Positions 1-64,000 of a stretch of DNA of 64,000 bases are shown here, one piece after another. The stretch is from NCBI GenBank assembly GCA_026122225.1, contig JANEZZ010001900.1:930001-994000 (forward strand), in the 5' to 3' direction. Under the pieces are notes generated by a model. That model searched no databases and was not told the origin of the DNA. It saw only the letters and a program-made list of their open reading frames with translations. Both the position numbers and the translations under genes were made by a program. How positions within the stretch are numbered: the first letter of the stretch is position 1; each line of letters starts with the position of its first letter. Origin of the DNA: Heloderma charlesbogerti. Lineage: Eukaryota > Chordata > Lepidosauria > Squamata > Helodermatidae.

Positions 1-686
1 GCCATTTCCAGGTAAAAAAACACAAAAAACAAAAAAAGTGATAGGCTACATAAAGATTTACTTAGCCAATCACGGCTAGATTTAAAAAAAACACTGTGAT
101 AGGCTACGTAAATCTTTACGTAGCCTATCACAGCTGATTAAACAAAAAACATGCGTACGCAAATGGTGGCGCCCATGGGCGCCGCCATTTGCGCTCCTTA
201 TTTTGGCACGTCTTAGTCTATGTAAACATTTACGTAGACTAAGACGGCGAAAATAAGGGGAACACAAATAGCGTAGTGTCTACGTTATTTGCATTCCCCT
301 TATTTTCGCCATCTTAGTCTACGTAAATATTTATGTAGACTAAGACGTGCCAAAATAAGGAACGCAAATGGCGGCGCCCATGGGTGCCGCCATTTGCGTA
401 TGCGCGTTGTTGTTTTTTTAATCAGCCGTGATAGGCTATGTAAACATTTATGTAGCCTATCATGGCTGACTGCAGGGACGCAAACGGCGGTGGCCACGGC
501 CGCCGCCATTTGTGTCCCTGCTAGCCAGCGGCCGGATGTCCGGCTGCTGGCGGAGCCGGCCAGCGGCTCCGCAGAATCCCTGCAGAGCGGAGCTGGCCGG
601 CCAGGATTCGGGGGGGAGGAATGGAACGCCTCCCCCCCAGCATCAGCATAATCTGCGGAAAGGTAAGTACCTTTCGTACATCCCTA
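1..686 (-). mobile_element. Palindromic hAT-like non-autonomous element, copy 1 (cut by window edge)
   Basis: The right terminus reads GTACATCCCTA and ends at 686, followed by the single-copy-looking ctgcaaat. The other terminus lies outside the window. Orientation is called minus because this terminus is the left one in the reference-like copy at 27635. The interior is a chain of perfect or near-perfect short palindromes: GTGATAGGCTACGTAAA-type units (about 41-84, 96-131, 429-463), CTTAGTCTACGTAAA-type units (about 211-243 and 312-345), and CAAATGGCGGC/GCCGCCATTTG units. Just inside the end is an outward GGTAAGT at 662-668. The 3' flank contains no sequence resembling the element. hAT membership is inferred from the terminus and from 8-bp duplications seen at sister copies; no transposase is encoded. 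Confidence 0.85.
96..463. repeat. Long nested palindrome, centre near 278
   Basis: The two halves of copy 1 are reverse complements of each other for about 180 bases each way. The centre is the 27-base hairpin 265-291 (12-base arms, 3-base loop). Each arm itself contains complete smaller palindromes, so the structure is hierarchical. Arm offsets differ by only one or two bases, indicating few net indels. Confidence 0.85.
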
Positions 687-960
687 CTGCAAATGTCTGT
701 GAATGAGCAATCTCAATAACAGGATAAAAGCTCCATGTGAAAAGCAGGATAAAATCTTCCTGAGACTGCCAAGTGCCTAAAGAGTAGGATTCTTATGGAA
801 GTAACATGACTGATTTTTTTTTTCTGAAAGACTATATATGTAAACCACATAGTAGATAGCTGAGAATGGGTGTAGTAGATATCTGTCTAAAATAGATATA
901 TAGCAGAGAGCCAGTGTATGGTCAGAATGCTGGATTCTACTGGAAGGATAGGCTCTACAC

Positions 961-1107
961 CAGCCTTCTCCAACCTGGTGCCCTCCAGATGTTTTGGACT
1001 ACAACTCTCACAACTCCCAGCATTCCTGACCATTGGCCTTGCTAGCCAAGGCTGATGGTATTTGCAGCCCCAAACATCCTGAGGGCACCAGGTTGGGGAA
1101 AGCTACT
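961..1107. mobile_element. Short palindromic MITE (CCAACCTGGTGCCCTCCAGATG termini)
   Basis: Inverted termini of about 25 bases: CCAACCTGGTGCCCTCCAG near the left end and its near reverse complement around 1080-1100. A second copy lies at 19221-19355. Flanks ctctacac (953-960) and ctctacca (1108-1115) agree at 6 of 8 positions, suggesting an 8-bp target duplication and therefore a hAT-type element. It has no coding capacity. Confidence 0.75.
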
Positions 1108-2328
1108 CTCTACCATTTTTTAATGTACACTGGACATCCCTTTTGAAAACTCTTCTATGTAATGACCATCCTTGTCAAAAGAAAAGTATGACCACAGAGA
1201 AAGATTCTCATTCTCAGTTCCCCATCTACAGCCAGAGAGATAGAAAACACCCATGGTCCAAATCTATTCCAGTTTTATTCAGGTACACCTGCATTTGCAA
1301 AGGGAGGGAGTGCATCCTCCACATTCTTATACTTGTCTGACAAGATAAGAGTAAGTGGGTATCAGAAAGTGGTCGGCTTGCTGTTCAAGAATGATAATAT
1401 CAAAATGAGAAGGCAATACGTTTTAATTGATGAGAAACTCTTGGTAAGGGTAGGGAGCAAACGGTCTCTCAGTTCACAGAGTCCTCCTTCAGTCATAAGT
1501 GTCAGAAACTTGGCAGACTGCTTTTACAGCCTGTAAAACACTTTAAGGGGGAAAGATTATTCAGTCCAATCCACAAAGTACTGTCTCAAGCACAGGGCCC
1601 ATTTGAATGAATAGGGCTTGCTTTACTGGAGTAATTTAAGGACCTTGGCCATACTAACATTATGACACTTAAGGTTCTGGCATGCGACTCAAGTAGTATT
1701 TCAATCAAATACTGACACAGAAATGACCTGTCAGTTTTAATGATGTGAAGCTGGCATATTACGTCCAGAACTATTATGGTAATGATTTCTCACTGAAATG
1801 ATATTCAGATTCATTCAGTTCTTTGCTCTGGCTGTAGATCATTTTACAAATAATCCGGGACTATAACTATTGTTCACCCATGCTGGCCAACAATGATGTA
1901 ACTTTTGGCTGAATATGTTTAGTACAGAAAGAGTGAAGTTAGGATCCATGAAATCTTGATATTTTCAGTTCTCTCAAGATTATTTCCATGCAGTCATTGG
2001 CAAGTTAATTTTTCAAAGTACTGCATGATTTTTTTTCCTTGCAGTGTTTTTGCATAAAAAGTCCCGATATAGCAAAACTCTAGGGCCGGGGTGTTGAACC
2101 TCTGGCCCACAGGCCAAACCTTGCCTGCCGAGGGTTCCAATTTGGCCCTCTCAGTTTTCCCATTTGGCCATGCCCACTTTCCCTGGCCCCACCCCCTTTC
2201 CTGGCATTTATGTAGGCTTTTTTCCTCATTCCAAAAAGTTGAGGTGCCTCTCCTAAGTCTCAGTTACTGGCAGTAAGAGCTTCAAGCTAAAATATGCTGG
2301 GCCTTTCATTCCTCCCCTTTTGCCTTTG
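1108..2328. other. No gene recognised
   Basis: No ORF with recognisable similarity and no clear repeat ends. Around 2084-2220 a stretch beginning ggccggggtgttgaacctctggcc has the feel of a diverged dispersed repeat; a similar string in the opposite orientation occurs near 45780-45845. Otherwise it reads as ordinary AT-rich intergenic DNA. Confidence 0.5.
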
Positions 2329-2523
2329 GCCCCACCTAGGGATGTACAAAAGTCGCTTACCTTTTAATGAAATTGATTTGCGGTGGGGGGGAGGCACTCT
2401 GTCCCTCCCCCCCTGAAATTCTGGCTGGGGGGGGAGGTGTTCTGTCCCCCCCCCAAATCCTGGCCGGCTGGGTCCGCAAATGGCGGCGGCTGTAGCCGCC
2501 ACCGTTTGCGTCCCTGCAGTCAG

Positions 2524-3044
2524 CCGTGATAGGCTATGTAAATGTTTACATAGCCTATCATGGCTGATTTAAAAGGAAAAAAAACGCGCATACGCAAATG
2601 GCAGCGCCCATGGGCACCGCCATTTGCATTCCTTATTTTGACACGTCTTAGTCTACTTAAACATTTACGTAGACTAAGACGGCGAAAATAAGGGGAACGC
2701 AAATAGCGTTGACACGTCTTAGTCTATGTAAACATTTACGTAGACTAAGATGGCGAAAATAAGGGGAACGCAAATAGCGTAGACGCTACGCTATTTGCGT
2801 TCCCCTGATTTTCGCCATCTTAGTCTACGTAAATGTTTAAGTAGACTAAGACGTGTCAACGCTATTTGTGTTCCCCTTATTTTCGCCGTCTTAGTCTACG
2901 TAAATGTTTACATAGACTAAGACGTGTCAAAATAAGGAACGCAAATGGTGGCGCCCATGGGCGCCGCCATTTGCGTACGCGCAGTTTTTTTTCTTTTAAA
3001 TCAGCTGTGATAGGCTACGTAAACATTTACGTAGCCTATCACGG
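2524..3044. repeat. 521-base hierarchical palindrome
   Basis: Position 2524 pairs with 3044 and the centre falls at 2784, in the loop of the hairpin caaatagcgtag-acg-ctacgctatttg (2771-2797). Arms therefore have equal length. Each arm contains, from outside in: a GTGATAGGCTAYGTAAA palindrome, an A-rich spacer, a CAAATGG(C/T)(A/G)GCGCCC palindrome, and two CTTAGTCTAYGTAAA palindromes. In single-stranded form it could fold as one long hairpin or as a series of small ones. Confidence 0.88.
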
Positions 3045-3090
3045 TATTTTAAAAAAATCTAGCCGTGATAGGCTACGTAAATCTTTACAT

Positions 3091-3272
3091 AGCCTGCCTA
3101 TCACGTTTTTTTGTTTTTTGTTTTTTTTTACTGGAAATGGCGGCGGCAGCAGCCGGTCGGAAGACCGGCCACCGCCGCCGCCGCTGCCGCCCCGCCGCCG
3201 AACTGCCGCCGCAGCCTGCCTATCACTTTTTTTGCTTTTGGGTTTTTTTTTACTGGAAATGGCAGTGGCGGC
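3091..3272. repeat. 122-base tandem duplication inside copy 2
   Basis: agcctgcctatcac occurs at 3091-3104 and 3213-3226, and actggaaatggc at 3130 and 3252; both offsets are exactly 122 bases. The duplicated unit covers the end of the last palindrome, the T-rich tract and the start-codon/GGC tract. Sister copies have a single version. Confidence 0.8.
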
Positions 3273-3481
3273 GGCGGCATCTCACATTCCCCTTCATGGA
3301 TCACTGCCTTGTTGTGGCGAAGGGGCTTGCGTAACTCACTGAAGCCATAAGCTATGCCGTGCAGGGCCACCCAAAACGGACAGGTCATGGTGGAGAGTTC
3401 TGACAAAATGTGGTCCACTGGAGAAGGAAATGGCAACCCATTCCAGTATTCTTGCCAAGAAAACCCCATGGAATGTATCAC

Positions 3482-3837
3482 TAGGGATGTACGAAAGTCA
3501 CTTACCTTTCGCGGATTATGTTGATGGGGGGGGAGGCATTCTGTCACTCCCCCCGGAATCCTCGCCGCGGGGAGGCGATCCGTTCCTCCCCCCCCGGAAT
3601 CCTCCACGGCCGGCTGTGCTCCGCGGCAGCTCCGTGGAGCAGCCAGCCAGGCCCAGCCAGGCCAGAGCCATCTGCAGCCGGATTTCCAGCCACGGAGGGC
3701 TCGGGAGGGGGGGAACTGCGTACACAAATGGTGGCGGCTATGGCCGCCGCCATTTGCGTTCCTTAGTTTGGGCCGTCTTAGTCTACATAAATATTTACGT
3801 AGACTAAGATGGCGAAAATAAGGGGAAGACAAATAGC
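3482..3837 (+). mobile_element. Palindromic hAT-like element, copy 3 (right half lost)
   Basis: Starts TAGGGATGTACGAAAG directly after BovB sequence ending tgtatcac. It carries the inverted GGTAAG donor just inside, the GC-rich subterminal block, one CAAATGGTGGCGGC palindrome and one CTTAGTCTACATAAA palindrome. It ends at caaatagc, a few bases before what would be the element's palindromic centre, and joins BovB 3' sequence with a shared GC. The right half and about 2.4 kb of BovB were evidently removed by one deletion. Confidence 0.85.
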
Positions 3838-4288
3838 ATATAGAAGGGGAAGAAATGGAAGCAGTGACAGATTTTACTTTTTGGGCTCCAAGATCACCAC
3901 AGACGGTGACTGTAGCCATGAAATTAAAAGATGCTTGCTCCTTGGGAGGAAAGCTATGGCACACCTAGACAGCAGAGTAAGAAGCAGAGACATCACCTTG
4001 CTGACAAAGGTCCGTCTAATCAAAGCTATGGTTTTCCCAGTAGTAATGTATGGCTGTGAGAGCTGGACTATAAGGAAGGCTGAGCGCCGAAGAATTGATG
4101 CTTTCGAACTGTGGTGCTGGAGAAGACTCTTACAAGTCCCCTGGACTGCAAGGAGGTCAAATCAGTCCATCCTAAAGGAAATCAACCCTGAGTGCTCATT
4201 GGAAGGACAGATACTGAAGCTGAAGCTCAAATATTTTGGCCACCTAATGCGAAGAGAAAACGCTCTGGAAAAGAGCCTGATGCTGTGA
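3836..4288 (+). pseudogene. BovB reverse-transcriptase C-terminal fragment
   Basis: The frame reads about 150 codons that match residues ~845-990 of the intact BovB protein at 33318: FLGSKIT, then CESWTIRKAERRRID and the WTARRSNQSIL block. It ends at a TGA at 4286-4288 where the intact element reads a glycine codon, so the last roughly 60 codons are cut off. The first 9 codons come from the palindromic element. Endonuclease and the catalytic RT motifs are absent, so it is non-functional. Confidence 0.85.
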
Positions 4289-4465
4289 AAGATTGAAGGC
4301 AAAAGGAGAAGGGGACAGCAGAGGATGAGATGGCTAGATAGCATCACCAATGCAATGAATATGAACTTGAGCACACTCTGGGAGAGAGCGGAGGACAGGA
4401 AGGCCTGGCGTGCTATGGTCCATAGGGTCACGAAGAGTCTGACACGGCTTAACGACTGAACAACA

Positions 4466-4711
4466 GCATCTCACCTTAATTTGGAAGACTGTGACCAGGT
4501 GAGCTGTGTGCCTTGCTCAGTCTGCTGTCCAGGTGCTGCTGATGGGCAACTTCAAGGCCCAGCTCCTCCTCCTGATGGTTCTTTATCTTTAAACTGGACT
4601 TGGACTGGACAGCCCTGAAAATGAAGGATGCCTTCAAAACAGATGGCAGTCCTCTGGCAGCCCATCAAATAAAGGACTTGTCCTCTGTAAAAGAGGACAC
4701 CTGGCCATCCT
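4466..4711 (+). mobile_element. TAGGGTGGCCA-family DNA element, partial
   Basis: From catctcacc through tggaagactgtgaccagg to the terminus tggccatccta, this matches copies at 21530, 31490, 10343 (minus), 44172 (minus) and 63590 (minus). The left part is missing because an earlier rearrangement joined it to palindromic copy 2. Non-coding. Confidence 0.75.
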
Positions 4712-7679
4712 ACCTCTCCTCCTGACTGAGACTCGTACCGCCAGGATGCTCTGTGGGACAAGGTAGGAATGTACCCTGTGAGACAAGGTAGGAATGTGAG
4801 ACAAGGTAGGAATGTACCCTGGAATGGCTTGTATGATTGAAGGGTGGCATAAAATATATTTCACAAATAAATGATGCCCAAAATGTCCATCTCAAAAATA
4901 AACGAACTAACCATGCACTTCCAATCCAGTGCTGAAGACTTGCACTGCACTTGGCTTCCCATGAGTGAAAACTGTGTCCTAATCATGATTTGGATCCAGA
5001 GGCACCCGGTGCAACCAGAAGGAAGTTTTGCTCATGCCAGGTGCCCCCCCCCAGCCTGCATTTCATTCACACTGTGTCCCCTCCACACCACACCGCATGC
5101 CATTCCAGAGAGTCTCCTAAGCCCCAAGTGTGGCTTTGGGGGCAGCATATGGGGCTGTAGTCTGGAGGAGGAAAGGGAAAGCCCCACAGTGTGAGTAGAG
5201 TTCCCACTCCTTTGGATCCAAGCCTTGTTAACAAAGCGGCTGTCAAATTTGTCTCATAAAACTGAATCTTTGATGGAGCTAGGAGAAAAAATCCAAACAA
5301 TGGATATTTCTTTAAATAAGAAACATGCATAGAACAGTTGGCGAACAGAAGTAAAGACAGACGCTTGTTGTGACAAATTGAACTTTTTTGGGGGGGTGCT
5401 CTTTGCTCCATGTTTTTATATTTATCTGTATATGTAAAAATGTCAGGCTGGAATATGTTTAGGAATGGTTTGATCCCATAACCTTTCAAATGAAGGGAGT
5501 GTAGAAACAAGTTTCAGCATGTGCTTCATTTATTTGTTCTTTGCACTCACTTATGTATGCCCAGGCATATATTATTTCAGCAGACAAGCCACTGTGAAAG
5601 TGCACTCACCACTTTTTCTACAGATGTGCACAGACATTTCTCTGCAGGGTCAAACTCGGGGAAAACGAATCCTGAGTATTTGTGGCAGACGCTGACTGGC
5701 TGCTGTCACTAGTCCAATTCTGTCCTCCTGCTGGGACACTTTTTCCTTCCATGTTTTAAAAACTGACTATTATTTTTTTAAAGAAGAAAAATATACATGT
5801 AATTGTATAAATATACATGCAGTGATTTAACATTTAAAAGGTCAGAGAGTCTACCTGAAGCCCTGGTGGGTGGAGCAAAAGGGACTACTTTATTTTATGG
5901 GGCAATACATCTGCAAACTGCATTGCAAAGGAGGGGAGCTAAGTGCTCCCCACCAGGGAAAAAGCTGCAGTAAGTTGATATGTGTGTTTGGACATACTTT
6001 TATGCCACAAAAATCCTACACCTGCCAGAGAATGCATCCTGACCTCTACTACAAATTTTAATCATGCCAAAACTCACAAAAATATGGAATGCTTTCATAA
6101 ATGTCGGTTGGCCATGTAATTGTTTTTTTTTAAAAAAATCAGAAATAGGCATACATTAAGCTCACCGATTTTGTCCTCTAAATGTTTTTTAAAATATTAT
6201 TCAAATGGCTTTAGAAAAGTGCTTACGGTTCCTCATCATAATTCTGAAGGACAAAACATTATTTTCCTTATGTCAACATACAATTTGTCAAATTAATTAT
6301 ATGCGTCTACAGATTTTACAGTGTACACACACATAAGCCTCTGAAGCAACATAAGTCCTGGGGACCGTATCAGCTCCATTAGGGGTCACCAATACAGATC
6401 ATGAGATCCTGCCACAATTTACTAAGCCAGTTTCTTAGAGCAAAGGATGTGACCTGCTAATGGCTTCTTGCACACTCCCCTAGGATAAGGATCTCCCAGC
6501 TTCTCTTTCTCTATGAATGAGTAGTGCAAGGTTACAACTCAGCTGTAAACAAAAATGTTTGTGTTTGTATTTCATCGCAGTGGTTTGCATAGCACGCTGC
6601 CTATTATTGAGTCAGTTCTCTGCATCATACAATGTGAACATAAATAATCACCATTCTCCAGACGTTTTTCATACTTTTTGATTCACAAGTACTTTTGCAA
6701 TAGGAGTGCATATCAATGTGATTTCTTAACTGGTGTTATGAAGTAGCTCCCTTTTTGAGTGAACAGTACTGACTCCAGTTTGAGACAGCCAAAAAGCCAG
6801 GCATCTTCATCCCCAGCCTCAGCAAAGGTGGGAGAAAGGCACAGAAGTGGGGTTGAGAGCATCATGCAAGACTAGGGTTTCTTCAATGATTGAGATTGCT
6901 CCTTCATGGAAGTTTGCTTCTTACATGATGCTGTGAACCTCCAAGTCGTCTCCTGCACTAAATGCCCTTTGTTCCATTTTTAAATAGATCTCAGATAATG
7001 AGCTATCAAATTACCCCATTGTGTTCCACTTGAGTTCCCTCCATGAAAACAGGAAAAGCAGCAAGAAGAAGAGGAGCAAGATCAATGAAAGATAATGGAA
7101 AACTCAGATATGGGGAGGAGGAGGAAAGGGGAGGGGGAAAGGAAGCAGGTGAAAAAGGGAGTTGTTGTGATCCTGCATTTAAAACGGAAGCAGAAAGCCC
7201 CCTTTTAAATGCAGGATTTTAGGCTGGTGTAGAGATGCCCTAGATCAAGCAATTCAGTTTCTAATGGACTTCCTAAAATGCATTCCCCAAAGGCAAAGGT
7301 GGAGGTCAAAAGTCAGCAAAACATGAATGTGCTGGATAGCAAGAGTGATATCCGGTAGGTTACAAATATGCTCCCATTGTTGAACTCCAGCCTTGACACC
7401 TGTCTTTAAGACAGTCATTAAGATGCAGGGTCATCTTTTGTTAAGTGAATAAGAGATAGTAAGTAGGACTTTTGTTTTTGGCAAGTACAGCCATCGTCCC
7501 CAAGCACCCTCTTTTGTTATACGGAATGGGAGGCCAACTCAGTCTTTCCCCATAGCAAGTAGCACCAGCTGTTTTCCTGCTCTTAAAGAAGGCAGCTTTC
7601 ATTGGAGGAGCAGAAACTCTTCCTCTTTCTGCTGATTCCCCACCCAACGTCCCTCTCTTCCTCTATCCCTGTGTGTGTG
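4712..7679. other. No gene recognised
   Basis: About 3 kb without supported genes. 4755-4815 has a small direct repeat of gggacaaggtaggaatgt/gagacaaggtaggaatgt in three tandem versions. 6100-6350 is AT-rich. 7100-7150 is a purine-rich GGGGAGGAGGAGG tract. Short ORFs on both strands show no domain or composition signal. Confidence 0.5.
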
Positions 7680-8150
7680 TAGGGATGGCGCGAGCATCCT
7701 GTTGGGGCTCGAAGCCCAGCAAAAAGTTGCCACTCCGCTCCCCCCAGATACCAGTTCCCTCAGCAAGAAGAGGGGAAGAAGGCAGCGCCTCTTGTCCTCC
7801 CCCCATCATTGCTACAGCAGCAGTGGCATGGGAGAGGCAGATCATTTTCCATAAGTTCTTCTGGTCTTAGGGAAAACGACCAGATTGTCCCTTACCACCG
7901 CTTCACCACTGTAGCAGGTAGGGGTGGAGGGAAGAAGGAGGGACCTATCCTCCCCCCCACACACAAACCTGCTGGAGGCCAAGGCAAGAGGCTGGGTGGT
8001 GTCTCCTGATACTCTTTTTCCTGCAGCAGCAGCCCTTGACAGCCCGCGTGAGGAAGAGGGGCAGCAGCGGCAGCACCCGGGGCTTGGGTTTGGAGGGGGC
8101 TGCTAGCATCTTCAAAGCTTCGAAAACTGCCCTATTTTTGTCCGCCGCTC
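7680..8150. other. GC-rich stretch with TAGGGATGG start, possible DNA element
   Basis: A tagggatggcgcgag string follows a short GT run at 7669-7680 and opens a GC- and purine-rich block. The block contains gtagcaggtagggg and several CCTCCCCCCC/GGAGGG tracts and reads to about ctgcccta near 8132. The termini resemble the TAGGG...CCCTA pattern of other elements here, but no target duplication is visible, so the boundaries are uncertain. Confidence 0.3.
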
Positions 8151-8336
8151 ATGAGATGATATTAAAATTGTCCACAGACATTTTAATTGATGTTAGTCCA
8201 TGAATAGTGATGACTGTCTGCCTGGAGATGTGTGTGTGTTTCTTTCCGTGCTGTGAGTATAGAGGGGACTGTGAAAAAAATTATGCTTGCCTGGGCAGGT
8301 GTGCAGAGAAATCGGGCTGGAGAAGCTACAACTCTT

Positions 8337-8898
8337 CGAAGATTTGAAGATAATGCCTTAATTTTTAATTATTATTTTTAAGCCAAAGCAGGGGATAGAA
8401 GGGGGTAAAACATAGTGTCATTTGAAGGGATAGAGCAACCCCCTGCTCAATGCAGGAAGCCTGATTCCCAGGCGGTCTCCCATCCAAGTACTGACCAGGG
8501 CTGACCCTGCTGAGCTTCCAAGATCAAACAAGCACATGTACATCCAGCCCTTTGCTTGTTGGTGGTGAAACTTTGAGTGCTGAGGAAGCTATGCAATCAG
8601 TAGCCAGAAGACCGCATGGGGGTATTGAGAGCTATGATTGGACAGGAGGGAAATACAAACACTGCCGTATATGGGCAGGAGTGGGAGGGGACTACAACCT
8701 TATATGGTGATGAACACAGAAGAGCAGAGTACATGAATGGGAAATTGGCTATGAATAGGAATGGGAATATCAGGGTATTGAAAGTGGTAGCAGGGAAGTG
8801 CGGAATTGGGGTTCCAATACAAACCGGGGATGGCGTAATGTGAAAGATAGGGGACAAAACCTCATTGGAAGCGTAAAAAAAGTAAGTGTAGATCGGCC
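8337..8898 (-). mobile_element. 5S rRNA-derived DNA element, half copy
   Basis: Read on the minus strand this matches the left half of the element at 24320-25349. It starts at the terminus (ggccgatctacacttac, ending at 8898 on the plus strand), followed by the block with ctgtccaatcatagctctc, then a 5S rRNA-like module (8472-8540) and the segment with taccccc. It stops close to the point that is the palindrome centre in the larger copy. The 5S-like module reads as the reverse complement of ctcccatccaagtactgacc. No coding capacity. Confidence 0.75.
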
Positions 8899-9016
8899 CC
8901 AGGAGTTTCAACGTGCACTAGTTCCTGTCTGCAGGAAAGAGCTTTCGCCCAAGGAAAGGAATATTGCTCTTGGACGTTCTTGGAATACAAATTGTAGCCT
9001 CCACCCCTGCTTTCCC

Positions 9017-9020
<4 letters not shown>

Positions 9021-9048
<28 letters not shown>
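9021..9048. repeat. (GT)n microsatellite
   Basis: Fourteen uninterrupted GT dinucleotides. Confidence 0.95.
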
Positions 9049-9050
<2 letters not shown>

Positions 9051-10134
9051 GCTTCAGGCCTCAGGAATACTCCTTCTCTCAGTCTTGAAAGCTACTTTTA
9101 GGCCTGGAGCTCAACTTCACCAAGAATGCAGCTAATTTCCCCACCAAAGCATAACTTGGTAAAGGCTGGAGCATCCCCAGTTGGTCTTAAGTGTTCAATC
9201 CATTTGCTCAGCTAATTCCCCTAAGACCAGCTTGTGTATTTGAATCTTTGTAAACCTCAATAAATGTGCCATTGTGGTGTTATTCTCTCCAGCAGTGTCT
9301 GAGTGTGAACCTCTGTGGGTGAGAATCGCCTTCTTAGCCATAGACGTTCTACTGCCAATGACTAAAGATTCTTTATAAGCAGGTGCGTGAGTCTCACTAG
9401 AACATGTGTAAGTTTGTACATGGGTCTAACTAGGGCTAGGATATCCATTGGACAAATGGGATATTTGTCTCAAGTAATTGTCAAAGATAGTTGATTCCAG
9501 TTAGCCAGATGGTGTATGCTCCAATCCTGTGCTCAGGAAGTACCCTAGAGGTGGCAACATAAGCAGAAGAGGGAGATGCCAAGTGGTGAACTAGAGGATA
9601 TATTCACTAATCAGTGTCAGTTCACCTCTGCTTGTGTGGGCTTCTTCCAGTTGCCTGGTAGTAGGAACAATGGGCATCATCAAGTCTTGACCAAGGCACA
9701 CAAAGGACAACTCGCAGACTGTACATGCAGTATGACCTCAGATGCTGGTCCATAGTACCAATGTCACCCAAATGCAGCCTTCAGGACCTGTATTTACAGG
9801 GAGCCCATGCTGCACCAAGCCCGTATTCACAAAGCTGATTTTGGGGCAGTCATGGAAGGCCCTTCAGTTCAGACCTCCCAGTAAGGCATTTGGTGGGCCA
9901 TGATGTGCTGGCCTCAACAAGCCCCCAACACTTCTACTAAAGAGCCAAGGGTGCAATCCTATGTATGTTTAGACAGAAAAAAAAGTCCTGTTGAGGAAGG
10001 GTCCTTACTTCAAGGGCTATTGCAGAGGACATTTCATGATGAAGGACATTTGGAACCCTTAGTGGGAATAGTTTGATTTGGGATATATCTGGGCAATGTC
10101 CTGGAGTCCTTGAGTTTGCTGAGATGGGACTGGG

Positions 10135-10262
10135 TAGATAGGCTGTACAAAGATCTCCTTGGTCATACAGACAAGGCCTCTCCAGGCCACTGAACCTGTA
10201 GATAGGCTCTACAAGGATCTCCTTGGTCATACAGGCAAGGCCCCTCCAGGCCACTGAACCTG
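10135..10262. repeat. Tandem duplication of a 64-base unit
   Basis: The unit beginning tagataggct at 10135 recurs at 10199, 64 bases later, with only a few substitutions (gtacaaagat versus ctacaaggat; acaaggcctc versus gcaaggcccc). No third unit follows. Confidence 0.9.
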
Positions 10263-10342
10263 ACCAATGTTTCACCATGCTTAAGGGCTGGTTCATGCAT
10301 GTACTTCGCCCATCTCAAATCACCAAACCACACACCTCAATT

Positions 10343-10659
10343 TAGGGTGGCCAGGTGTTCTACTTTACAGAGGGCAGACCTCTCTGTGAAGGTGTCCTCT
10401 TTTTAAAGGGCTGTCCAGTTCAAGTCAGGTTTAAAGGTAAAGAACCCTAAGAAGGGACAGCAGCAGGTGCCTTGAAGTTGCTCATCAACACTTAGCACCT
10501 GGTCAGCAGATGGAGCAGGCAGGCACATAGGCCTCCTGGTCACAGTCTTCCCCACTCTCATTCTGTCTTGTATTCCTATTTAAATTGTAGCAAGCAATTT
10601 TTCTGCAGCCCTTTGTCCTCTTTTGTCCTCTTTTCCACAATGCGTAATTGGCCACCCTA
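10343..10659 (-). mobile_element. TAGGGTGGCCA-family DNA element with both termini
   Basis: Begins tagggtggccaggtgt and ends attggccaccctaa, so both inverted termini are present. The interior contains the reverse complement of gcctccaagactgtgacc-like sequence shared with copies at 4466, 21530 and 31490. Flanks do not show a convincing duplication. Confidence 0.75.
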
Positions 10660-10750
10660 AACCCCATCGTTGTGTATTTTAGCAGCTTCATACTCTTTGC
10701 CTCTTTTGCTCTTGTCTCTGATGCATTAAAATGCATTAAAATCACAATCA

Positions 10751-10803
10751 TATATATATATATATACACATACATACATACACATACACACACACGCACA
10801 CAC
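10751..10803. repeat. Compound AT / CATA / CA microsatellite
   Basis: Alternating tatatata, then cataca units, then cacaca; low complexity. Adjacent 10806-10905 contains fragments of the common squamate motif around gtgcaatcctatgcat and its partner ttccattgagttcagtgg. Confidence 0.85.
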
Positions 10804-10905
10804 AGTATATCCACTCAGAAATTAGTTCCATTGAGTTCAGTGGTGCTACTCCTAGGTAAGTGGAAGGTTACAGCCTAAGGGTGCAATCCTATGCATATTT
10901 AGACA

Positions 10906-13900
10906 GAAAAATGTCCAATTGCCAGCATGCACCAGCCAGCAATGCTGGCTAAAGGGATGCTGGGGGTTGCAGGACTTTTTTCTGTCTAAACATGCATGGG
11001 TTGAATAAATAGTCCTGGTACCTTGATTAATCTCTGGACTGAAGCCTAGGAAACAATTACCCACCCCACTTTATCCAGTTAAGTCTCCCTGATCTCAAGG
11101 ATGTCCTTAACTAGGCACAGGATTGGAGCCCTAAAAGAAATCCAGTTTCTTAGATGGGAATGGACAAATGAACCTTTTTAATACAATATCTCTGCAAAAC
11201 AACAGCTCAGTGCAGAGGGGATAAAGAAAACCAAACACTTTAACAGCAGGCAATAATATTTTCTTATGTGATAAGAGAATTTCCAATGAATGCAAATTCA
11301 CATTGGAATAAAAAATATTCCCCATACCCTTTCTCTTACTAAAATTGCCCTGCAGAGTTTTGAACTGGAAAATGCATCATGAACAGCAGCAAGAGGCATT
11401 GTTTATCTTAGATTATCAGGGGTCACGGGGTGTGTGTGTGTGGAAACCTTCTTATTTGTTGGTCATGCTGTGTTATTTGGTCTCTGTAAGCACCATTCTT
11501 AATGATACAAAGCTCAACGGCCCCATTCGGTCTCCAGTTAAAAATATGCTTTCAAGGAAAAGGGGATCATTTAATGAAAAGATTTGTTGGTGTAGGAGAG
11601 GGCAATCTATTATGGCAAATGATTTCTTACTTCCCTCCCAGCATCCCGTCATTAACATTGATGATTTGTTATTGCTCTCCAAGCATTCAGGCCTTCTGGC
11701 AAAGCGATGACAACCTTGGGTGTACACTGTGGAGTCACCACAGATTTCGTATTCTGAGCTAAAGTGGTGCAGACAAAGGCCAAGCATTTCCTCATCTTTC
11801 AAATAATTACTGCATGATGGTCAACTTCCAGCTACATGCTATTTTCCCTAGCAAATGCAGATAATACAGGGAAGGTGGAGGTAATAAAAGACATCTCCAA
11901 CAGTTATTTTGTAGAACGTATGTGGGTGTGGGCATCTGCTCATGGGGCACAGGTGTGCAACTGTGTCCCCTCCTGGATTCCAGTCATGATGCCATTCTGA
12001 GTGCAGCAGTGGCCACTGCTGTGCCACACCTGCCCCGTCTATCTCTACTTTCCATTCACACAGGCAAGGCTCAGGACAGAACATAAAGTCAGTAAATTAA
12101 TCACCGGGGGAAGGGGAGAGCCACATGCCCTCAAATTTAACCAGTGCTGCGGGAGCGCCTCCTTGTAAGGCAAAGAGGTGGTAGTAATCAGCAGGTCAAC
12201 CAGGCTCCTCCACACCAAAGCAGCTCTGTTCTGAAAACGGCAACAGCACCTCATGCTGTGCACGCCTGTCCTCTCTCTCCTCTCCAGTTACCTGAGAAAT
12301 GGGTGGGCGAGGCCCAGCCAGGGGAGGTCAGTCAATTAAATCTGGGGGTGGTGGGCTGGGATTCCACACAGCTCAGCTGAGAGTGGCTGCAATGCAAATG
12401 GTAGAAAGTGGACCTAGAAGGGGCAGTGAGGCCAGCTTTCTGGCAGGCCCAGCCAGGCAGCATCATGGCCTGTTAGGCCCTTGGTTTAGCAACCTGTAGG
12501 ACGGACAGCCTTGAAAAGCAAATGGGCAGTAGTATGATGGGCTCTCTCATTGACTGTGACTATGAAACTCACTGACTTCCCATCCTGCTCCAACTGTCAT
12601 GGGCCCCTGGCTGAGTTCACTTTAATTTAAAGTGAACTAATGAGTTGTTTTCCAGCCTACAGGTGAGGTGAGGTATGGGAAGAAAACAGGAATGTTACCC
12701 ATCTGGAAAGTGTGTGTGTATGTTGCTTGTAAGGACAATCTCTGCCAGTCCCAGAATCACAAGGGAAGATGCATTCCCTAGGTACACAGGCCTTTTGTGG
12801 CTTAACCCCCGCCCCTGGTAAACACACATATGATGGGGCTGTTAATGCTGGTATGTGAAAGCACCTTAAAACCCCAAGTTTTCACCCACAAAGGCTGGGA
12901 AGGTGCTGAAAGAGAACATAAGGAAATGGGACAGATGGCTGTCACATTATTAGGACAGCCATTCCAAATTGCATCCATGCTCATGGGCATCCGCAGGAAG
13001 AGACGAGGAAGGGCAATTGACCCCCTGGAGATGAGCCACAATCTCCAGATTCCCAGCACCTTTTTTTTTTAAGCAAGTCTCTAGCCCTTGTAGAACCCAG
13101 GAGATGAGGAAAAATGTGCAGCCACTATTCTGCCTATTTATTTTAAGAAACTAGCCTGCTCAAACATGTTTTTAACTAATGAGTGAAGTCACAGCAATGG
13201 TTAATACACCCACTACCTGGGTGTGTTAACCTTTCTGGGTGTGCCTTTTTGAGGGTCTTCCCTGTTAGGAAGTAATTGCGGCCTAATTAAAAAAAAAAAC
13301 ATTTAAAAACCCAGGAGTACAAAAGGTAGCAACAAAGACAGGAGTTCATGATCTTTCTAACTCAGGTCTTGTTAATATGCTTTTTTTTGAGTTCATAAAC
13401 ATTAAAAAAAAAAAACCTTGACAATGTGTGCAGATAAAGTTTATCATTATTATACCCATATTGCAGGAGGCAGGGCTGTGGCTGAGAAAGTGTGGGTTAC
13501 ACAAGTCCTGCAAAGTAGCCCAGTGTTGTTATTCCCATTTTGTGGAGGGGTGTGTGTTAGGGTAGTGTATGACAACTCTGCAGCATAGTCCAGTGTTGTT
13601 GGAGTTTTAGGGAAATGCAGATGGGGCTGTGAAATTGATTGTAGCAACAGTGCAATTTGTTAAGTTCTGGGGGGGGGGGTCTGAGAGAGGGAGATCACAA
13701 CTTTAAGAGAACCTGACCTTTTCAGCTCTTGCAGGAGGCCCAAGTGGAAGGGACTTCTCCCCATTTCTCTCTTAGTGCTGGCCTTGGAGCTGAGACAGCA
13801 TGCCATGCGGCTCCACAGAAGTTAGTTTTTTCTCATCTATTATATAAATGAAGAAACCTCTTGTGAAGGTATCTGAATCTATTGTGCATTGCCTATAGAG

Positions 13901-13914
13901 CAGAACCTAGCAGG

Positions 13915-13946
<32 letters not shown>

Positions 13947-14318
13947 TAACCATCCCCTTCAACCCTGCAATGGCCTTTCATTCAAAGGTCCATTACAGGG
14001 GTGAAGGGAGTCATGGAAAGAAGTGAGGGTTTCAGCTTTAGGTGGAACGACATTGTCTGAATACCACATCTACCCACTAAGGAACAACAGAAGAGTAGAC
14101 CTGCTATACAAATTTCTAAGAGGCCAGGTCTACCTAACGTAGGCCATGTCTTATCGCTGCTCAGTCACCAGATCTGCCAGAAATGGTAGACCTGTTCCCT
14201 GATGCTTCAAACAGGGCTTTTTAAAAAATGTGCAGCCATACACAAAATGTACAGCTCAAGGAGAAATATGCAATTCCAAAAGAATGTTGCTATAGTTCAA
14301 AATTCAAGCCATGCAAAA
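10906..14318. other. No gene recognised
   Basis: About 3.4 kb of mixed-composition DNA. A (CA)n run lies at 13917-13945 and A- and T-runs occur near 13060, 13290 and 13405. 13470-13620 contains two related blocks (caagtcctgcaaagtagcccagtg and caactctgcagcatagtccagtg) suggesting an old duplication of about 85 bases. ORFs of 60-120 codons here have no recognisable domains. Confidence 0.5.
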
Positions 14319-15596
14319 GTTGTATTGTTTGTTTGTTGTTTATTCGTTCAGTCATTTCCGACTCTTCGTGACTTCATGGACCAGCCCACGCCAGAGCTTC
14401 CTGTCGGCCGTCGCCACCCCCAGCTCCCCCAAGGTCGAGTCCATCACCTCCAGAATATCATCCATCCATCTTGCCCTTGGTCGGCCCCTCTTCCTTTTGC
14501 CTCCCACTTTCCCTAGCATCAGCATCTTCTCCAGGGTATCCTGTCTTCTCATTATGTGGCCACAGTACTTCAGCTTTGCCTTTAATATCATTCCCTCAAG
14601 TGAGCAGTCTGGCTTTATTTCCTGGAATATGGACTGGTTTGATCTTCTTGCAATCCAAGGCACTCTCAGAATTTTCCTCCAACACCACAGTTCAAAAGCA
14701 TCTATCTTCCTTCACTCAGCCTTCCTTATGGTCCAGCTCTCGCAGCCATAGGTTACTACGGGGAATACCATTGTTTTCACTATGCGGACCTTTGTTGTCA
14801 GTGTAATGTCTCTGCTCTTCACTATTTTATCAAGATTTGTCATTGCTCTCCTCCCAAGAAGTAAACGTCTTCTGATTTCCTGGCTGCAGTCTGCGTCTGC
14901 AGTAATCTTTGCCCCTAGAAAGACAAAGTCTGTCACTGCCTCCACGTTTTCTCCCTCTATTTGCCAGTTATCAATCAAGCTGGTTGCCATAATCTCGGTT
15001 TTTTTGAGGTTGAACTGCAACCCAGCTTTTGCACTTTCTTCTTTCACCTTCGTCATGAGGTTCCTCAGCTCCTCCTCACTTTCAGCCATCAAAATGGTAT
15101 CATCTGCATATCTGAGATTGTTAATGTTTCTTCCAGCAATTTTAACTCCAGCCTTGGCTTCATCAAGTCCGGCACGTCGCATGATGTGTTCTGCGTACAG
15201 GTTGACTAGGTAGGGTGAGAGTATACAACCCTGCCATACTTCTTTCCCAATCTTAAACCAGTCTGTTGTTCTGTGGTCTGTTCTTACTGTTGCTACTTGG
15301 CCATTATACAGATTCCTCAGGAGGCAGACAAGATGACTTGGTATCCCCACACCACCAAGAACTTGCCACAATTTGTTATGATCCACACATAGGAATGTCG
15401 GAGAATTCTGCCACGGATCCCGCTAGGGCTGAATGCCAGTGCATTCGGCCCCCCGAAATCTGTGGTGAAACGAAGCCCCCTGCCCCCCCCACCCTGCAAA
15501 AGGCACGTGAAACGGGACACTTACCTGGTGCCGTTCGCACTGCTTTGCGAATGGCGGCCGCGTCTGCAGCCACCATTCGCTTCCCTATTTTTGCTG

Positions 15597-15779
15597 TGAT
15601 AGGCTACGTAAATACTTAAATATTTAAGTTTAAGTAAATATTTTATACTTAATATTAAGTAAATATTAATTAAATATTAAATTAAATATTAATTTTTAAT
15701 ATTAATTAATTTTTAATATTAATTAAATATTAAGTAAATATTTAATACTTAATACGTAAATACTTAAGTAGCCTATCAC
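15597..15779. repeat. AT-expanded palindrome, about 183 bases
   Basis: The outer arms are the standard GTGATAGGCTACGTAAA and TAGCCTATCAC halves. Instead of the normal 1-2 base centre there are about 150 bases made only of A and T plus occasional TAAGT/ACTTA units. These units are mostly TTAATATTAA-like and self-complementary. Centre near 15688. It appears to have grown from the palindrome's own TAAATA/TATTTA core. Confidence 0.85.
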
Positions 15780-15849
15780 GGCTAACGCAGGGATGCCATT
15801 TGCGTCCCCGTGGAGGCCGTGATAGGCTACATAAATATTTACGTAGCCT

Positions 15850-16643
15850 TAGGGATGTACGAAAGTCACTTACCTTTTCGACGGGGTGATTCGCAGTGGG
15901 GGGGAGGTGCTCCGTCCCTCCCCCCTGAAATTCTGGCTGGCTGGCTCCACTCCGCAGGGATTCTGCGGAGCTGCCGGCCAGCTCTGCCAGCGGCTGGACA
16001 TCCGGCTGCTGGCTAGCAGGGACGCAAATGTGTCCCTGCAGTTTGTGTCCCTGCAGTCAACCGTGATAGGCTGCGTAAATGTTTACGTAGCCTATCACGG
16101 CTGATTTAAAAGAAAAAATACCCACGCATACACAAATGGCGGCGCCCATGGGCGCCGCCATTTGCGTTCCTTATTTTGGCACATCTTAGTCTACGTAAAC
16201 ATTTACGTAGACTAAGACGGCGAAAATAAGGAACACAAATGGCGGTGCCCATGGGCACTGCCATTTGTGTACGCGCTTTTCTTTTCTTTTAAATCAGCCG
16301 TGATAGGCTACGTAAACATTTACGTAGCCTATCATGGTGTTTTTTAAAAATCTAGCCGTGATAGGCTACGTAAATCTTTACGTAGCCTATCACGTTTTTT
16401 TGTTTGTTTTTTTGTTTTAACTGGAAATGGCGGTGATGGCAGCCGGTCGGAAGAAATGGTGGTGACCGGCCGCCACAGCCTCCGCCGCCGAACCACCACC
16501 GGAGCTGCCGCCGCCAGGAAGATCCGCCCAAGGTAAGTCCCATCCCAGGGGGTGGCAGACCGTTCCTCCACTGATTTTGGGGGGCCGAATGCGCTGGCAT
16601 TCAGCCTCCCCGAGATTCGTGGCGGAATTCTCTGACATCCCTA
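15850..16643 (+). mobile_element. Palindromic hAT-like element, copy 5 (nested in copy 4), complete
   Basis: Complete 794-base copy with left terminus TAGGGATGTACGAAAG, right terminus CTCTGACATCCCTA and exact 8-bp target duplication cgtagcct (15842-15849 and 16644-16651). The target lies inside a palindrome of the host copy. It has the inverted donor at 15868-15876 and the outward donor ggtaagtcc at 16531-16539. Its core is shorter than in copies 1 and 2: the central CAAATAGCG hairpin is missing and the centre now sits on a CTTAGTCTACGTAAA palindrome (about 16185-16220). The exon-like start codon at 16427 is followed by a stop after 12 codons. Confidence 0.95.
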
Positions 16644-19220
16644 CGTAGCCTATCACAGCAAAAAAAACAGTAACACAAATGGCGGCCACTAAACAATTTG
16701 TGCCCCTGTTGTTGTTTTTTGCTTTGATAGGCTACATAAATATTTACGTAGCCTATCACGGCCAAAAAACAGGAACGCAAATGTCAACCAACATAGCTGC
16801 TGCCATTTGCATCCGCGAAGCCGGCCGGGTTAGGATTTCGTGGGGAGGTGCAGAGCGAATCCCACCGTGACCCACCCACCACAAATCACCCCGTCGAAAA
16901 GGTAAATTACTTTCGTACATCCCTATCCACACAGTCAAAGGCTTTAGCATAGTCAATAAAACAGAAATAGATGTTTTTCTGAAACTCCCTGGCTTTCTCC
17001 ATTATCCAGCAGATATTGGCAATTTGGTCTCTAGTTCCTCTGCCTTTTCAAAACCCAGCTTGTACATCTGGCAATTCTCGTTCCATGAATTGCTGGAGTC
17101 TACCTTGCAAGATCTTGAACATTACCTTACTGGCATGTGAAATAAGTGCCACTGTTCAATCGTTTGAACATTCTTTAGTGTTTCCCTTTTTTGGTATGGG
17201 GATATAAGTTGATTTTTTCCAATCTGATGGACATTCTTGTGTTTTCCAAATTTGCTGGCATATGGCATGCATCACCTTGATAGCATCATCTTGCAAGATT
17301 TTAAACAGTTCAGCTGGGATACCGTCATCTCCTGCTGCCTTGTTATTAGCAATGCTTCTTAAAGCCCATTCAACCTCACTCTTCAGGATGTCTGGCTCTA
17401 ACTCACTGACCACACCATCAAATCTATCCCCGATATTATTATCCTTCCTATACAGATCTTCTGTATATTCTTGCCACCTTTTCTTGATCTCTTCTGCTTC
17501 TGTTAGGTCCTTGCCATCTTTGTTTATGATCATACCCATTTTTGCCTGGAATTTACCTCCGATGTTTCTAATTTTCTGGAAGAGGTCTCTTGTCCTTCCT
17601 ATTCTTCCACTTCTGCACATTGCTTGTTTAAAAATAATTCCTTATCTCTTCTGGATAACCTCTGGAATTTTGCATTTAATTGGGCATATCTCCCCCTATC
17701 ACTGTTGCCTTTTGCTTTCCTTCTTTCTTGGGCTGCTTCCAGTGTCTCAGCAGACAGCCATCTTGCCTTCTTGGTTTTCTTTTTCTTTGGGACGTTTTTT
17801 GTTGCCGCCTCCTGAACAATGTTGCGAACTTCTGTCCATATTTCTTCCAGGACCCTATCTAGTAAATCTAGTCCCTTAAATCTATTCTTCACCTCCACTG
17901 CATATTCATTAGGAATATTAGTGAGCTCATATCTAACTGAGCTGTGGGTCTTCCCTATTCTCTTTAGCCTGATTCTAAATTGTACAATAAGAAGTTCATG
18001 ATCTGAGCTACAGTCAGCTCCAGGTCTTGTTTTTACCGACTGTAGAGAGGTCCGCCACCTTTGGCTACAAAGGATGTAGTCAATCTGATTTCGGTGTCGA
18101 CCATCTGGTGAAGTCCATGTATAAAGTCATCTTTTATGTTGTTGGAAGAGAGTGTTTGTTATGCACAGTGAGTTGTCTTGGCAAAATTCTATCAGCCTAT
18201 GTCCTGCTTCATTTTATTCTCCCAGACCATGCTTGCCTGTAATTCCAGGTGTCGTTTGACTACCCACCTGAGCATTCCAGTCTCCTGTTGAAAATAACAT
18301 CTCTTTTTGGCATATTTTCCAATAGGTGCTGCATCCTCATAGAACTGATCTACTTCTGCTTCTTCAGCATCTAAAGTGGTTGGGGTGTATATTTGGATCA
18401 CTGTGATGTTAAATGGCTTTCTCTGAATTCGAATTGAGATCATTCTGTCATTTTTTGGACTGTATCCAAGCACTGCTTTAGCCACTTTATTATTAATTAT
18501 GAAGGCTCCTCCATTTCTTCTGTGGTCCTCTTGTCCACAGTAGTAGATCTGGTGGTCATCTAATATGAAGTGGCCCATTCCAGTCCATTTCAGTTCACTG
18601 ACATCCAGAATGTCTATATTTAATCTTGACATCTCCCCAATAACCACATCCCATTTGCCCTGGCTCATAGATCTTACATTCCAGGATCCTATGGTGTGTT
18701 GATCTTTAGAACATCGGATTCGTCGTTCACCACCAGCACCATCGGCTGCTAGCCATCCTTTCGGCTTTGAGCTAGCTGCGTCATCAAATCTGGGGCTAGT
18801 TGAACTTATCCTCTGTTCCTCCCCAGTAGCATTTTGACCATCTTCTGACCTGGGAGTCCCATCTTCCAATGGTATACCGACATATCTCTGGTTGTACTGG
18901 TCCATTTAGTTTTCACAGCAAGAATACTGGGGTGGGTTGCCGTTACCTTTCCCAGGGATCATATTTAGTCTGACCTCTCTGCCATGACCTTCCCATTTTG
19001 GGTGTCCCTTCACGGTTTAGCTCATGGTGTCATTGAGGTGCTCAAGCTCCAGCACCACAACAAAGTAACAATCTCCTTTGCTGTAGGTTGTATTGTTAGC
19101 TGATGTAAAAAGTGGCTGATAATGTGAAAAGTAAAATGACTAGTCCAGGCTCCTCTAGAACCCTAAAATTTGGTCAACCATACTCACTTCTTCCACAGAC
19201 ACCACTGCTACTCTCTAGAG

Positions 19221-19355
19221 CTGCCTTTCCCAACCTGGTACCATTCAGACTTTTTCGATTTCAACTCCAGTCAGCCCCATCCAGCATGGCCAATGGTCCA
19301 GAATGCTAGGGTTGTCGTCCAAGACATCTGGAGGGCACCAGGTTGGGGAACACTG
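19221..19355. mobile_element. Short palindromic MITE, second copy
   Basis: 135 bases with inverted ends ctgcctttcccaacctggt and accaggttggggaacactg. Flanks ctctagag (19213-19220) and ttctagag (19356-19363) match at 7 of 8 positions, supporting an 8-bp duplication and hAT-type transposition. Same family as 961-1107. Confidence 0.85.
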
Positions 19356-19384
19356 TTCTAGAGAGTGCGCACCAAAGTTTCCAA

Positions 19385-19510
19385 GATTTATTTATTTTAT
19401 TTATTTACAATATTTATATACCATTCCACATCAAAGATTTTGGAGCGGTGAACAACAAGATAAAAGAATAAAACCCCAGAATTAAAACAGTTAAAACATT
19501 TTAAAAGAAC
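19385..19510 (-). mobile_element. L2/CR1-group LINE 3' end fragment
   Basis: TTTATTTATTTACAATATTTATATACC followed by tcaaagattttggagcggtgaacaa is the reverse complement of the 3' terminus of an L2-like LINE or its SINE passengers; closely similar ends recur at 55540 and 55978. No coding sequence remains. Confidence 0.7.
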
Positions 19511-19839
19511 AGATTAAGATGAAGGAAATCATTCTAGGATGAGTTATGTGAAGTTGTCAATTCGATTAACAATATACAATATGATACTCTTAAGACAGCT
19601 GTACTGTGTTTGTGCATTTGGGGCTTTTTCCCTCTTGTTCCTAGGTGTGTGTGTGTGTTTGTTTTAATGTCTCACTCCAAATAAAGTTTTGATGGCGTTC
19701 ATGATGCTTCTTGAATATAACAGTGTCCTGCATTAGTGCTGTTCAATTCCCAGGATCTCCTACTACTCTGTGTAGACTTCTAAATGTCACGGAGTGTGAA
19801 ACTAAGCAACAAAATGCCCTCACCCGGTGCCAGCTCGTC

Positions 19840-20640
19840 TGGCTAAAAGGGGGGGGCATTGCGGGCGGGGGGGGTGACATGACGCAGGGGCCTTTGATTG
19901 GTGCGCCCCAGTGGCACCACCATGCAAGGAGGGGCAGGCTGAGTTGCCTTAAACTCAGCCCCCTTCCCAAACTCAGCTCTCTGGCTCAACGCAGCTAGAG
20001 AGAACTACAGCTCCGCCAGAAACGACGAAGGACACTGGCCTGCTGGAGACCAGTGTCGTCGCGCACGCTGAGGGCCCCGGCTCTTGAGGCTGCAGTGCGC
20101 CTGCCCCCTCCTTTCTCCTCGGTTGGAGAACGGCTTCGTCCTCGTTCCAGCCGCCTGGACCCAGCGTGCTTCTGCGTGCCAAAATCTTCGCTTGGTGATA
20201 TTGTTTGCCTCCCTCCCTCCTTCGCCGGCTCCTTTCCTCTCGCCTGCCCGTCCGCTCGGTCTCCTCGTGTACTCGCTCTCCTGCCCGCCCACTCGCTCGC
20301 CCTGCCCGCACGCCCGCACGCTTGCCTGACGGGCCTGCCGGCCGCCGGACCTGCTCACGGCCCGCCTGCCGGCCTGTCTACCCAGCCGCCGGCCTTGCCG
20401 GCCTCTTCCTCCTCGCCTTGCCGGCCTCCCTGAGGTGTTGCTCCCGGGGGGCGTCGGCGGGCAGGTGAGCGCGGCGCCGGTGTTTGCCAGCAGCAGCGCT
20501 CCAAGCAACGGTCTGACTGCCCCCCCCACTGGTCAGCCGAGCCTGCCTGTTGGAGGGGCGCCTGGCTGCTGAGCCGAGCTGGGGCGTGTATATCACAGCC
20601 CGATTGGTCGCCTCCCATGGGCTTGGGATGTCTCCCCCCC
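19840..20640. promoter_or_regulatory. CpG-rich island with splice donor, candidate promoter/first exon
   Basis: About 800 bases of markedly higher G+C and CpG density than the surroundings, with CGCC/GCCGG clusters and CCTCC tracts. At 20460-20470 the plus strand reads gcgggcag|gtgagcgcgg, a strong 5' splice donor match. No protein product is recognisable: the plus-strand frame 20053-20433 (126 codons) is proline/arginine/serine rich, as expected of noncoding GC-rich DNA. A host promoter with a non-coding first exon is possible. A GC-rich repeat is the alternative, since several repeats here are also GC-rich. Confidence 0.4.
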
Positions 20641-20649
20641 ACCCCAAAA

Positions 20650-20650
20650 A

Positions 20651-20701
<51 letters not shown>
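20650..20701. repeat. (GATA)n microsatellite
   Basis: About thirteen GATA/TAGA tetranucleotides immediately before a SINE head. Confidence 0.95.
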
Positions 20702-20702
<1 letters not shown>

Positions 20703-20900
20703 GAAGAGCTGCGCCTCAGTGGTAGAGCACATGCTTGGCATGCGGAAGGCCCCAGGTTTAATCCCCAGCGTCTCCTGGTAGGGCTACGAAAGAATCTTGC
20801 CTGAAACTTTGGAGATCTGCTGCTGCCAGTCAGTGTCAACAATTCTGTGCTAGATGGACCCAGGGTCTGACTCAGTATAAGGCAGCTTCCTATGTTTGTA
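20703..20900 (+). mobile_element. tRNA-derived SINE with LINE-type tail
   Basis: The head contains a pol III A-box-like cctcagtggtagagcac and B-box-like ccaggtttaatccccagc, typical of a tRNA-derived SINE. The body ends gatggacccagggtctgactc and taaggcagcttcctatg. That tail resembles the tails at 37740 and 30005, shared among lizard SINEs and CR1/L2-group LINEs. Family name not assigned. Confidence 0.8.
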
Positions 20901-21529
20901 TGAAAAGAAAGCTTTAATTAAATAAATAATAATATTAATATTAATAATAATAATAAATTAATTAAATTACGATTATTAAATAATTAATTAATAAAATTGC
21001 GTAACAGCGGCAACTGCCTGTTTGGCGCCTCCCGTGACAGGATGCCCTCGGCTGTGGGCGCCTGTGCTCAAATGCAGCTCCATCACCTTTTGCCCCTGGC
21101 TGCGCCTCTTGAAAATCTGATTTTCTATCTAAACTGTAGTGCAGCGCTCCCATCTTCATCCCCAGGCCTCTCTGTCTCGGTCTGGAACTCATACCGGCAG
21201 ATCTTAAGACTGTGGGGTGGCTGCCTATTGTCTGGGGTGCCCAGCGGCTTTATTAACTCTTTGATGGTGTCAAGAGCTCCTTAGAGGGCTCTCTCAGTCT
21301 AATCCAGTAGCCAAGTCCAGACACAGACAAAGGGATTCTTTTCAAAGCTTTATTCTTACTTTGCAACTTAACAACTCTACAGGTAGCAACTAGATCTGAG
21401 CAGCAGCATCCCTATGCCCTAAGTTGGAACAGTTGGTCCCCATTTGAAAAGCAACTACTGGCAGACCCCTGAATATAAGGACTAGGGAGAATCCCTCCCC
21501 TTTTCCCTTGGCTGCTTATGAATCACCCC

Positions 21530-21628
21530 CAAAGAACAAATGCGTCACCAAAAATGAAGACAAAAGAGGATGCCTATTTCCATAAAGTCTGCATATGCTA
21601 ATGTATACATATAGATACAGATTTATAA

Positions 21629-21667
<39 letters not shown>

Positions 21668-21921
21668 AATAGAAATATAGTACATCTCACTATAGTGTGG
21701 AAGACTGTGACCAGTTGACCAGTGTGCCTTGCTCACCTGCTGTCCAGGTGCTATTGATGGACAACTTCAAGGCCAAGCTCTTCTTTCCAATGGTTTTCTT
21801 TAAACCAGACTTGATCTGGACAGCCCTTCAAAGAGAGGTTGCCTTCAAACAGAGCACAGTCCTCTGGCGGCCCTTCGAAGAGAGGACTGTCCTCTATAAA
21901 AGCAGACACATGGCCACCCTA
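21530..21921 (+). mobile_element. TAGGGTGGCCA-family DNA element
   Basis: The right terminus tggccacccta ends at 21921. The internal tggaagactgtgaccag and the gaggactgtcctctataaaag hairpin match copies at 4466 and 31490. The left part (tgcgtcaccaaaaa onward) matches the left part of the 31490 copy, but the terminal bases are unclear. A (TTA)n run at 21631-21665 has expanded inside it. Confidence 0.7.
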
Positions 21922-22136
21922 GCACTTGGACTGTCCTTTTTTATGTGTATAGCCCAGACGGGACTTACTCTCTTGTGCAATGGATGTGTGACCTCCAGAA
22001 CATGCAGAGGCCTTTCTCCTGCCCATTCTCTAACCCAGTCAAGCCATCCAAAGCATACTCCTGATTGGCTGTCCAAAGTCCTAAAGTGGGAAAGCTCCAT
22101 GGCAAGACACCACCACCACTGGTAAACACATGACAT

Positions 22137-23945
22137 TCATTAGAATTTGTTAAGGTTAGGGACCTACATCCAAGAATATGTCTTGGTTTTTTAGATGAAT
22201 TACAGTTGCATGGGAATGTCTTTCTAAGGTTCCAAGCCTTGGAACTTTTCTAAGGTTCCAAGAGGGTCTGTGTGTGCAATTTTTGGTTGCAAAAATACAG
22301 CACAAAGAACGAGGCATGCAACTTTTCTGTGTCCCTCGATGCATGCAGATTGGAGGGTGGATGATGTCAGGGGACAGGTGCTTGGAGAGGATGAGGGGCT
22401 TTGGGGAAGACCACTGAGTTACAGCCCTTCCCCATGAAGAAATGAAATGACCAACAGAGATCCTTGGTGGATCCCACTACTTACTGCCTTCCATTGTGAG
22501 ATCATTCACACTTCTCATTGCTTCCTGCTCTTCACCCAGTCACACATCTGCAAGAAGACCTCCTTCTGTCTTCTCCCATAACTTTCACGAAGGACTATGG
22601 CAATAACTTTGGGGAAGTCCAAATATAAAGTCTACTGGATCATCCCTATGCTCATCTCAAAGAATTTTGAAAGGTTGGTGAAGAAGGACTTCCCTTTCAG
22701 TATGAGATAAATATTTGAAAGGGAGGAGCTTACAATAGGATTTGTAGTTGGGTCCAGCCTCTCTTGGTGGGACAAGAGTCCTCTAACACCTGTTAACCCT
22801 TTCTTCATCTCAAGGTAAGGATCGGGGGGGCACTTGGGGAAGGGGGCAATGGTGACAGAAATGGAAGCAGGAGATAGACTGAGATTTTCACATGTTCCAT
22901 TTAAACACTTGAAAAACTCCTTGAAGGGTTCAGTTGAAGTCCTTACAAAGCCTAACCTGTTTGGGGGATGGGCAGTAGGGATGAGCATTGTGCCCTTTGC
23001 AGATGCCACATCACTGTTCCTCAGCCATGGTGGCTGAACGGTGCAGCAAGATTTTGAAGTGTTGGCCTTGGCTGGTGGCGCACCATTTGGTCTCTGCTTC
23101 TGGCAGCACAATGACTTGGGTTGGCGCCGGTGAGGAGGAGACAGTATACAGAGATTAACTACTAGACTGGAAGTGTCAGTTTTTGTGTATGAATGAGGAA
23201 GACTGGTCTGCAAGTGGGAGGTGCAAAGAGAATGTGTGAATGGGGAATCAGTACAGAGAAGGTCCTACCCATAAAATAATCCCTGAACATTTGTGGAGCT
23301 CTACTATGGTTCTAAGACGTAGCATCGTGTGCATCTTTTGTCCTGTAGCCCTAATCCACATTATTGTTTTTTACATTCATCTTCTGCACATTTTCTCCAG
23401 GCAGAATATTTACATCCCAGTGATGTGAATGAAAGCCAAAGAATCGATTTTTTTAAATAGAAGAATTAGAGCAAGCCTTTAAATGTCTCTGGGGGTTAGG
23501 CAGCTTGTTTGATGTTTATTTAGCAGCATGATCAATAGAATAGAAGCTCCAGGTATTAACACTATTAAAAGTAATAAATACTAACAAAGATTGGGAGCTA
23601 TAAACATTAGAAGAGCAGTTTCAAACACTTGTATAATGCTCATAAAATTTGAGGCAACCCCTCTGTTGTTCTTTTTTTCCTAATTCATCAGTGAGCAAAA
23701 TGCTATTTATGGGTGTGTTCTCAATCTATTTCATTTCACATAGGATCCATTCATACAGTGAGCTGAGGTAGTGGTTATCAAGGGATAGGTTTGCCTCCCC
23801 TGTGGCTCCTGCATTAAAACTATCATGTGCATGAAAGTTAATTTATGATAAAGCATTTCACACCACTAAGAAACTATTTAATAAAGATTGTCCCTGACAA
23901 AGCTCCCATTGTGCACACACTGGCAGAACATTTGTACCATTGAGA
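22137..23945. other. No gene recognised
   Basis: About 1.8 kb with no recognisable gene. The minus-strand frame 23213-22632 (193 codons) is long but shows no domain, conserved motif or codon signal. At 22980 a tagggatgagcattgtgcc and at 22637 a catccctatgctcatctc resemble hAT-like termini in outward orientation, but they do not bracket a plausible element. Confidence 0.45.
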
Positions 23946-24205
23946 GTGCTTACTTCTAAAGCCCAAAATGGCTTGGGACCCAAATATCTGATGGAGTGCC
24001 TCTTCCCATACCAACCTACCTGAGCATTAAGATCACCAGATGAGACTCTTCTCCAACTTCCATCTGTAGGAGTGGTACATCACAGCTCAACAAAAGAGAG
24101 GGCCTTTTTGGTGGTGATGCCCCAACTTTGGAATACCCTCCTAGAAGAAGTAAGACTGGTGCCAACATTGCATTTCCTTCAGCATCAGGTTAAAATATTT
24201 TTATT
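23946..24205 (+). pseudogene. L2-like LINE ORF2 C-terminal remnant
   Basis: Reading through stops and frameshifts, the plus strand gives the conserved C-terminal pattern of L2-type ORF2: a G-L-G-P-x-Y-L block, then E-R-A-F..V..P-x-L-W-N-x-L and E-V-R. This is the same pattern seen on the minus strand at 27596-27400 and 57535-57338. Heavily degraded. Confidence 0.7.
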
Positions 24206-24671
24206 TATTTTTTAATTGGAAATTAATAAAAATAAGAATGATGTGTAATTGCTGAAGATCTAACATAAAATAAGGGAAAGGGAAAATGGAAGAGACAACT
24301 GCTCACTTGCTCTCGCTCTGGCTGGATCTACACTTACTGCCTTTTTTCACTTCCAATGGGGTTTCACCGCCCGCCTTTCACACTACACAGTACCCGCCTT
24401 GAATTGGAACCGGAATTTCCCACTTCCGTGCTCCCACTTTCAATACCCGAATATCTCAGTATTTCCCCTTAATGTGCTCTGATTTTCCGCCTTCACTACT
24501 GTATCCGGTCGTAGTCCCCTCCCCCGCCTGTCCATATACGGCGGTGTTTGTAGTTCCCTCCTGTCCAATCACAGCTCTCAACGGCCCCATGTCTTCTTCC
24601 GGCTACTGATCACATAGCTTCCTCAGCAGCCCCCATTTCCTCAGCAACAAGCAAAGGGCTGGATGTGCACT

Positions 24672-24755
24672 CGCTTGTCTGATCTCAGAAGCAAAGCGGG
24701 GTCAGCCCCGGTCAGTAGTTGGATGGGCGATTGCCTGGGAATCAGGCTTCCTGCA
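24672..24755 (+). repeat. 5S rRNA-derived module (left arm)
   Basis: gtctgatctcagaagcaaagc followed by ggggtcagccccggtcag and ttggatgggcgattgcctgg matches the vertebrate 5S rRNA internal promoter region (A-box, intermediate element, C-box) with several substitutions. The 5' third and 3' stem of 5S rRNA are absent, so it is not a functional 5S gene. A pol III promoter activity is possible but unproven. Confidence 0.85.
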
Positions 24756-25100
24756 CTGAGCAGGGGGTTGTTCTATCCCTTCAAATGAGATTAAGTTTTA
24801 CCCCTTCCTATCCCCCGCTCAGGATGTGTGCTTTTTTAATTAAAGCATTATCCTCGCAGAATCGGGGCTTCTCTGCAATGTTTTTTTTTCTTCTAATTCA
24901 GGCATGATCTTCAAAGATTCAAAGTTGTGAAGCTTCACAGCTTCCAAGATCATGCCTGAATTAGAAAAAAAAACATCGCAGAGAAGCCCCGATTCTGCGA
25001 GGATAACACTTTAATTAAAAACACACACATCCTGAGTGGGGGATAGGAGGGGGTAAAACTTAATCTCATTTGAAGGGATAGAATAACCCCCTGCTCAGTG

Positions 25101-25185
25101 CAGGAAGCCTGATTCCCAGGCAGTCGCCCATCCAACTACTGACCGGGGCTGACCCCGCTTAGCTTCTGAGATCAGACAAGCACGT
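25101..25185 (-). repeat. 5S rRNA-derived module (right arm)
   Basis: Reverse complement of the module at 24672: cctgattcccaggcagtcgc, ccatccaactactgaccgg, ggctgaccccgcttagcttc and tgagatcagac. It faces the left module, so any pol III transcripts from the two would converge on the palindrome centre. Confidence 0.85.
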
Positions 25186-25511
25186 GCAGGAAAACAGCAG
25201 AGCACTCGAGTGTGAACCAAGCTTGCACATTCGATGAAGCACTGCAACGGGGAAAATGGGTGAGTGTGAATAATCACGTTTTAATGCGAGGGCATTTAAC
25301 CCGACGGGACACCAAATTAATTGCAATGGCAGGCACAATGTAGATTGCCTCTCTGTCTTGTATTGTTGTCTGTATGAACGTATTTGTGTTTTTGGCTTTT
25401 TAAAAATAAATGTAATAAAAACATTTTTATTTGTCCAGTCACTTTAAATTTACTGTACTGTTTAGCTGGTGAATTGTTTTTGTTTATTACCTCTCAAATG
25501 ATTGTTATGAA

Positions 25512-25665
25512 GGCACATGAGGTAGCCACCTTGCTGAAGCTAAGCAGGTTTGGATCTGGTCAGTGCTTGGAGGGGGAACCACCTGGGAACCACATGTAGC
25601 CACCTTGAGTTCCATGATGGAAGAAAGATGGGATATAAATGTAATATAAATGCATACATACATAC
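25512..25665 (+). mobile_element. 5S rRNA-headed SINE with L2-type tail
   Basis: Head ttgctgaagctaagcaggtt, tggatctggtcagtgcttgg and accacctgggaacc is a diverged 5S rRNA promoter region. It is followed at once by gtagccaccttgagttccat and gatgggatataaatg, the common 3' tail of L2-like LINEs. This head/tail arrangement is that of a 5S-derived SINE mobilised by an L2-type LINE; such 5S SINEs are known in lizards. Confidence 0.75.
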
Positions 25666-25669
25666 ATAC

Positions 25670-27149
25670 AGCATTTATACCCCACCCAGGGAGCAGGTGG
25701 CTCAGGGAGCAGGTGGCCGGATTGGCCGAGGGGAGGGGAGGCACAGCTCAGCTTGGAGAAGCAGAAGGTGTTATCCATCTTTTATTTAATCTCAGGTGTT
25801 TTAATCTTGTATTGATATTTGGAATTTTATGTAGACCACACTGGGATCCAGGTCTGAATGCAGGCCCATTTTCGATTTTTTAAAGATAAATAAATAAATT
25901 GAAGGGCAATGTGGTCCCAGTGGCAAGCCACACCCCTGATCTACATGCATTTACACAACCATGTATACACATGTGTAGGATGTACCAGTCCAAATAGTTG
26001 AGTGAACATGTGAAGATCGGATGGGGGAGGCACTGCCACAATCCCACTCCTCCTGTACACTTATTCATTGTATGAGTGACAATTATCACAGAGGGCAGTA
26101 TCCAACTGTGTCAGTCCATTAGCGTAAATGATGCTCTGCTAGCAGAAACTAGGTATGCAACTATGAGCAAGAGGAGCATCCAACTAAAGTTACGTTTGCA
26201 CAAGTGTGGTTATGCAAGCAGTTGTGCATCATGCTTATGCAACCAGTCTCATAACCCGTTGTGCAGCCCCATTGTGCTAGGTAGGTAGCACAACTGCTTG
26301 GACAACCGGTTGCACAAGCATAATGGGCAACTGCTTGCTCAACAAAAATATTAGGTGGAGCTCCGCTAGCACTGTTTGAGTTTGCTGAATGAAACCATTA
26401 AATACTGACCAGAATAAGGTGTTCACTTGTGTGGGGATGTGAATTTGAATTTCAAAGCAATGTGGTATGGCTAGATCTGTCCTCACTCAGGTGGACATTT
26501 GATTTAACCCCTGCAATTTCCAATCAGAAAGTGATACACATCTGTCAGCCTGTTTATGTGTGTGGATTTCCGTAGACAGATCAAAGCAATGATTGTGTGA
26601 ATTGGAGGCCATATTTAATCATCCCTCTTGGTACCTGAATATATCTAATACTTTAATCAGGACTTCCATTCCTTTGGTCATATTTATATGTGCCTATTTT
26701 CCTGTCTTCTGGGTTTGGTTTGGGTTTTTTACTTCCAGGATGCCTTTTCTTCTGAAACTTTCATGCACCCAAATGAGGTATGCATTATTGATGCCCACTT
26801 TTCATGAATATCTTCCTATGCATCATTTAACTCTGAGTGATATCCCATTTACACACTCATTATACAATAAGTGCCATTATTGCTGCTTTGGACAAGGTAA
26901 TGAATGGCAAGACAAATCTGAGAGCAAGAAATTCTAAATGTTAAAAAGAGCATTTCTGAAAGAAACAAAACCAAAAACAAATACTGGGACTCAAACCTGC
27001 CTGGAAGCCATACCACCTGCTCCTTAAGCTTAAATGTACACTGACTAGTAACATAGTCACTGACAGCACAATCTATGCATGTTTACTCAGAACCCTTCTT
27101 GTACTCTGTAAAGTGCCATGCATCTGATGGTGTTACATAAATAATAATC
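25670..27149. other. No gene; imperfect palindromic patch at 26090-26345
   Basis: 26200-26345 contains back-to-back complementary strings: gcagttgtgcatcatgcttatg / ataatgggcaactgcttg, and gcaaccag / ctggttgc variants. These suggest a decayed palindromic DNA element. The rest shows no gene or clear repeat. Confidence 0.4.
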
Positions 27150-27264
27150 GAAGAAGAAGAAGAAGAAGAGAAGAAGAAGAAGAAGAAGAAGAAGAGCCAC
27201 TGCCTTCAAATGGGTCTTTCTTCCTAGTAAGTGTGCTTAGGATTGTGGACTTAGGGTGTGATCC

Positions 27265-27298
<34 letters not shown>

Positions 27299-27300
27299 TG
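27150..27300. repeat. (GAA)n and (GATT)n microsatellites
   Basis: GAA repeats at 27150-27195 with one interruption, then GATT repeats at 27267-27298 abutting the 3' end of the L2 fragment. Confidence 0.92.
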
Positions 27301-27634
27301 ATTTGTACCCTACTTTTGTACCAAGAAAATGGTACTCAAGGTGGCTTACAATCATAAGAACTATACAAAAATTTTAAGTGAAAACTTGATTAAAACAATA
27401 ATAAAACAAACATATTAAAAACACAACAATAACAGAATAAAACCACACCCAAACCAACAGTCCAGCTTATATGCCAAATGCCTGCTTGAATAAAAAAGGA
27501 CAACAGAGATGGAGCCAACCTAACCTCCCTCGGTAGGGAGTTCCATAGCCTGGGAGCAGCCATTGGAAAGGCCCTCTCTTGAGTTACCGCAAACATGCCC
27601 CTGAAGGAGACAGTACCAAAAGAATGACCTCTCC

Positions 27635-28532
27635 TAATGAGGTAAGAAATTGGCCTTACCTGGCTCCGCCGGGTTCCGCTGGTGGGGGAGGCGCTCCGTC
27701 CCTCCCCCCGGAATCCTGGCTGGCTGGCTCCGCTCCGAGGGGATTCCGCAGAGCTGCCGGCCGGACATCTGGCTGCTGGCTAGCAGGGACGCAAATGGTG
27801 GTGGCTGTAGCCGCCACTGTTTGCGTCCCTGTAGTCAGCCGCGATAGGCTATGTAAATCTTTACGTAGCCTATCACGGCTGACTTTAAAACAAAAACGCA
27901 TGTATGCAAATGGCGGCAAATGGCTACGGCCGCCGCCATTTGCGTTCCTTATTTTGGCCCGTCTTAGTCTATGTAAATATTTATGCAGACTAAGACGGCG
28001 AAAATAAGGGGAACGCAAGTAGCGTAGCGGACGCTATTTCTGTTCCCCCTTATTTTCACTGTCTTAGTCTACGTAAATATTTACGTAGACTAAGATGGGC
28101 CAAAATAAGGAATGCAAATGGCGGCCGCCGTAGCCACCGCCATTTGCGTACGCGCATTTGTTTGTTTTTTAAAGTCAGACGTGATAGGCTACGTAAAGAT
28201 TTACGTAGCCTATCACATCGTTGTTGTTTTTTTAACCTAGCCATGATAGGCTACGTAAAGATTTACGTAGCCTATCACGTCTTTTTTTTTTACACTGGAA
28301 ATGGCGGCAGCGGCGGCCAGTCAGAAGACCGGCCGCCGCACCCACTGCTGCCACAGCCACCGCCGCTGCAGCTGCTGCTACCCGGAAGATCCGCCCCAGG
28401 TAAGTCTCGTCCCAGGGGGGATCCGTGGGGTGGCGGGGGGGTGGCAGGCCATTCCGCCACGGAGTTCGGGGGGCCGAATGCACTGGCATTTGGCCTCACT
28501 GAGATCCGTGGCAGAATTCTCTGCCATCCCTA
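27635..28532 (+). mobile_element. Palindromic hAT-like element, copy 6, complete (898 bases)
   Basis: Left terminus decayed (taatgaggtaagaaat), right terminus CTCTGCCATCCCTA. Flanks acctctcc (27627-27634) and acctttcc (28533-28540) match at 7 of 8 positions. This copy shows the full layout: left terminus, GC-rich subterminal block (tccccccggaatcctggctgg), CAAATGGTGGTGGC palindrome, GTGATAGGCTACG palindrome, CTTAGTCTACG palindrome pair around a centre near 28030, two further GTGATAGGCTACG palindromes (28189-28216 and 28245-28278), T-rich tract, exon-like module (28301-28399), donor, a GGATCCGTGG segment and the right terminus. Confidence 0.92.
28301..28399 (+). other. Exon-like module: 33 open codons ending at a splice donor
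   Basis: A start codon in gaaATGG context opens 33 codons (alanine run, then arginine/cysteine/histidine-rich) that end exactly at ccccag|gtaagt. The homologous module on the minus strand at 46988-46881 is open for 36 codons and also ends in phase 0 at the same donor. Copy 2 (3137 onward) is open up to its truncation; copy 5 is closed after 12 codons. The start lies within a YY1-like AAATGGCGGC motif, and an ETS-like CCGGAAG lies just before the donor. GC-rich composition alone tends to keep frames open, so coding is not demonstrated. Confidence 0.45.
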
Positions 28533-28639
28533 ACCTTTCCTGAACGTCTTAAAACCCAGGCAGCCTGGTATAGGAGAAGGTCCCAAGCCACATAGAGCTT
28601 TATAAGTCATAACCAGCATTTTGAATTGTGCCTGGACAC

Positions 28640-29128
28640 TAGGGATGGGCAAATTAGGTTGCGTTCTGCTCGCCGGACCTCCACTGGCTACCTGCCCCTG
28701 CTCACCACATGCAGTGAGTCGGTGGTCCACAACCACCCAGCAACTGGTGCACAGCTGCCTGATCCTTTGCCAAGCCTCCATTTTGCATAAAAATGGTGGC
28801 TCAGCCTTTTTCATAAAGGCAGATTTTATGCAAATGGTGGCAGTAAAGCAGCCATTCACACAAGATTACAGGAAGAAACGGCCATTTACACCTGTAATCT
28901 TGCATAAATGTTCACTTTACTGCCACTATTTGCATAAAATCGGCCTTTCTGAAAAAGGCCGTGCCATCATTTTGCAGCTTGGCAAGGAATCGGGGATCCC
29001 CGCACTTGCCTGACTTGGTGCATGCTGAGTCGGGCAAGTGCGGAGATCTGCAGACTGGGGTCCAGGGGCCCAAGCTGGCTATTTCTCACTGGGCCTCAAG
29101 CCCCAGCCAGATGCCTGCCACATGCCTA
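28640..29128 (+). mobile_element. Second palindromic hAT-like family, complete (489 bases)
   Basis: Termini TAGGGATGGGCAAATTAGG and GCCACATGCCTA. Flanks ctggacac (28632-28639) and ctggaaac (29129-29136) match at 7 of 8 positions, and removing the element restores the L2 sequence. The core is an inverted repeat (about 28761-28991) with arms around 110 bases containing ttgccaag, ttttgcataaaatggtgg and caagattacagg. The tandem short palindromes of the TAGGGATGT family are absent, so this is a different family with the same type of ends. Confidence 0.85.
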
Positions 29129-29995
29129 CTGGAAACAGACGAACAGCAACTAAAACGGGGAGTCATGTGTTCCCTGCAACCACTCTTAGTCAATGATCTG
29201 GCTGGAGCATTCTGGACCAGCTGAAGTTCCAAACAGCTTTCAAAGGCAACCCCACATAGAGCATTTTACAGTAGCCCTAATGGAATGTAACTAAGGCATG
29301 CATGGCCATGGCCAGATCGGACATCTCTAGGAATGGGTGCAGTTGACACACTAGCCTCAGCTGTGCAAATGCACTCCTGGCTTCTTCAGAAACCTGGGCT
29401 GCTACACCTAACCTGTGAGCCTGAGTCTTCAGGAGGAGTGTAACCCCATCCAGCCCTGGTTGAATCATTATTCCTTGATCTGCCTTTCAACTAACCAGGA
29501 CTTACTTGGAAGAAAGTCAATGGTTCTTACTTCTCAGTAGACATGTATAGGGTTGCACTGTTAGGATCACGAAAGATTTTTAAATAACACTTTGCTCACT
29601 TCTTTGTTTCAGCCAATAGTCCTAGAAATCCATCAAGTTTTAATTTAGGTAGTTTAACCCTGGAGCTAAGAGCTAGACATTAAGAAATGTATCTTAACTC
29701 ATTTTTAATGGCTAGATTAAATTACTGTGCTGAAATGCATGTCATCATGATGTGTGCAGCAGGAAAAGATTTACACTCACAGCTACAGAAAAAGAAACTG
29801 TAGCAAAGTTCATCAGAGGAGGTGGATCTTAACAAAATTAAGATAATGATGTTTATTTAACAATGTGTGCCAAAATCTCCTGGAATAAAGTCAGCATTCT
29901 CCATGCCATTCATTCTAAACTAAAGCATTTTTTCCCTCTGTTTCTGGTTACAGTTGTAGACTAAGATGCTAATGTGAATCCAGGAGCACAGCAAG

Positions 29996-30250
29996 AACAT
30001 AAGAACAGCAGAGAGCCCTGCTGGATCAGACCAAGGGTCCATCCAGTCCAGCGTTATGTTCACAGTGATCAGTCACCTGCCCACGGGAAACCCACAAGTA
30101 GGACATGAGTGCAACAACACCCTCACACCCATGTTCCCCAGCAACTGGTGTACTTAGGCATACGATCTCTGGTACCGGAGGTAGCACATAGCCATCAGGA
30201 CTAGCAGCCACTGATAGCTTTATCCTCCACAATCCTATCAAGGCATGCTG
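29996..30250 (-). mobile_element. CR1/SINE-tail dispersed repeat
   Basis: gaacataagaacagcagagag followed by ctgctggatcagaccaaggg and catccagtccagcg is a frequent squamate interspersed repeat end. Reverse-oriented relatives occur at 37550-37765 and in the tail of the SINE at 20843-20900. Class assignment between a CR1 3' end and a SINE is not resolved. Confidence 0.65.
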
Positions 30251-30828
30251 TCAGTGCCGGTGCAGCTAGGTAATTTTAGACCCTGGGTTTGACTATGGGG
30301 CCCATGTTTAATGGCCATGTGTATTATTTCAGTTGTGAAGCACACAACTAACGTTTATCTTCGTTCCCCAACTCTCCCTCCATGCTTTACAACTGCTTCT
30401 ACATTCCTAATACGTTAGAGCAAAATAAAAGCAAGCAAACAAAACGGTTTGCCGACCCCAATTTTAAGAAAATAAATAATACAAGCATGCACAGCTTTGC
30501 ATTTTAAACGCATTTAAATCATAGCACCATCATGACTACTGGAATAAAATGGAGTTTGCATCTGCTGCCCTGATGCTAAACACATTTACTTGGACATAAG
30601 CACCATTTTCTTGTAGAAAAGGATAATGCATTTTTAAAGTAAAAATAATAAAATGAGCATGCACGTGCCCAGTCAACTGCCCCCTGATTACAATTTAAAG
30701 GAGGAGGAAGACAAGGAGGGATGTTGTGGTGACCAGCATCAGCAACAACAGGGCCCCAGCATGAAATGTTGGCCTAGTTGAGGCATCCAGATATGTTTGC
30801 TGCTGTCCTATCACGTCCTGATCTCTAG

Positions 30829-31062
30829 GGCTGGATCTACACTCCTGCTTTATAGCAGTATTGAAGTGCACTGATAACTGTTGGGGCACATTACATATTT
30901 CATATATCACTTTTGTAGTGTTATTTCCTGCTTTTTATTCTACATTATCCAATATAACGCAACAAGTGTCATTATGTGTCCTACGAGGTATAAATGCCCA
31001 AGAGGGATATAGCATTACCATGGTGACATCATAATGATATGACACAAGGTGTAGATCTGGCC
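30829..31062. mobile_element. Small MITE with GGCTGGATCTACAC termini
   Basis: 234 bases with inverted ends ggctggatctacactcctgc and ggtgtagatctggcc. The ends match those of the 5S-containing element at 24320, suggesting one transposase served both. Interior AT-rich with no 5S module. Target duplication not clear; TA occurs on both sides. Confidence 0.75.
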
Positions 31063-31489
31063 TACGTGGGGGGGGGGGCTGGGCTGCAGGGACCTTGACT
31101 TCGCCCCAGCCCCACCACTGTAAGCCATAAATCCGCACTGAAGTTCCTTCCAAGTACCAAGTTAGCAGAGAAATTAGTAAAGGAAGCTTTCCAGCTACTG
31201 TTCCATACTTGTATGCCTGTCTGTCCACTTTTCACATGAATTACTTTACTGCCCTGAGTGGGAGAGGTGCCATCTAGAAGACCAGTGGAAGGGTAGTAGT
31301 GTTTAATGATGGTCTGGGTTGCTTGTGCCTAGAGTTATGAAGGCCTGGAAGAAAGCCAGAAAAACTAGGGAGTGAGGGATGGAAAAACTCTTTAAAAGTG
31401 TGTTGTCCATGTCCCCCCCCCCAGATGTTGTGAATATTTGGGGGAAATGTTTTTTCTGGATTTTTGGGGGGGAAAGGGGGGTTTCTGGT

Positions 31490-31805
31490 TAGGGTGGTCA
31501 CTTTTGAATCACCAAAAAAGAGAACATAGACTACCAAAAAGCAGACACTTGTTTGCATAACATTTGCATATGGTGATTTATATGTATAGGCACAAATTTA
31601 GAAATTATTACAATAATTGAAATTCAGTACATCTCACCATAATGTGGAAGACTGTGACCAGGTGACCTATGTGCCTTGCTCAGTCTGCTGACTAGGTGCT
31701 CTTGATGGGCAACTTCAAGGTCCAGCCCTTCCTTCAGATGGTTTTTTTTATCTTGATCTGCAGTAGAGGACTGTCCTCTGTGAAAAAGGACACATGGCCA
31801 CCCTA
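31490..31805 (+). mobile_element. TAGGGTGGCCA-family DNA element, complete
   Basis: Left terminus tagggtggtcacttttg, right terminus acatggccaccctag. Flanks tttctggt (31482-31489) and gttctgga (31806-31813) agree at 6 of 8 positions. Internal features shared with other copies: atcaccaaaaaagag, acatctcacc, tggaagactgtgaccagg and the gaggactgtcctc hairpin near the right end. Best-preserved copy of this family in the window. Confidence 0.8.
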
Positions 31806-31813
31806 GTTCTGGA

Positions 31814-33241
31814 TTTTTCCCAGGTCTTCACATCTTGTGATCTTCAGTTTTTGAGTGATCCTTCCAAATTCTTCTTCCATACAAGAATTACAGACAAAGG
31901 GGAAAACCACACAGGATCCACATACTGCTTTTGCATGTAGGCTTCAGAACCTTTGTATTATCGTAACACTATTATTCTCCGTCTTCTTATACCTTTTCCA
32001 CCCAGTGCTAACTAACCAGCAATTTCTGTGTATTCTATGTTTCTAAAGCAAATGTTTGCCTAACAGCCATCTTAGCACGACATCAGACCAACCCTGTCTT
32101 CAGAGAGGGGTATAAGCACAGCATTAAAAACAAAAACGACCCCCCTAACCTTATAAAAGTGAGAAACAATTACTAGAAATAGGTAGTAAGAAACAGGAAA
32201 ACAAACATCCAAGTTCAGAAGGATCCTTGATAAGATACAGACAGATACAAGAATGGATGCAAACACTCAAGGATGAACGTGAACACAGAGAGATGGAATA
32301 CCATCAACAAGTATAACATAGAAAGTCCAATATTTGGTGAATCAGGGACAGATTCTCTATATTTTGGGCCAAATCGAGAATATTTAATGTAATATTTCAG
32401 ATCACTTTACTGCACAAAATAAAATATAATGTAGGAGCTATGCAATGACGGGTACCCACTTCTTTCTGTAAGGTTCCCTTACAGGCATCTCCCACACATC
32501 CATGTAGTCATAAAAATGTTCCGCAAAGCATTTAACAAAATAAAGATAGAAAAAGAAAAGCAGGGTCAATATACAACACATAACTAAAGCTAAAACAAAG
32601 GTTTGAATGTACCTTTAAATTTGAGAACTCAGGGTATAATGTACAGTATTGACCAGTATTCTTCAATGCAGAAAACGGGTGTGGAGTGGAGGGAATTACA
32701 GTCGCCTGTTTATCCTATTGAGGTAGATATGGCACTGAATGTATATGCTGATTCCACTAAAGTACCTCTTTGATTACCAAAAACAAACAAACACACACAT
32801 TCATGAATAGTTACTGTTGTTATTGCATGTCACCATATTAATCATTGGGATCCAGCTTTTTAGAAAATTGTACTTACTCTTTAAAATCTGAATTAGGGAG
32901 AGTTCAGCTAAAAGTTGTCACTCAGTACAGGAATACTCTTACTTCTAAATATTTCCCAAACCAATAGATCGAAGCGATCTGGTAATTTCCTCAGAAATCT
33001 CCCATGTTGAGGCCAGGTCCATACATGCAGCACAATAAGGTGGTAGGGTCCTGAAGTGGAACCACTTCTGATCATAGGTGGAGGAACACATTTTTAATAG
33101 TATTAAAAAAATGTGTGAAAGTAAAAAAACTAGCACAGCAAAGACTGGGCTGTGCTAGAACCAGTCTCTATGATGCATGTGTTGTGTGTTTGCATGTGTG
33201 TGCACGTGCGCATGCGGATGTGTGTGTTTTACCTTACAGGT
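31814..33241. other. No gene recognised
   Basis: AT-rich, single-copy-looking DNA. No frame has recognisable domains. 33171-33230 is GT-rich (gtgtgtgtttgcatgtgtg), immediately before the BovB insertion. Confidence 0.5.
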
Positions 33242-33252
33242 AGTTTTGTTTA

Positions 33253-36200
33253 CCCCTTCATGGATCACTGCCTTGTTGTGGTGAAGGGGCTTGCGTAACT
33301 CAGTGAAGCCATAAGCTATGCCGTGCAGGGCCACCCAAGACGGACAGGTCATGGCAGAGAGTTCTGACAAAATGTGGTCCACTGGAGAAGGAAATGGCAA
33401 CCCACTCCAGTATTCTTGCCAAGAAAACCCCATGGAACGTATCACAAGGCTAAAAGAGATGACGCCGGAAGATGAGCCCCTCAGGTCGGAAGGTGTCCCA
33501 TATGCTACTGGGGAAGAGCAGAGGGTATTTCCAAGTAGCGCCAGAAAGAGTGAAGCGGCTGGGCCAAAGCCGAAAGGACACTCAGCTGTGGATGTGTCTG
33601 GCGGTGAAAAGAAAATCCGATGCTGTAAAGAACAATATTGTTTAGGAACCTGGAATGTCAGATCAATGAATCAAGATAAGCTGGAGGTGGTCAAACATGA
33701 GATGGCAAGATTGAACATCGACATCTTGGGAATCAGCGAACTAAAATGGACAGGCATGGGCGAATTTAATTCAGGTGACCATCATATCTACTATTGTGGG
33801 CAAGAATCCCTTAGAAGAAATGGAGTAGCACTCATAGTCAACAAAAGGGTGGGAAAAGCAGTACTGGGGTACAATCTTAAAAATGATAGAATGATCTCAG
33901 TACGAATCCAAGGCAAACCATTCAACATCACAGTAATTCAAGTCTATGCCCCAACCACTGATGCCGAAGAAGCTGAGGTTGATCGGTTCTATGAAGACCT
34001 ACAACACCTTCTAGAACTAACACCAAAAAAAGATGTCCTCTTCATCATAGGGGATTGGAATGCTAAAGTAGGAAGTCAAGAAATCACCAGGATAACAGGC
34101 AGGCATGGCCTTGGTATACAAAATGAAGCAGGACAAAAGCTAATAGAGTTTTGCCAAGAGAACATGCTGATCATAGCAAACACTCTTTTCCAACAGCACA
34201 AGAGGCGACTCTACACATGGACGTCACCAGATGGTCAATATCGAAATCAGATTGATTATGTCCTTTGCAGCCAAAGATGGAGAAGCTCCATACAGTCAGT
34301 AAAAACAAGACCTGGAGCTGACTGTGGCTCAGATCATGAGCTGCTTCTTGCAAAATTTCGGCTTAAATTGAAGAACGTCGGGAAAACCACTAAACCGTTC
34401 AGGTATGATCTAAATCATAGCCCTGATGAATATACAGTGGAGGTGAGGAATAGATTTCAGGGATTAGACCTGATAGACAGAGTGCCTGAGGAACTATGGA
34501 CGGAGGTCCGTAACATTGTTCAGGAGGCAGCAACGAAATCCGTCCCAAAGAAAAAGAAATGCAAGAAAGCCAAGTGGCTGTCTGATGAGGCTTTACAAGT
34601 AGCTGAGGAAAGAAGGGAAGCGAAAAGCAAGGGAGAAAGGGGAAGATATATCCAACTGAATGCAGAGTTCCAGAGAATAGCAAGGAGAGACAAGAAGGCC
34701 TTCTTAAATGAACAATGCAAAGAAATCGAGGAAAACAACAGAATGGGAAAGACTAGAGATCTCTTCAAGAAAATTGGAGATCTCAAGGGAACGTTTTGTG
34801 CAAAGACGGGCATGATAAAGGACAAAGAAGGCAGGGACCTAACAGAAGCAGATGAGATTAAGAAGAGGTGGAAAGAATACACAGAAGAACTATACAGGAA
34901 AGATCTTAATGTCCCTGATAGCCATGATAGTGCGGTCACTGAACTTGAGCCGGACATCCTAGAGAGTGAAGTCAAGTGGGCCTTAGGAAGCATTAGTAAC
35001 AACAAAGCTAGCGGAGATGACAGCATTCCAGCCGAGCTATTTAAAATCCTAAAAGATGATGCTGTTAAAGTGCTGCATTCAATATGCCAACAAATCTGGA
35101 ACACTCAACAGTGGCCACAAGACTGGAAAAGGTCAGTTTACATTCCATTTCCAAAGAAGGGCAACGCCAAAGAGTGTTCAAACTACCGCACAATTGCGCT
35201 CATTTCACATGCCAGCAAGGTGATGCTCAAAATCCTACAAGCTAGGCTTCAGCAGTATGCGAACCGAGAACTACCGGAAGTACAAGCTGGGTTTCGAAGA
35301 GGCAGAGGAACTAGAGATCAAATCGCCAACATTCGCTGCATCATGGAGAAAGCAAGAGAATTCCAGAAAAACGTCTATTTCTGCTTCATTGACTACGCTA
35401 AAGCCTTTGATTGTGTGGATCACAACAAACTGTGGCAAATTCTTAAAGTGATGGGAGTACCAGACCACCTTACCTGTCTCCTGAGAAACCTGTACGAGGG
35501 TCAAGAAGCAACAGTAAGAACCAGACATGGAACAACCGATTGGTTCAAAATTGGGAAAGGAGTACGACAAGGCTGCATATTGTCACCCTGCTTATTTAAC
35601 TTATATGCAGAGTACATCATGAGAAATGCCGGGCTGGATGAATCAGAGGTCGGAATTAAGATTGCTGGGAGAATTATCAACAACCTCCGATATGCAGACG
35701 ATACCACCCTAATGGCAGAAAGCGAAGAGGATCTCAAGAGCCTCTTGTTGAGGGTGAAAGAGGAGAGTGCAAAAGCTGGTTTGAAACTCAACATTAAAAA
35801 AACTAAGATCATGTCATCTGGCCCTATCACTTCCTGGCATATAGAAGGGGAAGAAATGGAAGCAGTGGCAGATTTTACTTTCTTGGGCTCCAAGATCACC
35901 GTAGATGGTGACTGTAGCCATGAAATTAAAAGACGCTTGCTCCTTGGGAGGAAAGCTATGGCAAACCTAGACAGCATAGTAAGAAGCAGAGACATCACCT
36001 TGCCGACAAAGGTCCGTCTAATCAAAGCTATGGTTTTCCCAGTAGTAATGTATGGCTGTGAGAGCTGGACTATAAGGAAGGCTGAGCGCCGAAGAATTGA
36101 TGGTTTCGAACTGTGGTGCTGGAGAAGACTCTTACGAGTCCCCTGGACTGCAAGGAGGTCAAATCAGTCCATCCTAAAGGAAATCAACCCTGAGTGTTCA

Positions 36201-36473
36201 TTGGAAGGACAGATAATGAAGCTGAAGCTCCAATATTTTGGCCACCTAATGCGAAGAGAAAACTCCCTGGAAAAGACCCTGATGCTGGGAAAGACTGAAG
36301 GCAAAAGGAGAAGGGGACGGCAGAGGATGAGATGGCTAGATAGCATCACGGATGCAATGAATATGAACTTGAGCACGCTCCGGGAGAGAGCGCAGGACAG
36401 GAAGGCCTGGCGTGCTATGGTCCATGGGGTCACGAAGAGTCGGACACGACTGAACGACTGAACAACAACAACA
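33253..36473 (+). mobile_element. Full-length BovB (RTE) LINE with 11-bp target duplication
   Basis: The 11-mer agttttgttta flanks it at 33242-33252 and 36474-36484. It begins ccccttcatggatcactgcc and ends in the BovB 3' signature cgaagagtcggacacgac, then a short (AAC)n tail. 3221 bases, the size of a complete RTE/BovB unit. The duplication is perfect and the ORF unbroken, so the insertion is likely the most recent of the LINEs here. BovB elements are known to move horizontally among squamates, ruminants and other animals, but this window gives no evidence on when it entered the lineage. Confidence 0.95.
33318..36461 (+). CDS. BovB ORF: AP-type endonuclease + reverse transcriptase, intact
   Basis: 1047 codons without a stop. 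The protein nicks chromosomal DNA and reverse transcribes its own RNA at the nick (target-primed reverse transcription). Endonuclease about residues 108-345: GTWNVRSMN near 110, SELKWTGMGEF, GDWNAKVG at 245-252, and the catalytic SDH at 338-340. A lysine/arginine-rich linker follows. Reverse transcriptase about 560-880: SNYRTIALISHASKVMLK, AGFRRGRGTRDQI, motif A FIDYAKAFD at 690-698, motif B RQGCILSPCLFNLYAEYI, and catalytic YADD at 792-795. The C-terminal domain (about 930-1047) has WTARRSNQSIL and HLMRREN. Database searches often label such ORFs craniofacial development protein 2-like; that is a retroelement name. The true start could be a later methionine, since residues 1-107 overlap the 5' UTR-like region. 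Whether it is transcribed is unknown. Confidence 0.93.
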   Translation: MPCRATQDGQVMAESSDKMWSTGEGNGNPLQYSCQENPMERITRLKEMTPEDEPLRSEGVPYATGEEQRVFPSSARKSEAAGPKPKGHSAVDVSGGEKKIRCCKEQYCLGTWNVRSMNQDKLEVVKHEMARLNIDILGISELKWTGMGEFNSGDHHIYYCGQESLRRNGVALIVNKRVGKAVLGYNLKNDRMISVRIQGKPFNITVIQVYAPTTDAEEAEVDRFYEDLQHLLELTPKKDVLFIIGDWNAKVGSQEITRITGRHGLGIQNEAGQKLIEFCQENMLIIANTLFQQHKRRLYTWTSPDGQYRNQIDYVLCSQRWRSSIQSVKTRPGADCGSDHELLLAKFRLKLKNVGKTTKPFRYDLNHSPDEYTVEVRNRFQGLDLIDRVPEELWTEVRNIVQEAATKSVPKKKKCKKAKWLSDEALQVAEERREAKSKGERGRYIQLNAEFQRIARRDKKAFLNEQCKEIEENNRMGKTRDLFKKIGDLKGTFCAKTGMIKDKEGRDLTEADEIKKRWKEYTEELYRKDLNVPDSHDSAVTELEPDILESEVKWALGSISNNKASGDDSIPAELFKILKDDAVKVLHSICQQIWNTQQWPQDWKRSVYIPFPKKGNAKECSNYRTIALISHASKVMLKILQARLQQYANRELPEVQAGFRRGRGTRDQIANIRCIMEKAREFQKNVYFCFIDYAKAFDCVDHNKLWQILKVMGVPDHLTCLLRNLYEGQEATVRTRHGTTDWFKIGKGVRQGCILSPCLFNLYAEYIMRNAGLDESEVGIKIAGRIINNLRYADDTTLMAESEEDLKSLLLRVKEESAKAGLKLNIKKTKIMSSGPITSWHIEGEEMEAVADFTFLGSKITVDGDCSHEIKRRLLLGRKAMANLDSIVRSRDITLPTKVRLIKAMVFPVVMYGCESWTIRKAERRRIDGFELWCWRRLLRVPWTARRSNQSILKEINPECSLEGQIMKLKLQYFGHLMRRENSLEKTLMLGKTEGKRRRGRQRMRWLDSITDAMNMNLSTLRERAQDRKAWRAMVHGVTKSRTRLND

Positions 36474-36484
36474 AGTTTTGTTTA

Positions 36485-37027
36485 ACATGAGGGAGCATTC
36501 AAAATGGTGTCCCCTACCTGCAGTTGAAAGTGATTTATTTACTATTTCATAACTCTAATGACCCATTCTGGTGCATATGTAAACCAGCCCCAAAATGTTA
36601 GTCCACTAGCAACAAGGCATTCCTGCCAGTACCATCTATGCATTGTCTGTAGGGACAGTATAATGTACTTATTATCTATTTAAGGTATTTATAAATTACT
36701 GTTTCTGCTCATCAAGCAATGTACAATTTAAAATGATACAATATACTAAAAGCAGAAAAGAATAAAACACAGAGATACAACATTCTTTAAAACAGGCCAA
36801 AGCAGGCCAAGATTCATCAAAAGCCTGGCAAAACAGTACAGTGTAAACCTCCATAGAAATGGAGCCAACCTGACCAAGTTCCATTGTAATGAGATTTGGG
36901 GTTCATCCAGATGATCTCCTGTAGGTTCCTGTCAATCCTGTGCTTCTGTGATAGTTAGAAGGAAAGGGTTAACCAATTAAAGCCACCCTGGGAAAACTGT
37001 AGTCATGAAAGGCAGCAAAGAAATGCA

Positions 37028-37061
<34 letters not shown>

Positions 37062-37549
37062 GTTGGTCAAGCCTACTAGGCAGGACCTGCAAAGCCACCT
37101 CTATTGTTGAGTAGATATTTGAATGGGAGGCCTCTCCCCCTTAGGGAACATGATTAGGCTGCATCTTGCCTGGATATGCCTCTGAGTGTTAACTGAATGG
37201 TTATCAATTGCTTTCTTTGCAAATGGACCAGGAAGATCACATCCTTTTGTCCTCTGCCTAGCTGGCAGTAGGGTGGGCATGACCATGAGCTAAGCCTGTA
37301 GTTTAGGTAGTTGCAACTGGGAGTGACTCAGACAAGATCAGCCTGGGAATCAGAGAGCCTGGTTGGAGCTCTGGAGCCATCTTTAGTGTGCCAGCACCCT
37401 CCAGAAACCTAATGAGGGAGCAGTATCTATTGGAGTATTACAGCTGTGAACCTCCATCTCATCATGTACATATGTATGTCAATAAACCATATACCACAAA
37501 AATGCCATAAGACACTAGGAAATCAAAACCCTGGGCAACACGAAGTTCT
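36485..37549. other. No gene; LINE 3' scrap and (GATT)n
   Basis: 36680-36890 resembles a diverged minus-strand L2 3' end (ttaaggtatttataaattac, gaataaaacacag). A (GATT)n run lies at 37029-37060 after a SINE-tail-like gggaaaactgtagtcatgaaag. Nothing else recognised. Confidence 0.5.
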
Positions 37550-37765
37550 CACCGCTTGGAGAATTGGGCTGTTGGGGAATAACAATTTGCATTGTTATGA
37601 ACCTATGTACACCAGTTGCTGGGGAACATGGGTCGGAAGGTGCTGTTGCACTCATGTCGTGCTTGTGGGTTCCTGATCAACAGCTGGTTGACCACTGTGT
37701 GAACAGAATGCTGGACTAGATGAACGCTTGGTCAGATCCAGCATGGCTCTTATTGTGTTCTTATT
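37550..37765 (+). mobile_element. CR1/SINE-tail dispersed repeat, opposite orientation to 29996
   Basis: Contains acaccagttgctggggaacat, gctggactagatgaacg and ttggtcagatccagcatggc, reverse complement of the block at 29996-30250, and ends near ctcttattgtgttctta. Confidence 0.7.
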
Positions 37766-37914
37766 CATTGTCCCTATGGATGTGTGCCTCCCCACCACCT
37801 GGAGGCATTTTGCTAGTTTCACTGAAACTCTTTTGGCTTCCTTAAAATTCCTCAGATGTTTTCCCTAAAGAACAAATTCACAAGAAAAACCCAGGGTCAG
37901 TTCACACAAGGGAT

Positions 37915-38335
37915 GATGGATGAATCTGTTGGTTTCAGTTTCTATAACACTTGCATTTTTAAAGCATAAGTTCATTCTGTCCCATTTCTGCAAATGTTTT
38001 TTTTTTCAAAAGTCTGTACAAATTTAATATGCATTTTAGTGTGCATTTTTGTATGCACCAAAATCTATATGCATTTTTCTACAGATTTTCCTCTAATAAG
38101 TACATATTTTTGCAAGGAAGTTTCCATACTATACAGTATGCCTTTTGGTATATAATTTCCACTAATGTATGCATTTTTGTACACATTTTTTAATTGGAGA
38201 ACTGCATCGCAAAATATGGAGGAGTGCAAAAATTGAAGGATTATTGCATTCTGGTTCATGTATTAGTTTCAAAAATGCAAATTAGGTTTCCTTGCATTAA
38301 AATGCGAACCAAACTAATTTCTCCCTCATCACACA
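37915..38335 (-). mobile_element. Dispersed DNA element with TGCATTTTTG-rich core
   Basis: Matches 48262-48617 in reverse complement: ttgatgcgatgcagttctcc-like, ttgtttggttcgcattttaat and repeated aaaatgcatac units. Ends near agggatgatggatg at the left and ttctccctcatc at the right. A tcacaca string is present outside both ends and may be a decayed target duplication. Non-coding. Confidence 0.6.
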
Positions 38336-38387
38336 TGCATATACATAAGTCATCATGGGATCACTCAGCAGCTGATGATTCACATCT

Positions 38388-38455
38388 TAGGCTGCAATCC
38401 TGTACACACTTACCTGGGAATAAGTGCCACTGAACTAAATGGGACTTACTTCTGA
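38388..38455. repeat. Common squamate short repeat
   Basis: aggctgcaatcctgtacacac, then tgggaataagtgccactgaac and gggacttacttctgagt. Fragments of the same motif occur near 9945, 10810-10905, 27065, 29505-29550 and 63295. The origin is not resolved. Confidence 0.65.
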
Positions 38456-39064
38456 GTTGATAAGCATTGGATAGTGTTGTTAATGCATGAACTGCCTCTG
38501 TTTAAACATATTGTGTCTGAGGTGATAGGAAACATTAAAACACAATACTGAGCAGAGATTGAAAATGGTGTGACTGCCCCCCTCCAGCAGCCCATGAATC
38601 AAATCTACAGTATTCCCAGAAAGAGAAGGGAAAGGAAAGGAAACAAACCCTTGCTAACCAATACCATTCAGAACTAGACTCTCTCCCCAAAATTTAGGTT
38701 TTTCTGTCAGCCTAATTTACCTCCCTGGGCCTTCTCACTGGCCAAGATCAAAGATTTGCCTTTGACAAGTGGATTTGTTGAAGGCTGTTCAAAATAGTGT
38801 TTGGGCAGGCAGTTCAAGTTGATATATTTGATAGCAGCCAGCTGGGAACCTTACAATATCATCACAAGCAAACATGGGTCAGTACAAAAGTTGAAATGTG
38901 CGGTGCCAGTCCTATGCTAGAAACATGACCAGACTACACCGAACTGAGTGGAAATTGCTTCTCAGTGGTGATTGCTTCTACTATCTCAGAAGGTCTGGGA
39001 GGGTGACTGGAGGTGGGAACAGAGCAGCAAGTCTTTTGTCCTCCTTTTAGTCTTCTCGCTGTTG

Positions 39065-39420
39065 TTGTTATTATTAATTACATTTTTATACTGCCCAATA
39101 GCCAAAGCTCTCTGGGTGGTTTACAAAATATTAAAACCTTTAAAATACAATATAAAACATTTATATTTGCACAACAATTTCAAACATTCAACAGTAAAAG
39201 TCCCAGGACCAGTTAAAACCTTATCATAGGCTATCAGATGACTAGGAGTAGAGGACAGTATTAACATGGCATCAAAAGTTCATGCCAGGTCGATCTCAAT
39301 GGGGAGACCATTCTATAATTAGGGGCCATACCACCGAGAAGGCCCTCTCCTTTGTTGCCATCCTCCACACTTCCCTCAGAGGAGGCACCTGGTGCTAAAA
39401 ACATTTTTCAGGAGCTTCTG
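39065..39420 (-). mobile_element. L2-like LINE 3' end fragment
   Basis: attacatttttatactgccc, ctctgggtggtttacaaaat and ataccaccgagaaggccctctc are the reverse complement of an L2-type 3' UTR and ORF2 end (R-A-F block). Related to the 3' part of 57057-60650. Confidence 0.75.
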
Positions 39421-41099
39421 GGCTGATCTCTCATTTCCTGGTGGGAGGGCTGCCTGGCAGAGCACAGGAGAAGAATGTTCTGCTCCCTCCAGCAGAAATC
39501 CAATTGGGGGAAGATGTCCAAAAGACAACCAGAGCGATGATTGAGGGAAGCAACATTCACAAGCATCATTTGTGCCCATGGCTTATGTTTGACACTGTGC
39601 TGTCCAACTCTTGGTAAAGCTGGAGAGGGGCTTTGAGTGTATTCAAAGTGAATTTCTTTGCCTACAACTAGCCTCTACAAGCATTCAAACCCCAGTCTAA
39701 AAATTAAGGTGTGGCGCCACATCTCCCATGCATTCTTGGAGTGCCAAAGTCTCATCCACAATTGGTGAGCCATTCCAAACACATACAAAAATGGAGAATT
39801 TTAAAATCAGCTGGCATTTTTTTCCTACTGGAGTAAGCTAATATGCAAACATGTATTCACTCAATATGAGGGAGGGAGGGAGGGAATGGGCATTGTTTTG
39901 TGAATATGCAAATTTATGCAAATTTGATTAATTTCTTGACCAAATAAAACTCTGATGATAATCAGCTTACGTTTCTTAAATAGGATGACAGCCCATTGAT
40001 TTATTTATTTTATCCATTTGTTCATTTATTTTATGCACACACTGAGTGTTTCTCAAGAGCTATTCTTCATCTTAGTTCAGGGAATGCATTCCTCTGCAGA
40101 ATAAAATCATGTTTACTTTATTTTACATTGCAGCAATGACAGAATGCAGAAACCTGGGTGAAAGAACGTATTCAAAGCCATATTTCAGTTACCATCAATA
40201 TTAAATAAGGTGTTATGTGCAGCTGTTTCTTTCAACTTTAATTTATTTTGTTTGGGTGGGGAAAGATATGCCAGAGTTTGTAACCCCAAAATGCCACCTT
40301 TGATTACTCTCTGTTTAGATATTTTACATCGCCAATATCCAATGTTCTCTCAGCATATTTTTATACAGTTGGAAATACAAAGCTTGTCTTTCCTTTGTAT
40401 TCTCTGTTTGCCTTTCTTTCTTGGAATTTGTGGCAGCTTTGGGCAAGACATGAACGTTGGAAGATTAATTTTGTTTTACGTACAGTGTGATTGAGGAATT
40501 AAAACATCAATGGTGAATTGAAAGCACATCACCCATTAAACCACCAATTTAAGCCCAGGCATGTGATCCAGCTGTGGTGCCTAAAGATTATTCAAGATAT
40601 CTGTGGTGCTTTATTCACTCTGATTGACAGCCGTGACTTTTGCACATGAATTGGTGCTTGGTTGCTCAGAGATACAAGAACAATTACTTTGACATTCTCA
40701 TTAATTGGTCCTATTCTAAAATGTTGCTTTGTTTAAAGAAACTCTTGTGTATGGTAATTTCTATGTCACATAGTGTGTCGAATTTAAGCGCCTTATTCTT
40801 TTTCTCAAATGAATGTTTGCAAAAGCATTTTTCAAGAAACAGAACCCTTTATTTAATACCCTTAGATCTGCTTGACTACTGGGGAGTACTCCTCATGATA
40901 GTTATGCTTCAGAGGATACATAACCTTAAAAAAGAAAAAGGAAAAAGGAAACCATTTACTGCCATGAATGTCAGGTAGACCCTTTCATGTATGAAGAAAG
41001 CATGGCTTCCAGGGAATTCTCCAAATAGGTGTAGGCTAACAATAAAAGAGATACTGTTGACAAGAAGCCTGTGGAAATAATGTATTTTGCATAGCATCA

Positions 41100-41131
<32 letters not shown>

Positions 41132-41460
41132 CAGTAAAATTATTTCATCAGTGTATTCTTGCCTGTGGTGAGCCTAAGCAGACTCAGTAGACACTCCATT
41201 TGGAATTTGAAAGAATACTTATTGAAGTAATCCCATTGATGTCATTCTTCTCACTGCTGCATGTGTGAAGTTAATTATTCACCATTACTAGTGGTATATT
41301 AGTGGTATAGTGTAACTTTGGAAGAGGAAGAACTCCTCATGAGAACCTCCATAGCCACACTCCCAAAGATAGTCCATAGCCATGCCTCCAAGGAGAGTAA
41401 AAAAATGTGGGCAACTGTGTTGAGCCATTTTATTTCTCTCCTCCCCTGCCCTCTATATAC

Positions 41461-41491
<31 letters not shown>

Positions 41492-41507
41492 CTGCACCCC
41501 ACAAAGA
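39421..41507. other. No gene; two (CA)n microsatellites
   Basis: CA runs at 41104-41132 and 41469-41492. The frames at 40210-40494 and 40640-40978 lack recognisable domains. AT-rich elsewhere, with GGGAGGGAGGGAGG at 39872-39885. Confidence 0.5.
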
Positions 41508-41515
41508 GCAGCAGT

Positions 41516-41899
41516 TAGGGATTTTGGCGAAATCCACAATGATTTCTATGAATACGACCTGCAGATTCCACAGTGGACCATTTTTCTCCAAATCATGTGG
41601 ATTCAGTGGACTTGTGTTTTGATTTTTCACGGGGGCGGGGGAGGGATAGGGGCTAATTTGTATTAGCACATTACAGCAAGTGCATATTAAAGCCAAAGTG
41701 TACTTGTGCAAATGCAATAATGTGCACCTGTGCAAATGCATTAATTTGCATTAATTTATGTGTATTTGCTAGTGCGACTTAGCGCAAGTAGAATGAAATT
41801 GTGGTTTAAAAAATTCAGTTCCATCAATGAGTGGATAATGGAATGAAAGACACCTGACAATTCACAAAACACAGATGGAATGGCTTTAATACATCCCTA
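41516..41899. mobile_element. hAT-like non-autonomous element with exact 8-bp duplication
   Basis: 384 bases with ends TAGGGATTTTGGCGAAATCC and AATACATCCCTA. The 8-mer gcagcagt is identical at 41508-41515 and 41900-41907. The interior shares no obvious sequence with the palindromic family; a small TTTGCATTAATTTGCATTAATTT repeat occurs around 41715-41755. Non-coding. Confidence 0.85.
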
Positions 41900-42378
41900 G
41901 CAGCAGTACATTCCATAATGCCCATTCTGTTAGGAGCAGCTGATAGTCATAAAATAGTGGGCTGGCAAAAGGTTGTGTATTGATTAGCATGTTGGACTTT
42001 GGCCAGGGAGACCAAAGCTTCACATCCCTGATCACAGGTGACCTTGGTGAGCCTATTTCTGCCCAAATCTGCCCTCCAACCTGCCCCAGACAACACTTAC
42101 AAATACTCCAGCAAATGATGGCAATGTTCTCACTGTGAAAAAAAGTCCTGGAGCTGTGATCTTTCACATTCCTGTGCCACTCCCCCACTGAGCATTGCAA
42201 GTAATACCAAATCTAAAATTCCAAAGTTATGTCTGCAACATTACTTTTTATAACAATTCACAGACCACTGGGAAACTCATGTAAGAGCAGGATGTGTGTA
42301 ATCAATAATTAAATAACAGTAGTGATCAAGGAACTTTAGCTTCTCATATCACATCCGGCAGAATTGTTCCAGGTGGTA

Positions 42379-42702
42379 AAGGTAAAGGTGTCCCCAGCCA
42401 GTCGTATCTGACTCTAGGGGGTGGTGCTCATCTCCATTTCTAAGCCGAAGAGCCAGTGCTGTCCGAAGACGCTTCCGTGGCTATGTGGCCGGCATGACTG
42501 AACACCGAGGTGCACGGATCGCTGTTACCTTTCCCTCTGAAGCGGTACCTATTTATCTACTTGCAATTTCTTACTTTCGAACTGCTAGGTTGGCAGGAGC
42601 TGGGACTGAAGATGGGAGGTCACTCTGTCACGTGGCACTCGGGTCTCGAACTGCTGTCCTGCTGACCTTCCGGTCTGCAGTTCAGCGTCTTAACCACTTG
42701 GA
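42379..42702 (-). mobile_element. Sauria SINE
   Basis: On the minus strand a tRNA-derived head (gtggttaagacgctgaactg, ttcgagacccgagtgccac) leads to the characteristic body cctgccaacctagcagttcg, gccggccacatagccacgg, gaagcgtcttcggac, and a tail ending ccttta(cc) repeats. Near-identical flanks gttccaggtggta (42366-42378) and gttccaagtggta (42703-42715) form the target duplication. Sauria SINEs are squamate-specific and depend on BovB machinery through a related 3' end. Confidence 0.9.
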
Positions 42703-43096
42703 GTTCCAAGTGGTAAACTCAAACTGTCCCCACCCCAAAGTGGCCACAGTCAGCCTTCTGTGCAGTACTTGAAATCTACTTTAGCTCTATTCAGAAACGA
42801 TTCACCATGCATAGGGCAACAAGTGCAAAGCCAGTGGGATCCTGCCTCCTGGCCCCATGCCCTGGGAGCCCTCTCCCTAGATGTCCAAGCATTGAGTATA
42901 AATGCCTGCAAAAGCAGTGGTGTAGCAGTAAATGTTGAAGTGCTCATCATGATAGTCCCATGATGCTCCCATGGAGACTCCAGAAATTCAGGCAGCTGTG
43001 TTGATCCCTATCAACAAACTAGTGCTAGCAGTTTTCATCTCCACCAGGAACAAAGCTTTGGTAAAGACAATAGGACTTAATTTCCCATTCAAGACT

Positions 43097-43407
43097 TTTG
43101 TTGTTGTTGTTCAGTCGTTCAGTCGTGTCCGACTCTTCATGACCCCATGGACCATAGCATGCCAGGCCTTCCTGTCCTGCGCTCTCTCCCGGAGCGTGCT
43201 CAAGTCCATATTCATTGCATCGGTGATGCTATCTAGCCATCTCATCCTCTGCCGTCCCCTTCTCCTTTTGCCTTCAGTCTTTCCCAGCATCAGGGTCTTT
43301 TCCAGGGAGTTTTCTCTTCGCATTAGGTGGCCAAAATATTTGAGCTTCAGCTTCAGTATCTGTCCTTCCAATGAGCACTCGGGGTTGATTTCCTTTAGGA
43401 TGGACTA
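43097..43407 (-). mobile_element. BovB 3' fragment
   Basis: The plus strand reads ttgttgttgttcagtcgttc and gtccgactcttcatgacccc, the reverse complement of the BovB 3' end. It extends to ggatggact, matching about 36163-36473 of the intact copy with few differences. The minus frame 43371-43111 still encodes the last 86 residues. 5'-truncated, a typical dead-on-arrival insertion. Confidence 0.9.
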
Positions 43408-44171
43408 AGCCACCCCAAAATACTTTGCATTACAACAAGGAACAATATATCGTTGCTGGAAAAATCCAGCATTCTGAGGGGGAGGGTGCTGACATCAGCA
43501 TTCCCGCTGATCAAAATGTGCAGGTGCTGCAGCCTTGTGAGCCCTGGGTCCACTACACCACTGTGCAAAAGGACACCAACTTGCATTCAGCTAAAGACCT
43601 GTAGGTACCCTACATGATCATGATCCCATGACTGTCCTTACACCTCTTGCTTCAAACACGTCTCCAGTTTCAGCCAGCGGCAAGGCAGCAATGATGGCTG
43701 CTCCTGGCAAATTGCTCCCCAGCCCTGTCGTCTGCCTCCTTCCCTTACTATCTGTGGCAAGCAGATCTCCAGGTATGCAATGCAGCATGTGAAGTGTGTG
43801 TGTGTGTGTGGGGGGGGGTGAGTGGGATAGGAATGAAAAGTGATGGGATATGAGCAGCCAGAGCTGTCTTGCAACTGACTTTTCTCACTGCAACAGGAGA
43901 TAACTGTGTAAGAACAATGTCCAGGTAGAAGATGCTCATTGACAACTTGAAATGCTGCTTAGATGTGGAAAGCATATCTGGGCCTAGGCAGACCTCCTTC
44001 TCCTTCCCTTGTCCTAACATAGGAACCTCCCTTATACCAGGACCTTTCATTTGTCCATCTAGCCAACTTTTCTCTGCTCTGACTATCAGTGGCTCTCCAC
44101 TATTTCTGCAGAGGTCTTCCCCACCACCTGATATCTGATCCTTTTAACTACATATGCCAGGGACTGAAGCT

Positions 44172-44490
44172 GTGATCTTCTGCCATATGTCCTCTTTTGC
44201 AGAGGACAATCCTCTATTGGAAAGGCTTCCAGAGGACCATCCTCTCTTTGACGTGTCCTCTCTTTGAAGGCCTGTCCTGTCCAATTTCAGTTCAATGACA
44301 AAGAACCATAAGAACTGTTGCCCATCAACTCTAAGTATGGTAGACTGAACAGGTAGGCACACAGGTCACATTTCTATTTCAATTATAATTATTATTTATT
44401 ATTTCTAAATTTGCATCTGTACATATAAATTAGCAAATGCAAATGTAATGCAAATTGGTACCCTCTTTTTTGGTGATGTATTTCCTCTTC
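44172..44490 (-). mobile_element. TAGGGTGGCCA-family DNA element, right end decayed
   Basis: gccatatgtcctcttttgcag through cctctctttgaaggcctgtc, atttgcatctgtacatataa and ttttttggtgatgtatttcc match the reverse complement of the 31490 copy. The tagggtgg terminus itself is no longer clear. Confidence 0.65.
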
Positions 44491-46749
44491 TTTTTTTAAG
44501 ATTCAGAAGTGGCTACTTATCTTCTTCATGCAAAGCATCTGCTCTACTACTGAGCTATGGTCCCTCTCCTACCATACTACATCTTCTAGTAAGCAGTTTT
44601 CCAAACTCAGTGGATTACAAGCAATGTGGAACACCATGGGAGTATGATTTACATCAGTACAAATATCAAAATATCATAATCAGTTTTCTTTGGTTTTATT
44701 AGCAGGGGTAAAGGGGTGAAGCTTCCGGATCAGGGTTTGGTGATAATGCCAAAGTCAGAGGAAGAAACTGTGTGCGCCTCTGCTACAGTTTTAAACGTTG
44801 ACAGATATGAGAACCAGCTTGCTCTTGGAAGGAGGAATTAATTCATTCCTCCCTTATAAACAGCAATACTTTACAGTTACTCCCTCTCCGTCCCTTCAAG
44901 CTGCTGGGAAATTAAGCAGCAAGAGCGATCTGGACACTAGCTGCTGCTGCAGTGTTCATGTATTTAATTAAAATGCCCTTAATTGGTTTACTCGGAAATT
45001 GTGTCCCTTGCCTTAATTAAGTACAATCTGATGGAAGCCTAGCTTGGAGGGATTCATTATGTAGCCTCTGCTGCTTTCTGCAGTATCCACTTAGACCCAC
45101 CACATTGTTCTTCTGACAGCTGATGGAATGATCTATTAAAGAGACAGGAATGCAATGCAATAAATATGCCTATCTACCCAGAATTTAGCTATCTATTTAT
45201 CACTATAACATATGGACAATGGCATTTTATCACCTCAATGTATGGACCCTAGTCCATTGCAGTACTGACCTTGGCCCAATTCATATGTTGTTGCTGGTGC
45301 TACATATGCCACTGAAAAACCACTGCTCAGAGCAGTAACCATGGTGGGCCACCTGGAACACGTGTTTACTCCCCACTCCATCTCCATCAAGCCTCCACTT
45401 CTATCAAGGCTGCCAGGACTGGAGTGGGAAATTATCCCATTACCCAGGCAATCCGTTTGGTTTCCTCTTGCAGAAGTTGTATCTACGTTGTGCAGCCTTA
45501 ACTGCATGGACATTATTTTTGGTGGCAGCAATACTCCAGCAATAAGATACCCATCAGGATTTTGTATGTGTATATAGAGTGAAATGTTCAGGCACATGTC
45601 TACCTTTATTCTTTTACTAGAATATGGATATGTAAGGCAGATAACCAATGAACAATGCTTTCATTAGCTAACTATTACTGAATGTTGAAGTGGCATTTAT
45701 CATGATGCAGGAGGGGAAAGCTCTTATCTCCAACTAACTGCTGATTGAAGATAAGAGCTTTTTCCTGCCAGGAGAGGGGGCAAGGACTGGAGAAGAACTC
45801 CCATGGGCTGTATGTGGTTTGTGGGCTGGAGGTTCCCTATCCCTGACCTAAAAGTATGAAGATAGCCTACATGCATACAAGTAAACATTGAAATTACCAT
45901 GAATAGTTTGGGGGTGGAGCCTGTCAGTGAACACCGCTGCCCCCATGTGCTCATTATACCCTCTATGGAGGTGCAGTTTTATATGAACATTCATAGATTG
46001 GAGCAGAGCTTACTAGCATGTTGCCACTCCCTTCCTATATGCATTCATATTCCACTCTGTATTGGGGGTAGTATCTACTATGACCATCAGGTATCCAAAG
46101 TTGTGCAGAACTGGATTTTTTATTTTTATTTTTTGATAAACAAATGTGTTTCCATTGACAAGCGATTACAGAGAGTTCATGACACTCATCTTAGAACAAC
46201 ATGTTTGTTCATCTTAATTTGTTATCCAGACTGACAGCAGTGCAGACTGATGAGTGCCAATTGGATTGCAGCTTTGCAGACCAGTCGTCAGAGCTGTCTA
46301 CCAGCAAAAGCCCAAATGAAGTGAAGAAAGCCTACTGTAGGATACCATCTGACGAGCAGAAGCTGAGATGAAGTATGGGTCAGTGCTTATGTTATGGATC
46401 AAATCCAGTGTATCCATCTGTCTGGAGGCTTGTTCAAGAGCTGCATGATCAGGCAGGGCAGAGAGAACGAAAAAGCTGGACATGGCATACATACAAGCAT
46501 TTTGACAATGACAGGAGGTTCTTTTGAAGGCATTGGTGCCTCTGACTCACATCCAAGTTCTCTGAAATTGTGAGGATGAGAACTGATACAGTTTGTCACC
46601 TAAGGTCTTCTAATGAATCAGGATGTAGCTGTCTGACGTGAAAGCCCAGTAAGGCTGAGACAGGCTGTATTGCTACAGACCTACAAGTCTACCTGTCTCA
46701 AACAAAGCTGAGAGACCAACGAGCCATTATGCTTACTTTCAGAATACTC
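44491..46749. other. No gene recognised
   Basis: 44930-45110 has clustered TTAATTAA/TAATTG motifs in otherwise mixed sequence and looks less repeat-like than its surroundings; it could be a conserved non-coding element, but that needs comparison between species. No supported ORF. Confidence 0.4.
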
Positions 46750-47258
46750 TAGGGATGTCAGAGAATTCCGCCACGGACCTCGGTGAGGCCAAATGCCAGT
46801 GCATTCGGCCCCCCGAAATCTGTGGCGGAATGGCCTGCCCCCCCCGCCCCCCCACGGATCCCCCCCGGGATGAGACTTACCTGGGGCGGATCTTCCGGGT
46901 GGCGGTGGCTCCGGCGGCGGCTCCAGCGGCGGCTCTGGCGAAGGTGGCGGCAGCGGCCAGTCTTCCAACCGGCTGCCACCACCACCATTTCCAGGCTTGT
47001 GAAAAAAAAAAAAAAGGACGTGATAGGCTACGTAAATCTTTACGTAGCCTATCATGGTTGGGGGTGGGTTAAAAAAAAAACCACGTACGCAAATGGCGAC
47101 GGCTACAGCCGCCGCCATTTGCGTTCCTTCTTTTTGGCCATTTTAATCTACGTAAATATTTACGTAGACTATGACGGCGAAAATCAAGGGGAACGTAAAT
47201 AGCGTAGCAGGCGCTATTTGCGTTCCTTTTTCATTCACCGTTTTAGCCTACGTAAATC
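46750..47258 (-). mobile_element. Palindromic hAT-like element, copy 7 (truncated at a palindrome centre)
   Basis: Starts TAGGGATGTCAGAGAATTCC. On the minus strand it has the exon-like module 46988-46881 (36 open codons, donor ctg|gtaagtctc read as cag|gtaag), then GTGATAGGCTACG, CAAATGGCGAC and CTTAGTCTACG-type palindromes and the CAAATAGCG centre near 47208. It ends at ttagcctacgtaaat within half a palindrome at about 47258, where unrelated DNA begins. No second terminus or target duplication. Confidence 0.85.
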
Positions 47259-48261
47259 TCTATTCTGATCTCTTTTCTGCTTGGTTATCCAACCTCACCC
47301 CATCAGACACTCAGCATTCTAGTCCTCGGTGGGCTGTTTGTTTCTTGAAATGTTTTTATTACTTCTGCAAACTTTGGGCTTCCCCCAAACAGGCTGATAT
47401 CTCTCTCTTCTTCCTCAGTAGCCCCCGTTGTGGCTACAGGTAGCTATCACAACTCGGCACCTATTAGTATATATGATCAGGACCAGTTCCCATTAAAGAT
47501 GCTATAAAAAGGAATAAAATAACATCCTGTACTTCAAGGTAGAGCATTGCTGAAATGTGATGTACCTGTTGTGGAGAAAGAGGTGAGAGTCACCCAATGC
47601 ACACAAGGACAGCTGTTTGCCTACATGACAAAAACAACTGCCATCGATGAGAGAGAAGCCCGTTGTTCTGTTGTGCTGAAATGCCACTGACACAGGGCAA
47701 GGATGGTATCTGTCAGGACTTCATTCTTTGTGACTGAACAGTACATTTCTGCTTGAGAAAATCTATCTCCCTGCTGTGTGTCATTTCTATAACTGCAAAT
47801 AAAATAGAAACATTTTCTTATCCTGGTTAAACATTTCTGCTACACGATGATATGTCCTTAGCGGCATCTACCAGGTGTTATTGATTTGCCCAGAAACATG
47901 GCTGCCTTCTTCTCAGCGAGGACGAATAATTTCTTCCAGAGTTTAAAGCATCAACTCTTTTTAAAAAGAAATTTGTGCTGCTTAACAGCATAAAGTTGAG
48001 AGTATTTTTGACAAACGTTGTAACCATTCTCTTCTTTCCTATTTGTCCATCTCTGTTATATTGTAAGCTGCTGAGCAGGAAAAGTGTTCTGTCTAGTATT
48101 TAGCAAACAGCTAAATCGACAGCTACATCAATGTTAAATACTTGTGTGGAATTTAAAAGAAGAAATTCCACATCATTTTAATCTAGGTTGTCCACAGACA
48201 CTACTGCTTAGGTATTTCTCTCTTAAATTTCACTTGCATCGAACACAGCTAGCCAGCACTT
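47259..48261. other. No gene recognised
   Basis: AT-rich, no repeat ends or supported coding sequence seen. Confidence 0.5.
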
Positions 48262-48617
48262 AGGATGGGGCAGAAATTTGTTTGGTTCACATTTTAATAT
48301 GAATTGACATAATTCACACTTCCTGAAGTAATATGTGAATCAGATTGCAATTATCATTCAGTTTTCACAGTTCTCCGAATTTTGTGATGCAGTTGTCCGA
48401 ACAGAAACGCGATACAAAAATGCACACATTGAGGAAAATGGCTTGCAAAAATGCATATATTAGGGGATATTGCATGCAAAAATGTATACAAATAGTTGCA
48501 TGCATGAAAATGTACATGAAAATACATTTGCAAACTGATAAGGAAACTGGATGGAATGAACTTGTGCTTGAAAAAGCACACCATAGAAAGCAAAACAGAC
48601 AGGTTTGTTCATCCCTA
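48262..48617 (+). mobile_element. Dispersed DNA element with TGCAAAAATGCAT core
   Basis: Starts near taggatggggcagaaatttg and ends gtttgttcatcccta. Internal tandem-like aaaatgcatatat, aaaatgtatac and aaaatgtacat units. Same family as 37915-38335. No convincing target duplication. Confidence 0.6.
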
Positions 48618-49790
48618 GCCATTACTCACACCTCCTGCAGCTGATATTGAGGAATTCGGGGTAAAATGTTTTCATTTCTCCAAAGTATGGGAAGGGGAAC
48701 ATTCACATGAGTGGGGTAAAACAGAATCTCTGCATGATGGTGCCATGGCCAGACAGATAGATAAGAACATTCTGCTGTATAATGAGATTAAAATCCAGAT
48801 TAACTAGGTTGGAATTCTGAGCATCATAAATGGTGTTTAGTGACTTTTCATTCCACCTTTTGAGCAAAGGCTGAATAAATGTGTGTTCAAAAGTAGAACC
48901 ACTTTTCTCTCTCAAATAAGAAGGTGAGAAAGCCTAAGGTAAAACTGAGCATAAATGACCAATCCAGTCTTTGAACCTTTAAATGTACTGCCTTTGTCAT
49001 GGGGTCTCCCATGGCTGTGCCAACAGACACTTCCAAATCCTGCAACTAGCAGAGAAAACACCCCATGTTAGCACCTGGCAGGGAAGGAATCCATTACTAA
49101 AAATCAAATACACAGATCCCGTGAAAATATGCCAGAACATAGTAATGGAAGTGCCATTTTAATGTGTTTTTAGAGAAAGCCTTGATAGAAGGAGGGGAAA
49201 ACTATTTACCATAAAGGGCATTACTACCCAAAGGACACCTCCAGACACTCGCAGATAAGAATAAAAAGAAATAGTGCTGGAAAGTCTAAAAATGTATGAG
49301 AAAGTGTAGCATGAGGAAGAATATAGAAGTAACTTCACTGATGTCTCTTTGGCATGAAATTTATAGAGGGGAGTCTCCCTTGGGAGCTCTGTCTTTGCAT
49401 CACCTATGGAGGGACTAGGTCTAGGATGTTTCAATGGGCTTTTCAGATTAAAGCAGTTTTGTTTGGGCCTTTTAGGACAGAGCCCCCTCCCTTTTTTAGG
49501 AGAGGGAAGTTTTTCTTCCCTTTTCTATGCAGACCTTGTATTTGGGGGGCTACTGTATGGCTCACTACTCTAGCTCTGTTCAGGCATTATGACTGATCAG
49601 AAAATATCAACCTGAGCTGGGACACAGGGCTGCGCTCTGGCCCTGACTCCAACACTCCCACAACACCCCTCACAACACATCTTTGGAAGGCAAAATTCAC
49701 CCTACACATACACTTGTGCCTCTTCCCTCAAATGAGCATCCACTTTCTCCCCCCCCCTCCAGTGCAAGTGAGTCGATCACAAGTGAGCCA
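48618..49790. other. No gene recognised
   Basis: No supported ORF. G- and C-runs near 49490-49560 and 49745-49760 only. Confidence 0.45.
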
Positions 49791-49944
49791 CTAGGGTGTC
49801 AATCCTATGCACACTGCCTCGGAAGGCGCGAAGCAGGCTTCCGAGGCAGGCCCGATCTGGTTCGGGCAGATTTGGGGGGTGCCCCTACCCACCTCAGCCC
49901 TGAATCCAAATCAGGTTCCCCCCTGACACCCCACACAACCCCCC

Positions 49945-50265
49945 AGCTCCTTACCTGGGCTGCCCCCTCCTCTGCTGCTGTCACCTTCGCCTCCTCCCCG
50001 CCGCTGCTGTCTTCGCCACCATCTTCGCTGCCTCCACCTCCGCTGTCTCCTGAGGCCTGGACACATGGCGACTCTTCTTGCAGGGAGTCAGAATTTTTAA
50101 AATGGCAACCTCCTGGAAGTTCCAGGAAGTTGCCATTTTAAAAATGGTGACTCCCTGCAAGAAGAGTCACCACGCGTCCAGGCCTCAAGAGGTGGCGTAG
50201 CGGTGCAGCAGAGGCAGCAGCAGCAGCACGGCGGCAGTGAGGAGAAGACGGCTCAGGTAAGGCCC
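49945..50265. repeat. GC-rich palindromic element with outward splice donors on both arms
   Basis: Inverted repeat centred at 50119 (tcctggaagttccagga). Inner arms are almost perfect: ttgcagggagt / actccctgcaa, and aatggcaacc / ggaagttgccatt. Outer arms are GC-rich and less similar, containing GCTGCTG/CAGCAGC tracts and gtccaggcctc. Each arm ends with an outward donor: minus strand cccag|gtaagg at 49950 and plus strand ctcag|gtaagg at 50255. The surrounding GC-rich DNA (about 49795-50445) probably belongs to the same element, but its termini are not clear. Confidence 0.75.
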
Positions 50266-50499
50266 TGGAGGTGCTGGGGGGGCTGGGCAGGGGGCCGAAG
50301 CGCACTGAGCCCCCAACCCACTCCAGGCCACTTCATGCCCCCTCTGCTTCGCCTCGGAAGGGGCACAAAGTGGCCTGAAGCAGCCCGCTTTGACTTGAGG
50401 TTTGGGCCTTGGGCCGAAGTGGTGCACAGCCTTACTTGAAAGGGAGCCTAGTAGAGGTGGAACAGACATCATGAGCACACGCACACATACCGGGCAGTA

Positions 50500-50522
50500 G
50501 CAATTATCATCATCATCATCAC
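50500..50522. repeat. (ATC)n microsatellite
   Basis: About seven ATC trinucleotides. Confidence 0.85.
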
Positions 50523-50790
50523 CACAGGTTGTAGGTGCACCATGCTGGCAACAATTTTAAAGTAAAATCCTCCCCATTCTAACCCTGCCACCTACACCCC
50601 ACTTTTTAAGAAAGCATGTTTCTCTCTCTTTCTCTCCTCACCCCTTTAATACAGCATGTTTCTCTCGCTTTCTCTCCCCCTCAGTCTCTGCAAGTCCAGG
50701 ATCTGATTCTTCCTACTTGAACCCTGGCCAGATTCACTAATTTATTTTTTTCCTCATTTTAACAAATACATCTCTTTACAGACTCTTAGA

Positions 50791-51060
50791 TAGGGATGTC
50801 CGTCACTGGGAAATCCAGTTCTTTTTTGGCTCAACTGGGTTCAGCGGAATGTACAACTTGCTTTGCATCTGCAAGCCGAGCTGCAAGCTGTTCCCCAAAC
50901 TCCAGGAACTTTTTCATGTATTTTCTTTTTTAAAAAAATGGTTCTGCAATTTGCACAACTTTCTGAGCAATTTATGCTAATTCAGCTGTAATTTGCACAA
51001 ATTGCTCAGAAATTTATGCAAATTGCAGAACCTTAAAAAAAAGGCACAACATTCCCAGAA
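50791..51060. mobile_element. Possible hAT-like element with short inverted repeat
   Basis: Begins tagggatgtccgtcactggg. Contains arms of about 45 bases (ggttctgcaatttgcac / aaattgcagaacc) around a cagctgtaattt centre near 50985, flanked by T- and A-runs. No matching right terminus found, so the right limit is a guess. Confidence 0.5.
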
Positions 51061-54000
51061 AATCCTTAAACTGGCCTGACTTGCTGCAGATCAAGTCAGG
51101 TCCTGCAGCAGGAACTGAAATGAAGCCCAAGGGGCTGAGCCTGAGAACACCAAACTCCACCCCCGCAAACAGATTTCCCCAGCACACACACATAGAGTGC
51201 TTTTCTACACAAGGCTGTCAATTGGCTGTTAATCCGCTGTATCTACTTTTGGTTTTGTCACAAAATTGAGATCAAAGCACTAAACAAAGAGCATTTCCTT
51301 TCCCGCTTTTCTGCTACATAACATCTAGGTGGCACTGTGGAATAGCACAAATACATACGTGGAAATAGCACTTCCTTTCCCTTTCAAAATTAAATGCCTC
51401 ATTCCGTGCTTTAAAAAAACATTGCCAAAAGTGATGGTTAGACACAGAAGTGAAACTGGAGGGTCACATAATCATCTAAAGAACCCATAAACAACCATGA
51501 GGAAACGATGAGCACACAATAGATGCTTAGTGAAGAAAAGCCTGGAAAGAGAGAGAGAGAGAGACACCACACTATTCTAAGATAAGGCAGACAGTGGGAA
51601 AGGAAAGTTTTGGTGCAGAAGTAGGACAAAACCTGCAGGAATCAGTTCTCACAGCATACAAAAGAAAAACAACACTATCCTTTCAAAAACTTAAAGGGCA
51701 AATTGCTGAAGGGGCAAATTCATAATGCCTTGGTTTCTCAATTGATTGTAATTTCTATAAACAGAAACTGAATCCTGTCAAATTAAGCTAGGTCTGTTTA
51801 ATTCCTGTCCAGACTCTGGTGCACTACAGGAGAGACTCTCTGCTCTTGTGCAATGTGCTAGACTCTGGATGTGAAGGGGGAAACAGTGATGACCCAGTTC
51901 CTAGGTATGGGCAGAGGAAAGGGATGCACACACCCCTCTCCGCCCTGCAGCAGCTTCCTCTCAGGAGCAGCAGAGGAGGCCACTCAATAGGTGGCGTGAG
52001 GCACTGGAGGAGGCATGTGAAACACAGGGGCTGGCAGCAAAGGATTGGCAGCAGCAGCGTCACCAAGCACGGCAATGAGCGATGCCTCAAGCACTGTCGC
52101 TGCTGTGACAGGAAGGCAGCAGCAGCAGAGAGGCTGGCCACTGCTGCTATCAACTTGAACAAGGAGGGGGAGAGGCAGAAAGAGGGGCCACACATGGAGT
52201 GATTGGGAGCCACCAAAGGCTAGCGGGCCTTGCAGTGAAGACCACTGGCATAGTCCCACCCACCGCCATCACCACACACTACCACTATGTTCATCCAACA
52301 AATGTCCCTTTGACATCCATCAGAAGGCGTCCTCCACACAGACAGAGACATGCACAGAATGCTCTAACACACAAGGAGGGACCCTGATTGGCCAGGGTCA
52401 CTCCTTGTGTATAGAGGCTCTCCACATGTACATCTGTACACGAATGGACATGGGGAAGCATGGTGGTGGTGCATGGCAATGGTTGTGGCTGGGGCTAGCC
52501 TGCATGGCCCCACAGCCTGCTCCACACGTTCATTCCGTGGGTGGAATGGGCCGTGTGTACCTACCTAGTGATGGTTGCTATCATGACATTCTTATCCACT
52601 CTGAGCCTTTGGGGGGGGCTGGGGGGGCTGCATGAAATATGAATGAATCCATGAAATGAGATACATTTTTAAATTACTTGAATTTCTGAGATGAACAGCA
52701 TCCAGTCCTGATGCTTTGCCGGCTACTAAGTTCTGCAGCTGCCTTGTTTGTCACCTCTCTTTGGTAGATTTCTTTTGATGTATTACCTGAGGGGGAAATG
52801 GTTCAGGTGTTGATCTCTCCCTCACTCTCCAACATTCCTTGCCGAAAGATAGATAAGGGAAAAAATCCTTTCTCTCTGCAATTACCGTTTTTGTTCAGTG
52901 CTTCTTTGCTATCTTTTGTTATCTAAGGCCCTACCGCCTCTGTGTCTGGCTTTCTGGTTTATTTAGGACATTTTTTTACTTCTACTCTTTATATTTGTAG
53001 CAATTTTCTCTTCAAATCTTTTCTTGGCTTGGCTTGTTAGAAATTTACATGACGTGCAGTTATGTGGGTGGGAAGAGGGGGTGGGAGGATTGATCTTTCT
53101 CCTGAAATATTTACTGTCAGGTGCCACTCATGCTTTACATACAGATTTCATTGCTTTATATGGTGAATAGGTATAGGTTCTCTATAGGCAGAGAACAAGG
53201 CATGAAAAAGGTGAGCCATGGCTCTCCTCAATCTTAACTGTATTTACTGCATTAAAATCTATGGAACATGTGTCATTAGGTAAGTGTGCCTGCTGCGTCC
53301 AGGACTGAGGGACAGATTGCAAATCGACAACTAAAAGCATGAAGTATATCAAGCAGCATGTGTTCTTTTGCTGCTAGAATGGCTGATGCATTCTTATCGC
53401 TTGGGAAACCTACTAGCATTCACATAAAAGAAATGTATTTAGGGGTAGCGTAGAATATAATTTGTTCAAGCAAAAATGGGAAGAATGGCATTTAAATTGA
53501 TGCATAAATCCCAAAACAATTCCAAGGAAAAGATGCATTTGTATATATAACACATGGATTGTTCATTTATGCTCTGTCTGTGTTGATGCAAGGCTGGGTT
53601 GAACTTTAGGTTAAGCAAGCCACAGCGCTGAAGCCCAAGCAAAATGGGCCTCTGACTACTGAGGATGATGTGGCCATTCTTCTCCTTGCACAGGGTTCAT
53701 GGTATACTAATGGCACCATAAGTCAAGGAGCAATGACCATATTTCCAAATACTGAACCTTTAAAATATCAGTACAATGATCAGCATACAAAGCAGAATGC
53801 TGTTTGCGCCTCAGAAGATCCCATGGGCAAAACATGATAGAGGGGACTAGAGTGAATGGTGCAGCGTGTTATGTGTGTACCATTTGATTTATGGGCAGAG
53901 CTCCATAATATGTCTTAGAATAGGGCTCCCATATGTTTTAATCTGCCATGAACATGAATCAATTGCATTTCAGATATCTGCTGATAATTGTGATCTTTAC

Positions 54001-55530
54001 TTGACTGTAGGTTACCTGTCTTGGGTCATATGATATGAATAGCTAATGGATCAGATCACTGATGTTATTGCCATTTAAGTGTCTAGGTTCTGGCTTGTCC
54101 CATGTCACACATTTCTTCTTTAAACAGATATATTCCATTGTGGGTCAGTTATCCCAAGACAATGCCCACAAAGCCATAGGTCCCAAATTTCTTGAATGCT
54201 AAAATCAAGGAAGAGAGTTGTAACCTGTGATGGAAACAAACCATCTTCCATTTTTGTTGAATATGGCTTTCTGGATGTTGTGGGGTTAATTTCCTTTCTG
54301 TATGTGTGCTGAACCAAAAGTCAAAAGTTCAGGTCTTTGTCCCCGTAAGTCTACAAAGGTAAAAAGGGGTAAAAGGAGTGACCAAGAGGTTGAGCAGGTG
54401 GCCAGAGAAATAAGAAGCCTGCAGGAAGGTTTTATTTACTTTGTGGCACCAAAGGGTCTGTAATTTTGCAAGAAGTATTTTGATTTTGCAGAAATGTCTG
54501 CAAAGAGCTCAGCAGAATGAATGTAAGGCAAATGTGAGCCCTCCTGATTAGTCAAGGTAACAAGAGAATAGGCTATCTTTAACATATAAAAGTTGAGGGG
54601 GAAAAGCAATTTTGGTAGAGGAAGGCTGAAATAGAGGGAAAAGTTAAAAATCTGGAAGGAAAGAAGAAAAAGGATCAAGAAAGAAAGCTGCTTGGGAAAG
54701 CTGAGAACTCTTGACAATAAGATATTGCTGGGAAGAACTTGGAAAATAGGGATACAGTCTAGTGAAGTTTAGCTAGATGCATTTTACCCTGGTTACTCTC
54801 TTACCCTTTTGTTGTTATGGATTTGATGTGTGTGTGTGTGTGTGTGTGTGTGTGTTGTAACCATGCAGTTGTTAAAACTTTTTCCTAATAGTAAAACTTT
54901 TCCAGTAATTTTGTTGTTTAAACTTTGCGGTCTTTTTTGTTGGGTTACCCACCCCATGCCTAGAAGCCAAATCCCACATTGTATTTACAAGAGACCCAGA
55001 GGGATTTTAAGGCTGTTTGGTGGAAGCAGCCAGAGAAAATAAAGATTTTCACCTGGCGTCAGGAGATAAGTACAAGGAAGGGAAAGGGAAACAGGAGCTA
55101 GGCATTCTGTTTGGCCTGGTCTCCATTTCACATGCAGATCAGTGTGTAGCTGGTTCCATTTCGTAAGGTAAAATGGAAATCAAGAGGCAGCATTTTAAAC
55201 TGTGATTTCCGCACAGCTCTGTAAGTTTAGGAACACTATAGTCATTGAACAATAAAAGACAATTTGCCAGGTTCAAGCCATAGCAGATCTGGGCACTAAC
55301 ATTTCCTTTTGGTTTCTGAGAACTGAGGATGCTTTTGCCTCACTTGTTGAACTACTGTTTGGAGGAAAGAAGCATTTGATATGTATGAAAGCATTAAGAA
55401 ACAGAACAAGCTTTTGTGATTTCTTGTTATTAAACCATTTATTGACAACATGGCTTCTGTCTTTTCCTTTTACCTATATTATAATGCCAATAGTTGAGAA
55501 ATGAGACTTCTACCACTTTCATTCAGTTTT
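51061..55530. other. No gene; isolated microsatellites
   Basis: A (GA) tract lies at 51548-51562 and a (GT)n at 54828-54855. 51960-52150 is enriched in CAGCAG/GGCAGC. The longest frames (51819-52202 plus, 52216-51824 minus) overlap on opposite strands, as expected of compositionally biased DNA, and have no domain. Confidence 0.45.
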
Positions 55531-55539
55531 AATTGGTAA

Positions 55540-55830
55540 ACTTATTTATTTATTTACAATATTTATATACTGCTCCATATCAAAAGATATTAGAGCCGTG
55601 AACAAAGATAAAATAATAAAACACCATATTAAAACAATTTAAACATTTTAAAAGAAACAAATTCTTAACTTAATAAACCGCAGCTGGTCACTCAAGGAAG
55701 GTCTCTCGAAATAACAGTGTCTTCAGGAAGCACCAGAAGGAACACAGTGTTGGCGCCTGCCTGACCTCTGAAGGCAAGGAGTTCCACAACTAGCAACGCA
55801 TGGGAGTATGGGACCCCTGGAGGAGCTATG
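55540..55830 (-). mobile_element. L2-like LINE 3' end fragment
   Basis: ttatttatttatttacaata, tactgctccatatcaaaag, then gtttctcgaaataacagtgtc-like and ggcaaggagttccacaac, the reverse complement of an L2 3' UTR and ORF2 end. Similar to 19385-19510. Confidence 0.7.
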
Positions 55831-55977
55831 GGTGAATTTTCACTTTACCAGAATCTATCCATTTCCCTTCCATTGTGTTTGACATTTTTGATACTACATT
55901 TTCTTAGGTGTTACTAGATATGGCAGGTAGCTTGTGACATGAGGCTATTTGGGATAGAGACACAAAAAGGACAATGC

Positions 55978-56520
55978 ATTATTTATTTTATTACTTATTT
56001 ATTACATTTCTATACTGCTCCATAGCTGAAGCACTCTGGGCGGTTTACAAAAGTTAAAACATCGGTTTACAGAAGTTAAAATACAATATACAAAGTTTAA
56101 AAACCATTTGCTTAAAAGCATATGGGCAATATATACAAATAACATATAACTAAAACAACTTTGAACTAAAAACATTTTTTAAAAAAATCCAACAATAAAA
56201 CAACACAGCTTAAAAACCGTATACAGAAGTCAGCAAAAGGAATGAGAGTTCTAAAAAGGGAAGGCCTGCTGGAACAATAGCATATTTCATGTCTGCATAA
56301 AAGCCTTCAGTAAGGTCAGCAGGCACATTTCAGTCGGCAGGTCATTCCACAACTGAGGGGCAGCAAAGGAAAAGGTCCTCTTGCATGTGGCTGCCAGTCT
56401 CACATTAGGCAGCCGCAGCAGAGAGCCCTCAGAGGACCTTAGGTGGCGGACTGGGATGTAGGGGAGAAGGTGCTTCCTAAGGTACCATGGAACTAGACCA
56501 CGGAGGGCTTTTTTTTAATA
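55978..56520 (-). mobile_element. L2-like LINE 3' end fragment, second subfamily
   Basis: tttctatactgctccatagc, gaagcactctgggcggttt, and further in gcaggtcattccacaactg and cacggagggctt. These are 3' UTR and ORF2 C-terminal remnants, close to the 3' part of the LINE at 57057. Confidence 0.75.
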
Positions 56521-57337
56521 AACTATATAAAATTATAAAATAGAACAACAGTACTGTGCTGAAAGTGGGTTTCTCAATGGCAGAAGAAGTTGTTGGGCAT
56601 TTTTTAGTGGTGCGGATTAATTAAGGAAGTGTAGTTAATGGAGTTGTATTCCTTTCTCATGATCTGTATGCACAATGTTAAGGAACCACTACATAAATCT
56701 GAAAATCTGGTGTAGCAGCCAGCACGCCAAGGAATGAACTACTAGTGCAACAGGAATTTATGTTTCCTGAAGCTGCTCATTTCTGGAACAGGGCAGGTCA
56801 GCAGAGATCACAGACGGGGCTCCACTGGCCTGGCCTGTTCCAAAAATAAGTGTTTCCCATTGTTTCTGTGCTTGCTTCAGGAACTGCTATCTCCTCTTGC
56901 ACTAGTGGTCTACTCCGTGAGAGCAAGAGGACTAGTGGAGGCAGCTGTCCCAACTGACATGGAAAAGATGTCATATGACAAGGGTCTTTTCACATCGTAA
57001 AAGGTTGACACCTCATTATTTTAACGCACCATCAATATAACACAGCTACAGTAGGATTTATTTATTTATTTCTATACCGTCCAATAGCTGAAGCTCTCTG
57101 GGCGGATCACAAAAATTAAAACCAAACAGCACACAATAAAACAATTTAAAATATATAGAACATTAAAACCACAATATAACAATACAACCACAATAAAACC
57201 TAGCAACAGTGCAGGAATTTAAAATACAGATTTAAAACAGCAAAGCTAAAAGTTTAGAAAGCTAAAATGCCTGGGAAAATAAAAAGGTCTTCACCTGGTG
57301 CCAAAAGGAATACAATGTAGGTGCCAGGCGAACCTCA

Positions 57338-60229
57338 CTAGGGAGCTCTTTCCACAGCCGGGGTGCCACAGCAGAAAAAGCCCCCTAGCCACCGCCTCAC
57401 TTCCTTTGGCAGGGGCTCACGGAGAAGGGCCGCTGACCATGATCTTAAGGTCCGGGCAGGCACATATGGGAGGAGGCGATCCTTCAGGTAACCTGGCCCC
57501 AAGCCGTTAAGGGCTTTAAATGTTAATACCAGCACTTTGAATCGGGTCCGGAAATGGACTGGCAGCCGGTGCAGCTGGAAAAGTACTGGCGTAATATGAG
57601 CTCACAGGCCAGTCCCTGTTAACAATCTTGCTCCCCTATTTTGGACCAGCTGAAGTTTCCGGACTGTTTTCAAAGGCAGCCCCACGTATAACGCATTGCA
57701 GTAATCCAGATGAGAAGTTATCAGAGCATGGATAACTGTCACTAGGCTATCTCTGTCCAGATAAGGGCATAGTTGGTATACCAGCCTAAGCTGAGAAAAA
57801 GTGCTCTGTGCCACTGATTCCACCTGTGCCTCAAGTGACAGCTCTGGATCCAGAAGCACCCCCAAACTACAAACCTGATCCTTTAGGGGGAGTGCAACCC
57901 CCTCCAGAACAGGTTGAATATCACCTAGCCAGGCAGACGAACCACCCACTAACAGTACCGTGTCCAGGCACTGATTCGGAACAGCCACTGCCTCACCTGG
58001 TTTTGATGAGAAAGAGAGGTAGAGCTGGGTGTCATCCGCATATTGATGGCACCTCAGCCCACACCTCCAGATAACCTCCCCCAGCGGTTTCATGTAGATG
58101 TTAAACAGCATAGGGGATAAAATAGAGCCCTGTGGAACCCCATGGCACAATTGCCATGGCACAGAGCAATAATCCCCCAGCACCACCTTCTGGAATCAGC
58201 CATCCAAGTAGGAGCGGAACCACGGTAGTGCAGTGCCTCCAACTCCCAACCCAGACAACCTATCCAGAAGGATACCATGGTCAATGGTATCGAAAGCTGC
58301 TGAGAGGTCCAGAAGAATCAACAGGGTCACACTCCCCCTGTCCCTCTCCCAGCAGAGGTCATCCCACAGTGCGACCAAGGCAGTTTCCATTCCAAAACCA
58401 GGCCTGAAGCCCGATTGAAATGGATCTAGATAATCCGTTTCATTCAACAGTGCCTGGAGCTGTCCTACAACCACCCGCTCAAGTACCTTGCCCAGGAAGG
58501 GGATGTTGGCCACACTGGCCTAGAATTGTTAACATCCTCTGGGTCCAGGTTAGGCTTTTTCAGGAGTGGTCTAATCACCGCCTCTTTTAAAGTGCAGGCA
58601 CCACTCCCTCTCTCAAGGACGAATTTACAACCTCCTGGACCCAGCCGGACATCCCCTCCTTGTTCGATTTAATAAGCCATGAAGGGCAAGGGTCAAGCAC
58701 ACAAGTGGTCGATCGGACTTGGCCAAGCACCTTGTCCGCATCCTCAGGCCTCAATAACTGAAACTCATCCAATAAAACTGGACCAGACGGTGCTCTGAAC
58801 GCCTCTACCAATGGAACTGCATCTTGGTGTCCAATTCATGATGAATCTGAGCAACTTTATCTTCAAAGTGCCTTGCAAACTTATTACAGCATGCCACCGA
58901 GGGTTCCACTGTCTCTCTCCCTGGCCCAGAATGTAACAGGCCATGAACCACTTGGAAAATCTCTACTGGACGACACCGAGAAGATGCAATGCTGGTGGAA
59001 AAGAACTGTCTCTTTGCCACCCTCACCGCCACAGAGTAGGCTCTATAGTGGGCTCTTACCTGTGTTCGGTCAGACTCAGCACAAGTTTTCCTCCCCCTGC
59101 ATTCTAGCTGCTTCCCCTCTTGCTTCATTGCCCTCAGCTCAGGTGTACACCAAGGAGCTGGCTGGGCTCTGCTCAGAGGGAGAGGGTGCTTGGGCGTGAT
59201 CGTGTCAACTGCCCGAGTCATCTCTGCATTCCACAGAGCGACCTGGGCTTCGACAGCAGCACCAGCCATACCAGCAGGAAAATCCCCCAGAGCCCTCTGG
59301 AATCCATCGGAATCCATTAGCCTCTGGGGGTGGACCATTTTAATAGGTCCCCCACCCTTGCAGAGGGGGAAGGCTGCCAGGAGTCTAAACCTCAGCAGGA
59401 AGTGATCTGACCATGACAAAGGGATAGATGTTAATTCCTCCACTTTCAGATCACCATCCTCCTGCCCAGTCGAGAAAACCAGATCAAGCGTGTGTCCTTT
59501 CATATGCATTGGGCTGATGACATGTTGGGACAGCCCCATGGTTGTCATGGCGGCCATGAAGTCCTGAGCCGCCCCGGATACAGCGGCCTCGGCATGGAAG
59601 TTGAGATCCCCCAGGACCATCATCCTAGGGGTCCTCAACACCAAGTCCGAGACCACCTCCGTCAGCTCAGGCAGGGAGTCTGATGTGCAACGGGGTGGGC
59701 GGTACACCAACAGAATCCCTAATCTGTCCCAGGTACCCAACACAAGGTACAAATACTCAAGATGTGCACTCAAATGAGCAGGAAGCCTGGAGAGGGAGAT
59801 TGAATTCCTATAGACCACAGCAACCCCCCCTCCCCGACCCTCAAGTCGGTGTTGGTGCTGCACTGAGTACCCAGGAGGGCACAGCTGGGAGAGAGTGACC
59901 CCTCCCAGTTCCCCCACCCAGGTCTCAGTAATACATGCCAGGTCAGCCCCCTCATCCACAATCAAATCATGGATGAGGGAGGTCTTATTTTGGGCCGACC
60001 TGGCATTCAGCAGCAGCACCACCAGACCCGAGGGCAGACTGGTAAGGCTGCCAGGAACTATCAGGTTGGGGGAAGAACCAGAAGAGGGGACAGCTGTAAG
60101 GTGTCTAGCCCCTCTTCTCCTCAGCTGGCCTGTTAATCCCCCAATGCCATACCTCCCCCTGCCCGTGACCACAGTTATAGTGGCACCTCCCCGACCCCCT
60201 GAGTTGCTCAATAGTCCTCCCAGGCACAT
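57338..60229 (-). pseudogene. L2-like ORF2: endonuclease + reverse transcriptase, frameshifted
   Basis: 60229-58805 (474 codons) encodes the AP-type endonuclease: LLNARSAQNKTSLI at about residues 73-86, ITETWVGELGG, RGGGVAVVYR, VLGDLNFHAEA and WSDHFLLRF. 58811-58587 continues in another frame (VRSTTCVLDPCPSWLI). After another frame change 58513-58196 has SGFRPGFGMETALVALWDDL and motif A LLDLSAAFDTIDHGILL. 58186-57602 has motif [18 protein letters not shown] and catalytic YADDTQLYL. Shortly after, the segment between YADD and LLVGGSS is shorter than usual for the family, so a deletion is likely. 57535-57338 is the C-terminus. At least four frame changes, so inactive. It works as a single polypeptide in intact relatives. 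Confidence 0.88.
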
Positions 60230-60501
60230 ATTAAAATGTTAGGATATAAAATGTACAACAGTGTAAAAGAATATAAAAAATAAAAGAGAACAGCAGCTAA
60301 GAAGAAGCAGATAAAGTCCACGTTTGCCCCTTTCTCCCTGGTCTTTAAAGCTGCTGCCCTCTGCTGCTGCTATTTGCTGCTGGTATCTGTGGATGCTGGT
60401 GTCTCTGGAGAGGCAGGTGGGTGGGTCTTCAGGTGCTGTTCTGTGCGACTCCAAGTGTGACACTTAGCGTCGCACTTGGCGCGATGCCGAGGCGCAGCCC
60501 C

Positions 60502-60645
60502 TGGCAGCCCCGCCTTAAGTACCTGTTTGGCAGGGGCAGAAGAAGGCTCAGGGTCTACCTGGTACAGCTGGCTGGTCCTCCTTCCCACAGGCTCCTTCCC
60601 GAGCAGCCTCTGGCAGCCCCGCCTTAAGTACCTTAAATGCAACTT
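60502..60645 (-). repeat. Duplicated block in the L2-like 5' region
   Basis: ctggcagccccgccttaagtacct occurs at about 60502-60525 and again at 60612-60635 on the plus strand, with GCAGCC-rich sequence before each. Tandem 5' repeats can serve as promoter units in LINEs; that role here is inference. Confidence 0.65.
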
Positions 60646-61429
60646 ACCATCTCCTTTGAAATCATATGAGACCCATCCCAATAGTTTTGATATGCAATGC
60701 TTCATTTTTGCCTTTGATTTTAAATGTTTTAATAAATAAAACTGGGAGAGATTTTGAAACATCACAGAATTATGGACACTTTTATTGCAGGAAAACACAC
60801 AAAGAAAATACACTACCTTGGGTTAGTCGGAAGTTTTATATATCTTTCTAATGTTGGGGGATGAGGATACATAGGAGAATACAAAAGTATTAATGACTAT
60901 CACATCCCTGTGTGTGTGTGCGTGTGAGTGTGTTTTAAAGAATTTTTTGAATCATTGCTTCTTACACTGAAATTGAGATAAGGCCTTTTCCCATTTCTCT
61001 TTATAACAAGACGAAATAATACAAATGCAAGTGTTTGAGTGAAGCAATGTATCAAATTGTGTCAGAATTTTATGGCAGCAACTTTAAATAAATAAAGTTA
61101 AATAATGGACAGAGACAACTATAAAAATACAGTAAATAACAAGCCAGAGAAATTATCAGCATGAGAATGCATATAAAAATATATTGCACCATTTTTGAGC
61201 CAGCTGTCTTGCTTTTATGAATTTCAAATAGTCCTATAATGGATTTATTAGCCATATAGGCCACTTTATTCTTATAACAGAAAGAGAATGATCTATAAAT
61301 TGGGAAATAGTTCGTTAACCTAATGACATGTTTACTTCCTCACTTCAGTAATATGTCTTGCTTATCCTTTCCATACATGTCTATATAATATGAAGTATCC
61401 AGATGTGTCATTGTCATATGCATTTATTT

Positions 61430-61520
61430 ATTAGTTTGTTACATTTTATATCCTGCTCTTCTTCCATGAATCTCAGAGCATCTTACATATGTAGGTAGCA
61501 TCCCAACCAGTCACTTCAGC
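61430..61520 (-). mobile_element. L2-like LINE 3' scrap
   Basis: tttatttattagtttgttac, tatcctgctcttcttccatg and cagagcatcttacatatg resemble the L2-type 3' end reverse complement. Confidence 0.6.
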
Positions 61521-63585
61521 AGTTGAACCATCTCACGTGCCTTCAGCCTGTCCCCTGTACATGCATTCATTAGCTGGCAAAATGTCTATGTTAAGCAGGG
61601 ACTCCAGAAGAAAGGGGGAAGAGGGGGCTGGATCCACCCTAAGATTGGCCAGGAAGTGCTAAGCCCACCCCCACCCCGATCATCAGGTCAAAAAAGAAAA
61701 AGAAAAAAAAAGACTGCTACTGTAAAAGATAGAGAAGAGAGAAAGTGCAGCATCTTTTGTAGGACCCAGCAACTGACTGCACTGTCTGGTGTATTGTGCT
61801 TTTGTAGCAGAGCTTTGCTGTGGAGAAAGAAGATGAGCTGAACTGATCTGAGAGCTAACGTGTGTGGAGAGAGAGAGAGAGAGAGAGAGATGGAGCTGAG
61901 AGTGAAGAGGCCAAGCCCTGAACAGTGAGCTCCTAGTTCTTCTATCATTCTATAATATTCATAAACTCTCTTTTAAGTTGATGGTGTTTATACTTATCAG
62001 CCTGATCCTTTGGGCTCTTGTAAGCTGAAGAAGCACAAATAAGCATTATTCAAGACCTGTTCCACTTCCTACTGACTAGCCCCCATCCCCATCCTCACTA
62101 CTGACTAAAATGTCCCTTAAGATGCTGCATAAGGATGCAGAGAGAGAGAACCAGAAATTGTGAGCTCTTGTCTGTGACAATCCCACCCCCGTCATTTCCT
62201 TACACATTTCCTTGTCAGCAACCCCTTAGGGATCTGGAGCTAAATAAGGTCATTTGTACCACTGAGATGGAGCATATGGATGCTGGGCTCCAAGGGAAGG
62301 CTTGAAATCCAAAACAAGTCACTTGGTGAAGGTAAGGATGACTAGACCTGAAAGAGCAGGGTTTGCACTAGGACCATAGCATGTGCATTGGGTGTTGTCA
62401 CTCTCTGAACAATAAATATGGAGGACTCTTTCACCATCAAGTGGCATCACAGGGAAGGAATGAACAGCCTCCTTTCTCCTCATGCATGGGGCAATTGGTA
62501 ATTTGGCTTCCTCTACTGCTATGAAGTTGGTAGTTCATTGGTCACATGTCTTTGCCAAATGGATTAACTTCATTTTGGCATTATAACAAGAGGAATATAT
62601 ACCTCCAGTTCTATTAAATCTCTTTCTCAAGTTGCTTGAAACTTCAGCCCTCTTGTTTTCTCATGAGATATTCACGCATGAATGGAACAGATCGTTTAAG
62701 CTGGCGATGTACTTGTGCTATTTTGCTAGGTTTTCAATAGCTTCATTAATCACTTGAGTGGTATTTCTTTTCAGCATATTATTTTTATGCTTTCACAAAC
62801 CACAGTTTGACCCAATGTTCCTAGTATCTTCCACTGACAGGTGTGTTCACTGCTACATAGGTTTCTATGCACTGTTATATTCTGAATTTCCTAATGAATT
62901 GGCTTTTCAAATGCTCACTGCTTCAAGGGCTAGGGGGAAAAACTATTGATGGATCTACTTAGTGCAAAGCTTTTATTTTTTTTCATTCAAACACAATAAA
63001 TGCTGTAAAGAAAGAAAAATCATTACATGAAATGCTCTCCAAAGTATGTTGATGTGAATGATTTCTCAATATGCAAAACTTTTAGTAGCATGGTCTTGAA
63101 AAAAGAACAAGACTGACATCTAGTGTGGAAAAGGCCCATAGCAATGGCTGATACCTTGCTTGTGAAACCATGTTGTTATTTCCTTTCTTTGGAGTGCTGT
63201 AATCAAGGTTACCTAAAACGTGACATTGTTATAGATACAAAAATAAATACCATAATTTCAGGAATGGTGGCTGCAATCATGCACACAGTTATGGGCAGTG
63301 CAATCCTATTCAACTCTGGACCATTAATAGCTGCGCAAAAGGAAAAACCAGCAAGCGAAGATAGAGCTTTTCCTATCTTGAAACCAGGGGACATTTTTCA
63401 CCCGTTGCTTTTGTGTGTGGGGGGGGGGGGCGTGCTGCGAAATCTGTAGGGTGGGCAGTTCATCTGGTTTGTGGGCCTTTTAAAGACAACATTGACACTG
63501 TTTTTTTAATTATTTGTTTGTAAAAAGATTTAGGGGACAGAGAAAATTTAGGGGGGCAGGCCCCACCTAGGCCCCCCTGGCTACA
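61521..63585. other. No gene; (GA)n at 61867-61890
   Basis: No recognisable coding sequence. The frame 63123-63449 is open for 108 codons without domains. A G-run occurs at 63420-63430. Confidence 0.45.
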
Positions 63586-63589
63586 GGCC

Positions 63590-63800
63590 TGCCTGGATAG
63601 GAGACTGAGCAAGGCACACAGGTGCCTGGTCTTCCACACTATGGTGAGATGCACTGTACTACTATTTACATTATAATTATTATTTCTAAATTTGCATCTG
63701 TACGTATACATTAGCACATGCAAAATGTATGGACATCAGCATCCTCTTTTTTTGGTGATGCATTTCTTCTTTCTTGCCGATTCAGAAGTGCTTATCTTTA
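63590..63800 (-). mobile_element. TAGGGTGGCCA-family DNA element, partial
   Basis: ggtgcctggtcttccacac, atggtgagatgcactgtact, aaatttgcatctgtacgtat and ttttttggtgatgcatttc match the left two thirds of the 31490 copy in reverse complement. The terminus with GGCCA is not present. Confidence 0.65.
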
Positions 63801-64000
63801 TCTATATCTATGTCTTGCTTTTCTACTGTTTTATGAATTTTATTTTTTTTGACTGGTTTAAAAATGGTAGTTATTAATTTAATATGATTTTATATGATTT
63901 TAATATGATTTAAGCTATGTTAATATGACTTTTGTATTAAATGTTGTGGTTAGAAATTGGGCAAAAAGGTGGAACAGCAATGTATTAAAATAACAAGTGT

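Follow-up and report, generated by a model that had tools for sequence, protein, structure and literature searches.

Among described elements, the nearest to the family treated here is Ac/Ds of maize, a hAT system with terminal inverted repeats (TIRs) reading C/TAGGGATGAAA and target-site duplications (TSDs) of 8 bp, and in particular those Ds elements with filler DNA, whose nonautonomous bodies are unrelated to the transposase gene, as passages of one account have it (PMC3260210). Animal genomes also contain nonautonomous hAT elements, among them Mar of Drosophila (PMC3517528) and hAT-6N1_XT_ESp of a fish (PMC11008031). MITE-like elements of Anopheles gambiae take palindromy furthest: in 6 of 32 clusters the entire element consists of palindromic repeats, which the relevant passages describe without hAT assignment or internal hierarchy (PMC3212995). 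A possible analogue in function is zebrafish hAT-N38_DR, which provides a transcription start within a gene; in the portion of the study concerned, it and other DNA transposons give rise to testis-specific alternative starts, in single copies and with RNA data (PMC9341505).

The family described here was predicted from the window, that is, the whole 64-kb stretch of DNA analysed, as a set of hAT-like elements built almost wholly of nested palindromes. It shares with Ds the C/TAGGGATG... ends, the 8-bp TSD and a body unrelated to the transposase gene; it differs in that the likeness to the Ac/Ds TIR extends over only 8 bases, the body is a hierarchy of palindromes and donor-like sites point outward near both ends. 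No animal hAT MITE is known to have a nested modular palindrome array or paired outward donors. Unlike the zebrafish case, the promoter role considered below would act in both directions, and it is read from a design common to several subfamilies. Two results are new beyond the original prediction: the linked change of the two mirror arms, and the outward pair of donor-like sites. Taken as a whole, the reading to which we would give a little less than an even chance is that of a hAT element without a transposase of its own, in which template switching maintains the likeness of the palindromes and the body serves as a putative two-way promoter with built-in first exons.

Table 1. Positions in the window of the family copies (c1 to c7) and of the parts of copy c6
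Feature	Position	Strand	Remarks
c1	1..686	-	Subfamily I; window edge cuts B end; 121-bp mirror arms, 3-nt loop
c2	2337..3276	+	Subfamily I; extra Q-S block mirrored in both arms; B end missing
c2 mirror arms			259-bp arms around 3-nt loop
c3	3482..3837	+	B half missing; grouped with c6 and c7 in arm tree (support 0.937)
c4	15390..16925	-	Divergent, named subfamily IV here; interrupted by c5; A-side donor lost
c5	15850..16643	+	Complete subfamily-I element within P module of c4; TSD CGTAGCCT
c6	27635..28532	+	Complete, subfamily II, A to B orientation; left TIR decayed
c6 left TSD	27627..27634		ACCTCTCC
c6 A-side donor-like site	27654..27662	-	Outward; CAGGTAAGG in 28/35 aligned subfamily-II copies
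c6 hairpin module R0	27784..27831		CAAATGGCGGC type
c6 hairpin module P, left	27833..27884		GATAGGCTACGTAAA
c6 hairpin module R, left	27907..27943
c6 hairpin module Q, left	27959..27998		CTTAGTCTACGTAAA
c6 central hairpin module S	28008..28048		Centre of large mirror palindrome
c6 hairpin module Q, right	28062..28095
c6 hairpin module R, right	28114..28147
c6 hairpin module P, right 1	28181..28216
c6 hairpin module P, right 2	28244..28277
c6 putative GC-rich first exon	28298..28399	+	GAAATGGCGGC... to B-side donor; predicted from sequence
c6 B-side donor-like site	28397..28405	+	Outward; CAGGTAAGT in 24/35 aligned subfamily-II copies
c6 right TSD	28533..28540		ACCTTTCC; 7/8 match
c7	46750..47258	-	A end missing; grouped with c6 and c3 in arm tree (support 0.937)

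All seven predicted copies are found at the positions foreseen, far above chance: blastn of the window with six queries (the nested pair counting as one; E up to 1e-4) covers only these stretches, to within 5 bases. The copies stand out in composition, with a CpG observed/expected ratio of 0.82-1.24 vs 0.33 for the window; the ratio is 1.24-1.37 in the consensus sequences of subfamilies I and II and 0.96 in the single copy of subfamily III. Coding potential was considered and rejected, as none of four open frames (153-278 codons) taken from window copies matches a Pfam family at E <= 0.001. For c6, near-full-length relatives elsewhere in the genome have 81-86% identity.

Membership of the element in hAT is well supported: genomic copies combine 8-bp duplications with TAGGGATG ends, the test that had been set at the outset. 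Among 59 fetched loci (39 of subfamily II and 20 of subfamily I, picked from the best-scoring matches for completeness), the TSD is an exact 8 bp in 26, agrees at 7 of 8 positions in 12 and is lower in 21, the last group including loci with a lost end. The corresponding figures are 18, 8 and 13 of the 39 loci in subfamily II, and 8, 4 and 8 of the 20 in subfamily I. The three TSDs noted earlier in the window, two exact and one at 7 of 8, are also real: TCCACACA/TCCACACA flanks 15390-16925, CGTAGCCT/CGTAGCCT flanks 15850-16643 and ACCTCTCC/ACCTTTCC flanks 27635-28532. When c4 is removed and its flanks are joined, a reverse transcriptase frame (AKAFDCVDHNKLW) is restored, as in the open copy at 33315-36458. 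That open copy matches RVT_1 at 8.6e-39; it may be of BovB type, as would fit a squamate. A hAT transposase locus that has itself decayed contains two further insertions, flanked by TSDs GCTATAAA and GCAGTGGA and 76-78% like family consensus sequences over 518-565 bases.

The A end of the element reads TAGGGATGTACG, and at the B end stands TAGGGATGTCAGAG or TAGGGATGGCAGAG; these are short TIRs of the YAGGGATG type. Over a longer span the A end is TAGGGATGTACGAAA... and the B end TAGGGATG(T/G)CAGAG..., and the two have only 8-9 bp in common. The claim that all seven window copies share common ends holds in part: 15390-16925 (one end of which reads TAGGAATGT) and 15850-16643 each have two TAGGGATGT-like ends, and the other five do not. 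Of these five, 27635-28532 has no left TIR (TAATGAGGT stands there), and the remaining four are incomplete, having lost one end or running into the window edge. One genomic locus (L182; G000:C269:45931-48025) holds a 1699-bp tandem form with a single pair of ends and an exact TSD, CATTTTAC; the tandem was perhaps mobilised or duplicated as a unit.

The host assembly comprises 2.30 Gb in 3246 contigs, and the exact 32-bp core palindrome GATAGGCTACGTAAANNTTTACGTAGCCTATC occurs in it 35,697 times; the reversed control gives 0. As intact elements hold about three P modules and many are decayed, the number of elements is probably above ten thousand. A first look by two genome searches gave 15,307 and 12,591 candidates, sets that may overlap and of which part was scored. 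Complete copies measure about 727-958 bp; high copy number, fairly uniform length and absence of transposase coding capacity make the element a MITE, nonautonomous by the usual definition. Viral contigs lack the 32-bp palindrome and contain 18 stretches with a single P 15-mer each; a scan of genome contigs with one 15-mer, too short for the purpose, gave at least 120 stretches, those listed having one match each, which is taken as chance. Among the matches listed in open-licence PMC text we found neither a description of the palindromic family nor a P or Q fragment, and no paper there joins DNA transposon, bidirectional promoter, splice donor and YY1.

The palindromes themselves are far in excess of expectation. 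Within the window, GATAGGCTACGTAAA at up to 3 mismatches has 46 matches (0.82 expected) and CTTAGTCTACGTAAA has 43 (1.09 expected), two lists that overlap because only 3 bases distinguish the words. For CAAATGGCGGC, with up to 2 mismatches allowed, there are 49 matches vs 15.5 expected, not all of them within copies. Hairpins with short loops (arm length 9 bp or more, loops of at most 12) have arms that make up 30-47% of each copy, vs an average of 2-3% in dinucleotide shuffles (20 each) and, in 61 tiles of 900 bp from the other window sequence, an average of 4.5% and a maximum of 16.8%. Copy 6 folds 29 s.d. below 20 shuffles. The modular, hierarchical array originally proposed proves to be a property of the master sequences rather than of individual copies. 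The three kinds of palindrome then counted are too few: the subfamily-II consensus has 14 hairpins.

That consensus, 915 bp long, was built from 35 copies (c6 and 34 genomic loci, after exclusion of the tandem form and of four fetched loci that had lost ends), which lie 6.3-10.5% from it; its 14 hairpins form a chain that covers 56%. In the A to B direction the order is three GC-rich hairpins, R0, P, R, Q, S, Q, R, P, P, then a GC-rich hairpin and one more near the B end. The nine hairpins from R0 to the last P have stems of 16-25 bp with at most one mismatch. Palindromic units of about 36 bp are in this way strung along two larger arms that mirror each other about a centre. One arm is made up of P, R, Q and half of S; its mirror image takes the remaining half of S, followed by Q, R and P. 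These arms are internal (consensus positions 223-407 and the right counterpart), starting 222 bases from the A end. Subfamily III, known from one copy (L221:1200-2197), has two P modules per side and a TSD that is inexact by eye; it matches its own reverse complement over 578 bases, with 516 identities, 28 mismatches and 68 gaps. One P module of c4 (15596-15782) now spans about 185 bp, AT-rich and roughly self-complementary, which would suit a stepwise growth of palindromes.

The two mirror arms change together between subfamilies, a conclusion that is well supported. Majority sequences were built from 15 copies of I-short, 6 of I-long and 35 of II, one locus (L249) being counted with I-long and another with a II-like A end (L238) being left out of both I groups. 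Within each consensus the left and right arms hardly differ: 1/136 positions in I-short, 4/188 in I-long and 1/185 in II, where 184 of 185 aligned positions are identical, with two gaps. Arms of I-long and II differ from one another at 13-14 of 185 sites, and of the 16 sites that distinguish these subfamilies, 11 are changed in both arms and five in one only. The window arms tell the same story on a small scale. Ten arms (c4 left out) have 11 columns diagnostic for the split by subfamily vs three for the split by side, allowing up to one exception per column and with four of the 11 lying within one R loop; the subfamily split is the best among all 210 possible 6/4 splits, the next best having five columns. 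A tree of these arms groups c6, c7 and c3. Single events point the same way: at the mirrored pair 340/481 within subfamily II, 29 copies have C-G, five G-C and one G-G, and the extra Q-S block of c2 has an identical new junction, AATAGCGTTGACACGTCTTAGTC, in both arms, a junction seen in 0/112 genome loci examined.

Whether copies go on being corrected after insertion is a separate matter. Over all arm pairs there are 85 compensatory double changes, vs a shuffle mean of 62.4 (s.d. 6.2; maximum of 200 shuffles 77); at non-CpG pairs there are 25 vs 16.5 (s.d. 3.1, maximum 26), mostly in an A/T tract. Local hairpins are at chance level, with 60 compensatory changes vs 59.1, and 1 vs 0.9 at non-CpG pairs. 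Ongoing correction in fossil copies is consequently unsupported within local hairpins and doubtful between arms, and because it is not clearly seen there, we assign most of the arm copying to the lineage while it was active. Inverted repeats are known to be homogenised by template switching, in which one arm of a quasi-palindrome is copied onto the other (PMC8794818; PMC8604942); what differs here is that the process would recur within a lineage of transposons and on arms of about 120-260 bp. Template switching or fold-back repair would carry a change from one arm into the other, and the same copying could also lengthen palindromes. Even without a promoter role, the family is a natural record of inverted-repeat arms in concerted evolution; since both consensus arms show the same base changes, it might be used to measure how often, and over what tract length, one arm is copied onto the other in the germ line of a vertebrate.

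The second new result concerns sequences that look like splice donors. All GT sites in the window were scored against an approximate human donor matrix, the motif having been noticed before testing; eight of the 12 best sites fall in family copies and two in the palindromic element Y (below), and the other two are at 38408 in another repeat and at 35468 in the reverse transcriptase ORF. The copies together with elements X and Y occupy 9.5% of the window; above 8.5 bits they contain only 13 of its 58 sites. One inward site occurs in c6, at 27639, with 10.1 bits. Sites above 11 bits number exactly two in each of I-short, I-long, II and III, on the minus strand at the A side and the plus strand at the B side, so that both point outward. 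Each end has one, at a distance of about 20 bp in one case and about 96-136 bp in the other. In the sole copy of subfamily IV, c4, the B-side site is kept and the A-side site is lost (AAGGTAAAT). The B-side sequence AGGTAAGT is identical in all five sequences compared, while the bases preceding it differ in III and IV.

Genomic copies agree with this arrangement. In 54 complete copies (34 of subfamily II and 20 of subfamily I, five fetched II loci being left out) there are 84 sites of at least 11 bits, 47 at A and 37 at B, and 84/84 are outward; no inward or internal site reaches 11 bits in these copies. Both sites are kept in 33 of the 54, and 19.2 kb of flanking sequence has six sites of this strength. 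In 4000 shuffles of each sequence, an outward pair never arises from II or I-short and arises once from III. As the tests followed the noticing of the motif and the copies are not independent, the comparison of subfamilies and element Y weigh most. Intact B donors in 24/35 copies that are 6-10% diverged give no sign that the host keeps the donor. The outward direction also disposes of one candidate, removal of the element from transcripts through its own splice sites in the style of Ds; a strong donor would not be the first thing that host RNA encounters on running into the element.

What might such a design do? One possible answer, held tentatively and well short of an even chance, is a mobile two-way promoter with a palindromic core and two first exons, each ending in a near-perfect donor, whose halves are kept alike by arm-to-arm copying. 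The element would be moved in trans by a hAT transposase. Its CpG-rich palindromic core would start transcription in both directions; RNA would run outward through a GC-rich first exon and be spliced from the element's donor to host sequence, so that each copy may act as a mobile alternative promoter with first exons of its own. The likely gain for the element would be open chromatin or germline transcription, and with it accessibility to transposase. The putative exon of c6 is GC-rich and, judged by eye, of low complexity. Core repeats of AAATGGCGGC, which resembles the YY1 motif, number four on one strand and two on the other in I and II, and one on each in III; TACGTA occurs 8-11 times per I, II and III sequence and four times in IV. 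Consensus I and II lack AATAAA and ATTAAA, III has one AATAAA, and I, II and III sequences lack TATAAA and TGACGTCA. A donor placed downstream of a start is favourable to productive transcription: U1 snRNP holds back early polyadenylation, and the direction in which a promoter works is influenced by introns (PMC3826338, PMC4859611).

If this promoter reading is true, very many copies have seeded the genome with very many potential alternative promoters and chimeric first exons, and the wide spread of a gene-less DNA transposon that hands out ready-made first exons would be explained. The question of whether DNA transposons rewire vertebrate expression by design or by accident would then become testable with RNA from one species.

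Two other palindromic elements lie in the window. Element X (28640-29128) is a hAT-like MITE with ends TAGGGATGGGC and TAGGCATGT, a TSD of CTGGACAC/CTGGAAAC (7 of 8) and 92-bp mirror arms containing AAATGGTGGC; no donor-like site in it exceeds 8.5 bits. Element Y (49785-50440, bounds by eye) has ends reading CAATCCTATGCAC... and 81-bp mirror arms at 50038-50200. Its donors, CAGGTAAGG, are outward on both sides, at 49949-49957 on the minus strand and 50254-50262 on the plus strand. As an element with other ends has the same outward pair, the design may have arisen repeatedly or been shared between families.

The most serious competitor, which we think somewhat unlikely, keeps the hAT MITE and discards the promoter: ACTTACCT would be the inner part of the end recognised by transposase, an inverted subterminal motif (comparable to AAACGG of Ac) and no donor, and the palindromes a neutral by-product of template switching in a master that replicates. 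Sequence shared by the A ends of the subfamilies does run from the TIR to the motif and diverge just inside it, element X does without the motif, Ac has subterminal repeats (PMC3260210), and palindromes homogenised by template switching need no function (PMC8794818; PMC8604942). A single motif at each end, at the two distances given above, is however unlike a cluster of subterminal repeats. The motif moreover follows the donor consensus over 8-9 positions, which is not required of a binding motif; c4 retains it on the B side despite differing upstream bases, and element Y, with quite other ends, has CAGGTAAGG outward on both sides.

Two further explanations give the palindromes themselves the leading part. 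They could be functional arrays of dimeric sites for a protein, be it the transposase or one supplied by the host, and serve to tether copies or to increase transposition without any promoter role; the recurrence of TACGTA in I, II and III and more sparsely in IV would suit this, as would CTACGTAAA, common to P and Q within different flanks, but P and Q are set back from the ends by some 200 bases or more, their number varies among copies, and we regard such an array as improbable. Movement as a single-strand hairpin, in the manner of fold-back elements, instead of hAT cut-and-paste would account for the extreme fold-back potential and for mirror arms as long as those of c1 and c2 (121-259 bp). 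It is very improbable indeed given 8-bp TSDs, TAGGGATG ends and consensus-II arms that begin so far inside the A end. Nor does the family belong to the FB-like class by structure: in that class long terminal inverted repeats reach the ends, and here the arms are internal and the ends alike over 8-9 bp.

An autonomous partner with the same termini had been suggested, and the search for it succeeded in part. A profile search of the genome with PF05699 gave 871 candidates, of which 150 were scored as matches. At 16 of 30 hAT transposase loci the 3' end starts with TAGGGATGTACG (15 loci, 12 bases in common with the A end) or TAGGGATGTATG (L195), and at the other 14 no A-like sequence stands at the expected 3' position; no complete partner was delimited. 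One locus (L220) encodes an 883-aa ORF that matches Dimer_Tnp_hAT at 6.8e-17 and zf-BED just below the cut-off, and it is a plausible transposase source for the palindromic family, although the 5' end of the element with this ORF was not found. At the C1725 transposase locus the 3' end, TAGGGATGTACGCTGT, lies beside an (AC)n run, and no match to TAGGGATGTACGCTGT with up to 5 mismatches occurs in the 3.9 kb upstream. An open frame of 237 codons in this same C1725 locus has the subfamily III copy some 2 kb upstream of it, with the A-side donor of the copy pointing toward the frame, a placement that may be chance. Three other loci (L216, L217 and L219), 98.6-99.3% identical over about 4.6 kb, have an 879-aa ORF with a hAT domain and no exact TAGGGATG/CATCCCTA in the fetched stretch; they are perhaps another recent element or a multicopy gene. 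In the transposase family that comprises L186-L213, L218 and L220, the 3' end lies beside GT-rich tracts ending in TAG at 15 of 16 inspected loci, and this family may have a target preference for GT microsatellites.
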